The notes under the pieces are model-generated. The model was given only the letters and a program-made list of their open reading frames with translations. It was not told the origin of the DNA and ran no database searches. A DNA stretch of 64,000 nt from Dermatophagoides farinae (Eukaryota; Arthropoda; Arachnida; Sarcoptiformes; Pyroglyphidae). Positions 1 to 64,000 of this stretch are shown one piece after another. Position 1 is the first letter of the stretch, and every line of letters starts with the position of its first letter. The stretch is taken from contig NC_134678.1 of assembly GCF_024713945.1 (NCBI RefSeq), forward strand, positions 496,001-560,000, given 5' to 3'. The position numbers and the translations under genes were made by a program.

Positions 1-3000
1 CTGAACGTCGAAGACAAATGCTTACCGATGCTATTGATATGTATCGATTGATGAGCGAATCAGATGGAGTAGAACAATGGATGGTTGAGAAGGAAAAAAT
101 GCTTGACTCAATGGTGCCTAGTCGTGATATGGAAGATATCGAAGTAATGAAACATCGTTTCGATACATTTGAACAAGAAATGAATGCCAATGAACCACGT
201 ATGGATTATGTTAATCGATTGGCCGAACAATTACATCAAGCAGGGCATCCGAATGCTCGGGATATTGCTGACCGTAATAATCGTGTAAACAATAGGTTTG
301 TTTTTGTTTTTGTTTTTAAAGTGAATCGTTTTGTGAATTTCATGATTTTTTTGTTCGTTATTTCAGATGGAAAAAACTTAAAAACAATGCCGACCGTAAA
401 AAAGATGATATCGATGCATCACATGGTGTACAAACGTTCCATATTGAATGTCGTGAAACTATTTCTTGGATTGAAGAAAAAACCAAATTACTTCAATCTA
501 CTGAAGAATTGGGTAATGATTTAGCCGGCATAATGACATTACAACGACGATTAAGTGGCATGGAACGTGATCTAGCTGCCATTTGTTCACAGATTGATAA
601 TCTTGAAAATGAAGCCCAGAAAATTGAAGATCAACATCCAGAAGAAGCGGAAGAAATTCGTGAACGTATTACACAGATTTCGGCTGTATTTGAACAATTA
701 AATCAATTGATTAAACAACGTGATGCCAAATTGGAAGAAGCTGGTGATCTACATCGTTTCTTACGAGATTTAGATCATTTTCAGACATGGCTCAAGAATA
801 CACAGACAGCTGTAGCATCGGAAGATACGCCGAATAATTTGATTGAAGCAGAAAAACTTCTTAATCAACATCAACAAATCAAAGAAGAAATTGATAATTA
901 TGCACCTGAATTCAAAAACATCATGGATTATGGTGACAAACTGACGCAAGGACAAACTGATCATCAACATATGTTTCTACGTGAACGTCTTAAAGCATTG
1001 CGTGATGGTTGGGATGAATTGCATAAAATGTGGGATAATCGACAAAAATTATTATCTGAAAGTTTGAATTCACAGTTATTTTTACGTGATTCAAAACAGG
1101 TTGAAGTTTTACTTAATCAACAAGAACATTATCTTGGCAAAGATGAAACACCAGCTAACCTGGAACAAGCAGAAGAAATGTTGAAAAGACATGAATCATT
1201 TATGAATACATTGGATGCAAACGAAGAACGTGTACGTAATGTATTGCTGTTCGCAAAACGTTTAACAGATGAAAATCATTTTGATTCGGATAAAATCCAA
1301 AAGAAAGCGGCTAATATTGAACAAAGATTTGTTAATAATCGTGAAAAATCAAAAGAATTGTGGCAAAAATTACAAGATATGTATAAATTACAACAATTCC
1401 TACAGAATTGTGATGAACTAAATGAATGGATCCAAGAAAAATACATTATTGCCCAAGATGAAACTTATCGTAGTGCAAAAACCATCCATAGTAAATGGAC
1501 AAGACATCAAGCATTCGAAGCGGAAATCGCCGCAAATAAAGATCGTTTATATCAAATACAGAAACAAGCACAAGATCTGTTGGGTGATAAACCTGAAATG
1601 AAAAAAATGATTGATCAAAAATTGAATGATCTTGATCAACAATTCGATACATTGGAAACGACAACAAATGACAAGGGACAAAAATTATTCGATGCTAAAC
1701 GTCCAGTGTTGTATGAACAAACTTGTGATGATATTGATTCATGGTTAACGGATATTGAAAATCAAGTGTTGGCTGCAGAAACTGGACAAGATTTAACCAG
1801 TGTAAATCTAAGCCTACAGAAACAACAAATGATTGAAAATCAATTAGCTGTAAAGGCTAAACAAGTTAATGAACTGGAATCACAAGTAATGGCATTGAAA
1901 AAGATTGATCCAGCAAAAACGGATGAATTAAAAGCAAAAAAATCCTATGTGGAAGAGAAATTTAATCGTTTACAGCAACCATTACAGGATCGTAAACAAC
2001 AATTATTGAAAAAGAAAGAAGCCTATCAATTTAGACGTGATGTTGAAGATGAAAAGATGTGGATCCAAGAAAAATTACCATTGGCACGTAGCACTGATTA
2101 TGGTAACAGTTTGTTCAGTGTACAGATGTTGATCAAAAAGAATCAATCATTGCGTACAGAAATCGATAACCATGAACCAAGAATATTGAATATAATTGAA
2201 AATGGCCGTAAACTAATCGGAGAAGGACATGAAGATTCACCTGAATTTGCACGTCTAATTGATGAATTGAATAAATTATGGGATGAATTGAAAAATACAA
2301 TGGATGTACGTAAGAATAAACTATTGGAATCTGAACTGGCACAACAATATTATTTTGATGCATCTGAAGCTGAATCATGGATGAGTGAACAAGAACTGTA
2401 TATGATGGTCGAAGATCGTGGTAAAGATGAATTCACCACACAGAATTTGATCAAGAAACATGAATCACTGGAAAACGCTGTTGATGACTATGCAGCAACC
2501 ATTAAACAGCTGGGTGAAACAGCAATGCAATTGATTAAATCTGGCCATCCAGAAAGTGATCAAATTGCTATCCGTCAATCGCAGGTGGAAAAATTATATG
2601 CTGGCCTTAAAGATTTGGCACAAGAACGACGATCGAAATTGGAAGAATCGCTACGATTCTGTGGCCTGAAACGTGAATTTGATGATCTTCTTCAATGGAT
2701 TAATGAAAAAGAAGTGGTGGCTGGTTCACATGAATTGGGTCAAGATTTTGATCAGGTTACAATGTTACGTGAACGATTCAATCAATTTGCACGTGAAACC
2801 GAAAATATCGGCAATGAACGTATTGATGAAGCAAATGAAAATGCCGATAATTTAATAAATTCTGGACATGTTGATGGCGCTGTCATTGCGGAATTGAAAG
2901 ATAATCTAAATGATTCTTATGCTGAATTATTGGAACTGATGGAAACACGTAAACAAATGCTGTTGAGTTCATGGGAATTGCATAAATTCTTTCATGATTG

Positions 3001-5321
3001 TAAAGATATTTTGGGACGAATATCCGAGAAATCAAATTCAATGTCCGATGAATTGGGTCGTGATGCTGTATCGGTTTCGAATCTATTACGAAAACATCAA
3101 AATTTCGAACATGATTTACAAACACTTAAATCAGCTGTTCATCAGATAACGGATGAATCGAAAAAATTACAAGTTCTTTATGCTGGTGATCGTGCCAATG
3201 AAATTATTGCACGTGAACAAGAAGTAGTGAATGCATGGAATAAAATGCTTACGGATTGTGATTTAAGACGACATAAACTGGAAGATACTGGTGATTTATT
3301 CAAATTCTTCAATATGGTTCGTGATCTGATATTGTGGATGGACGATATTGTCCGACAGATGAATTCAAGCGACAAACCACGTGATGTATCCGGCGTAGAG
3401 CTATTGATGAATAATCATCAAAGTTTGAAATCAGAAATTGATGCCAGAAACGATAATTTTACCAATTGTTTCAATTTGGGTAATGAATTATTGAGCCGTA
3501 ATCATTATGCATCGAAAGAAATTAGTGAAAAATTGAATACATTACAAAATCAACGTAGCGCATTGAAAAATCGTTGGGAAGAACGTTGGGATCATTTACA
3601 ATTAATATTGGAAGTATATCAATTCGCCAGAGATGCAGCCGTTGCTGAAGCATGGCTCATTGCACAAGAACCATATCTATTGAGTCAAGAATTGGGCGTA
3701 AGTTTCTAATGTGTAATGTTTAGTATTGAATTTTTGAATATTTTTTTCTCTCTTTTTTAAACAGCATACAATCGATGAAGTGGAACAATTGATCAAGAAA
3801 CATGAAGCATTCGAAAAATCAGCATTCGCACAAGAAGAACGTTTCGTTGCATTGGAACGATTAACAACGGTAATTTTATGGCGTTTTTATTTAAAAAAAT
3901 TCTAGTATTTTAATTTCGAAAAAAAATTCTTTATTTCTAGTTTGAATTACGAGAATATCAGAAACAAGAAGAAAAAGAACGTAAAATGAAAGAGAAACCA
4001 TCAGCAACGGCTATGGCTGAAAAAGTTTCTACAGCAGCTAAACAACAACCAATGGCTGAAATGATCGATACTGGTGCTGTGGCCACAAAGTATGTCATTC
4101 AAAATTTTAATTTTTTTTTCTCAAAACATTCTCGTTTCTTTCATAGACCGGAATCACCAAAAGGTGCAAGAGCAGAAGGAGAAGGTCGTGATGAAAAATC
4201 TGAAGGTAAGAACTGGTGGTTGGCAATAGATTTATCTGATTTTGCATGTTTTTATTTCATTACCCAATTTGCATGAACATTTTTCTCGCATGAATATATT
4301 TTATCATTTATGAATTTGAATGAAGAATTGCATGAATCCCACATTGATGATGATGTTGCACGACAACAGGAACAAGAAAAATTGATACAACCAACTGGTA
4401 GTAAGTATCTCTCCGTAATGTTGATGTATAAGACGCATACTATTTTTGCATGAAAATAATTGAGATTCTAACATTTCACAATTTTATTTTTGTCCCCAAA
4501 TTTTTATGACATAATGCTAAAACCTAAATAAAAATAACCTGCATGATTAGCACCGAAATTGAAAAAGAAAAGCTCCAAAACTTCTTTTGGATCTTTACGT
4601 GGTAAAAAATCTAGTATTTCTAGTAGTAAACAAAGTTATACGGATGATGATAAAAATGGTGGTGAAGGTGAAATTAATTTTTATTTGTTGTAAAAGTCTG
4701 ATCATGACAGTGAATGATAATTTTTTTGTTCGTTTTGTTTTTCAGCTGATTCCGATGACATCATTATGGAAGGATTTGTAAATCGTAAACATGAATGGGA
4801 AAGTACAACGAAACGATCATCGAATAGGTAAGTAAAAAAGGATTGATTTAGTGGTTGAAAATTTTTAATTCTTTATTATATCACACAGATCTTGGGATAA
4901 AGTTTTTGTTGTCTTGAAAAAAAGTCAACTTTTATTCTATAAAGATCAAAAACATTCGAAAAATGAACCGGAAAAATATTATAAAGGTGAACCAGCCATA
5001 CAATTGGATGATGTACAGGTGGAAATTGCATCAAATTATACGAAAAAGAAACACGTTTTCCGTTTGAAATTATCGAATGGTGCCGAATATCTATTCCAAG
5101 CTAAAGATGATGGTGAAATGGAATGTTGGTTAAATACGATAAATTCCACTATACGCAGTCAACAACAGCCATCACCAGGACCATCACGATCACAAACAAT
5201 GCCAGCAAAAGGTGCTATTGATCCAACGAAAATGAAAGAATCTGAAGCTTCTCGTAAAGCTGGTGCCGCCACCAGTACCGGTGGTGGTGGTGGTGGACTT
5301 TTTACATTGAAAAAGAAATAA
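1..5321 (+). CDS. beta-Spec: Beta-spectrin, 3' part (5' end outside window)
   Basis: Membrane-skeleton protein that pairs with alpha-spectrin and links actin and ankyrin to the plasma membrane. Nine exons read in frame: 1-295, 367-3697, 3765-3869, 3941-4089, 4147-4205, 4326-4400, 4551-4667, 4746-4827 and 4889-5321, giving about 1547 residues. The reading frame is already open at base 3, so the start and the N-terminal actin-binding domains lie upstream. The first 1250 residues or so are tandem triple-helical spectrin repeats with Trp at the usual places (WLKNTQ, WIQEK, WMSEQ), roughly the last ten or eleven of the family's 17. A Lys/Glu/Ala-rich linker follows, then a C-terminal PH domain starting at [13 protein letters not shown] and spanning [11 protein letters not shown] to MECWLNTI. 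The protein ends in a Gly run and LKKK. The PH domain marks it as the beta rather than the alpha chain. Confidence 0.97.
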
Positions 5322-6155
5322 TCGAAAATAACATCACATCATCATACATTTTAAAATTCATTGATCAACGAATATTTTTTGCTGTCCTGATTCTGCTGCC
5401 CCCCTCTCTTATTATTTGCATACACACAGACATTCGAGCAACTATTATTATTTTTTTTCAATTATGAATTCAGATCTATTGATATTTTAGTCACATTATC
5501 CACATATACAAAGATAAACAAACATCAATTCTTTTAGATGGATGTAGAAATCATCAGCTATTTTTATTATTACTATTTTTTTTGGTAGCTAAAATTCTCA
5601 TTATGTATCTCTGCGATGTTTTTTTTTCACTTATTTCGTACGAAGGTAGCTGGATGTCCAACCACACATAATTTGTCAATCTCATTACTACACACACACA
5701 AACATAAACCCATCACCAACAACTGAAGAAAAAAAAATCACCCATTTTCTCGAATATTAACACCACTGCCTATGATGACGGAAATTCTTCTCCATTTTTT
5801 TTTTAGTCTCAAAAAAACTTGATAATCGTCATTTCGTTGTTGTTGTTGTTGATTGATTTTTTGATTCATTTCCACACACTTGCACACACACACACACAAA
5901 GAAATACAACACTTCCAGCCCAATCAAACTGAGACTTGACTGATGAATTTATTATTATTATATAATCGACAAACATTAAATTCAAAAAAGAAAAGAAAGA
6001 AAATTATTCTTATTATTAAATCAATGAGATTCTTTTTTTTCATTCATAATAAATGTGTGTGTGTGTGTGGGTTTCGATACTAATTTGTTAGAATGTTTGA
6101 TATAGTTGAAAGAGAAAAAAACGTCTATAGATGTTTGTGGCAAATTCTGTGTTAA
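5322..6155. other. Convergent 3' intergenic region
   Basis: Lies between the stop codons of beta-spectrin (+) and CoREST (-). It holds poly(T) runs, CA/TG repeats (5691-5700, 5884-5899, 6055-6069) and Gln-like CAA/TTG triplets, and presumably both 3' UTRs. I see no conserved coding exon. Confidence 0.6.
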
Positions 6156-7907
6156 CTATTTGGACAATTTTTTACTATTTTCACCATTCATTGGATTATT
6201 ATCATCAATAATATACAGATTCATATCGTCCATATCATTCTCTTCATTCAGTTCAGCGATCAATGTATCGAATTTCATTTTATCTTGATTTTGTAGAAAA
6301 TAATTCTTAATCTGTACCTCACTTTTTGTGCCAATTATATCGGCAATAACTTTAAAATCTTTGCCATAATCACGTATCGCCTGTGTCATCAAAAGTATTT
6401 CATCATTTGTCCATCGTGACATTATACGATTATTATTATTCTGTTTTTTTTGGGGGGTAAATTGAAAATTGTTTCAATAAGAAAAAATTTAAAATTTCGA
6501 CAATACATACATTCAACAAAGATAAATCAGGTAATTCACCTAGTGATGATTTTTTAGCCTGATTTTCCTGTTTCAGATGACAAATTTTTCCCATTAAATC
6601 ATCAATTTCTTTATCATATGATTCTAAAACTTTTGCCGATGATTCTGTAACACGTTCTTTAACAATTTCTTTCAACATCATTTCATCCATATTCATCGAA
6701 TTGAAAAGTTTACCAAATTTCGATATTTCATCTCCCATTGTGGTTGGATCATTGCATGATTTTGAATGATGATTACTTTTACGTTTAGCGTAGCAAATTT
6801 TACAAAGAATTCCATATTTCGTATTATAATATTGTTGGGCATTTTTGTTCATACATTGACAACATTCTTTACGATGATTGAATTCTTGTTGCTGCTGCTG
6901 TTGATTCTGCTGCTGATTCTGTAGTTGATGTTGATGTTGTTGTTCTTTCGATGTTGAAGCAATCATCATCATATGATGTTGTTGATGATGATTCGATGTT
7001 GATTGTTGTTCATCATTTGCATAGTCCATCATCATTGAACCACCACCATTATCATCTGGACTTTCATCTTTGGATTGTGAATTATTTTTTCTCACTTGTT
7101 TATCTACATAGCTACCGTTACGATTTTTATTCTTTTTTGTTGTATAATAATGTTTAATAATACTTGATAATTTTTTATCCGGCAATAGTTGATTGATTTT
7201 ATGAAAACTTTTATTATGAAATTGATATGCTTGATCGAATAGTGCACGATCTTCCATTGTCCATTCATCTGGATACGGTGCATAATTAGGTAGATCGGCC
7301 AATGCACATTGCATATCGAAATCATGCCAGAATAAAATACCCAATGCTTGTTCTTGATTATATTTATATTTTTCATTTGCCAATTTTACATAATCCGACA
7401 CTATTAAATTATTAGCCAATTTTTTTAAAAGAAAAAAAAATCACAAAAAAAACAAAAATTTCTTACAATCATCTTCATCCAGTTCATGATATGGTGTCCA
7501 AACTAATACAGCTTTTTCCACATAATCTCTTGATGCTTGATGCAGAATAAAAAAAAATCATTAATGCCCACTTCTCCGCACAAGGTTTATAGATATTTAC
7601 CTGGTTTCGATTGACATGAATCGGATATTTCAGCCTGATATTCATTACCAACTCGAACACCTTTTTTTTCATTTTTTTTTTGTTTAGACAATCATATCAT
7701 CAAAGATTAATTTAACTTACTTTGTTCAGAATCAGAATCGCTATTAATATCGCTTGAACAACTGGTACCACCACCACTACTGCTCATTGTATTTGAAACA
7801 TTAGCCTGATTCAATGTTCGTGTACGACGATTTGCAGTTGAATTCGTTCCACTAATTGATGATGATATTGATTCATTATTATTATTATTACGTTCGGCGA
7901 TAACCAT
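6156..7907 (-). CDS. CoRest: CoREST (REST corepressor), ELM2-SANT-SANT
   Basis: Scaffold of the LSD1-HDAC chromatin repressor complex in the nucleus. Five exons on the minus strand, 7907-7721, 7660-7601, 7535-7467, 7400-6511 and 6440-6156, join in phase to 496 residues. The ELM2 domain starts at SVRVGNEYQAEI and is split over exons 2 to 4, ending around EQALGILFWHDF. SANT1 follows at DEWTMEDRALFDQAYQFH (about residue 135). A long Gln/His/Asn-rich linker with a Cys-rich patch (CCQCMNK...CKICY) and a coiled coil (EIDDLMGKICHLKQENQ) come next. SANT2 in the last exon starts at SRWTNDEILLMTQAIRDYG. The order matches RCOR proteins. The start chosen is the Met at 7907 before a Ser/Asn-rich lead; the frame stays open upstream, so a 5' exon is possible. 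The linker is longer and more repetitive than in vertebrate RCOR1. Confidence 0.93.
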
Positions 7908-8229
7908 TCTGTAACGATATTCAGATTTGGATTCTATATCAGAAATAAAAATCTCGATCAAGAAAAAAAAAATTGAAACAATGGACAATGAATAACGCTT
8001 CGACAAACAAATATCGCTGTCATATATTTCCACCCCAAACGATACGATCTAGTTGGATCGTAATAGACGAAATGAGGCAAATTTCTAAATTTTTTTTTTC
8101 AGGTAAAAAATCAATTTCTTTGAAATCAAAAAATTATCATTTATTCAGATTCACAGACATTACTAGACAAGCTATTGTAATTGTAATAATTATTTAAATT
8201 CATGAAAATATTTAATTTGATAAATCAAT
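7908..8229. other. Intergenic, upstream of CoREST
   Basis: Short gap between the CoREST start and the stop of the next minus-strand gene. It should hold the CoREST 5' leader or promoter and the 3' UTR of the 8230-8436 gene. No further coding exon is convincing. Confidence 0.4.
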
Positions 8230-8436
8230 TCATTTTTGCATTCCACCTTCAATGCTTTCTGGGCCATAAAGAGCTGTACGTCCTTTGAATGTATCATAAC
8301 GTTCTATACCAAGTATATGATATTTCCATCCAATATGACAAACAATAAATAGGGTCGTACCAACGAATAAATGTCGTTGCCATAATTTTGGAAATATACG
8401 TCGTGATTCTTTATAGAACACTGGACCGCCAGCCAT
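8230..8436 (-). CDS. NDUFB1: Probable complex I subunit MNLL / NDUFB1
   Basis: Single-exon 68-residue protein with a basic N-terminus, one hydrophobic membrane segment (HLFVGTTLFIVCHIGWKY, about residues 22-40) and a charged tail. The tail ERYDTFKGRTALYG resembles the ERxxxFRxKSALYG tail that I recall for insect and vertebrate NDUFB1/MNLL, a small accessory subunit of mitochondrial NADH dehydrogenase in the inner membrane. Length (58-70 residues), the single membrane span near the middle and the tail motif all agree. No cleavable presequence is evident, as in the family. The match rests on a short motif, so another small inner-membrane subunit is possible. Confidence 0.6.
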   Translation of the reverse strand: MAGGPVFYKESRRIFPKLWQRHLFVGTTLFIVCHIGWKYHILGIERYDTFKGRTALYGPESIEGGMQK

Positions 8437-8838
8437 AATAATTATTTTTAGTTTTGTAATTTCTTTCGTTTATATTCCTGTGTACGAGTATAATCACAAT
8501 AAATACAATAGAAAAAAAATGGCGGTATGGTCACAAGAAAACGATGACGATATAATTGATGCAAAGATTTTTGTAGAAAACTTTGCTGTATTTTTACTGA
8601 TGATTCCATATGATAAACATCCGCGAATCAGATGAATGAAAAACCTATCACACAAAATGACCTAGCCAGCAGAATTTTCCTATAAAGTTTCTCGTTTTGA
8701 TTATCGAAAGATTTTTCGGCAAAACTTCCCAACAAACAAATTGAAATCCAAATTAAAATTTTTTTTTTATTTTTACAATTGCAATTGAAATTTTGTTCAT
8801 AAAAAAATTAAAAATAAGTCGACCACAAGCCCATTTGA
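8437..8838. other. Intergenic: NDUFB1-like promoter and RRP15 3' end
   Basis: Contains the upstream region of the minus-strand 8230-8436 gene and the RRP15 3' UTR. A plus-strand 38-codon ORF at 8519-8635 begins at an AAAATGGCGG motif; I treat it as chance or as a YY1-like promoter element. Nothing else is recognised. Confidence 0.4.
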
Positions 8839-9532
8839 TTAGTCATTATCACTTTCTTCATTCCAATCTTTGAGCCTGGCTCCGGTCATGAAATCTTCGG
8901 TTAATACGGGCCATTTTTTCTTGTTTGAATTCAAATTCTTTTTGTTTCTTGGTTTCTGAATAAAAATAATGAATAAAAATTTGAAATTTCCAAGAAGAAA
9001 TTCTATAAATTACCTTTAAACTAGTTTTAATTCGTTCATCTTGCATCTCTTTTTCACTGAATTCTGTAAGAATTTTCGTTCGTTTACTTTCCGAACCACC
9101 AGCTTCGTTTAATTTATGTTTAAGAATTTTCTGTTTCTCACGAACAACATTGAACAATTGAACGACACCTTTAGTGGCAATCAATGTTAAATTTTTTTCT
9201 TTTTCACGATTTTCATCCACTGATTTCGACAACCATGTTCGAATGTTTTGTTGATCAATATTTTTACGTTGAATTGTATTATTTTTCGTTTGTCGCCAAT
9301 GTTTTTGTTCTTTGATTTTATCATCATCATCACCATTATTATTATTATTAGCTATCGATTTACCTTGAGAATCGACAAAATCAATTTCATCGGCAATCGT
9401 TTGTTCGTTGTTTTCATATGACAATACATTTTGTTCTTTTTTTGCTTTTGATAAAATTTTTGAATTTTTATTCTTATTCAATATTGAATTCACCACAAAC
9501 GCGAATGCTGGATTATTATTAGTAGTAGTCAT
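8839..9532 (-). CDS. RRP15: RRP15-like ribosome biogenesis protein
   Basis: Nucleolar factor for 60S pre-rRNA processing. Two exons, 9532-9014 and 8955-8839, give 211 residues. Exon 1 has the N-terminal NPAFAFVVNSILNK, a Lys-rich ILSKAKK and the family block LIATKGVVQLFNVVREKQK followed by KLNEAGGSESKRTKIL. Joining the exons in phase 0 at TSLK|KPRN brings in the conserved C-terminus KWPVLTEDFMTGARLKDW, the typical WxxLxxDFMxGAxxKDWD ending of RRP15. Exon 2 is also open in the neighbouring frame, so reading straight through the intron gives a false tail; the motif and splice phase decide. About 500 bases separate it from divergent TOP2. Confidence 0.88.
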
Positions 9533-10033
9533 TATTTTGTTATCGATGATTAATTTCGGTGATTAAAAACAACTGAAATGAAAATTAAAAATGAAAACAA
9601 ACCAAAAAAAAAAACGAATGGACATGTTGTTGCCATAGAAAGCATGGTTTTTGAGTTAGAATATTTTTTCATGTTTTTTTTCCGTCAACAGATGGCAGAA
9701 AATTTAATTTATTTTGGCGCTATCAATATTGAGCATGCTCGAATCGATTTACGCGGTTTTTTTAGCATTCGGTCGTCAGTATATGTATACATGTGTGCTG
9801 TGCATACAAAAATCCGTTGACTTTTTTCGAATTCAATAATCATTTCATTTCAGTTTTGACCTTAATGTTGATCAAATCGTTCTGGCAAAAAATTTTTTTT
9901 TTTTCGTTTACAACTAAATTTTTTTTTCATTTTTTTTTGATTTCATTATTATCAATCTACAAAAAAACATTCACACATAATCAACCAATTAGTGAGATTA
10001 AAAGAAAAAGACGACGATATCAATCTTTACCTT
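9533..10033. promoter_or_regulatory. Divergent intergenic region, RRP15 / TOP2
   Basis: A 501-base gap between the starts of RRP15 (-) and TOP2 (+), which probably holds both promoters and leaders. It is rich in T runs and contains a GATGGC box near 9691. No coding exon is convincing. Confidence 0.4.
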
Positions 10034-13000
10034 ATGGATGATTTTCGCAATAATCGACCTCCGCTAAAGGTTTGTGTGTTTGTCATTCGATTATTGATCA
10101 TGAATTGATTAAATTGTTAATGATGATTGTTGAATCAAAATTCAAGTACTTTTCATATAGAACATATCTTTAGCATCATATCAAGTGTGTTGATGATGAT
10201 GAAAATTCATGGTTTCATCATCGATTAATTTTTCATTATTGTAATTAGTTATTAATATAGAAAAATTCTGATCGAATGAATCCACATTCGATTAATAAAA
10301 TCTTAGAATGTCAATGAATTGTTTATTTTGTCTGCAACAACGAAGGCAATTGTTTTTTCAATCAAAATATTTTTTTTATCAATTTGTCTTCAGAAATATT
10401 GTAATCAAATTATTGAATTGAATCCTTCGATAATCAGCTAATTTTCTAATTTTTTTTACACAGGCGTTGAGTAGCCAAAAACGTGATATTGAACAAATTT
10501 ATCAGAAGAAAAGTCAATTAGAACATGTTCTGTTACGACCAGATACCTACATTGGATCCGTTGAAAAAGAAACCAAGGTAAGATGTCTATTAATCATTAA
10601 GAATTCAGTCATTTAATTGATTTATATCTTATCATCATTAGCAAATGTGGGTTTATGACAGTCAAAATGGTATGGTTTTACGTGATATTTCATTTGTGCC
10701 TGGATTGTATAAAATCTTCGATGAAATTGTTGTCAATGCTGCCGACAATAAGATTCGTGATCCAAAAATGAGCTGTATCCGTATCGATATTAATATTCAA
10801 AACAATGAAATCAGCGTCTATAATAATGGCCGTGGTATACCGGTTGTTATACATAAAGAAGAAAAACTGTATGTTCCATCATTGATTTTCGGTCATCTAT
10901 TAACATCATCAAACTATAATGATAATGAGAAAAAAGTTGTTGGTGGCCGGAATGGTTATGGTGCTAAATTGTGTAATATTTTTAGCACAATGTTCAAGAT
11001 TGAAACATCATCACGGGAATATAATAATTGTTTTTCACAAATATGGAAAGATAACATGCAAACGGCTGAAGAACCAATCATACGACCATCGAAAGGTGAA
11101 GATTTCACCCGTGTGACATTTAAGCCTGATTTGAAAAAATTCAATATGACACATTTAGATAAAGATATTGTCGATCTGTTCAGTCGTCGTGCGTATGATA
11201 TAGCTGGCTCATCAAAAGGCGTGAAAGTTTTCCTCAATGGTGAATGTCTCCCTGTTCGTGGATTTCAAAGCTACATTAATATGTTTATCAAAGATAAAGA
11301 AGATGAAAATAATGAACCATTGAAATTGGCACACGAAGTAGTAAATGATCGTTGGGAAATCGGCCTTGCTTTAAGTGATAAAGGTTACCAACAAATTAGT
11401 TTCGTAAACAGTATAGCTACAACACGTGGCGGCAAACATGTTGATCATGTTACTGATCAGATTGTTGCTAAATTAATCGAAACAGTCAATAGGAAAAGTG
11501 GAAAATCAAAAATCGATCTTAAACCACATCAAATACGCAATCATCTGTGGGTTTTTGTTAATTGTCTTATCGAAAATCCAACATTCGACTCACAAACGAA
11601 GGAAACGATGACTTTACAAAGTAAAAATTTTGGATCTAAATGTGCGCCTAGTGAAAAGTTTTTCATATCAATCATGAAAATCGGTATCGTGGATTCAATC
11701 CTTAGTTGGATTCGTTTTAAACAACAAACTGAAATGGACAAGAAATTGAGTTCGAAAAAAATCAGTAAACTTAAAGGTATACCGAAATTGGAAGATGCCA
11801 ATGATGCGGGAACAAGAAATTCACTGGATTGTACCTTGATATTGACAGAGGGTGATTCAGCTAAATCGTTGGTTATTGCTGGATTTAGTGTCGTGGGACG
11901 TGACAAATTCGGAGTGTTTCCATTGCGTGGAAAAATGTTAAACGTTCGTGAAGCCACCCATAAACAAATCATGGAAAATTCCGAAATCAATAGTTTGGTC
12001 AAAATTCTTGGGTTACAATATAAGAAGAAATATACAACCATTGAAGATTTGAAAACACTCCGATATGGCAAATTGATGATCATGACTGATCAGGACCAAG
12101 ATGGTTCGCATATCAAAGGATTGCTTATAAATTTCATCCATTTCAATTGGCCATCATTGGTTAAATTGAATTTTCTCGAAGAATTTATTACGCCTATTGT
12201 AAAAGCGAGTAAAGGTAGTTTCAAACGTGCCTTCTATTCGCTACCCGAATTCGAAGAATGGAAACAAGAGACATCAAACTACAAATCTTACAAGATAAAA
12301 TACTACAAAGGTATTTTTTTTTATTGATTTTGATTTTCTTTATTAAATTTTTTCTTTTGTTTGTCCAAAGGTTTGGGTACTTCCACATCGGAAGAAGCCA
12401 AAGAATATTTTTCTGATATGAAACGCCATCGAATCAAATTCCGTTATGATGATGAGGACGATGATAGAGCAGTGGAATTGGCATTCAGTAAGAAGATGAT
12501 CGAAGCAAGAAAAGAATGGCTCACAAAAGGAATGGAAGAACGTCGTCGAAGACGTGATAATGGTGAAAAAGAAATCTATCTTTACGAACAAAACACACGT
12601 GAAGTTACGTATAAAGATTTTATCAACAAAGAATTGATTCTTTTCTCCAATATGGATAATGAACGATCTATACCATCGTCGGTGGATGGATTTAAACCTG
12701 GACAGCGTAAAGTGACATATACTTGTTTCAAACGTAATGACAAACGTGAAGTAAAAGTGGCCCAATTAGCTGGATCGGTTGGTGAATTGAGTGCATATCA
12801 CCATGGTGAAATGTCTTTGATGTCAACCATTATCAATTTGGCACAGAATTTTGTGGGAAGTAATAATATTAATCTACTTCAACCACTTGGCCAGTTTGGA
12901 ACAAGACTTCAAGGTGGCAAAGATGCTGCTAGTCCTCGTTATATTTTCACATGTTTAAGTCCATTGGCAAGGAAATTATTTCCACCATTGGATGATCCAT

Positions 13001-14917
13001 TATTGGCTTACCAGTATGATGATAATCTAAGAATTGAACCTGAATACTATGTTCCAATCATTCCAATGGTTTTAGTCAATGGTGCAGAAGGTATTGGCAC
13101 CGGTTGGAGTACCAAGGTTCCTAATTATGATCCACGAGCTATTGTTGATAACATTAAACGAATGCTTCGTAATGAAGAACCTTTGGAAATGAATCCATGG
13201 TATAAAGATTTCAGAGGTACCGTGGTGAAAGTGGAACCAATGAAATATGTTATCAATGGTGAAGTTGCCATTTTGGATGAACAAACTATCGAAATTACAG
13301 AATTACCGATACGTACCTGGACTCAAGTTTATAAGGAATCAATTTTGGAACCAATGCTACATGGTACGGAAAAAAGTCCTGCACTCATCAATGACTATAA
13401 AGAATATCATACCGATACCACTGTCAAGTATGTTTGATTTAATTTTTTTCTCGAGGTTCAATCCTAAAATTTTTTTTTGTTTTTGTTTAATAGATTTTTA
13501 GTTCAAATGAATGAAAGTTCAATGGAAAAAGTAATGCGAGATGGCATACATAAAGAATTCAAATTACAAACTTCAATGTCAATTTCATCGATGGTTTTGT
13601 TTGATAAAAATGGTGTTATTCGACGATATGAATCACCTTTGGATATTTTACGAGAATTTTTCTCTCTCCGTTTGGATTTCTATGTTCGACGCAAAAGATA
13701 CTATGAAGGTATGCTTGAAGCTGAGGCACTGAAACTTGAAAATCAAGCACGTTTCATTTTGGAAAAAAATGACCAAAAAATCATCATGGAAAATATTAAG
13801 AGAAAAGAATTTCTCAAGATATTGATTGAACGAAAATATGATTCGGATCCTGTGAAAGCATGGCGTAAGGAATTTAATATCGATCAAAATGAACCCGACA
13901 CCACGTCAAATAATGAAAATGAAGACATTGAAAATGATGATAAAATGCCTGAAACGGAAGAGGAGAAAAAACATGATTTTGACTATCTTATCGATATGAC
14001 AATGCGAACAATGTTAAGAGAAAATGTTCAAGAATTATTGAAAAAACGTGATGCCAAAAAATCTGAATTAGAAGAACTTAAACGTTCCACGCCGGAAATG
14101 CTTTGGGAGAAAGATTTGAATGCATTCCTTGAAGAACTTGAACGTGTGGAAAAAAATGAACGTGAAAATGCGCTGAAAGGTATTCGTCCAAAAAAATCGG
14201 CTAAAATTACGGCAAAAGGTTTGAAAATTTCAAATTTGGCTGATATCTATAAACCAAGTGAACTGGCTGATCGAATTGAACCGAAAATAGATTTTGAAAA
14301 ATATCAACCGAAAAAAGAACGGGTAAAAAAATCGAATAATAATAAAAAAGATAAGAAAAAGAATAATGATGATGGCGATGTGGATGAAGATGTGGTGGAA
14401 TTATTGCCAAAACAGCCGGTTAAAAAATTAAAACTTAAACAAACGACAATTAATTTTGGACAAAAGAAAACAAATGATTCGAAAATGAAAAAAGATGTTG
14501 AAATTGAAAAAAAGACAACTGTAGCCGCTACATCATCATCTTCGGTATGTTTTTTTGTTGTTAAATTTTTTTTTCAATTTTTAAATGACCTGTTTTTTTC
14601 TTTTTGTTGTGTAGACTACAAATGAAAAACGAAAATCTGATGAATTTGATGATGAAATTGTTGGCAAATCGACAAAAACTATTGCAAACAAAAAACAAAA
14701 ATACATTATGTCATCAAGCGATGATGATGATAATTCATTACAATTATTGGCATCACCAACACCGAAACAGCCATCACGTCGTGTTCGTAAAGTGACAAAT
14801 TATAAACAAATTTTCGATGACAATGATGAATCGGATGATGACTTTCATGATAATGACGATAATGATGATGATGATGATACAGTTGAGTCAGATGATTTAT
14901 ATGAAATTGATGATTGA
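10034..14917 (+). CDS. Top2: DNA topoisomerase II
   Basis: ATP-driven type IIA topoisomerase that passes one duplex through another; acts on chromosomes during replication and segregation. Six exons, 10034-10069, 10464-10577, 10642-12310, 12371-13427, 13494-14544 and 14615-14917, join to 1409 residues. The GHKL ATPase part has NAADNK, the glycine-rich loop GGRNGYGAKLCN and the QTKETMT K-loop. The TOPRIM part has EGDSAKSL and DQDQDGSHIKG for metal binding. The catalytic tyrosine is in ASPRYIFTCLS, in the breakage-reunion domain. The C-terminal tail is Lys/Asp-rich and unstructured, ending ESDDLYEIDD. The first exon is only 12 codons long and its ATG at 10034 is followed by a 394-base intron. 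Length fits single-copy arthropod TOP2. Confidence 0.97.
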
Positions 14918-16057
14918 AAATTTTTTATTTTTATTCCAACTAATCCACTATTAATTTACTACTTATTAATTTACTACTACTTATTCATTCAATTCAATTC
15001 ATTCTCATAAAATAAATATTTCATTTTTCAAAAAAAAAACATAGTGCCATCTTCCGATGGCCATTTTTTTTCATCCCGATTCCCTATCATTTATCGGGAT
15101 CATTAATCCTCATGAGTATATATGAAATACATACACCACATCATCATCATCATCATTGTAAATGGATACAACTATGGTAACAAACAACAAACCAAAACAC
15201 ATACATAACGTAAGTGATGAATGTTGATAGAGAGAATGGCATTTTTATTCAATGAATTTCATATATTGATGATGATGATATGGTTTTTTTTTCTTTTTGG
15301 TTGCAACCAGCCAACCAAAAAAAAAAAAAAAAAAAAAATTTTAGGTTGCCTAAAAACCGAGATAAACTATAGAGAGAGAGAGAGAAAGAGAACTTCTAGA
15401 GAGAAAATTCTTTCTCTTGCATTTCTCGTTTATGTTTGCGTTACATTTACATTGACTATATCGTCGGTCGGTCGATCGTCGTCGTCGTCGTGGTAGCTGG
15501 TTTCTTGATCATCATCATCATCGTCGTCGTAATCATGTATACTTTGTGTTGTTGTTGTTGTTGTTTTGTGAGTAATAATAAGTATATAGTGTGTATAAAG
15601 CCAAACCAAGCCAACTTGTCGATTTTTTTTTGTTTTTTGAAAAAAGGAAAAAATCATTTGCTAAAAGTTTTTTAACAACACATACACACACACACACACA
15701 AATGCCACAAGTAATAATAATCTCAAAAAATCAATCAAAAAAAATTTTGTTTTTGTTTTATTTGTGCATCATCATTGAAATTGGCATCAGCATCTTGTTT
15801 TTTGTTTTTGAAATTGGAGCACAGTATTGTGTGTGTGTGTGTGTTTGGAATTTTGGTTTTCTTTTCTTTTTTTTACAATTAACAAATTTTTGATCCAGAA
15901 AACTAGTATTTTTTTTATTTGGCCTAATTTTTTTTTATATCTACGATGTGATTATCGATATCTCAAGATTATTTGATTACCGGCAAATTTTAATTTTTCA
16001 TTTTTTAAATTTCAAGTGGATTAAATTATTTTTCGTACACAAACACCGATAGAAACA
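14918..16057. other. Gene-poor intergenic region TOP2 - EML
   Basis: Starts with the TOP2 3' UTR (AATAAA-like signal near 15010). It holds an A-run at 15318-15338, an AGAGAG run (15370-15390), GTCGTC and CAT triplet repeats, CA/TG repeats at 15684-15700 and 15830-15843, and the EML 5' leader. No coding exon is recognised. Confidence 0.5.
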
Positions 16058-19000
16058 ATGGAAGAATTTATTGGCCTATCTACAGGTGATTTATTTGTAT
16101 ATTCGTGTGCATGTGTGTGTGTGTTTTTAATGTTCAATTTTCAATGATTTTCAGATGAAAGTCTCATGTCAAATAATTCAAGTCTCAGTGGTGGTGGTGG
16201 TGGTGTTGGTGGTGTCGGTATTGGTATCGTTGGTGTTAATGATGATCGTAATATGAATACAGTATTTATGCGTTTTGCTGAATTGGAAAAAAAATTATCA
16301 GATCAAAGTGATGAAATTGTTTGTCTAAAAAGTACATTGGCCGATGTATTACGACGATTAAATCAACTTGAAGGACGTGGTATGTGATATTCATTATCTT
16401 ATTTCCTGTTTATTTATATTCATTCATTTTTTTGTGGTCCCACTCAAGCCATTGTAACCACATCATATCATCATCTATCACCATCTTCTAGTCATCATCA
16501 TCATCAAAATAGTAATGGAAAAAATGTATATAATAATCGTGGTAGCACAATATATTCAAATAAAATTCATGGCAGAAATTTATCAACATTATCCAATGGA
16601 AGTGTCCAGAATAATAATAATAATAATGAACAAATATCATCGCTATATCCATCTAATAATCATCGCCGCTATCTTTCATCTACCTCATTACAATATGATA
16701 TGACAACGCCGGCAGCATCACCACAATCGAATCATCATCATCATCATCATAATAACAATCATAATTATCGTTCAATATCATCAATGAATCATTCAAAATC
16801 ATTAATGAGAATGAATTCTGGTTCAAATCTAAAATCAATGAAAAGTTGGTCAGCAAGTCAAGATATTCGTTTTTCATCCATCGTTGATCCAAATGTCAAG
16901 TATGTAATTTGTTCAAAAAAACCATCGAAACGATTTAAAATTTTTTCCTATTTCGACATTATTAACCTGACCTTAACTGAGCAAACAAAACAACAAAAAC
17001 ATTCGAATTATTTTTCAAAAAATTAATTGGTTTTTTTTCTCTTCTCTTATTTATTTAGCAATCTAAAAGATTTCCATTACAATCAAGGTATATATTACAT
17101 TTCATTGAATTTTTTTTCATTTCACTGGAAATTATTTTTTTTCTATTTTCCATCTAAACACATAGTGGAAGGAGTAATCAAATTCAATATTTGTGATCGA
17201 CAAATCATAATCAATATACCAACGGATCTATTGCAAACATATACGATTAAAAATGTAACCAGTCCACCGTTACAACGATTAAAACTTGAATGGGCGTAAG
17301 TTTTTTTTTTAATTTTCTGGCAATTGTTTTTGACATTTTCAAACATTTGTTTGTTTCATTACTACCAGTTATGGTTATAGAGGACGTGATTGTCGACATA
17401 ATCTATATCTATTACCAACTGGTGAAATTGTCTATTTTATTGCAGCTGTTGTCGTGCTTTATAATATTGACGATCAAATTCAACGTCATTATAATGGACA
17501 TACAAGTGAAATACGTTGTTTAACTATACATCCAAATAAATTATTAATTGCCACTGGCCAGAATGTCAATCAAGATAGGTATTTTTTTCCGAAAAAAAAC
17601 TTTGATTGATTGATTAATCATTTTTTTTCTCATAGTCGATTTGAAAAAAGGCCACATGTTCGAATATGGGATTCAGTTAGTTTGAATACATTGCATATTC
17701 TAGGACAGAATGGTGAATTTGATCGTGGTGGTATTAGTTGTATATCATTTTCAAAATTTGATGGCGGCAATTTATTGTGTGTTGTTGATGAATCCAATGA
17801 TCATATGGTTTCGTTATGGGAATGGCATAAAGGATTGAATGGTCATAAAATTTCTGAAGCAAAATCAACATGTGATGCTGTATTGGCTGCAGAATTTCAT
17901 CCAATTGAAAAAAATATATTAATCACAATTGGTAAAGGTCATATTCATTTTTGGGATATTGAAGGTGGTTCATTGGCGAAAAAAATTGGATCGTTTGAGG
18001 TTTGTCATTTTAACTTTTTTTTCTTCTCAAACCGATCATCAAATTCATTTTTTTTTTTTTTTTTTGCTATACCCAGAAACAAGATAAACCAAAATATATT
18101 CTTTGTATGACATTCAATGATGTTGGTGAATTGTTAACCGGTGATTCTAATGGCAATATTATCGTGTGGCATCAAAATTCTGGCAGAATGATACGAACAA
18201 TTTTCAATGCACATGATGGATCGATATTTGATATCTGTACATTAAAAGATGGTACAATTGTAACCGGTGGTGGTAAAGATAAGAAAATTATTGAATGGAA
18301 TGCAAATATGAATCGTACCGGTAGAGAAGCAAAGGTATTCCTCTATTCACTTAACGACCAGAAAATGATAAAAAAAAACTTTTTTTCAATAGCTTCCCGA
18401 TCAATATGGTGGTGTACGAACATTGACCACTGGTAAAGGATCAATGTTGATTGTTGGAACGACAAAAAATTGTATTTTACAAGGAACAATGTCATTGAAT
18501 TTTTCATTGGTTATTCAGGTAAAATCCAATTTCCTTATTCAAAACGATGTGATTAAATTTTTTTTTTGTTTTTTTCTTGAAAATAAAACAGGGTCATACT
18601 GAAGAGCTTTGTGCACTTGCCATACATCCAACACAGAATCAATTTATAACCGGTGGTTATGATAAAAATATTCATCTTTGGGATACAATGTCACATTTGG
18701 TTGTATGGAGTAAAGATATTGGTGAATCGGTTCATGCATCATCATTTTCACCTGATGGTAGTATTATAATCATCAGTACAATGACCGTTGGACGTTGGAT
18801 GGTATTGGATTCGACGACCAGACAATTGATTTCCATGCATAATGATGGATCGGATTTAATTGAATGTATAAAATTCTCACCAAATGGACGTTATGTTGCA
18901 CTTGGATCACGTGATAATAATATCTATGTTTATCAAGTTAGTGATGAATATCGTAAATTCAATCGAATTGGCCGTTGTTCCGGCCATACATCTTATGTAA

Positions 19001-19484
19001 TCAGTATAGGTAAGTGGAAAAACATTCTGCTGGAAAAATCAATTAACTTGCTCGTTGATTAATAGATTGGGATACATCCAACACGTATATACAAACAACA
19101 TCGATTCTATTTGAACATTTATTCTGGAATGCATCCATTTGTCGACAATTGAATAATGTATCAATTGCACGTGATTTAGAATTTGTTACACATAATTCAA
19201 TGATTGGTTTCAATGTATTTGGTGTTTGGCCTGATAATTTTGATAATGGTGGTCCATTCATTAGTACAATGGATCGATCACATAATTGTAAATTATTACT
19301 AACTGGTGATGATGTTGGACGTTTGAATCTATTCACATATCCATCATGTCAACCAAAATGTTTACATCATTCATATGTTGGACATACTAGTACAGTACCG
19401 AATGCAAGATTTTTAGCAGATGATAGCCGTATCATATCGATTGGTGGTAAAGATTCAAGTATTTTACAATGGTCGGTTACATAA
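16058..19484 (+). CDS. EML: EML (echinoderm microtubule-associated protein-like)
   Basis: Microtubule-binding WD40 protein of the cytoskeleton. Eleven exons, 16058-16085, 16155-16379, 16449-16899, 17059-17087, 17166-17295, 17369-17578, 17636-17999, 18077-18334, 18393-18518, 18592-19009 and 19066-19484, join in phase to 885 residues. An N-terminal coiled coil (FMRFAELEKKLSDQSDEI to LRRLNQLEG) matches the EML trimerisation domain. A Ser/His/Asn-rich basic linker follows. The HELP motif is at YGYRGRDCRHNLYLLPTGE. Tandem WD-type repeats fill the rest (RIWDS, HFWDIEGG, IIVWHQNSG, IHLWD, IYVYQV, ILQWS), consistent with the two fused propellers of the family. I cannot tell which vertebrate paralogue (EML1-4) is closest. 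It converges on COA6, 185 bases away. Confidence 0.95.
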
Positions 19485-19669
19485 TCATCATGATCAATAA
19501 TAATGAACAAAACAAATCAGTTTCATTTTCATTTTTTTTTATTGCTAAAAGTAAAAATTATTTATTCAATTTTTTTTTCATATCATACAAAAACATATAA
19601 ACAAACATATTGATCTATATATTAATCATTGTGATTTTCTTCGACGATGCCTTGGATGTTTTTTTTTCA

Positions 19670-19954
19670 TCATTTTTTCTCATCATCATTGTCGATTGGT
19701 TCAAATCCTTTTTCAATTTTGTCTTTAAATTTTAAATATCTATATTTACGATTAAAATGTTGTACCCATTGTTGTGGACAATCAGTTTCGAATAATGATT
19801 TCAATTTTTTACATTCATCTGGAATATTATTATTCTGATTTTGATCATCATTATTTTCATTCTTTACATTCGAATGTTGATCCAAACAATGCCAATATTG
19901 ATCACGTGAAGCATAACATTTAAGACGATTTTCTTTACGTGGAAATGATGACAT
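19670..19954 (-). CDS. COA6: COA6, cytochrome c oxidase assembly factor
   Basis: Intermembrane-space CHCH protein that helps deliver copper to COX2 during complex IV assembly. Single exon, 94 residues. The first twin-cysteine half is CYASRDQYWHC, a CX9C; the second is CKKLKSLFETDC, a CX10C, followed by PQQWVQHFNRKYRYLKFKDK. These spacings and the PQQW block are typical of COA6. An Asn/Asp-rich insert of about 15-20 residues (VKNENNDDQNQNNN) sits between the two helices where vertebrates have a short loop. The next gene, divergent, starts 940 bases away. Confidence 0.93.
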   Translation of the reverse strand: MSSFPRKENRLKCYASRDQYWHCLDQHSNVKNENNDDQNQNNNIPDECKKLKSLFETDCPQQWVQHFNRKYRYLKFKDKIEKGFEPIDNDDEKK

Positions 19955-20894
19955 TGTTTTTCTTTTTCTTCTTCAGAATAAACACAAACACATACAATCA
20001 ATAATTTAATGGCAGTTTATTAATTGATTTTTTTTCCGGTAACTCTTAACCAAACAACAACATTGAAATTTTTGTCTCATATCATATCATGTGTTTTTAA
20101 TGCCCGATTTTGTGTAATGTAACGATATCGATGAACGTAACTGTATATGCTAAAGAGAAAAAAAACGGCATTCTAAAATCAACCATCATCATCGTCATCA
20201 TCATCATCATCGTTATTGATGATTTAATAAATGAATGAGATCGAATGTTGGATTTCCTTAATTTGTAAATTGATATTTCAGCAAGATTTGCTTTTATCTT
20301 TCATCAATTTTATTGATGATGATGATTGTGTGTTTGTTTTGTTTATCATCATTATCATCATCATCATCACATACGTATGACATCAAGACACAACTTCTAT
20401 AAATAATATTAATTCGATCAATCAATAATCATGATGATGATGATGATGATCACTTTACACTGCTACTACTGCTAGTCGATTGGTAAATAATAATTTGAAA
20501 TTTTTTTTTTTTTTTTTTTGATAATCAAAATTTGCCTTTTTTGCTGTTTTTTCGATTCCTTTTTCTTCTTCCATTTCAAAAGTATATCAAGTTCCATTGA
20601 TGAAATTTTCTAAAATTGAAAGTTATCAATTTACATTTGAACTTTGATATATAAATTTTTTTTTTCGTTTTCACGAAACACGCACATCCAATTTTGAAGC
20701 CACTTTTTTTTGCATTCGTGTCTCATTTTTTTTTCTTCATCATCTTCTTCGTCATCGTCGTTGTGACAACACACACATCCTGAATACATGAATTTAAATT
20801 GTTTGCTTTTCAATGTTTTTTCTTCTTGTTGATGAGATGATAAAAAATTAACAAACCAAATTTGGCATCGTTTAACATTTTTAACTGAACGAAA
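19955..20894. other. Intergenic region COA6 / SELENOI
   Basis: A 940-base divergent gap. It contains CAT/GAT triplet repeats (20181-20213, 20350-20370, 20430-20450), a T-run of about 18 (20502-20519) and the leaders of both genes. No coding exon is seen. Confidence 0.5.
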
Positions 20895-22400
20895 ATGGCT
20901 TCTTTATTCAATTATAAATACCTTAATCATAATCATCTGAAAGGATTCGAAAATTATGTGGTAAGTGGATTTAGTGGATTATAAAAATAATCGTAAAATT
21001 CATAATTTTTCTTTCTTTCTTTCTTCTCTGCCATTAGTATAATTCCAAAGATACTAGTCCATTGAGTAAATATGTTATGCATCCATTCTGGAATGTTGTC
21101 GTCAAGGTTAGAGAATTGATTTTTTTTTTGTTTGGATTTTGATGATTTTTTTTCTTCTTCTTGCAGCTTGTACCAATGTGGATAGCACCAAATGTACTTA
21201 CTTTTGTCGGTTTTCTTATGACAGCCGGTAATGGTCTATTATTGAGTATATATGATCCAGAATTTTATGCATCAAGTGATTCATATCCACAATTTCCACC
21301 AATACCCGATTGGGTGTGGATCGTTTGTGCCATATTTCATTCAGTGGCACATACATTAGATGGTATTGATGGTAAACATGCTAGACGTACAAAATCCTCA
21401 GGACCATTAGGTGAACTGATGGATCATGGAATGGATAGTTGGACAGCATTTTTCATTCCATTCTGTATATATTCAATATTTGGTCGTGCCGATTATTCTC
21501 AATCACCATTTCATATGCATTTTATTTTCTGGACAATTTATATTACATTCTATTTATCACATTGGGAAAAATATAATACCGGCATCCTATATTTGCCATG
21601 GAGTTATGATGCATCACAGATGGCATTATTTATCATGTATCTGGTAACCTATTGTTATGGACATCAAATTTGGAAATTTACCGTGCCCATTTTGAATTTA
21701 ACTTCGGGTGAATTTTTCGAAGTTACATCTTATGGTAATTATTATCATTTGTTGTTTACACATGTATTTATTGATTTTGTTTTTTTTTTTAATTTTCACT
21801 ACCAGTAACCAGTTTTCTATTATCGATTCCAATGGCATTCTATAATGTTTATACATGTCAAACACCTAAACAGAAAACATTTTATCAATCATTTAGACCA
21901 TTAATCTCATTGATTGGTCTATTTATAGTTTCAACATTGTGGGCAAAATTTTCACCAATGAATATCATTGAAGTAGAACCACGAACATTTTATTTTATGG
22001 TTGGAACTGTTTTTTCCAATATTGCGGTAAGAATTTTCTTTCGACAACAATGAATAAAAATGAAAAAATGTCTAATTTGTTTCTAATTCTCATTCCATAT
22101 AATTAGTGTCGTTTGATTGTAAGTCAAATGTCATCAACGAAATGTGATTTAATCAATTGGTTTCTATATCCATTAACAATATCGACATTGTGTGCAATTA
22201 TTGGAAATATTGATCATCAACAAGAATTACGTTTATTACGTATCAATGCCATTATTTATACAATATTACATTTACATTATGCCATATGTATCGTCCGTCA
22301 AATGTGCCATCATTTCGGTATATATTGTTTTTCATTGGATCGTCCGGAAAAAATTAAATCACCTGAACAAGAAAATTTAGGTAAACTTAAATCTAAATAA
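20895..22400 (+). CDS. SELENOI: Ethanolaminephosphotransferase 1 (SELENOI/EPT1 type)
   Basis: Integral membrane enzyme of the Kennedy pathway that joins CDP-ethanolamine and diacylglycerol to make phosphatidylethanolamine in ER or Golgi. Five exons, 20895-20960, 21038-21106, 21167-21734, 21806-22026 and 22107-22400, give 405 residues. The CDP-alcohol phosphotransferase signature is present as [11 protein letters not shown] followed by [10 protein letters not shown] (pattern DGxxARxxxxxxxxGxxxDxxxD). Other family blocks are [33 protein letters not shown] and [13 protein letters not shown]. Multiple hydrophobic helices follow. The vertebrate protein ends in a selenocysteine-containing tail; here the tail ([18 protein letters not shown]) has Lys/Ser in that region and stops at TAA with no in-frame TGA, so this is the non-selenoprotein form. 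Confidence 0.93.
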
Positions 22401-25016
22401 TAGATACGAATGAATGAATTCTGTTGTTGTTGTTGTTGTTGTTTTGATCAAACTGATCGATCAAAAAAAAAAACGAAAAAACGAGAACAAAACAAATTCA
22501 TTAAAATCTGTAAATTTTGCTGCTTTATTTTCCTTTTTCCTATTGTTTCGACAAACCAACAGCAACAATAATCTTGTTCAATTTGCTCATTTTTTTTCAT
22601 TTTTTTTTGGAATCCACTATTTTTAAAAAATTTATATTTCCTCATTTTTTTATTATTTTTTTTTTTTGATCATTTTAAACATTAAAGGAATTTTTTGAAA
22701 ATTTTTCTTCTTTGCCTGACACTTTGATCCTTTTGATCTTTCATTTTTCCTCTTCTCTTTTTTTTCCATTCTGAAATCTATATATTTCAGATTAATTTTC
22801 AATCAATCAATCAATCAATATGATTAATAATTTTTTTTCTCCAATTTCTCTCTTTCTCTTTTTGATTCCAATAGTTTGAAAATTTCTTCACTGTTCGAAT
22901 TGAGAAAATTGTTGTTGTTTTGTATGAAGACGACGATGGAATTTTTTTTTTGTTTGTTTGTTTGTTTAGTTTGGCGAAATATTTTGTAAAAATTCTCTTT
23001 TTTTTGTGTTTTTTACCATTTCCAAATGAATTGGAATATTCACCACCAATCACACACACATTGGTTATATTTTATCGTCGGCCAATTTAATCTTGAACCC
23101 TTTTTCAACTATTTTAACGTCAACTATATATAAATATTACTATAACTACTCAAGTGAAAACAAAACAAAACAAAAAAAAATTCGAATTTAAATCAATTCA
23201 AAAATCACACACACACACACGCACAGCGTCATCTATCTATTTATTCACGCACACATGAAAAATAATTTTGATCGAATTGTTTTGTTTGTGGTTGTTGTTG
23301 TTGTCAAGAAAATCGCACAATTTTTCTCTTCTTGTTTTCAAATTATTCAATAAAATATTAAAATAAATTCAAATAAAAAAATTTGATTTTTAATACGATA
23401 TCATAATGATGATGAAAAGTAAGATGTGAAAATGGCTGAAAAAAAAATCAATGCGCCACGGTAACTAATTTTTATTTAATTTTTTTTTTAAAAATGAATT
23501 AATTATATCAACCAATTGACAGTGAACAAATGAAAATGAGAGCAATTCAACGATTCATCGACATAGATGTTTCCGATCGATAATAATAGCCACTTGCAAT
23601 TTGAAAACGAGATGAAAAAAAAATCTCTCAACTATAAATATAAAAAAAACTAACTATAGCCTCAAACGATGCAAAGGTATATGTTACTTTTTCTTTCTTT
23701 CATTCATATTTATTACATTACCACCACATAAACACACATACACACTAATGACAATGACTATGATAATGATAATGATGTAGATTGATGATTATTCCAAGTA
23801 GTTTTTCTTTTTTTGTTTTTTCAATTAAGATATAAATGATGATTGTGGCCATGTTGATGGTGGTGGTGGTCGTCGTCGTCGTTGTGGTTGCCATTATCAA
23901 CAATTATAAAAGACTTGTGTGTATGGTAACAACAAACATTAGCAGAAGCATTGGATAAAAATGGCAAAAAAAATCGTTTTTTTTCTGCGTGTGTTTGTGT
24001 GCACGAGCGTGTACTATTTTCGCAACTAGCCATCATCATCATCATTTTGATCTTCATCATCATCATCATCATCATCAACAACAACAACCAACCAACAACA
24101 TCAACATATGCATTGAAAATTATTGGCGGCCTTGAGTGTTTAATTGGAAAAAATTTTGTTAAAAAAAAAATGCGACTACATTCTAGCAACAACAGCAGCA
24201 CAACACACATATACACACAGACAGAAAATACGGCATGAAGCATACGCACACAAACACGCAGATGCTGGTTATAATATGGCTGTTGCTGTTGTTGATTTGG
24301 TTTTGAGATGATGATGATGATGATGATCCAGATTCGATGATGATGATGATGGTGATGATGGTAATTTGAAGCCGCTAAGAACAAAAAAAAACAAAACAAA
24401 AAAAAATAACGACCACGAATGAACTTTAGATATTAAGAAGAAGAAACAAAAACAAAACAAAGAAAAAAACACCGAATCTCTCTGTGTGTGTATAGGTGGA
24501 TGGTGGTAAATGATGATGATAATATCCGTGGATTATTGAAACGAAACGAAACGAAAAATTTTTTATCAATCGAATGTCTGTCTGTGTGTGTGTGCCATGT
24601 GTGACATCATTTCCGAATGACTCCTTGAAGAAAAAAAATTCTCTTTTTCTTTTGTTGGTTGATTTTTGGTTTTCTTCTCTCGAATCAAATTCATTTCACC
24701 ATTCACAAATAAGCTACCGTTGAAACGTGTGTTCGGGTTTTTTTTCAAAAAAAAACCAAAATTGAATGTTCGTTCAATTCGGGCCGTTTTTTTTCTTTGA
24801 TTTTTCATTACATTTTAATTACAGGTAAGTAAAGATTTAGATTTGTTTTTTTGAAATTTTTTTTTATTTTTCCAATTAATTTAATGTGTAGAGATTCGAA
24901 AGTTGCCGATCAACACACACATATGGTCGATGATGATGATGATGATGATGATGATGTTTTCCACATATTTTATTTGATTGAATCATTTGGCTGATTGATT
25001 GATTTATTGGAAAAAA
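22401..25016. other. Gene-poor region with probable 5' leader of the zinc-finger gene
   Basis: 2.6 kb of poly(T), CA/TG and GAT repeats with no convincing protein-coding exon. A good donor (ACAG|GTAAGT, intron from 24825) and an acceptor (GTGTAG, ending 24891) suggest a short 5' UTR intron just before the zinc-finger start. (GAT)n tracts lie at 24307-24326 and 24928-24956. Confidence 0.45.
24928..24956. repeat. (GAT)n microsatellite
   Basis: Nine to ten uninterrupted GAT units just before the zinc-finger gene start. Typical of the many GAT/CAT tracts in this window; candidate polymorphic locus. Confidence 0.9.
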
Positions 25017-27006
25017 ATGATGAATATTGTTATGGATGATGATGATAATAATGATGGAAAAAGTATTTGTCAATCAATTTCTAGTACATTATTGACACCA
25101 ACTACAACGACCACATCATTATCTTGTTTGAATATTCATGATAAAAATAATGATAATTTAAATCATCCACCTGTGGATTCAACAACAACATCATCATCAT
25201 TATTATTGACATCAGATGATGATCATCATCATCAAATTGATAGACGAAAAAATGATAAAAACAATGGCAGCAACAGTAGCCAAAGAAAACGACCAATCAA
25301 ATATCGTGCAACTAAACGGCCCGAATCTGAACGACGATTTCAATGTGATCAATGTGAAAGTAAATTGTTTTTGGAATTTTTTTTTCGGCAATAATTTATT
25401 CATTTTTTTCCCACTTCATAAAGGTCGATTTTTTACTCAAAAAGATGTGAAAAGACATATGGTTGTACATACTGGTGTTCGAAATTTTCCATGTCCATTT
25501 TGTAAACAAAGATTTGGTCGAAAAGATCATTTGGTTAGACATGCGAAAAAAAGTCATGATCAAGATACAAGATCATGTAAAAGACGAAATACTAATAATA
25601 CTGCTAATGACAATTCAAATGTCCAAACATCAACAACAACATCGACACCGACAACATCAACATCGATTATGACGGCAAAAAAATCGACGAAAAAAACATC
25701 AATCGTTAAATTGAACAAAACCAAACCAAAACAACAACAAACGGATAATTACCAACAACAACAAATACAAATAAATACTTATTCGACTGCCTCGAATTCT
25801 ACCTCATCATCATCATCTGCATCTGCATCAGTAACAGCAACGATGACATCGACAATCAATAATTTTCAAGTGAATCTTATTTACTTTAATAATAACAACA
25901 ATAATCGTGATTCCACTACTACCTCATCATCAACAACGCCATATGTAACAAGATCTACTAATGATAATAATAATTCGGCAATTAATATGTTTACTCATCA
26001 TCATTCTACCTCAACAATGCCAATTGAATCATCTTCATCATCATCAACGATGATACCTTCGAAAATTATTTATGACAACAGTGGTACAACAGCCACAATG
26101 TCAACAACAACATCATTAACAACAATACCAACACAATCAACTCCATATACTATTACATCAAGAAATCATTATGATAGTAATTCGGTCAATTTTGATAATA
26201 ATAATTATTCACAACATTATTCATGTTTACAACGACAAGATTATACAAATTTAGATTTTAATAATCCAGAATCGATTTCAAACACCACCACTGCTACCAA
26301 CAACAATAACAATACTACAGCTGCTTTAGAAAATTATTCAAATATTATTGATCATCATATGCATCATGGTGATGGTTCACCAGTTGGTGGACATTGTTTC
26401 TCATTATCTCATCCACAACAACAATCTCAATTAAAGAGCTCAACAACAACATTATGTCCGAATTTTTCATTAAATCCAAATGAAGCAACAACACCATCAT
26501 TCTGTCTACCATCAATTCCACCTTTGCAACAACAACAACAACAAACATCTTTGTTAAATTCTCGAACTCAACCTCCTACTCTTTCTCATCATCATCATCA
26601 ACATCAACAACAACATTTACATCCTCAACATCATAGCTCAAATCAATCACCAGTAATTAATACGGGTCAAAATACATCATCTGAACATAAACCAGGTTTC
26701 ATAATGATGTCATCATCTGCATCATCGATTAATTTTAATCCAATTGACGAAATGATTTTTAATCAACCACAACAGCAACAACAACAAACGGCAACACAAG
26801 TTAGTCTATCGAATAATAATTTTCCATCTACCTCAAATCCAACTTCTACTACTACTATTCAATCGTTAATCGATGAAACATCTCAGGAACGATATCATTT
26901 ACATCATCATCAACATCAACATCCTCATTCCCATCCACTTCACCATCATCACCATCATCATCATTCTCATCATAATCATCGTGATTCATCTTTTGATTCT
27001 ATTTGA
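25017..27006 (+). CDS. PLAG-type C2H2 zinc-finger protein with two fingers
   Basis: Putative nuclear DNA-binding protein. Two exons, 25017-25359 and 25424-27006, join to 641 residues. The splice falls inside the first finger: [19 protein letters not shown] ending in HMVVHTG, then [18 protein letters not shown] ending in HAKKSH. Spacing is C-x2-C-x12-H-x3-H, then C-x2-C-x12-H-x4-H. The [12 protein letters not shown] and FGRKDHL blocks closely resemble fingers 6 and 7 of vertebrate PLAG1/PLAGL. The five preceding PLAG fingers are absent; the N-terminus is an acidic/Ser-Thr lead from the double Met at 25017. The 480-residue tail after the fingers is Ser, Thr, Asn, Gln and His-rich, ending in a His run. 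It could be a PLAG orthologue that lost fingers, or have further fingers on an unseen 5' exon. Confidence 0.85.
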
Positions 27007-27942
27007 ATTCAAATTGTTCTTGTTCAATTGATAAGAGAAAAAAAAAATTTCTAGAAAAACGAAAATCCCGGTTATTGAAACTTGTCTCAATTATTATTAT
27101 CATTATATCTTATTGTTTCTATTGAAATTCTCATTATTCTTGTTCTTATTAATTCACATCTATACTATACAAACGCAAATTACCCGGTTCTTTTTTTTAT
27201 TTTGTTTTTTTTTCATCTCTACAAATTGTTTTATATATGAATCATTGAATTTTGCCTCTTGAATTCTTATATCAATTCATATATCGTTTATTTTTTTTTT
27301 GTCAAATCAAAGAATTTATTGGAAAAAAACTACCTCTTCAACCGAAACAAACAAAACAAAACAAAACAAAAAATCTTTAAGCAAAAAAAAAAAATGACAA
27401 ATTGAAAAATTTGCCTAGTCTTTTTTAAAATGAAATATTTTATCAAAAAAAAAGAAAGAAAAACATTGTGTGATTATTTTAAAAATGTTACTAATCGACG
27501 ACCTTAAAAAACATATAGATCAACAAACAAACAACCCGGTGCTTTACATATTTTTATCTTGTGTGTGTTGTGTTTCACACACAGACACGAATATACCTCT
27601 TTTTCAATGTTAATCTCCATATGTTGTTCACTTGATAAAAAATAACCAAAAAAAAAAGTTTAAAATTTCAAAAATTTTATTTTGTCTATTACAAACAAAC
27701 ACACACAAAATATATTACTACACCTCTCAAATGTCAACAGAAAAAAATTTACTATTTTTTAGAAATCTTTTTTTTTCTCCATCTTGCCTTTGGTTTGTTT
27801 TTTTTGGACAATTGATGAATTGGAATGATCCACATTTGTTTATTTTTTTTTTTTACTTTTTATTTTTTCTTATCGAAATGAATTCATTATTATTATGATT
27901 TTTTTTTCAATTAAAAAATTTGAATTATTTCATTTTCAGCTA
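27007..27942. other. Convergent intergenic region
   Basis: 3' flanks of the zinc-finger gene (+) and the STAR-protein gene (-). It holds T/A runs and CAAAA repeats; no coding exon is seen. Confidence 0.5.
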
Positions 27943-29319
27943 TCATTTATATGCCATTGACATTTTTGTTGGTGGTAGTGGTGGTGGTCGATAATAAGGT
28001 TTCATCATTAATGAACGTTTGGTTATTGTTTGTTTATCAATACCATTACCATTATCCACAATATTACAACCATAATGATGTTGATGATGATTATGATAAA
28101 GAAATTTTCCAGATTTCAAATGAATGCCATTATTTGAATTATAATCGATAAATTTTTTATCATTTTTAAATCTTGATAAATAATTGTCATCAATATCGAT
28201 ATTATTATTCATAATTAAAAAATTATCTCTCAACGGATACAATTGTTGTTTATGATGGTGGTTTTGATTATGAATCGTCGTTGATGATAATATCGATGAT
28301 GATGTTGAACATGATTTATCCACCAATTCTTTAATTTTGATATCATTTTTATTACAATTTGTAAATAATTGATTTCGATGATGTAGTTTATCATTATCGA
28401 TTATGGTGATTGCATCAATTTTATCATCATGATGGTGATGATTACATAACAACGATAATGATGTTGATGATGTGTTTGTTGAATCCATTTTAATTTGGGC
28501 AGATTTTAATGTTTGCGAATTCTGATGCCGAAGACAATGATGATGGTGATTGGAATCATCATCATGAATTACACCCAATTCACGTAATTGTTGTTGTCGT
28601 ATATCATCAAAATAATCCTATGTATGGTTGTCATGAATGGTGAGTAATAAGAATTCAGAATATAGAATTTTTTTTTTTTGCACAGAAAACAAATATCATC
28701 ATCTCATACCGGTACTAGAAATCTTTTAATCTCCACTAATGCTTGACTAATACGTTGATAGGCTTCTGGTGCCGTTGCAATGGCAGTGATTTCAACATGT
28801 AAATTTTCATTCAAATGTGAATATTTTGGATCATTTGTTTCACGCAATTCTTTTTCCTGATAATGATTTTTTTCAGTGAGATTAGATACGAATTTGAATG
28901 AAAAAAATGGATAGCGCTTACTTTTTGTTTATTTTTCATTGATCCACGTCCAAGAATTGCCATTTTGGTTTGCGTTTGTTCCTGTAGCCATTTTAATGAA
29001 TTTCCTTTTGGGCCAAGTAATTTGCCGACAAAATTATACTAACAAAAAAAATTTTTCCCAATGATAAATTTAAATTTTTACAATTCATAAATCATACACA
29101 TACATTTGGATGATCATCAATGGGAACCATTACTTTGACCTGTAAACGAATTGGTTCACCTTTATGTACATCTAATGTAATGATTGGAAGATTTCGTTGA
29201 ATTTTTTGTTTACTATTTGAAAAACCATTACAATTGGCAGCTGTAGCTGCTGTTGTTGTTTGTGAATCATTAGTCGATGTATCTGAATCATCAAAATGAA
29301 CACCATTATTATGAGCCAT
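27943..29319 (-). CDS. KHDRBS: STAR-family KH RNA-binding protein (Sam68/KHDRBS type)
   Basis: RNA-binding and splicing regulator of the signal-transduction-and-activation-of-RNA class. Four exons, 29319-29104, 29038-28922, 28856-28710 and 28617-27943, join in phase 0 to 384 residues. After a Thr/Ala/Asn-rich lead comes the KH domain: [30 protein letters not shown] with the GPKG loop, then [40 protein letters not shown] and [35 protein letters not shown] matches the QUA2-type end in Sam68 (VKKFLVPDYMDDI). The tail is His/Asn-rich and ends near RPPPLPPTK, a proline motif that could bind SH3 domains. A probable leader intron (29610-29322) precedes the start. Orthology within KHDRBS1-3 and the insect qkr/Kep1 group is not resolved. 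Confidence 0.92.
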
Positions 29320-31057
29320 CTCTGCATGTGTGCGTGTGTGTATGTATGTTGATGGTAAACAAAAACAAACGAAACAAAACAAAACAAAGACAATTAGTCA
29401 GTGTAATGGGCGATTATTTTCAGAAAAAAAAACCAATTATCAATCACTAAAGATAATTGCAACAATAACAAAACAAAATAAACGAAAATCGAATATTTGA
29501 CCAGTGAAAATGATGATGAGTAGGAGTTTTTTTTCTATTCGTCGTTGTTGGCAACAACGTTTTATTGGTTTTAGTTGTCCACCTATTGATAATCATCATT
29601 GTTGACTTACTTTTCCACCTTGAAAATGGTTTCACAACAGCAACAGGAATCAATTGATGAAAATCAATCGAAGAAAGAAAAAAAAATTCATGAAAAAAAA
29701 CTCGATGATGTATGTTGAACGACGACGACGACGACTATATCGACACAGGAAGTAGATCAATCTTCACATCAAATCATTTTTATGAATAGAAAAATCAATT
29801 GCAACGAAAAAAAAATGAAGAAAATGATGCTGACGAAGAACACCACACAACGAACAACGACGAATGAATGTTTTGATAATGATGACGATGATAATAATGG
29901 TGGTGACAATGAGATGAATGAAAAAAAAAATGCAACGACAATCTATTCTTCTGTTTCATTTGTTCTCAATTAATTTGAATTGATCATTTTCATTCAATGG
30001 ATGATGACAACAGAAATGAAAAACTTGAAATGAATTCGTAAGGTATGTTTGTTTGTGTTTACAAAAAACAAAACAATTCAAAAAAAAAACGACAAAATGA
30101 ATTGAAAAATTCTCTTTTTTTGTTTTGTTTTGAGAATGCTCAAATGAATTTGCACACAACATACAAACACACACACACACCCACGAAAGTTTCAAAGTTT
30201 GATTTTCAATTTTTTCATTCCTATCTAATCAAAAACAAAACAAAACAAAAAATTCAATTCGTTAATCTCCACTACAACGTTTTAGCTCTTTGACAGTATG
30301 TATATCAGTTGTGTGTTTGTGTCCATACCTCAAACACACCTGAATGGATTTTTTTTTTTACTTATTTCTGATGATTGATCTAGTTCCGCCCTTTCTTATT
30401 TGATTGGATTTTATTCGATTCAAATAAAAAAAAAACGATCCGTTGACGATGATTATAATCTCAGGAAATTTTGTTTGTCTATTTCATCGAGAAAAAAAAC
30501 ATAGATTTTTTTTTTTGACCAACAGATACAACAAAGTTGGTCAAAAAATAAAAAAAAACTGTTTCCATCCACTTATTATTTTTATATATCATTCATGACA
30601 TGAGAAAAGAGAAAAAAAAAGAAACGATGCCAGCCATATATATTGCCAGAAGCCATCTATTATCATTTGATCAATCAAAAAAAAAATTTTTTTGTTTTTG
30701 TTTCCATCCATTTCATTTCATTTTTTCATTTTGTTCTGTATAGAGAAATGAATGGTAAGGAAGCCATATCGAAAGAAAAGAAAAAAAAAACATTTGTGAT
30801 TGATTTGTTGTAGAGCAAAGAAAATGAAATGTAAATGCAAACAAAAGAGATAGATAGATAGAAAGAGAAATCGAGCATATTAAAATCCAATCAAAAATCG
30901 GTGAATAAATCTCATTTTTTTTCCACCATGCCAATCAATGATTGATTGGCACACGCACACACACACACCAAACTAATTCATTCAAATTCATATCATAAAT
31001 TTTGGTTTTTTGTTAGGTTTCCAGTTTTTATTTTTATTATTTATTATCATCATTTAA
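29320..31057. other. Gene-poor region upstream of the STAR gene
   Basis: Contains a probable 5' UTR intron of the STAR gene on the minus strand: donor GTAAGT at 29610-29605, acceptor CAG ending at 29322. The rest is poly(A/T), CA repeats (30166-30181) and a short hairpin at 30511-30548. It ends in the 3' flank of the ABC transporter. No coding exon is seen. Confidence 0.45.
30511..30548. repeat. Inverted repeat / hairpin
   Basis: A 13-base arm (TTTTTTGACCAAC, 30511-30523) and its perfect complement (GTTGGTCAAAAAA, 30536-30548) flank a 12-base loop. The stem can be extended by surrounding T and A runs. It lies in non-coding DNA; function unknown. Confidence 0.7.
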
Positions 31058-34000
31058 TCAACAAATCATTCCGTCATTCATAATGATTGTACGATCATAA
31101 TTGCGTAATGAATCCAATTTATGTGCAATATGTACAATGGTCGTTTGATTGAATATAGTATCGATCAGTTCATCCAATATTTTGCCAGTTTCATTATCAA
31201 TATTTGCCATTATTTCATCCATACAAATAATTTTACATTTATTCAATACTGCTCTTGCCAAACAAAATAAATGCCGTTGACCAATACTTAGATTCATACC
31301 ATTTTCACCATCTATTTGGCCATCTAAACCGCCTAATGAATCGATTAAAATGTTTATTTTACAATCAAACAATGCTGTCCATATTTCATCATCACGATAA
31401 CGATGTTGTGGATCTAGATTATCACGTATTGTACCATTGAACATGAATGCATCCTGTGGTATGATATGTATTCGAGATCTATTTGTTGAACAAAGAAAAA
31501 AAATTATGATGGATCAAGAATTATGATGACAATTCTCACCTAATAGTTTTACGATTAATTGATTTTAAATCAACGCCATCAACGTAAATTTGACCAGTTT
31601 CAATATCAACCAAACGAAATAATGTTTGAAATAAACTGGATTTTCCTGAACCAGTACGGCCAATAATGGCCACATGTTCACCGGCACCGATTTCAAATGA
31701 AACATTTTTCAATACTAATGGTAAATCATTTCGATAACGCATCGATACATTGTTGAAACGAATATTTCCTTCGCTAGGCCATGATACATCCCATATTTGT
31801 GGATTGTCATCACTGTAATTTTCTTCCTTATAATCATGAAGTTTTTCAACAAGTTTTCGAATCCTTTCAATGGAAATTAAATCCAACTCTGTTTGTGTGA
31901 ATGCTTGAAATGCACCATTCAATAGATTTGTCAATGACAATGAATAAACTAGTGACAATCCAATTAAACTTGAATTAATTGATTGTTGTCGATTATAATA
32001 ATGAATATAAACAGCAATAAATGCAACTGAACAAGTGATTATGGCACCAATCATTTGTAAACGAAGATTTAGCCATTGTTGAATGGCATTGATTGCATAT
32101 TGAACACGATTATAAATGTTGATTTTTTCATAAAATTCATTTTTAAATCTAAAAATTTTCAATGGAAAGAAAATGGAAAAAATTCAATTAACAAAACCGA
32201 ATCGTCGATGAAATGAAATTCATATACCTATTGTTTTGCCTGTATGAACGAATAATTGTCAATCCTTGTATGGTATCATCCAACTATCAAAATAGAATTG
32301 AAATTAGCATAAAATTTACATATAATCAAATTTTACCTGTGAATAAATTGGTGATAATGTTGTGGCAGAAATTCGTTTCAATTCACGTGATGTTTTACGA
32401 TAATATTCTTGTATCATATAATATGGTATTGTAAGCACAATGAATACGATGCTAATCCATGGCATACCATAAATGGTTACGAATAAACCAATTAATAATG
32501 ATGATAATTGTGCTAGAAATATATTCAATGTAAATGGTAATGCATCATCAACATTGAACATGTCGGATGAAAAACGATTGATAAGAATGCCAAATGAAAC
32601 AAGATCAAACAATAATGTTGATGTTTGGAATAATGATTCTAATAATTGATCATGAACATTGATAGCAGCTTGAACGCCACCATATGCGAATAAAAATGCA
32701 CGAATTAATGTTATGATTGAATTGCCAATACCAATCGCTATGAATATGAAAAGATAAAACATTGTGGATGATGAGCCATTGGATTGTTGTTCATTTTGTT
32801 TGGTCGATGATGTCCATATTGAAAGCCAAAAATCCGATGCACTACGTGTAATTTGCATCAAACAAATTGACACGATAATCATTGTGAATAGAAAATAACC
32901 AATTGAATAAATGTAGCCAATGTAGACGGTGAATTTAATTTTTCCATGTTCACGTTCTTCTTCTAATTCTTCATTCATTTCACATTGATCTTGTTGTTGT
33001 TGAACTACCATTTTTTCATTATCAGTTTCATTTCGATCCGGTTGTTGCGATTGATCCAACATTTCATCAAAATCAATTAATCGATCAGCAGATAGATATG
33101 AATGTGTTATACGACCATTGTCCATATAATAAATGATGAATGAATCTTTCAGATATTCAATATGATTTGTGACCAAAATGACTGATTTATTTTTCAATAT
33201 GGAAAGAAAACATTTTTGATAAATTTTTCTGGCCACTTGTTGATCTAAACTGGCAAATGGTTCATCAGCAAGGTAAACAGAAAAATTCTGATATAATGCA
33301 CGTGCTAATGTTATTCGAGATTTTTGTCCACCAGATAAAGTGGCGCCATGATTGCCAACGATAGTTTGATCACCATGAGCAAATTGTTGAAAATCTTCTC
33401 GCAATTCACAAGCATCAATAATTTCATTATAAAATTCCATATCGAATGTTTTACCAAACAGAATATTCTTCCTGATGGTTGTATCTTGAATCCATGGTTC
33501 TTGTGATACATAACCAATACCTCGATGTCGACAACATTGATTAATTCGAATTGTGCTGCTGCCACCACTACCATAATCATCATTGATTTTATTCAATTCA
33601 TTCAACATGGATTTAATCAATGAAGATTTACCACTACCAACACGACCAGTAATGCCAATAAATTTTCCTTTCACTATTTCGACATTAATGTCTCGAAGTT
33701 TAAAACTCTGCTGCTGCTGCTGTTCATCTGAATTCGAATAACTAAATGAACAATTGTTACATTGAAATAATATATTTTCATGTTCATTAATCCATTCAAT
33801 ATCTTCATCTGGATTTTGTTCCGATAATCTATAGAAACGATTTAATCTTCGTAATGATACCAATGATTCAATCAAACCATTCAATATCCATGGTAATGCA
33901 TTCAATGGCATTATTAGCATACCCAATAATGCTAATGTTGTGAAAACTTTACTTGATGTCAATTGATTATCACCATTGAACCAAACATATGTTGTAAATA

Positions 34001-35612
34001 CTAACGATGAAATGATGACCGGTGTTGTGGCCCAAAAATATACACATAATGCATCTAAATATTTTCTATATTTCAGATATTTAATTTCATTCAAACGTAA
34101 TGATTGAATCCTCGTGAAGAATATCGATTCCCATGCATGAAATTTAATGGTACGAATTCCTTTCAAACATTCACTCATTAATCGTATACGTTTATCTTTC
34201 CATAGCATTAATTTTTCGCTTAATTTTTTAATACGATCACAGATTAATTTATTGATTGGTATCAATATGACTATAAATATAATGGCTGATATAAATACCA
34301 ATTGTACTTCAGTATAAAGAAGATAAATTGTAATAATCAATTGTATTGGTAATGATATGAATTGAAATAATGATGGCACTAAATTGATTACACGTTCAAC
34401 ATCCGTATTGGCTAGATTCAATATTTGTCCAGTATCAAATTGATTCATCAATTGTGTTTTACGACAACGTAATAATTTATTATAAGTCATCATTATCAAT
34501 ATGGTACGTATTTTCAATGCAATTTTACTCATTTGAAAATTAAAATATGAAATGCATACTGTATTCAATAATGTACAGATTAATAGGCCGGTAGCAAATG
34601 TGAAACCACGTGTTGTTTTCGGTACATTTTCGTCATTGTTTTCCAGATATAAAAGTAATCGATTTAAAAAAATTGGAAATAACATGTTCATTGCATCGGC
34701 AAATAATTTCAACAGTCCTAACAATAGAAAATGGCCATAAAAATGTGAAAAAATATAACGAATTAATGGTCGTTTTTTTCTTCCGTGATCACAATCAAGA
34801 TATGCAAGGATCGATGGATTCAATGTGTGTGCTGATAATGATTCGGGCAATTTGAAAAGATCATCACTTGAATTAATTTTTCGATAATCATCATATTGAC
34901 CTTTTTCAAGTAAAGGAGATACCCAAATGAAAAATATTTGTGAAATTATCGATTGATGTTCATCAGATTCAAAGGATTGATTATTATTTAGCTCTACAGA
35001 ATCATCATTGATCAATAATTGTTGATCAATTGATTGTCGTTGTCGATCACTGGTGATAATAATAAAGAACAAGATGTGTAAAAACCAACAAACACATGAT
35101 ATAAACAAAAGAAACGAAAGTCGATTATCACTGTCATCGAAATAGCTGGTTAAACATTCTGAAATGTGCAATAAAATGACCGAAAACAAAACAAATTTCA
35201 ATGGATAATTTTTTGATTTTTGATCATATCGACTGGTTGAAAATTGAAAACCATACACGATGATGGTAAAAATTTTCATCAATGCTGCAAGTTTTACGGT
35301 GATGATGGTAATTCGAATATTCATAATAATAAACATTATGATTGAATTGCAAATGATTATCACCGCTAAAAGTATTGATGCAATTGAATGAATGCATTTT
35401 TGTCGATGTAATGATGATGATGATGAATGATGATTTGAATTCGTTGTAAAGCTATAGAAACCTAATTGATATGAACAATAAATCAATAAACAAAAATAGA
35501 TTGGTAGAACAAGAAATGTTTGTTGAAAACAATCATCTAGATGATAAATATGATTAGAATGATGAATAATCGATTGTTGATTAGAATTATTGCAGATAAA
35601 ATTCAGATTCAT
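31058..35612 (-). CDS. ABCC10: ABCC-subfamily transporter, ABCC10/MRP7-like
   Basis: ATP-driven membrane exporter of conjugates or lipophilic drugs. Four exons, 35612-32337, 32283-32228, 32148-31540 and 31478-31058, give 1453 residues, close to ABCC10 (about 1490). Layout: an N-terminal hydrophobic TMD0-like region, TMD1, NBD1, TMD2, NBD2. NBD1 has Walker A GRVGSGKSSL, signature LSGGQKSRITLARALY, Walker B VYLADEP and an H-loop in VTNHIEYL. NBD2 has Walker A GRTGSGKSSLF, signature LSIGQRHLFCLARAVL, Walker B IICMDE and H-loop VHIAHKLDSL. LDDTIQGLTIIRSYRQNN on the 56-base exon is the MRP-type intracellular loop. Odd points: NBD1 keeps Glu after the Walker B Asp, where many MRP proteins have Asp, and the NBD2 D-loop reads ANID. 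The protein ends soon after NBD2. It is 195 bases head to head from TAF1B. Confidence 0.92.
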
Positions 35613-35807
35613 TGTTTGTTATTGAGATCCGGTGTTTGTTTTTTTTTCAAAAAAATTCATCTGGATTTTTTTTTTGTTTTGTCAACCAGATTCCAATATT
35701 GTCGAAAACAAACATATACATGTGCTGTCATCTAGAATTTGTTGTTAGAATCAGAATCATTCACGTGCTCATTTTTATGTTGATTTTGATGATTCAACAA
35801 AATCAAA
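35613..35807. promoter_or_regulatory. Bidirectional promoter candidate, ABCC10-like / TAF1B
   Basis: Only 195 bases separate the two divergent start codons, so both promoters must lie here or overlap coding sequence. A CACGTG E-box is at 35763-35768 (TCACGTGCT). There is no clear TATA box. Confidence 0.5.
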
Positions 35808-38060
35808 ATGGAAAATTGTCAAAAATGTGGATCACAACAATTCTGTGAAGAAGATGGTTTTCATTATTGTGAATATTGTCAAACACAAAGTCAAGGTTTC
35901 GCAAAAGAAGTTGCAACTGAAGAATTTGTTTATGAATTACGTACGAAAGAAATACGTATCAAAAACAATAACAACAACAATGGAAAACGAAAACGAAAAG
36001 AACAATCCGATATCAACCGTCGTGGTATTCGTTCATCATGGACAACATTTGAAGCATTCAATAAAATTTATATTGAATTTATTAGGGATTTTTTCCGAAT
36101 TATAGACATAAATGGTTTGTCATTTCCATTGGAAATGAAACATCGTTTCATTTCTATTGCAATGCAATTATGGTTTAAATATTTACGTGAAAGTGAAATA
36201 GCATTCACCGTTGATGAACATCATCATGAATCAAAGATTCGTTTACATCCATTCACAAGATATCGTGATAATTATCTTTTAGCCAATAATAATCCATCAT
36301 CATCATCATCATCAATGGATGCGGATGATGAAGAAATTATTATACCATATATAAATTTACAAGCAAGAAATAAAAACAAATATACATCCAACCAATCAAG
36401 CTATGGTAATCAATATCGTTATATGAAAAATGAAAAAAGTCAAACTTATGAAAATTATCGATATTTTGATGATATGGATCCAGAAAACTGTGGCGATCCA
36501 CGGCAACGTATGCAAGCGAATAGATCGGTTAATTCTTCTCGTATTCGTACAAAAAAAATTAATGAATTACTGTTAACGAATGGAATATCATCGACAAAAT
36601 TTGTCTCAAATTCTTCAGATACATTTGTTAATTTTATCAATAATCAATTATCATCATCCAATAATTCTTTTCAAAATCAAGATCATCATCATCATCGAAT
36701 ATCGATCAAAGATGAACCATCAAATGATGATGATGATAAACAATTCGCAATGGATGAAGAACAATTCAAGAATATGAAAAAAGAAACAATGTCAAATAAA
36801 TCCAAATATATGGATCAACATATAACATTTGATTACTGTAAATTGGTGAAAAATAAACATCAATCACCATTAGCGAATGATTTCATCAACAAGCAAAAAA
36901 TTCTAGTCTTTCTTTATATTGTTATACGATTGTTCAATTTCAATATCTATCTATCCGATCTGATTCGTTGGTGTACAAATGGTTCAATACGTTATATGAA
37001 TTTATTTGAAAATTTCCTAAATGAAAATGAAACAATTATGTGGATGGATAAAAATCATTTTATAAGATATCAATATCCTGATTATAAAATTATCCTGATT
37101 ACATTGCGCAATATGATCATACATTGTAACATTGATTTGGCCACCATTCCATTGCCGAATATTTATTCACTGATTCGTCGTTATATTTATGATCTTAATC
37201 TACCAGATGGCCTAATGTTATTGATACGTTATCGATATGGAAATTTTATTGAATATTACGTTCATACATCATTTATACATGCAAATAGCAAGAAAAGTAA
37301 TTTACCTTATTATGAAATGGTTGCCATTGTTCCAATCATATTGATATTACGTGATTTATTCAATTTAAACACAACAAATGATGAATTATCATATTATCAA
37401 TTTCGTTATTCAAAATTTGCCAATAGATTATTCGTTTGGAATGAATGGCTATATTATTCACGTATACGTTTTAATCTGATCAAAGCATTTAGGCTGAATA
37501 TGAGATTAAAAAATTTGGACGTTCTCAATCTGAATGAAACACTTTTTCAATCATATCGTATGTGGGAATTTTTTCGTGATATAAAAATTGCCAGTAAACA
37601 TCCACATGAACGAAATTGTTGTCAAACACGTTTTGAATTACAAGAATTGTTTGAAAAATTGAATTTTAGTAATGAAAATTTTGAATGGAAAACACGTATA
37701 AAACAACAACAACAACAATCGAAACCATCATTTTATCCATTGATTGATTTGACGAAAGAAATTCTTGACCAAATTAGCAATAATAATGATCTTCATAATG
37801 TTTTGAATCAAAATTTTCGTAATAAATTCATAACACCATATGTTTGTAATGATGATTATTTCAATTTTCATCGAAGACGGCCATTAAGATTTCATGATAA
37901 CTATCGACCATTCTGTCCATATCAACGACAGAATGCACGAACATTATTATCAGATTCTATTCGATTTCTATTCGATATATCATCATTCATCACCTGTGTA
38001 GATGTTTATGGTTATATTTTTATGTTCAGTAAAGCCGAAAATTTCAGTCAACAAAACTAA
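35808..38060 (+). CDS. TAF1B: TAF1B / Rrn7-like RNA polymerase I initiation factor
   Basis: Subunit of the SL1/core factor that loads RNA polymerase I at rDNA promoters, a TFIIB relative. Uninterrupted ORF of 750 residues. The N-terminal zinc ribbon is CQKCGSQQFCEEDGFHYCEYC, with two CxxC pairs at residues 4-7 and about 22-25. A basic linker and the conserved RSSWTTFEAFNKIYIEF and ALQLWFKYL-like segment (MQLWFKYLRESE) follow, then a long Asn/Ser-rich insert (about residues 150-330). A second conserved block is at FLYIVIRLFNFNIYLSDLIRW. Identification rests on the N-terminal ribbon plus these cyclin-like blocks. It is intronless, unlike most neighbours, but nothing else suggests retroposition. 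Confidence 0.85.
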   Translation: MENCQKCGSQQFCEEDGFHYCEYCQTQSQGFAKEVATEEFVYELRTKEIRIKNNNNNNGKRKRKEQSDINRRGIRSSWTTFEAFNKIYIEFIRDFFRIIDINGLSFPLEMKHRFISIAMQLWFKYLRESEIAFTVDEHHHESKIRLHPFTRYRDNYLLANNNPSSSSSSMDADDEEIIIPYINLQARNKNKYTSNQSSYGNQYRYMKNEKSQTYENYRYFDDMDPENCGDPRQRMQANRSVNSSRIRTKKINELLLTNGISSTKFVSNSSDTFVNFINNQLSSSNNSFQNQDHHHHRISIKDEPSNDDDDKQFAMDEEQFKNMKKETMSNKSKYMDQHITFDYCKLVKNKHQSPLANDFINKQKILVFLYIVIRLFNFNIYLSDLIRWCTNGSIRYMNLFENFLNENETIMWMDKNHFIRYQYPDYKIILITLRNMIIHCNIDLATIPLPNIYSLIRRYIYDLNLPDGLMLLIRYRYGNFIEYYVHTSFIHANSKKSNLPYYEMVAIVPIILILRDLFNLNTTNDELSYYQFRYSKFANRLFVWNEWLYYSRIRFNLIKAFRLNMRLKNLDVLNLNETLFQSYRMWEFFRDIKIASKHPHERNCCQTRFELQELFEKLNFSNENFEWKTRIKQQQQQSKPSFYPLIDLTKEILDQISNNNDLHNVLNQNFRNKFITPYVCNDDYFNFHRRRPLRFHDNYRPFCPYQRQNARTLLSDSIRFLFDISSFITCVDVYGYIFMFSKAENFSQQN

Positions 38061-38155
38061 ATTGCTAAATAAATGTTTTTTTTGTTTTTATTCAATGAAT
38101 AAAAAAGAATTACAGAATTCAGTAAACATATAAACTACAATTTTAATCAATCAAA

Positions 38156-38704
38156 TTATTTTTTTGTATAATCATCAGAATAATCAAATATTTTTGGATA
38201 ATTTCTTATCTCATCATCAGAATATTCATCAATTGATTTATGAACTGGACGTAATTGTCGTATATGATCGGTTATATTCTTCATAATGTGTTCGGGTACA
38301 TTTTCATCTGGATAAATATGTAGATGTGCAATTAGATCATGTCGTTTTAAGCCAATATTACCACATGCTTTATAGATTGCTTTATACATTATAAGATTTG
38401 GATCTTTTTGATGTAATTCATATGCTTGGGTCCATTTTTTACCACCAGAATAATGTGAATGATGAAAATAATAACGATAACGCCATTCATCGAATGGCAT
38501 TGAACAATGTTTAGCATTCATGACGACAACATGATCACCAACATCTTGTTCGGTATCATAAATTGGTTTATGACGTCCATGTAAATATCGTGCTATCATC
38601 TGTGCAGCATCGAATACATCCTGTTGTTTTGCATCAAATAACCACCATTGACGGGCGAATACCATCCATTGTTGTACACGTTGATATGGGCTTAAATTGC
38701 TCAT
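38156..38704 (-). CDS. MRPL13: Mitochondrial ribosomal protein L13 (uL13m)
   Basis: Large-subunit protein of the mitochondrial ribosome. 182 residues from the Met at 38704, against 178 in human. Blocks shared with MRPL13: QQWMVFARQWWLFDAKQQ, LHGRHKPIYDTEQDVGDHVVV with MNAKH, HSHYSGG and LHIYPDENVPEHI followed by RPVHKSIDEYSDDEI. The in-frame Met at 38770 would add 22 residues; 38704 is preferred because MSNLSPYQ aligns with the human start. Single exon. It is head to head with MRPL33, 192 bases away. Confidence 0.96.
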   Translation of the reverse strand: MSNLSPYQRVQQWMVFARQWWLFDAKQQDVFDAAQMIARYLHGRHKPIYDTEQDVGDHVVVMNAKHCSMPFDEWRYRYYFHHSHYSGGKKWTQAYELHQKDPNLIMYKAIYKACGNIGLKRHDLIAHLHIYPDENVPEHIMKNITDHIRQLRPVHKSIDEYSDDEIRNYPKIFDYSDDYTKK

Positions 38705-38896
38705 ATTTTTTTCCGAATTTTTAATTTCGACAAAATTCAAATCATCTTCATAAAAACATGTGGACAACATACATTTGCCTATTTACACTCAGTAGAGTTC
38801 ATTCTGGTTTCAATAGCATTCTCGTCATGTGTGTGTGTGTTTTCAGCTGAAAAAAATCATTTGTTTCGAATGTTTTTACCATAACAATTATTACCG
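38705..38896. promoter_or_regulatory. Bidirectional promoter candidate, MRPL13 / MRPL33
   Basis: 192 bases between the divergent start codons of two mitochondrial large-subunit ribosomal protein genes. It includes a TG repeat (38829-38840) and AT-rich DNA. A shared promoter is inferred from spacing only. Confidence 0.55.
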
Positions 38897-39259
38897 ATGG
38901 CTAAAGGTGGAAAATCCAAGTAAGTATCGATATTTTACATTAAGAAAAAATATTCAGTTATTGAATTGAATTTGTTTTTTTTTTTGCAAACACCAAGATT
39001 TGTAATGGTTCTGTTGGAGAGCCTGATTTCGGGCCATAAAGTTGTGGCCATTCGTCCACGAATCAAAGAAGAAATTCAAATGTTACGTTATGATCCATAT
39101 GGTATGTGTGTATGATTTTTTTAAATTCCAAGTAAAAAATTATTCTCATGAAGTAACCTAATTTTCCATTTTTTGTTGCTGCTGTTGTTGTTCTCCCAAA
39201 TAGTCGAACGTCATGTTGTCTATAAGGAAATCAAAAAAATCAAAGGAGCTGCTCATTAA
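38897..39259 (+). CDS. MRPL33: Mitochondrial ribosomal protein L33 (bL33m)
   Basis: Small large-subunit protein of the mitochondrial ribosome. Three exons, 38897-38919, 38998-39101 and 39204-39259, give 60 residues, normal for the family. It begins MAKGGKSKFVMVLLESLISG. The family core is LRYDPYVERHVVYKEIKKIK, matching [20 protein letters not shown] in human. Every part is too short to stand out alone; the splice phases (2, 1) give a clean join. It shares the promoter gap with MRPL13. Confidence 0.92.
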
Positions 39260-39642
39260 TCAAATTCATCGTGGCGATTTTTTTTGAGCATTTTATTTTT
39301 CTTCATTTCCATTATTGTAGTTTTGTCAATTTGTTGTTGTATAAAATGAAAAAATTGAAATAAAATTTGATGATTGAAAAGAAAAAAATTTTTCTTTGAA
39401 CAAAAAATTATTTTCTAAACATTACGATAGATGTCACTAGTTATCAAATCAGCTGAATGATTTTTAATTATTCGATTTTTTTTTTGTTTTTGTTCAAATT
39501 ATCATCATCATCATCACTTATTTTTGATTTCTCGGTTTTGTCAATCTTTTCTTGTAGATATTTTTCATTTTTTATTTATCATTTATCCATCACCGTACAA
39601 TTATTTGTCTGTTTGTGTTGTGTGTGTGTGTGCATTTACGCA
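39260..39642. other. Intergenic, MRPL33 - NAA30
   Basis: A 383-base gap with the MRPL33 3' UTR (AATAAA-like near 39358) and the NAA30 leader or promoter. It holds CAT triplets and a TG run just before the NAA30 ATG. Nothing else is seen. Confidence 0.5.
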
Positions 39643-40410
39643 ATGAATAACGACAACAGCGACGATGTTAATATTGTGATCAAACATAATGATGATGATG
39701 AACAATCATCATCAACAATGGCAACAATGTTAACAAATGAATTTGATCAAATAAAAATATCCAATACGTCAATGATGAAATTATATGAAAATCCAAATAA
39801 TCTCCATAATGATAATGATGATGATCAACTACCAGAATCAAATTCATCATCGTCGTCATCACAATCATCATCAATTGAATATATTTGTTATAAAAATGAA
39901 ACACAAATGCCCGATATAATGCGTTTAATACAAAAAGATTTATCTGAACCATATTCAATTTATACATATCGTTATTTTATTCACAATTGGCCACAATTAT
40001 GTTTTCTTGTAAATTTTTTTAAATTCGATTCGATTTGTTTTACAATTATTATGAAAATTTTTCATCTTTTTTTTCTCTATTGTTAATAATAGGCAATGGA
40101 TCAGAATGTATGCATTGGAGCAATTGTTTGTAAACTTGATTATAAAAAAAGAAAAATTCTACGTGGTTATATAGCCATGTTGGCTGTGGATGAACGTTAT
40201 CGTAAACGTAAAATTGGATCGAATCTTGTGCTGAAAGCAATCAATGTTATGATCGAATTGAATGCCGATGAAGTTGTACTTGAAACCGAGGTTACAAATC
40301 GTCCAGCATTGATGTTATATGAAAATCTAGGATTTATACGTGATAAACGTCTGTTTCGTTATTATTTAAATGGTGTGGATGCTTTACGTTTGAAATTATG
40401 GTTAAAATAA
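39643..40410 (+). CDS. NAA30: NAA30, catalytic subunit of N-acetyltransferase NatC
   Basis: Co-translational N-terminal acetyltransferase that acts on Met-hydrophobic N-termini at the ribosome. Two exons, 39643-40008 and 40093-40410, join in phase 0 to 227 residues. The N-terminal 85 residues are Asp/Asn/Ser-rich. The GNAT domain begins near [19 protein letters not shown], with [20 protein letters not shown], then [43 protein letters not shown] and [20 protein letters not shown] ending in KLWLK. The acetyl-CoA loop reads [11 protein letters not shown]; the first glycine of the usual RxxGxG/A motif (RRNGIG in human) is Lys here. All else is highly conserved, so it is probably active. Confidence 0.95.
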
Positions 40411-43384
40411 AATATAAAAAAATTATCGGAAATTCCGAGATATACAGCCAGCTGACCTTTGTCGGCTGGTTGTTGTTGTTGTTGCTGTTGTCACTCTCTT
40501 TCACCCCGTTTTCCTTTTGACATATGACATTTCCAATGATGATGAGTTGGTTTTACATTTCTCCCAAAAAAAAACACGATCCTAAAAACAATTAATTTGA
40601 CACCGAAACTAAAGAAGAACATATGAACATAGTGTATATTGAATGTTTGTAAAAACATGAAACAATAATATATCGACTCACGCACGCGGTGTGGTCATAA
40701 GTCATCAATAAGTTCTATATACATCCATCATCGTCATCATCGTCATCATAAACCAAAGGAAAAAAATGTCATCTACGTGATGGTGTCAATGACAAACTTA
40801 TGAAAATTTGGTGTGTATAAACCGAAAAGAAAATATGAAAATTTTTTTTTTTTACTTGATGGTTTGTTTTGTCGCCGGCTAGTCTCGAAGATGAAACATT
40901 ATCTGTCTAGACATGTTTTTGTTGTCGGTTTTGGTGGTGGTGGTGGTCAAGTTTTTCATTTCATTTTTTTCAAAAATTAATAATTTCTTCTTCTTCCAAT
41001 GATGATGATCATCATCATGGAGAAAAAAAAAACAGAAAAACTCTTTGTTTTAAAATAGTGGCGCCAAATATGAATTACGAATGAGTGAGCGAGTGAGTGA
41101 GTGTAAGCGGAATATCTGTCGAAAATTTGATATAACATAAAATTTCATTTGTCATTGTCTGTCATCATCATCATCATCTTGATATTATTGATAAATGAAA
41201 TAAACTATAAAAAAATGGAAAAGATGAAAATTTCATTTTTTTTACTAATTTAAAATTTACATGTCATGTGTGTGTGTGTGATTCATAAACGAATTCAAAA
41301 TCGAACATTTGTTGTTGTTGTCTTCCGATGATCACAATGATGTGATGGCTATATCTACATGACATGATCTCAATGTTGATGATGATGATGTGAAAACAAT
41401 CGTTCTTTTTTTCTGATCGACCACTCGGTTGACATTTGATTCGAATCACGAAAAAAAAACTTGATTTTTTATGTTTAACCAAAAAAAAAAAAAAAAAAAA
41501 ACAAGCCATCCATATTTCCATATTCTAATGACAAAATTGTCAATTGACATCTATGAATTTTGACATTCGATTATTCATCATCGTCATTGATTTGAAATTC
41601 AGCTATAACAAAACAAAAGTAAGGACATTTCATTTCATGAAAACAAATCTTCATACTATTCCGAAATCATTACAGAATCATAAAGATTGATGCCGACTTA
41701 TTATTATTTTAATGAATCTCATGGAATTCATCATCATCAATGATTAGATCAAAAAAAGAATCATATGGAGAAATAGCCGACTTTTAATTATTTAGTCAAA
41801 GAAAAAATGGCGAACTATTCAATTCTCCATCATCATTTTCATTTCTAAATATTATTTATTCTCAAACGTCCAAGATGATGATATTATCATGGTGATGATA
41901 TTGTATGTATATGGCGGTAAACGATAAAGAACTGGTGGGTTTTTTTTTCGTTACTGTTATAAACAAACATCTGGATCTCAGAGAATGAAAGCGGCGAAAA
42001 AATGGTTCGGTTTTTTTTTCGTTGCACAAGATTCTTTATCATCATTATAATAATAATGATGATGTCGACAACGAAATTTGTCTATATAACAGAAAATTTT
42101 TACCAAATCGTCATCATCATGGTTGTCCTCGTTTTTCGTCGGAACGAATTCGATCCAAACGAGAATGAGAGAGACAGAAAAACGATGTCCATGTGATGAT
42201 AGAATATTGCCGCAACAATAATGATGATGAACTTGAAGACATTGTTGAATTGAAAATGGGTGTTGTCGTGTGAAAAAGCAAAAAAAAAATTTTGAAATTC
42301 TATTACGACAACAACAACAACAACTAAAACATCATCATCATCGTCATTTTTACATCAAATAATTAGTTTGCTAAGTATATAAGTTGCTACTATCTCAAGA
42401 AATGGAAAAAAACTTGTACATGTATGTACTGCTGCTGCTGTTATTTACTAATCACTATCCAACAACAAACAACAAACAACAACGAAAAGAAAAAAATTCG
42501 CTTAATTATTTGAATGAATGAATGAATGGATGGCTTTGGCTGGTTTGGTTTGTGCGAACCCGAACAAACAACAAACAAACAAACAAACAAACAAAAAGAA
42601 TGAAAATGAAAAGATTCGACATTTGATGATGATGAAAGATGTTCCCATTGTATGTTTTGTTGTACCGTTTTTATGCAGACAACAACAAGACAATTCTTTC
42701 AGTTTTTTTTTATTCTTGCGGCAATTCCTTCTTCTTCTTCTATACTTCTATAGTTGACATTTTTTGTTTTTGAATACGATATTGTATAACGGCTATACAA
42801 TCATGGTCGTCGTCATCATCATCATCATCATCATCAAGAAGGTAAGTGTCTTTTACATCTTTGTGTTGTGTGAATTTTTTTTTCTTTGATAATGGTGTTT
42901 GGTGGTGATGATAAAATGACTTGTCATCGGCACTTATTGCTTCGTTGAACATTTCAAAAAAAAAAAAGAATCTTCATCATCATCACACAGACAGACATTG
43001 TTTGTTGTTCATCATCATTGGCAAAGAATTGTAATAATTCTTAAAGTTTTGTTGTTATTTTTATAATAATTCAAAACTAAAAAAAAAAAAATTATTATTA
43101 ACCACAAACAAACCATAAACATCATAATATAATATATTTATAGCCACCTTTTCCCCTTACTTATATTTCATTTTTTTTCTTTCTTCTCACTTAACAGATT
43201 CTAAGATTTTTTTTCTTTTTCTCGTTGCTCTTAATTATCATGAATTTTTTCTAATTTATGAATCAAGTAATAGAGGTGCTGCTTTTCAAGCAGAAGCAAA
43301 AAGAAAAAAAAGAGGCCACTATAAATGATTTACTTTTGTTTTCCATTGGATTTGGGCCTCAATAGAATTGTTGTTGTGATTTGT

Positions 43385-43469
43385 AATTTGGTCAGGGAAA
43401 AACAACAAAAAAAACCAAACGATCATCGGTGTCATTTGGTTTTTGTTTTTGTTTTTCCTGACCAAATTC
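43385..43469. repeat. Long near-perfect inverted repeat
   Basis: The left arm begins AATTTGGTCAGGGAAAAACA and ends AAACCAAA (43385-43419). The right arm begins TTTGGTTTTTG and ends CCTGACCAAATT (about 43435-43468). The arms are complementary over about 33 bases with only a few mismatches, around a loop of about 15 bases. Such a fold could be a small hairpin RNA, a miniature element or a cruciform. Confidence 0.75.
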
Positions 43470-44611
43470 AAATGTTCAATGTTCAACCAGCGACTTGTAT
43501 TTGAATATCATCAACAAATGACTGATGTTGTGACATTCTGAATTTAGTGGTTGGTTTTTGTTTTAGAGAGAGAAAGAGAGAGAGAGAGAGTGTGAAATAA
43601 ATTTCACCATTGTCCACACATGAATCTGAATGAATCGTTCATTGTGTGTGTGTGAGTATGTTTTACTTATGGTCAGTGTTGGATTACAATTTTTTCGATG
43701 TTTAGTTTGTTCAATTTTTTCTTCTTTTTTTTGACATTTAGATTATCAAATTGTTAATGTTATTGGCAATATGTATGAGTGTGTGTGTAAAAGCCATTTC
43801 GGTTGATAGATTGGTTTTTTTTTTTTTTTTTGCTTTTTAGTATACTCGATGTATATTTGGTTTATGTGTGTGTGTGTGTGTGTGGTAAATGTTCATTTTG
43901 GAAAAAAAACGACAATTTCAAAATCCATTTTGTTCTGTTTAATGCATGCTTGTGCCTCAACATGCACACACAAAAAAAAACTTGATCATTAGTGATGACT
44001 ACACAAAGGAAAATCATCATCATCATTTATTTGAAAATACAGAAAAAAAAAATTCAATCGACCATTGAAAATCTTTTAATGTGTGTGTGTGTGTGTGTCT
44101 GTTTTGATTATACCCAAAAAAATTTTTTTTTTTATTTGAAATTCATATTTGTTTTGTTGTTAGTGAAAGATGATTATAACGCATCACCAATATATTATAG
44201 TTATTATTTAGTCTCACTTTACATATAAATGTCAGAAGTAGAAATTTGTTTTGTTTTGTTTTTTATTTTTTCATTGAATTCAGCAAAAAAAAAAAAACAA
44301 TTATTCAATTAATGGATGATTTTTTTTCGGTGTTTTGTGGCTGGCCCACACACACACAGACACACACAAACAGACAAAAGTTACCGATGTATGATGAACA
44401 AAGTTCATTTCAAAACCATGGTTCAAAGACCAAATTGAAGTGATTTTTTTTTGAATTGAATTGAATTGAATTTTGGTTTGTTTTTATCCAAAAATTTTTT
44501 TTTCATCATTCAGGTAAATTTTTGTTTGGTTTATTTCAATCGACCATGGTATATGAACATGATCAAATTTTTTTGTTTTGTCTGTTGGCATTTTCATTCA
44601 TTCGATTTGGT

Positions 44612-44641
44612 GATTTAATGATGATGATGATGATGATGATT
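44612..44641. repeat. (GAT)n microsatellite
   Basis: About nine GAT units in the gene-free stretch upstream of Pox meso. Confidence 0.85.
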
Positions 44642-44862
44642 TTTCTGGCTGATAAAATTATTTTTTCATTTGTTGTTCATTGTTTTTTTTTCTTGTTTTA
44701 AAAATTTTCTTTTTTTTTATAAATTTGAAAATGTCATCATTTTTTTTTCTTACTATTCAATTTACAAATTATAAATATAAATATATATATATTTAGCTCC
44801 ATCAGCAATGAAAATTTTTTTATTCAAAATTGCCACTTTATAATATACACATAATACAACCA

Positions 44863-44982
44863 AGCTCCGCCTACATTTGTTACAAACTCCACCTTTTACC
44901 AAAGTTACTGTACATTTATTTGAATTTTATTTTTAACCAATAGGAAAGCTACTAATAGGCACTTTTTTTAAATATTATATAG
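44863..44982 (+). promoter_or_regulatory. Possible Pox meso promoter
   Basis: A cluster of CTCCGCC (44865-44871), CCACC, CCAAT (44937-44941) and a TATA-like ATTATATAG (44974-44982) lies 0.8 kb before the first recognised Pax exon. Order and spacing look like a CCAAT/TATA promoter. Motif evidence only. Confidence 0.25.
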
Positions 44983-45795
44983 TTTTGTTTCGAGAATTTT
45001 TTTTTTTTTTTGAAAAAAAGTACAGAAATGTATCATTTCGATATGGATGTTATAATGATGATCATGATGATGATGATCATATAGATAGATGGATGGATGG
45101 ATGATGATGATTATGATTATGTGGTGGCTTCATTTCAATTCGTTTTGCATGATTGTTGTTGTTGTTGTTGTTTATTTAAAGCCTGAAAAAAATATATATT
45201 GGATTGAAAGATTAATTCAGCCATAAGACAGATTATTATTGAATCTTCTGGTTCATATGCATACAGTGTGTGTGTGTGTGTATGTATGTATGCAGAATAT
45301 GAATAACGAACGAACAAACGAATGGTTCGTTGCAAATCTTGTTGATTTTTTGTTTGTTTGTTTGTTTTAGTTTGAAAAAAACAAAAAAAAAAATTTGTTC
45401 ATGGTGTGATTTGTTCCTTTTTTTCTGGTTTGATTTGAATAAATCCGAATAATTTACTCCAACAACATCATCATCATTATCCGTATAAACCATCTGAGGA
45501 TGGAGTGATTTTTTTTCCTTGTTGCAGCTTCTTCTTTGTTATTTTTTTTTATAGATTAAGATTGAAAAACTTTGTTACTTTTATCATTTTGATGACATAT
45601 ATTTGTTTGTAATAACGTGAAATTTTTTTTTGTGAATTAAAATTGTTCTTCATCATCATCATTGTTTTTTTTTTAAAAATGGCCGCCAATCATTTTCATA
45701 CATTAGGTTGTTGTTATTGTTCATGATGATTAATAATATCAAATAATCTCATTTTGAATGTTTGTTTTTTTTCTTTTTTTTTCTTAAAAATTCAG

Positions 45796-47739
45796 TTGGC
45801 ACTTCCGCTCAAATAAAGATTGAACATGATTTATATTTTGGTAAGTGGTGGATGATGATACTAAATGAATGAATGAATGAATGAATGAATGGACAGCTTG
45901 AGCAAATGGTTTAACAAGAAATCCATCCATGTTTGTCAAATGTGTGTCGGATGTTTGTGTGTGTTTTTCAGTTGAAAACTAGCTAAATTTTGTTTATAGC
46001 AGATTTTGTTGTTTGAAAAGACAAAATTGATTACCATTTTTTTTGTGTTTTTTCATTGGAAAAAAAATGATATGGATGATGCTAAGAGTTTGTGATATAT
46101 TTTTTTTCTTCTTCTTCTTTGATGATAAAACACAGAATCACAAGGTTTTGGTGAAGTAAATCAATTGGGAGGTGTATTTGTCAATGGACGACCATTGCCG
46201 AATTCGATTCGTTTGAAAATTGTTGAATTATCACGTATGGGTGTAAGGCCATGTGATATAAGCAGACAATTACGTGTATCACATGGTTGTGTGTCGAAAA
46301 TATTATCACGTTTCCATGAAACTGGTTCCATATTACCCGGTACAATTGGTGGTAGTAAACCACGTGTTACAACACCAAAAGTAAGTTTTTTTTATGATGT
46401 GAAGTTCTTTAATCAATTTCAATACGAAAATCATAAAAAAACAAAACAATTCAGGTCGTTTCCTATATAAAAGAATTGAAAAATAAAGAACCAGGAATAT
46501 TTGCTTGGGAAATTCGTGATAAATTACTGCATGATGGTATTTGCGATAAATTTAATGTTCCATCCGTCAGTAGTATTAGGTATGTGTCTTGTAAATTTTG
46601 TTTTTCCATTTTTTTTGTGGACAATATCCATTCCATTCCACTGTTTATAATTCAATCAATTAGCCGAATTTTAAGAAATAAAATGAATGGAAATTCAAAT
46701 CCACAATCAATCATCGTCAATGATGATTTAACAAATGGACATCAATCATTGTCGTCATCATCATCGAATACTGCCATTGATCATCATCAATCAAATCAAT
46801 CGATTATTTCAAATTTACAAATTCCAATATCATTATCGGATACAAATCAACAACAACAACAACAATCACCACAGCAACATTCACAATTTAATGTGAATGG
46901 TTGCACTACAACCAATAATCATTTGGAAAGTAAAGAAAATGTTCGCAATGTTATGAATGCTATTTATCATCATCATCATCATCCTCATCATTCACCATTA
47001 TATAATGCTTATCATCATCATAATTCTTCTTGTACACAAACAATACCTACATCGATTACAATGACGCCTACCACAACAGCAACACATCATCATCAGAATC
47101 ATCTTTTATCACCATCGTCATCCAATTTGAATAACACTACAGCAGCAGTAGCAGCAGCACAGGCAATGATTCATCATCATCATTCGAATCCAATGTCAAC
47201 GACAAATATACCCGTTGGTAAATTTTTTCTTTGGATTTTTTTTTAATTTGAAATTCATTTTTTTTTCATTAGTTGCTATTAAATCAACAGGTTGGCCATC
47301 ATCACATTCGGTAAATGATTTGTTATCATCTGCATCCTCCTCATCATCATCATCATCATCGTCTTCGTCATCATCATCATCATCACCAATGATAAATGGT
47401 TCATCTGGTACGATGATGCTAAATTCTGGTATAACAACAACAACAACAACTGATACAATTACAGCATCAACAACAACAAATGAAACAACGATGGCAGCTG
47501 CTGTTGCTGCAGCACAAAATCATTATATGCAAAATTATTATGTTCATGCTATGATTCAACAACAGCAACAACAACAACAACAACAACAACGTCAACATCA
47601 ACAGCAACAACACCATTATCATCATGCAAATTCATCAATTACAGCAGCAGCTGTAGTAGCAGCGGCAGCATTTGAACCAATTATAAACGTTCCATCATCA
47701 CATCATCATCATTTGGATGTAGCACATCGATTTTTATAA
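45796..47739 (+). CDS. Poxm: Pox meso-type paired-box transcription factor (Pax1/9 class)
   Basis: Developmental DNA-binding protein. Five exons, 45796-45840, 46136-46380, 46455-46579, 46664-47217 and 47273-47739, stay in frame for 477 residues or more. The first exon ([14 protein letters not shown]) starts in mid-codon, so a 5' exon is missing. The paired domain runs from [20 protein letters not shown] through [60 protein letters not shown] and [26 protein letters not shown]-type residues (here [14 protein letters not shown]) favour Pox meso or Pax1/9 over Pax2/5/8 or Pax6. An octapeptide-like HSVNDLLS occurs in the last exon. No homeodomain is present, as expected for this class. Between and after these blocks are long His, Ser, Gln, Thr and Ala runs. 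Confidence 0.93.
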
Positions 47740-47867
47740 TTTTATTTTATTACAATTCAATTTTTACATATAAAACATGATGTAAATCAATGGCATTATT
47801 TTAAAAATGATAATAAATTTCAGTGTAAAGTTTTCCAAAAAAATGAATGATTAGCCATTTGCCAAAT

Positions 47868-48425
47868 TCAATGATAATCACCACGTATTCGTCTGGCAAG
47901 ATTAATATCTCTTGGCATGATTGTAACCCGTCTAGCATGTATAGCACATCTAGGAAAAAAAATTGAATTTAATTTTTGATGAATAAAATTCATTTTCATT
48001 TGGTAAAAATCATTACTTACAAATTGGCATCTTCAAACATGCGAACAAGATAACTTTCGGCAGCCTCTTGCAGTGCTTCCAATGCTGCTGGCTGAAATCT
48101 CAACGAATTTTTCATGCTTTGAGCTATTTCCCGAATTAATCTTTGAAATGAAATTCGTGGAATTAGATTATGGGATGAATTTTGATATCTTCGTATTTCA
48201 CGTAAAGCAACTGTACCAGGACGATATCGTCGTTTTTGAGTTGGCGATTTGGTAGAATGCTATTTAAAAAAAAAAATTCAGTGATTTTATTTTCAACAAT
48301 AAATAATTGATGATAGAAAAAATTTGATCCGTTTCATCTACCTGTAAACTTGATCGTAATATTCGTGATTTACCCGGTGTTGTTGGCTCCGAAATTCGTC
48401 TAGAATTTTGTGAATGTCGTGCCAT
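47868..48425 (-). CDS. CENPA: Divergent histone H3, candidate centromeric H3 (CENP-A)
   Basis: Core histone variant. Three exons, 48425-48342, 48259-48021 and 47949-47868, join to 134 residues. The histone fold is clear: [75 protein letters not shown] and [13 protein letters not shown]. The N-terminal tail ([20 protein letters not shown]) has none of the canonical H3 tail: no ARTKQTARKS, no equivalents of K4, K9 or K27. Canonical H3 genes are normally intronless and nearly invariant; this one has two introns and over 30 percent changes in the fold. LIPR and [12 protein letters not shown] are CENP-A-like residues. Loop 1 has no insertion relative to H3, unlike many CENP-A proteins, so another H3 variant is possible. 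It is divergent from TAF7. Confidence 0.85.
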
Positions 48426-48720
48426 TTTCGATGAATAAAAAATTCAATAAAACTTTCCTAAAAAAGAAATCTACATAAAATTTATGTTTTTTATTCGAAA
48501 AAAAACACTATAACAATTACTCATTTACATATTAAATTTGTAAAAAAAAAATGTAAACAAATAACGGTTATGAGAATTCCATGCTCGAATTTCATTAAAA
48601 GAAAAAAAAGTTGTTCATAAACAATGTGATGATTTTTTTTTTGTTTGAGCACTTTTATTTATTTGCATCGTGATCAGCTCATAACAAATTTTTTTTCTTG
48701 ATTTTCAAAACAAAAAAAAA
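48426..48720. promoter_or_regulatory. Divergent promoter region, CENP-A-like / TAF7
   Basis: 295 AT-rich bases between two divergent start codons. A bidirectional promoter is inferred from spacing; no motif is decisive. Confidence 0.45.
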
Positions 48721-50021
48721 ATGCCTCTAGAAGAACAACCACAGAAATCAATTGATTCTATAAATGATAATTTTGAATTAGAATCACAATTTATATTACG
48801 TTTACCATCATTACCGGCTGCATCGCTTCGAGCGGCTATAAAATCAGGTAAATATTATTTTTCAATCATCAATGAATCTAAGATCATCGTTTTATTTATT
48901 TTTGTTTTCGTAAAATAGGTGTTTTAAACCTCAAAGATCGTTTATCCATACAAATCGATCAAGATATCCGAAATGGTGTTGTTCGTTTCGATGGCTGGGT
49001 GCTACCGGCCAAAATTGTTGATCTGCCAACAATTTTAGAATCATTGAAAACATTGGATAATAAAAATTTTTATAAAACATCTGATATAAGCCAGATAATG
49101 ATATGTAAAGAAGAAACGGATGAAGTGAAAGAAGATCCTGATGAAGTGGTTAAAAAAACTAAAGATGGACGTGATAAAAAATATCTATATCCACATGGTA
49201 TAACTAAACCATTGAAAAATGTTCGAAAAAGAAGATTTCGTAAAACATTACGTAAAAAATATGTTGATTTTCCTGAAATTGAAAAAGAAGTTAAACGTCT
49301 ATTGAGGCAAGATAATGAAGCTACAAATGTTCGTTTTGAAATCGTTAATATTGAAGAAGAGAATAAAGATAAAATCGATTCGAAAGAAAAAGAATCATCC
49401 AATTTGATGAATGTAACGAATTCTGCGTTAGATGATCGTGATCTTTTTGGCGATGTTGTCAGTTCAAGCGATGATAATGATGATGATGATGAACGAATCG
49501 GTTATTCGGATGATGGTAGTCGTATGTCATCGACATTTCGAGATTATCTACGTGATCATAATGTTGATGATAATAGTAAAATTAATTTGGATAAAAATCT
49601 TTCATTTTCACAAGTATTCTCTCAACAACAACCTTCTACTTCGATGGATAATATGGATATTGCATCATCATCATCGAATGTATATGATTATCCAACAACA
49701 ACCGGAATCGATGATGATGGTGGTGTTGAAGAAAATAATGAAGCATCATATAGTTTGACTAAAAATCTTGAAAATGAATCCATACGAATTAAATTACAAG
49801 AATTGGAACAAGAAATTTTGAATCTACAAACACAACGACATGTACAACAAACAGAATTGGATAGTATTGAAAATATGGCTTTAAAACAACGTTTTCAAGC
49901 CATAATCGATGATCTTCGGGAACAAGAAATGGCTAAAAAACGTGAATATGATGAATTGAAAAAAATCATCATCATCATCATTATTTTAAATTTACCTGTT
50001 TTACATTTTATATATACGTAA
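48721..50021 (+). CDS. TAF7: TAF7, TFIID subunit
   Basis: Subunit of the general transcription factor TFIID that binds TAF1 and restrains its acetyltransferase activity. Two exons, 48721-48847 and 48919-50021, give 409 residues. The N-terminal TAFII55 domain is highly conserved: ELESQFILRLPSLPAASLRA, then SGVLNLKDRLSIQID, LPAKIVDLPTILESLKTLD, NFYKTSDISQIM and HGITKPLKNVRKRRFRKT, followed by PEIEKEVKRLLRQDNEA. An acidic, Ser-rich middle and a coiled coil (IRIKLQELEQEILNLQTQ onwards) follow, as in TAF7. The end is odd: after EYDELKK the frame runs through an ATC microsatellite into about 18 hydrophobic residues (Ile run, then LNLPVLHFIYT). Confidence 0.95.
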
Positions 50022-50423
50022 ATGTATGTATGTATAATCAAAACAAAAAAAGAAAACATTCATTGTATAAAAAAAAAATTTCATTTAAAAAAACGAAAAA
50101 TAAACGTCATTTATTTATTAGTCATCATCATCGATCTTCGAATCGAATGATGAATTTTTGTTTCACTTTCACAATTGAAACTATAGTGTGTAAAGTAGCA
50201 CCATCTGGTCTATTAGTAAATGGACAAGTTCTAAACAAAACAAAACGAAATCAAAATCATCATATGATGATTGCAGCCATAGACAGAGCATTCGCTAGAT
50301 TGTTGTCACTTCGAAATTATCATTCACATCACTGTCATATAACGACTATAACATAGCAGAAGATTTAGTTTTCTTTTTCTCCAATTTGAATTACCAATTG
50401 AATTTTTTTTATTACTATTAATC
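50022..50423. other. Intergenic, TAF7 - scramblase 1
   Basis: 402 bases with the TAF7 3' UTR and the scramblase leader. From about 50287 onward it is part of the duplicated unit: it matches 51996-52127 up to the second gene's ATG. Confidence 0.5.
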
Positions 50424-51930
50424 ATGTATAATCCAAAAGAGTAAGTTATTGATTTGTTTTTTTCCAATGATTTTGGATTAACAATCGATTTGTTTGATTT
50501 CGAAATTTTATTAGCCAAAATTCTCCTGGATATGTGATGAATCATCAGACAATTGGTTATCCAGCTCCAGTAACAATTGGCTATAATAATAATATGCAAC
50601 CACAACAGCCACAAATGGCCGTTGTTGTTTATCCACCATCACCACCGCAACAAATTGAACAGCCAATGATGCAACAACCAGCTCCAGTTAATTTTTATCC
50701 ACCACCAATGGCACCACAACAAGGTATATAATGTGATATGAATAATTAAAATTTTTTTTTTGCTAATTTTGTTTTCTTTCCTCTATCAACTTATTCAGTT
50801 CCATTTGGACCATATTCCCTTCCAAATGTACCTCGTGGTTTGGAAATTCTGTTGACACTTGATCAATTGATTATTGAACAACAAGTTGAAATGTTGGAAG
50901 GTAAAAATTTCAGTTTGATTGATTGTTGACGTATATTTAAAGTTAAAATTTTTCTTTTCTTCTAAAATTGTAGCATTCATTGGTTATGAAACCAATAACA
51001 AGTATATTGTTAAAAATTTAAATGGACAACATTTGTATTTCGCTGCTGAAGGTATTATTGCATTATTGGATTGAATTCGATTTTTATCTAATTTCATTTT
51101 AACAATTATTTACTCTAGAAAATGATTTATGTACACGAAATTGTCTTGGTGAAGTTCGTCCATTCATTATGCGATTATATGATAATAATCGGAATGAAAT
51201 ATTACGATTGGATCGTCCTTGGCGTTGTACTAGTTGCCTTTGTCCATGTTTCTTACAGGTTTGGTCTAAAAAATATAAAAAATGCCATTTAATCTGAATT
51301 TAATATTTTTATTGAACAGGAATTAAACGTGTATAGTGGTACACAGAAATTGGGATCAATTCGACAAGAATGGTCCATTTTTTATCCAATATTCAGTATA
51401 TTGAATTCAGCTGGTCAAAAAGTTTTACATATTGAAGGACCATTGATTACATTTTCTTGTGGTGGTGATATCGAATTCAATGTTCTTTCGAATGATGGTG
51501 AAACTAAAGTTGGCAAAATCAGTAAACAATGGAGTGGATTGGCCAGAGAAATGTTTACCGATGCTGATCGTTTTGGTATTCAATTTCCTAATGACTTGGA
51601 TGTAACGATTAAAGCTGTTTTATTGGGTGCCACATTTTTGATTGTAAGTATTGAGATTTTGATCTAATTGATCTAATTAGAATCTAATTTTATTTTGATC
51701 AATATTTCACAGGATTACATGTTTTTCGAAAAAGGTCACAAATAATTATTGTTTTCGTTGACGTTTATGTTGCTATTATTGCCTCTGTTGATGGTATTGA
51801 TCTTTATATAATTTGTTCCTAAACGAATCTCTGTATTTTGTCTCCTTAAGTCACATTCATGATGAATTTGATCTTTTTTCCTTTTACCAAAAAAAAAACT
51901 TGACCAAATTTCAAATAAAATTTGATATTA
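50287..51930. repeat. Tandem duplication, unit 1 (scramblase A)
   Basis: Begins at AGCATTCG before the scramblase A leader and ends after TTTCAAATAAAAT behind its stop codon. It matches unit 2 (51996-53640) over leader, all exons and introns, and about 180 bases of 3' flank. Divergence looks like roughly 10 percent in exons and more in flanks. Confidence 0.85.
50424..51745 (+). CDS. PLSCR: Phospholipid scramblase, copy A
   Basis: Calcium-responsive membrane protein of the scramblase family (Pfam Scramblase). Seven exons, 50424-50440, 50515-50723, 50799-50900, 50974-51051, 51119-51258, 51320-51643 and 51713-51745, give exactly 300 residues. The N-terminus is Pro/Gln/Tyr/Met-rich as in vertebrate PLSCRs. 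The core includes RGLEILLTLDQLIIEQQVEM, GYETNNKYIVKNLNGQHLYF, CTRNCLGEVRPF and the Cys cluster CTSCLCPC (palmitoylation type), then GSIRQEWSIFYP, VGKISKQWSGLAREMFTDAD, RFGIQFPNDLDV (calcium-loop region) and KAVLLGATFLIDYMFFE. All splice sites are plain. Followed by a degraded RAD51 scrap and copy B. Confidence 0.95.
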
Positions 51931-51988
51931 AAAGATTTACAAGAAAATGTTCACCATACAATTGAATCGATTGCCTGTACTCCACGTA
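51924..51988 (+). pseudogene. Relic of RAD51 exon 2
   Basis: About 64 bases that align with 57032-57095, inside exon 2 of the intact RAD51 gene (GATATTAAAA through CCATACAATTGAA to CTCCACGTA), with fewer than ten differences. It has no neighbouring RAD51 exons, is out of any gene context, and sits exactly at the junction of the two scramblase units. Same orientation as RAD51. Confidence 0.85.
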
Positions 51989-51995
51989 GGTGGAA

Positions 51996-53640
51996 AGCAT
52001 TCGTTATAATGTTGTCACTTTGAAATTATCATTTAAATCACTGTCATATAAAGGCCATATCAAAAGATTATAATTTCTTTTATTCCTATTTGGATAACCA
52101 TTTGAGTTTTTTTGTTATTAATTAATCATGTATGATCCAAAAGAGTAAGTTATTGATTTGTTTTTTCCAATGATTTTGGATTAACAAACGATTAGTTTGA
52201 TTTTGAAATTTTATTAGCCAAAATTCTACTGGATATATTCTTTTAAGTTAGATATCTTTTCTACATATATCATATATATATAATGAATCATTAGACAATT
52301 GGTTATCCAGCTCCAGTAACAACTGGCTATAATAATAATAATATGAACCCGCAACAATCGCAAATGACCGGTGTTGTTTATCCACCATCATCACCGCAAC
52401 AAACTGGACAACCAATGATGCAACAACCAGCTTCAGTTAATTTTCATCCACCATCAATGGTACCACAACAAGGTATATGATAGGATATGAATAATTTAAT
52501 TAAATTTTTTTTTCTAATTTTATTTCCTTCCCCTCCGTCAACTTATTCAATTCCATTTGGACCATCTTCAGTTCCAAATGTCTCGCCAGGCTTGGGAATT
52601 CTGTCGACACTTGATCAATTGATTATTGAACAACAAGTTGAAATGTTGGAAGGTAAAAGTTTCAGTTTGATTGATTGTTGACGTATATTTAAAGTTGAAA
52701 TTTTTTTTCTTCTAAAATTGTAGTATTCACTGGTTTTGAAACCAATAACAAGTATACTGTTAAAAATTTAAATGGACAACATTTGTGTTATGCTGCTGAA
52801 GGTATTATTGCATTATTAGATTGAATTCGATTTTTATCTAATTTCATTTCAATATTTATTTACTCTAGAAAATGATTTATGGACACTAAATTATTTTGGT
52901 AAAATTCGTCCATTCACTATGCGATTATATGATTATCAGCGGAATGAAATATTACGAATGAATCGTCCTTTGCGTTGTACTAGTTGCCTTTGTCCATGTT
53001 TCTTACAGGTTTGGTCTGAAGAAAAAATGCAATTTAATCACAATTCAATATTTTTATTAAACAGGAATTAAGTGTCTATAGTGGCGCACAGAAATTGGGA
53101 TCAATTCGACAAGAATGGTCCATTTTTTATCCAATATTCAGTATATTGAATTCAGCTGGTGGAAAAGTTTTACATATTCAAGGACCATTGCTTACATTTT
53201 CTTGTTGTGGTGATGTCGAATTCACCATTCTTTCGAATGATGGTGGAACTGAAGTTGGCAAAATTAGTAAACAATGGAATGGATTAGCCCAAGAAATGCT
53301 TACCGATGCTGATCGTTTTGGTATTCAATTTCCGAATAATTTGGATGTAGCGATTAAAGCTGTTTTATTGGGTGCCACATTTTTGATTGTAAGAATTGAG
53401 ATGTTAATACGTAATAGTATTCTAATTTTATTTTGATCAATATTTCACAGGATTACATGTTTTTCGAAAAAAGTCACAAATAATTATTGTTTTCGTTGAC
53501 TTTTTGGATGGTATTGATATTTATTTATATATAATTTATTTCTAAACGAATCGCTGTATTTTGCCTCCTTAAGTCACATTTATAATCACAACGACTTTTT
53601 TCCTTTTACCAAAAAAAAAATTTGACCAACTTTCAAATAA
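51996..53640. repeat. Tandem duplication, unit 2 (scramblase B)
   Basis: Second copy of the 1.65 kb scramblase unit, direct orientation. It departs from unit 1 by an insertion near 52240-52280, a moved acceptor in front of exon 3 and scattered substitutions. Confidence 0.85.
52128..53483 (+). CDS. Phospholipid scramblase, copy B (front end altered)
   Basis: Duplicate of the upstream scramblase. Exons 3 to 7 (52572-52652, 52724-52801, 52869-53008, 53065-53388, 53451-53483) keep frame and plain splice sites: GLGILSTLDQLIIEQQVEML, GFETNNKYTVKNLNGQ, CTSCLCPC, SIRQEWSIFYP, DADRFGIQFPNNLDV, DYMFFEKSHK. The first exon (52128-52144) is kept, but exon 2 carries an AT-rich insertion and an in-frame stop after TGYILLS, and a second TAG after MNH. 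The Met in MNPQQSQMTG (near 52343) could start a shorter protein. The old exon 3 acceptor is CAA instead of CAG; a new CAG 21 bases downstream keeps the frame at the cost of seven residues. CTRNC of copy A is WTLNY. It is either a gene with a new start or an early pseudogene. Confidence 0.7.
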
Positions 53641-53661
53641 AATTCAAAGAGAATTTGATGT

Positions 53662-53843
53662 TAATCCAATGATGTTTTACATTTTCATTTCCTTTGTAAT
53701 TAATTTTAAAGTTAAATAAAAAAATTGAAAAATCAAAAAAAATGAAATTTGAAATTATCTCTCGACTATTTCGACCGTTTGTAAGCATTTTCGCTCGAAA
53801 TAGTCATTAAATCATTTGAATTCGCAGCGTAAATTTTTTTTTT
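53662..53843 (+). repeat. Direct repeat, copy 1 of RAD51 upstream flank
   Basis: From TAATCCAATGATG to the T-run near 53840 it matches 56514-56693, directly before RAD51, with about 10 percent differences. It contains a perfect 11-base inverted repeat, GACTATTTCGA (53764-53774) and TCGAAATAGTC (53795-53805). Confidence 0.9.
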
Positions 53844-54259
53844 GCACTGAGCAAAAAGTTAGCAGGCTAAACTTCAAAGTTATATATTAACCTCCATCAA
53901 AGAATGGTAAACTTCATTTCTAATTGGAGCCGCAACAAACTCTACTCTCTTTACGCTAAAGTGAAACACAAACACACACACTCTTTCTGTATCAATCATA
54001 ATCATCTCATCGTTCATATTTGTATCACTTATTTCTTTTAGGCTAAAATATCATTAAACTAAATCAAACCATTCTATCAGATGATGATCTGCATTCATTT
54101 TGTTTCCATATTCAATATATAATAAAATGACAATTTGAAAACAAAAAATTTTCTCAATTTCTTATCAAGTATCGATTTATTTCAAAATGATGATCAACAA
54201 AAACAAAAAACTCAAAACACTATCATTTAAAATGATTGATGAACCAATAAAAAGGAAAA

Positions 54260-54576
54260 ATATCAAAGTTTCCAGACCAAGAAAACCATGAACCAATAAA
54301 TCATTGAAATTATTCGAACAACAGGCAAAAATAGCAGAGTACGAATCAATAAAAAATTATTGCAGATCGTTTAGTTCTTTATAACCATAATGGTGCTTAG
54401 AAAATTGCCTATAATTCCGCCTGAAAAATCGAACATGAATTGGCCAAACGAAATTTTAAGATATCAACCGGATGACTAGAGTTAGCAACAAGAATTACAA
54501 ACAAAGAAGCACATCCAAACACGACAACAGCAAATTTTGAACCATCAGTATAAATATGAAAATCATGATTAAACAT
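54260..54576 (-). mobile_element. Non-LTR retrotransposon (LINE) relic, RNase H part
   Basis: On the minus strand, HIYTDGSKFAVVVFG (TDGSK codons at 54535-54549) is followed by ANSCSIFQAEL (about 54412-54441) and, in a different frame, by DSYSAIFACCSNN (from 54347 down). These are the three acidic motifs (D, E, D) of the RNase H domain that many LINEs carry after reverse transcriptase, and CSIFQAEL is typical of LINE rather than other RNase H. Stops follow AEL and the frame changes, so it is dead. No reverse transcriptase, tail or target-site duplication is recognisable. Confidence 0.7.
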
Positions 54577-54967
54577 TTATCCCATGTAAATTTTTATTTT
54601 GCACGTTTTTTTTCTGTGCGCATATGCGTTTTGCGATGATCAGAAAAAAAATTTAACAAAGTCATTAATAATGATTGGTAAGTATCATCGATTTATTGAT
54701 GAAAATCATTTGATCGATAAATTGATTTCAACACAAAACAGATTATATTTCATTTCATTTCTATAGAGAATAATATTGGAAATTCATTAATTTTCTTGGC
54801 TAGAATTCATTCTTTGACATAAAACGATTTTTGAATTGATGATACAAAAAAAAATTGACAATAATGAAGTATCCTAATGAGTAAAGATAGTTTAAATAGT
54901 GCAAGAACGGAAAAAAAATTCCACATTCGTTTGTCGAATTCAGACTAAGAAAAATCTGAATGTGAAA

Positions 54968-56477
54968 ATGTTGTTCAAAATCAAAACATTTCTCTACGAT
55001 GCAATCAAACATATTGTTGAAGAAAATGGAACCGCACGATATCATCTATTACATAATGTTGATATTTCGCTTTATCTTTATTGGTTCATACGAGCATTAT
55101 TCATTTCATTAATCTATATAGATCCAGAACGATTTCCATTATATCGATATGATTATATGTCACTTTTTTTTGGGAACATCGAAAAATTCTTAATAAATTC
55201 TTTATGATCATACTAATATTGTTTACATTGATTGGATTTTGGTTTATCAAAACATTTTTCTTTAACCATGTGGATGAACTTTGTTTTCAGACTTTTTATG
55301 ACTGTATCGTATATAATACGGATCAATATTATAAAAGTCGAGATACGGATGAAAATATTGCAAAGAAATTGTCCAAACGTTTAGAGGATTATCAACAGCG
55401 ATTTGCTCGTGATCATAGTTTATTATCGAAAATGATTCCACGATTGTTGAATCATTGGTTCAGAATTCGTGTTTGGATCGATTCGTGGTTGCATTTGGAT
55501 CGTGTCGATAGGAATTTGTTTGAAAATCGAAATAAAATGCGTTTGTTTCCCAATGCAAATCGTAAAAGTCGAACACATGTTTTGTTATTCGTATTGATTA
55601 TTGATTACTGCAATCATATTATTCACATTTTTATTTGTAAGTATCATGTTTTGTTTTTGTTCGTATTTTAATTTAATTTAATTTTCCAATTTCTCTTTCT
55701 ATGGATAAAGTGCTCCTCAATATCATCAGTGGTATTAAGATTATTTCACAATTTTTACAATATGAATTCGTAAAAAATTCCTCGATCATGAAATTCAGCA
55801 TAATGATTGAAGTAATATTATTCATACATAATTCATTGGCAATTAATCAATGTGCAATGCTATTGTACGGTACAATATGGGCAACATATTATGTGTTTCG
55901 TAATCAATTGGCTCACATTAATCAAAATTTTATGAAAATTTTAAGAAATTCACGACAAAGAAAACCAATCAATATGACAGTGTTAAAAGAACTGCGATTC
56001 ATTCATATTGAACATAATACATTGGCATATTATGTATTACAGAGTGATAAATATACATTGAGCCGACCGCTTTACTATTTTGCATTGGTTAGCATACCGA
56101 TTAATGTATTATTTATGTGTGAATTAATCGTCGAAGATATACCGGCGCAAACACAATTTGTATTTATAGTGATGTCATCGGTACATGCCATTACTGGTCT
56201 TATTCCATTCATAACTTTAGCACTTGTTTCCAGTGCTTTTCATAAAATCAAAGATTATATACCAGCTATGCAGCTACGATTGAATCGTTCGACACATATT
56301 CGAATGAAATTGAAATATGATGATCTCTATGAACGTTTGATGTTTGGTAAAAAAATTGCCTTTACATTTGGCTATCTCGGCGATTTGACGTACCGGGGGT
56401 TATTCGAAGCATTTCTTGGCTATTTTGCCGCTTTCTTTCTCATCATGGGATTCTATATGAGAGAACATTCAACATGA
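54968..56477 (+). CDS. Chemoreceptor-like (gustatory receptor-type) membrane protein, frameshifted
   Basis: Probable multi-pass plasma-membrane receptor. Two exons, 54968-55636 and 55711-56477, would give about 478 residues with several long hydrophobic helices (ILFTLIGFWFIKTFFF, HVLLFVLIIDYCNHIIHIFI, MIEVILFIHNSL, AMLLYGTIWATYYVF, FALVSIPINVLFMCEL, IMSSVHAIT-like segment) and a last helix in GYLGDLTYRGLFEAFLGYF, at the position of the TY motif of arthropod gustatory receptors. The helix count, length and single-intron structure fit that superfamily, but I see no strong family motif. Exon 1 changes frame by one base between 54968-55207 and 55204 onward. The likely site is the run of eight T at 55164-55171. 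Either a young pseudogene or a sequence error. Confidence 0.6.
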
Positions 56478-56834
56478 ATAATTATGATTCGATCAAATGA
56501 TGATGATTCTGCATAATCCAATGATGTTTTACATTTTAATTTCCTTTGTGATTAATTTTAAAGTTGAATAAAAAATTGAAAAATAAAAAAAATGAAATTT
56601 GAAATTATTGCTCGACTATCTCGACAGTTTGTAAGCATTTTCGGTCGAAATAGTCATTGAATCATTCGAATTCGCGCCGTAAATTTTTTTTTCTGCTCTC
56701 TCGAACGGTGATGACATCGTTTTTTTCGAGTTTATTTTTGTCAATTATTCCAAATATTTATTCATTTTTATTTCCATCTGTTTTGTTTAACGACAATTTT
56801 TTTGAAATTCAAATTTTCTCAACATAAAAAAACA
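56478..56834. promoter_or_regulatory. RAD51 upstream region
   Basis: Gap between the chemoreceptor-like stop and the RAD51 ATG, including repeat copy 2 (56514-56693). As the region directly before RAD51 it should hold the promoter. Confidence 0.4.
56514..56693 (+). repeat. Direct repeat, copy 2, directly upstream of RAD51
   Basis: Partner of 53662-53843. The inner inverted repeat (GACTATCTCGA and TCGAAATAGTC) has one mismatch here. Confidence 0.9.
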
Positions 56835-58085
56835 ATGAGTTCGGTCAAAGAAAAATCAAAAGTTCAACAAGTACAAGATGTTGTTGTTGATAAAAACGCT
56901 GAAGATGAAGGCGAATTTGAAACCAGTTTTATGCATATACAAAAATTAGAAGTTTGTATTTTTGAGATTTATGATGGCAAAATTCATTTCATTCATTTTT
57001 TTTTATTTAGGGTTGTGGTATACAAGCACAGGATATTAAAAAATTGCAAGAAAATGGTTACCATACAATTGAAGCGATTGCCTATACTCCACGTAAAGCG
57101 TTGGAAAAAATCAAAGGAATTAGTGAGCAAAAAGCCGAAAAAATTCTTGTAAGTCTATTAATAAAAAAATAATTTTTTTATTGTTTAAAATAATTGACCA
57201 ATTTATTCTTGTTTAGAGTGCTGCTATAAAAATGGTACCTATGGGCTTTTCTACGGCAACCGAATATCATATGAAACGTTCGGAACTCGTCATGATAACT
57301 ACTGGTTCTAAAGAATTAGATGCCCTGCTTAAAGGTTTGGACATAAATTTTTTTTCAATTTGTATAATTAATTCTAAACAAAAATTATTATTTCACATAA
57401 AGGCGGTATTGAAACGGGCTCGATTACCGAGTTATTTGGTGAATTCCGTACTGGAAAATCTCAGATTTGTCATATGCTTGCCGTAACATGCCAATTACCG
57501 ATTGACATGGGCGGTGCCGAAGGAAAATGTCTATTCATCGATACAGAAGGAACATTTCGGCCAGAACGTTTTCTTGCCATTGCAAAACGGTATAAGATGG
57601 ATGAGAACAATTGCTTGGAGGGTATTGCATATGCAAGAGCATATAACAGTGATCATCAGACACAATTATTAATTGATGCCGCATCAATGATGTCAAATTC
57701 TCGTTATGCATTAATGATTGTTGATTCGGCTACAGCTTTATATCGTACAGATTATAATGGCCGTTCAGAATTAGCTGCTCGTCAAATGCATCTAGCAAGA
57801 TTTTTGCGTATGCTACAAAGATTAGCCGATGAATTTGGTATTGCTGTGGTTATTACCAATCAAGTTGTTGCAAATGTCGATGCAAGTGCTATGTTTAGTT
57901 CGGATAATAAAAAACCGATTGGTGGCCATATAGTGGCACATGCATCAACAACACGTTTATATCTAAAAAAAGGAAAAGGCGATAATCGTGTTTGCCGTAT
58001 TTACGACTCACCAAATTTACCTGAAGGTGATGCTACATTTTCAATCCATAATGATGGTATCAGTGATCCTAATGATAATGATTAA
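56835..58085 (+). CDS. RAD51: RAD51 recombinase
   Basis: Strand-exchange ATPase of homologous recombination. Four exons, 56835-56951, 57011-57148, 57217-57334 and 57403-58085, give 351 residues (human 339). The N-terminal helix-hairpin domain includes [40 protein letters not shown] and KI. The core has [15 protein letters not shown] (Walker A GEFRTGKS), [52 protein letters not shown] (Walker B), [31 protein letters not shown] and [20 protein letters not shown]. The N-terminal 25 residues are a charged extension. An upstream in-frame Met at 56802 exists, but MSSVKEK at 56835 is the better start. A copy of part of exon 2 lies at 51924-51988. Confidence 0.98.
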
Positions 58086-58390
58086 GAATTCTTAACGATT
58101 GTAATATTTAATGATAACCTGTTTTTTGGATATATCATCATACTACACACACACACATTTGACCGTAGAATGTTAATATTTTTTCAAATTAGAAATAATT
58201 GAAAAGAATTTTGTCACGTACTTTATGAAGCATACATTACACTATTACAATGAAATGTTTTTTTTAAAAATGTATTGATTTGAGTTGTTTTCTATGAATT
58301 GATTGCTCATTCCTAGAGCATTCGATTGTTAGATTTTGTTTCAAATTCCTTAAGAATTAAAATTATTTCTTAATTTTCAATCCAAAATAA
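58086..58390. other. Intergenic, RAD51 - NF-YC
   Basis: 305 AT-rich bases with a CA run (58146-58156), the RAD51 3' UTR and the NF-YC leader. No exon is seen. Confidence 0.5.
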
Positions 58391-59466
58391 ATGGAATCAA
58401 TATCAAAAAATGTATCGGCTGAAGCCATACAAATGTTGGAAACATTTTGGAAACGTGAAATGGTATCCGTACAGAATACTACTTGTGTAAGTTTTTCTTT
58501 CAGTAAAAAAAAAATTTTTTTTGAATCATGATTATCCATTTATTATTCACAGAATGATTTCAGAAACCAAGAATTGCCATTAGCAAGAATCAAAAAAATT
58601 ATGAAACTAGACGAAGATGTCCAGGTTTGATTTTCAATTATAATTTCATTTCATTAAATTTTTTGATTTTGTTTCTTTTTCAATTTTTCAGATGATCTCC
58701 GCTGAAGCGCCTGTTTTATTTGCTAAAGCTGTCGAAATGTTTATAGCAGAATTATCATTACGTGCATGGATTAATACCGAAGAGAATAAACGGCGAACAT
58801 TACAAAGGAATGATATATCAACAGCAATATCTAAATATGATCAATTCGATTTTCTTATCGATATTGTACCACGTGAAACAAAACCAGTGAATAGAAAATC
58901 AGATACACGTGGATCGAATACGATTACAAATCAAGATCAATATAATTATTTGGTACAAATTCCACAAACACCATCAACCATACATCATCATACGGGTACT
59001 GGACAGCCTATACAAATACTTCAAACAACACCAAATCAGTCAAATCAATTTTCATTATCACCACAGATTATTCAAGTTCCAATTCAATCATCATCATCAT
59101 CATCGACTAATCATGATGCCACCACACATATTATCAATCAAAATTCACAAGGTAAGCTAAATATTCAGTTTTAGAAATCGGATTAATTTTTGGTTTGTTT
59201 TTCTAGTACAACAATTACCCATAACATTATCATCACAACAATATCAAACATTAATACAGAATCAAAATTCTAATCAACAACAAATTTTATTGCCCACACA
59301 ATATCTTGCCACCAATACACATGGACAAATGGTTCAAACATTAATATCAACATCATCATCGCAAGCATTGAATAATTCAACCAACATCAACAACAATAAC
59401 AACAAAATCATTACACAACAAACAAATCGTTCACATTCAACCATTGCACAATCACGACCATCTTGA
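58391..59466 (+). CDS. NFYC: NF-YC, CCAAT-binding factor subunit C
   Basis: Histone-fold subunit of the trimeric CCAAT-box factor NF-Y. Four exons, 58391-58486, 58553-58624, 58692-59151 and 59207-59466, give 295 residues. The histone fold is [40 protein letters not shown] and [20 protein letters not shown], followed by [18 protein letters not shown]; this is the strongly conserved NF-YC core. The N-terminus WKREMVSVQ and the fold are on small exons. The C-terminal half is Gln/Ser/Thr-rich, as in the activation domain. It converges on RPS12, 105 bases apart. Confidence 0.97.
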
Positions 59467-59571
59467 CAATATTAGATGGCAAAAATGAAATCAATTTTCT
59501 TTTAAAATTAATTCATATTTTTTATTTTATGATGAAATTAATAAAAAAGTTTTTTTTCTGTTCAAAATACA

Positions 59572-60083
59572 TTAAGCTTTGACATTTTTTTCGCTTAAAT
59601 ATTGTCTCAAAAAATTCAAACCCGGTGTTGCTTCCACCCAATCTTTGACCACGACACATGAACAACCAACAACTTTACGGGCTTTACCTTCTTTATCAAT
59701 CTTACACATACCGGCCCATTCACCAAGTTTTTTATTATCATCAACTTTAACCAAATCAATATTGTGTTCAGCACAAAGTGCTTCAACCAATTTAATATAT
59801 GTTGGCTCATCACAATTCGAAGCCAAAACACAAAGCAAAGCCTCACGTCTGTAGGGAAAACAAAAGGGAGTTACAATGGAATAATGATGATCCAAAATAA
59901 TAACTTACTTATCTAATGCTTTGGTTGCCTGATGTAAACCTTTTACAAGACCATCATGGGTAAGTGAGGTTTTTAAAACTTCTTGCAAAGCTGTATTCAA
60001 ATCGAGTGGTCTATATTATTTAAAGAAAAATAAAATTGCAATTCTACATTTGAATTCAATCGAAAAAAAACTTACTCAGCCAT
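59572..60083 (-). CDS. RpS12: Ribosomal protein S12 (eS12)
   Basis: Cytosolic small-subunit ribosomal protein. Three exons, 60083-60076 (eight bases: ATGGCTGA), 60010-59909 and 59848-59572, join to 128 residues. Family blocks: [80 protein letters not shown] and [18 protein letters not shown]. The tail after VKDW is shortened and altered relative to human. The tiny first exon, ending just after MA, is a common layout for ribosomal protein genes. Confidence 0.97.
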
Positions 60084-60688
60084 TTTAAAATTAGTTTTTT
60101 TTTTGTTTGGAACAAAATTTAACCAAAAATACAAATTTTTGATGAACACGAGGCAACAATGCACGAGTCGAGAAAGGAAGTGGAAAAAATGCACACACAC
60201 ACACAAAACAGCGTAACGTACTTTATGAATGGTAGAGATTTTGAAATTTACCAAAAAAAAAATTTTTATTTACATGAATGAATTTAATTGAAAAAAAGGC
60301 AACAGTTAACAAAAATTAATACACAGAGTTGCCCCTTTGAATTTATTTTTTCGTTTTTTCGGTAGTTGTCAATTGATGATGATAGTTTCGTTATGTACAT
60401 ATCAAAATGGATCACAATATATAAGATGTAAAGAGATATATAGATAATACAAGACAAGCGTAAGAAGAAGAAGAGGGAAAAAAATAGAGAACACAAATTT
60501 GAAAAATAAAAAAAAAAAAAATTCGATGATAGAAATTAATTACAAATTCGTGATAGAAAAGTGTGTCTGTTGGTGTGTTGAATGATAATTTTCTTTGGAT
60601 ATATTGATGATGATGACTTTTTTTTGGATTCAATGATTGAGAGATTTCGATGTCGATTCAGATGAGCATTTTTGATTTGATACATTAT
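60084..60688. other. RPS12 promoter and Src 3' flank
   Basis: 605 bases between the RPS12 start and the Src stop, both on the minus strand. It is rich in T runs, with AAGAAGAAGA near 60465. No coding exon is seen. Confidence 0.5.
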
Positions 60689-62436
60689 TCAAAATTCTTC
60701 TGCATCTCTATAATTTGGTTCAGCAGCCACAAGAAAATCATCGAAAAAACCGTATAAATATTCAAATGTAGGACGTTTTTCTGGATCAGCATCCCAACAT
60801 TGCCGCATTATTGAATAGACAGAATCGGAACATTCACAATTTGTTGGTTTAGGCATACGATAGCCACGTTCAACCTGTTCAATGACTTCACGATTATGCA
60901 TGCCTATATAATATATAAATTATATATCGTTAATTAATGAATTTTTTAATGAAAAAAAAGAAAAATCTAAACATTACCTGGATATGGTACTTGTCCATGT
61001 GTAATAAGTTCGTATAGTAAAATTCCATAACTCCAAACATCAGATTTGATGGAAAATTTACCATATAAAGCAGCTTCAGGTGCTGTCCATTTGATGGGAA
61101 ATTTAGCACCTTGTCTGGCGGTATATTCGGAATCTTCGATAACTCGAGCTAGACCAAAATCAGCAACTTTAACGATACGATTTTTACCCACCAAAATATT
61201 TCGAGCAGCAAGATCACGATGAATAAGTTTTTGACTTTCAAGAAAAGCCATTCCACTGGCTATTTGAGCGGCCATATCAAGAAGATCGTTGATTTTTAAT
61301 AATTTGCCTTCACGTTTCCGTAGATAATCCAAAAGACTACCGTTACACATAAATTCGGTAACGATTAATAATGGTTCACCTTGTGAACAAACACCAAATA
61401 ATGGGACAAGTTTTTCATGTCGACATTTTCGCATGATTGCCGCCTCTTCCAGGAATGCTTGTGGTGACATCGTACCCGGCTTAAGCATTTTGATTGCTAC
61501 TTCAACTTGGCCACGGTATGTACCATAGAATACTTTGCCAAAATTACCGCCACCTAATTCACGAACAAATTGTAGATCATCACGATCAATTTCATCTTTT
61601 TTCGATGGCCACAGACATGGTTTAGCTTTTGGACATGGTTTCGTCAATACATGACATAGACCATTAGCACTTTCAGAATAATATGCAACAAGTTCTTGTA
61701 ATGAACTGAAAGTTTTTCTTGTGGTTACATAGAATCCACCATTATCCATGGCTTTTATCTTATAATGTTTAACATGTTCCCGTTTTTGTTGATCAATATC
61801 TTTGATTGATAATGAATAGGCACCGGCAGTTTGTTCACTATAACGAATAAGATAAGTTCCTCTTGGATTATTTGGACAAAGTAATAGTTTTTCCGCTTCT
61901 CTTCGTGAGATTTTGCCAAAAAACCATCTATAAATATCAAGAAAAAAAATCACCGATTAATTAACAAAATATTGAATCCTAAACACTTACTCTTCCATTT
62001 CAATCACTTCGGATACAACATAATTCATGGGAATGTAACCTTTTTGATTGGTCGTAAGATGTTTTGCAAGCCACCAATCTGGATCCGTATCATCAACAAT
62101 TTGTAAACGATCACCTTTTCGAAAGCTTAAATCACCTTCATCATTAGCAAAATAATTATATAATGCAATGACTATTTTGTTTGAATGTTTTGATGAATTC
62201 GAAACCGATGCTAATGCCGATGATGATTGTGATGATTGAGCTTTATTTGAACTATTCACTACATCATGATTATTAGTTGTATTGGATTTATTATTAACAT
62301 TCTGTGATGATGTCACTGAATTTCGATGTAGATTTGAATCCAATTTTGAATTCTGTGATCTTGTTTGATCACAATAGGATTCTTTTGAATTGGAAAAGAA
62401 ATTATTCGATTCTTCTGATGTTACACAATTACCCAT
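60689..62436 (-). CDS. Src: Src-family non-receptor tyrosine kinase
   Basis: Membrane-attached signalling kinase. Three exons, 62436-61991, 61927-60978 and 60903-60689, give 536 residues, the same length as vertebrate Src. MGNC at the start predicts N-myristoylation on Gly2 and a palmitoylated Cys4. A Ser/Asn-rich unique region is followed by SH3 ([37 protein letters not shown]) and SH2 ([25 protein letters not shown] with the phosphotyrosine-binding Arg). The kinase domain has [15 protein letters not shown] (ATP Lys), [15 protein letters not shown], the activation-loop Tyr in [12 protein letters not shown] and WTAPEA. The tail has a C-terminal regulatory Tyr in [10 protein letters not shown], so the inhibitory switch is kept. 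[14 protein letters not shown] is closest in look to Src64-type linkers, but the subfamily is not settled. Confidence 0.97.
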
Positions 62437-64000
62437 TATTTTTTTTTTTGGTTTGATTCGGTGAAGTTTTTTTTTCAGTACAAAAAAAACAAGTTAATCG
62501 ATAGAAAAATTAGAGATCTCAATATGTAAATCTTCGTTTTCTTCTTCAATGAATGAAAAGTGTAAAATGAAAAAATTTTGGTTGTCTTTTCTTTTTTTTG
62601 GTTAAACAATGGTTGAAGAATATTCTTGCATCTTGATTTCATCATCACTTTGGTGGTGGTGATGATGATTGATCCAGGATAAAAATGTATGTATTGTATA
62701 CATGTTTTTTTTTTTTTTTTTTTTGGTTAATATCGCCTGATAATGTTGATGATGATGACGAATGGAGAGAAAAAAAAACGTTGCAATAACGTTTTTGTTA
62801 AGTTTGGTTTGAAACAACTAAAAACAGACAGACGAATGAATCGAAGAAAAAATATTTTTTTTTCTTTGGCAGAAAATATTCTCACAAAAGTTGAAGAATG
62901 TAAAAATTTCGTTGATGATAGATAGATAATTTTTTTTTTGTTTGAAAAAAAATCACAGAATAAATTTTGAATCGAATGAGAAATCGAAAATTGTTTTTTT
63001 TCAAAGATAAAAAAAAATTGGAATGGGTAAAATCAAATACGGCTCATTCGTAAAATTATATTATTATTATTATTATTATTACGGATCGGGTGTTGTGTAT
63101 GTGATGTGAGATGAGATAGATGCCTGTTGCTGTTTATTAGACTTGATTTCTTCTTCTGCTAATGCTGCTCCGGCTATTTTGGAACTATAATAATAAAAAA
63201 AAATTATATACAAGGAAGATCTATGTTGTTGGATTGGACATTGTTGGTGGTATTGATGATCATAATGATGATGATGATGATGAGAGAATAAAGGGGAAGC
63301 AATATGAGATGTAAGGAAAAATATATAAAAATAACAGGCCAACTCCTACCATATAGTATTGAATTTTTTCAAAAAAAAAAAAAAAGAAAAGTTGAGCAAT
63401 ACTTTGAATGCGGGGATAAATGAAAATAATAATAAAATTTTCCTTATTCTTTTATCAACTTCTTCTTCTTTTTCCTTGAATGATCGACCACTACTAACTA
63501 ATACTGCTGCTACTAGAATTTAAAAAAAAATGAATAAAATGCTTTGACAAAAGAAAGAAAAAGAAACTTAAAGACACTATACTATACTATACGACAAACG
63601 AATACGACGACGACGACGACTCGAAATATATTTTACCTGTATTACTTTAGCTGCTGCAATAATACTAATTGGTGCTGCTGACATTAAACACAAAACAAAA
63701 TAAAATCGATCAACCGACAGGTAGATAGAGTGTTTTTTATACTCATCACACACACGCAAAAAGATGATGAACATCATCATCATATACCTCTTAATCTTTG
63801 TGGGGAGGGGCACACACACACACACGTTCGATTTTCGAATATAAAGAAAAAAAAAATTACACGGACAGACACAAACTATTATTACTCACACACCGCGATA
63901 CAATAAGCCACCGCGCCCCCTAGGTAGATGTATAAGAATTAATTTTTTTTTCCGATTCGATTACTTTCATTGGCTATAGATGGCGTTAACGAATGCTTCT
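62437..64000. other. Src upstream region, gene-poor
   Basis: 1.56 kb of poly(T/A), GAT repeats (63261-63280), a TTA run (63058-63081) and CA tracts (63811-63825). On the minus strand a donor (ACAG|GTAAAA near 63642) closes a short open stretch that starts MSAAPISIIAAAKVIQ; this could be a leader exon of Src or the first exon of a gene I cannot complete. The end of the window (63900-63925) has a small GC-rich patch. Confidence 0.4.

Follow-up and report, generated by a model that had tools for sequence, protein, structure and literature searches.

How did a short piece of RAD51 come to lie between two tandem copies of a scramblase gene, and what does its position say about the origin of the second copy? 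The locus in question belongs to a 64-kb window (the whole stretch of DNA analysed) from the mite Dermatophagoides farinae. We consider the chance slightly better than even that this fragment, here called the scrap, is a templated insertion made by break repair at the junction of the scramblase tandem duplication.

The anatomy of the locus can be seen directly. Along the + strand, scramblase unit 1 is followed by the RAD51 scrap, scramblase unit 2, P', a 2.67-kb block, P and RAD51, as follows.

50287-51922, + strand: scramblase unit 1, with coding exons at 50424-51745 (300 aa)
51924-51988, + strand: RAD51 exon-2 scrap, 89.2% identical to 57032-57095, with a possible continuation at 51989-51995
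51996-53644, + strand: scramblase unit 2, 85.2% identical to unit 1
53662-53842, + strand: P', which repeats part of the RAD51 5' flank immediately after scramblase unit 2, 92.3% identical to 56514-56692
53843-56513, + strand: block between P' and P, containing one gene, which ends at 56477
56514-56692, + strand: P, in the RAD51 5' flank, 321 to 143 bp ahead of the RAD51 start
56835-58085, + strand: RAD51 gene, four exons, 351 aa; exon 2 is 57011-57148 and the scrap donor 57032-57095

The two genes that frame the locus are well formed. In scramblase unit 1, every exon border is AG/GT and the product scores 268.4 bits against the Pfam Scramblase family. The RAD51 frame is open for 351 codons over its four exons, its introns are bordered by AG and GT, and its product scores 424.6 bits against Pfam Rad51; the best PDB match is "RAD51 homolog 1" (E 9e-156), with PDB chains of RAD51 outscoring those of DMC1 and RadA. 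The scramblase units are arranged head-to-tail and are 85.2% identical over 1687 columns, a size within the 0.1-10 kb class of tandem duplications. A masked self-comparison of the 64 kb (low-complexity masking, E 1e-8) returned the scramblase pair, the P pair, the scrap/RAD51 pair and, as a fourth item, a palindrome-like stretch at 43379-43473. All three direct repeats found at this threshold are located at the scramblase/RAD51 locus. The unmasked search gave 25 direct families, and among the 20 largest, those away from the locus are simple-sequence runs (CAT, CAA, T/A tracts).

A sequence-only reading of this DNA had proposed that the stretch between the scramblases matches exon 2 of an intact downstream RAD51, and this is confirmed. 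The scrap (65 nt) and its source (64 nt) are on the same strand and agree at 58 of 65 columns, with 6 mismatches and one gap (E 4.8e-19, searched against the 64-kb window), and the frame of RAD51 itself is intact. Among 1000 dinucleotide shuffles of the scrap, the best reached 36.5 bits compared with 83.3 observed, so that none came near. Besides the scrap itself and RAD51, there is no other copy in the 64 kb, the best further matches having E 0.009; for the dispersed repeat named by the earlier reading as a refuting alternative, no further copy is seen within this window. A chance match, or a repeat dispersed in the 64 kb, is ruled out by the E value, the shuffles and the lack of a further copy. 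That the arrangement as a whole is an assembly artefact or due to chance is most improbable, with nothing specific in its favour and the same E value and 0/1000 shuffles against it; false duplication of alleles is further opposed by copies that are 8-14% apart in their noncoding parts, which is much for alleles.

The scrap is also a decaying fragment, as five of its six substitutions in the RAD51 frame are nonsynonymous (K to N, G to V, Y to H, A to S and Y to C; the K to N change adjoins the gap, and its placement depends on the alignment) and the one-base gap disrupts the frame. These same features rule out a coding scrap. The pattern of decay looks neutral, and the scrap appears to have drifted without coding constraint, as neutral DNA does.

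The scramblase matches flank the scrap on both sides, supporting the earlier placement of the scrap at the junction of the tandem duplication. That the units abut the scrap is accurate on the left, where unit 1 ends at 51922, just before it; on the right, seven bases (GGTGGAA) sit between the scrap and the unit 2 leader at AGCATTCG. The 7 or 8 bases that follow the scrap may be further exon 2, reaching up to 57107 past a 4-base deletion. Support for this continuation is modest, with 3.6% of random 8-mers scoring equally (2.6-5.1% over three scoring schemes), and among the six edge extensions tested only this short one stood out. At the right junction, RAD51-like GGTGGAAA gives way to the leader AGCATTCG, the two having no more than one base in common.

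At the left junction, unit 2 reads TTTCAAATAAAATTCAAAGAGAATTTGATGTTAATCC, the product TTTCAAATAAAATTTGATATTAAAAGATTT and RAD51 CACAGGATATTAAAAAATTG. Microhomology had been suggested here from the likeness of GATATTA and GATGTTA, which is indeed present, at 57032 in RAD51 and at 53657 behind scramblase copy 2; as GAT(A/G)TTAA, it is common to RAD51 and the copy-2 flank at 7 of 8 bases. The scramblase unit match stops at 51922/53644, however, 12 bases short of the motif, and unless copy 1 has lost 11 bases, GATRTTAA does not count as left microhomology. Anchored extension across this 11-base gap gave no support for scramblase homology and remained at chance level, with the fraction of random stretches doing at least as well being 1.0, 0.85 and 1.0.

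In the history that we favour, templated insertion, a chromosome break would have occurred in or near a single ancestral scramblase and been mended by error-prone synthesis for which very short matches served as primers. After leaving the 3' flank of the scramblase, the extending end would have copied 65-76 bases from exon 2 of RAD51 and then been joined to the scramblase leader at AGCATTCG. The outcome would be a tandem duplication of about 1.7 kb, with two scramblases and a RAD51 filler between them, the filler afterwards decaying as neutral DNA. What we infer from the scar is that a break occurred, that polymerase-theta end joining or template-switching replication repair was at work, and that there was a single event. 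Weighing against templated insertion are the conditional status of the left microhomology, the right junction of at most one base and a scrap that is slightly over-diverged.

The earlier reading had offered a different route, in which the duplicated stretch began at the scramblase leader and extended as far as RAD51 exon 2, and copy 1 subsequently lost all of the RAD51 side by deletion except the scrap. The duplication would measure 2.3 kb if the block was absent and 5.1 kb if it was present, and the deletion 0.5 or 3.4 kb. Several features agree with this: the scrap adjoins the copy-2 leader, as expected of a duplication junction; GAT(A/G)TTAA could serve as the microhomology of the deletion; the divergences are compatible with a single age; and tandem duplications that cross gene boundaries and pick up gene fragments are described as common in Drosophila yakuba (PMC5460883). 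The route nevertheless requires two events for the scrap, which templated insertion explains in one step, and therefore needs one more event together with two coincidences. The deletion must end at most 76 bp from the junction, a target that makes up 13% of the available stretch if the block was absent and 2% if it was present, and it must start within about 18 bp of the edge of P' (1.4-7.8%). Moreover, no RAD51 flank or exon 1 is left between copy 1 (51922) and the scrap (51924); as the route's own deletion would account for the missing material, this only lowers its standing. Duplication into RAD51 followed by deletion is thus not established, and we regard it as possible, on the unlikely side.

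Another feature bearing on these histories is a second repeat that the earlier reading overlooked. P' and P form a 181-bp direct repeat (92.3% over 181 columns) that brackets the 2.67-kb block with its additional gene. The scrap donor in RAD51 lies 5.1 kb from the scrap today and 518 bp downstream of the left edge of P. The boundaries of unit 1 and P' are directly seen to be neighbours: in copy-2 coordinates, unit 1 ends 17 bp before P' (53644 compared with 53662), or 3 bp into P' if GATRTTAA is counted. Such closeness would be expected in 1.4% (tolerance 3) to 7.8% (tolerance 19) of placements over the 500 bp from the scramblase stop to the RAD51 start, or in 0.2% to 1.1% over the span from the scramblase stop to the scrap source; these percentages assume independent and uniform breakpoints and are placement figures rather than formal tests, of which the looser are safer. 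The looser tolerance is the conservative choice because the 3-bp version lacks backing from the anchored extension test, and at that tolerance the coincidence is only suggestive.

P' sits at the 3' end of the scramblase, a position consistent with former adjacency of scramblase and RAD51 and to this extent with the earlier proposal of an ancestor with scramblase directly before RAD51. An ancestor ordered scramblase-P-RAD51, into which the block entered either during the same event or at a different time, fits the locus; an ancestor ordered scramblase-block-P-RAD51 fits too. Since P' starts where unit 1 ends, P' and P, and perhaps the block as well, may stem from the same repair episode as the scrap. 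A more extensive reading, that one germline repair event strung together RAD51 exon 2, the second scramblase along with the RAD51 5' flank, and the 2.67-kb gene-bearing segment, strikes us as distinctly doubtful. If true, one stroke would have both duplicated a gene and placed genes in a new neighbourhood, as in the templated-insertion cycles of tumours. More generally, small repeats that adjoin a duplication can help to separate one-event from several-event histories.

The block may instead always have stood between scramblase and RAD51, with the scrap and P' being fillers at either end of the second scramblase copy. Copying of the scramblase would then have run to the same broken end twice, and RAD51 would not have been its immediate neighbour. 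All of the copied DNA is local, and the block gene, which ends at 56477, has its first AATAAA or ATTAAA at 56567, inside P; a signal in that position fits the block and P belonging together. The signal is weak because AATAAA is frequent in AT-rich DNA (30.3% GC here), and run-off would have to bring the second scramblase copy to an end nearly where the first did. We judge an always-present block improbable. The ancestor that it implies nevertheless fits the data, so that the earlier dating of the duplication to a time when RAD51 was the immediate neighbour is not proven.

Comparison of divergences provides a further view of whether these elements could have arisen together. Between the scramblase copies, differences are seen at 32 of 401 sites in introns, 16 of 155 in the 3' flank and 18 of 129 in the 5' flank, giving 66 of 685 noncoding sites; P and P' differ at 12 of 179, and the scrap and RAD51 at 6 of 64. 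None of the comparisons is significant (probabilities of 0.24 for noncoding and P repeat, 0.73 for intron and P repeat, 1.0 for noncoding and scrap, and 0.58 for scrap and P repeat), and the divergences are in this respect compatible with one age. The divergence of the scrap is compatible with the age of the scramblase duplication, its 6/64 not differing significantly from the noncoding 66/685. As RAD51 itself evolves under constraint, 3.2-3.9 differences would be expected in a scrap of equal age, on the assumption that one quarter of RAD51 sites are free, and the six observed exceed this at P 0.10-0.19. These counts allow a single age for scramblase pair, P pair and scrap alike, at low power.

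The state of the second scramblase is mixed. In copy 2 (52128-53483), exon 2 is interrupted by 43 inserted bp that include an in-frame stop, and the exon-3 acceptor is AA, not AG, with a possible in-frame substitute acceptor 21 bases on. Using the copy-1 exon borders from an internal ATG at 52343, however, it retains a frame of 268 aa with a full scramblase domain (251.8 bits compared with 268.4 for copy 1). Exons 4-7 carry no indels in 575 bp, whereas 17 are found in 685 noncoding bp (Fisher 6e-5). From the internal ATG, dN/dS is 0.78 overall, 0.55 in exons 2-3 and 0.98 in exons 4-7, and in 5000 trials of random substitution the frame stays open in 3%, 8% or 18% with 73, 55 or 37 changes, respectively. 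A plain dead gene is accordingly not a clear-cut description, the indel-free exons 4-7 standing against the exon-2 stop and the AA acceptor. As far as the sequence goes, copy 2 may be a gene that is shortened and changes fast, or one released from constraint only recently; it is not plainly a second working gene.

For the gene within the block, our first guess was a chemoreceptor. Against Pfam, no family scored above the cut-off: the first piece gave a sub-threshold DUF2244 match (E 0.33) and the second piece none. The structure model of its product is poor (mean pLDDT 45.7). At 54968-55207, the frame from the ATG at 54968 stops after 79 codons and the following ORF, at 55153, is in a different frame; this mismatch is one of three things, a frame break, a missed intron or an assembly fault.

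Several known systems illustrate how such a locus could be produced. Mutants of C. elegans in helq-1 acquire tandem duplications that range from about 100 bp to 10 kb around a median of about 1 kb; these depend on POLQ-1, and their junctions show microhomology and occasional templated insertions (PMC8654963); in brc-1 and brd-1 worms, loss of polq-1 suppresses tandem duplications (PMC7368036). Polymerase theta is argued in a review to tolerate mismatched microhomologies (PMC13015775), and it has been argued to drive heritable changes in worms, with data that include natural isolates (PMC4490562). The mite locus resembles the products of theta end joining of failed strand-annealing intermediates in helq-1 and brc-1 worms (PMC8654963, PMC7368036) in its size of 1.7 kb, its head-to-tail arrangement and its short filler from nearby. 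Unlike them, it is a fossil, with about 10% noncoding divergence, a putative enzyme and an insecure microhomology, and its filler of 65-76 bp comes from beyond the duplicated segment.

Strings of templated segments are reported at single loci in tumours (PMC7025897) and in human complex insertions (PMC5120786). The tumour cycles similarly string copied segments within one locus and re-replicate the host segment; the mite locus differs in being germline, local and of kilobase scale, and in having a single event that we infer (PMC7025897). Human FoSTeS/MMBIR complex insertions likewise place templated insertions at rearrangement junctions, but these are new or inherited cases with mapped junctions, whereas the mite provides one fossil locus (PMC5120786). 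In Drosophila, tandem duplications that cross gene boundaries carry gene fragments (PMC5460883, PMC4503668). As in the mite, a piece of a neighbouring gene lies at the junction between copies; the whole stretch to the breakpoint is duplicated there, in contrast to the 65-76 bp of neighbour found here (PMC5460883). The mite locus is an example of a known mutational class and a real, well preserved scar. Its value lies in being an old yet readable record of a tandem-duplicating repair error, with donor and junctions visible.

Among the titles and abstract openings listed in a literature search, none concerns this locus, which does not prove that no such paper exists. Rfam returned no RNA family at the gathering score for the whole 64-kb window. 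Perfect palindromes of at least 16 bp number five in the 64 kb, among them one of 18 bp at 50255-50272, 14 bases ahead of the left edge of the scramblase duplication. The palindrome-like stretch at 43379-43473, about 95 bp long and 85.7% self-complementary over 98 columns, is distant from the scramblase/RAD51 locus.

Relatives were also sought in viral and genome contigs. In viral contigs, none of the 29 pattern matches to scramblase exon 6 and none of the 7 to RAD51 exon 4 encodes a relative. In genome contigs, the 83 pattern matches to RAD51 exon 4 yielded two loci, one in a Verrucomicrobiaceae MAG and one in a Lokiarchaeota MAG, neither of which helps with the history of the mite locus. The former (contig L001, 10001-10807) encodes a RAD51-like protein whose best segment is 55% identical (query residues 1-226), and the gene is possibly a eukaryotic contamination of the bin.
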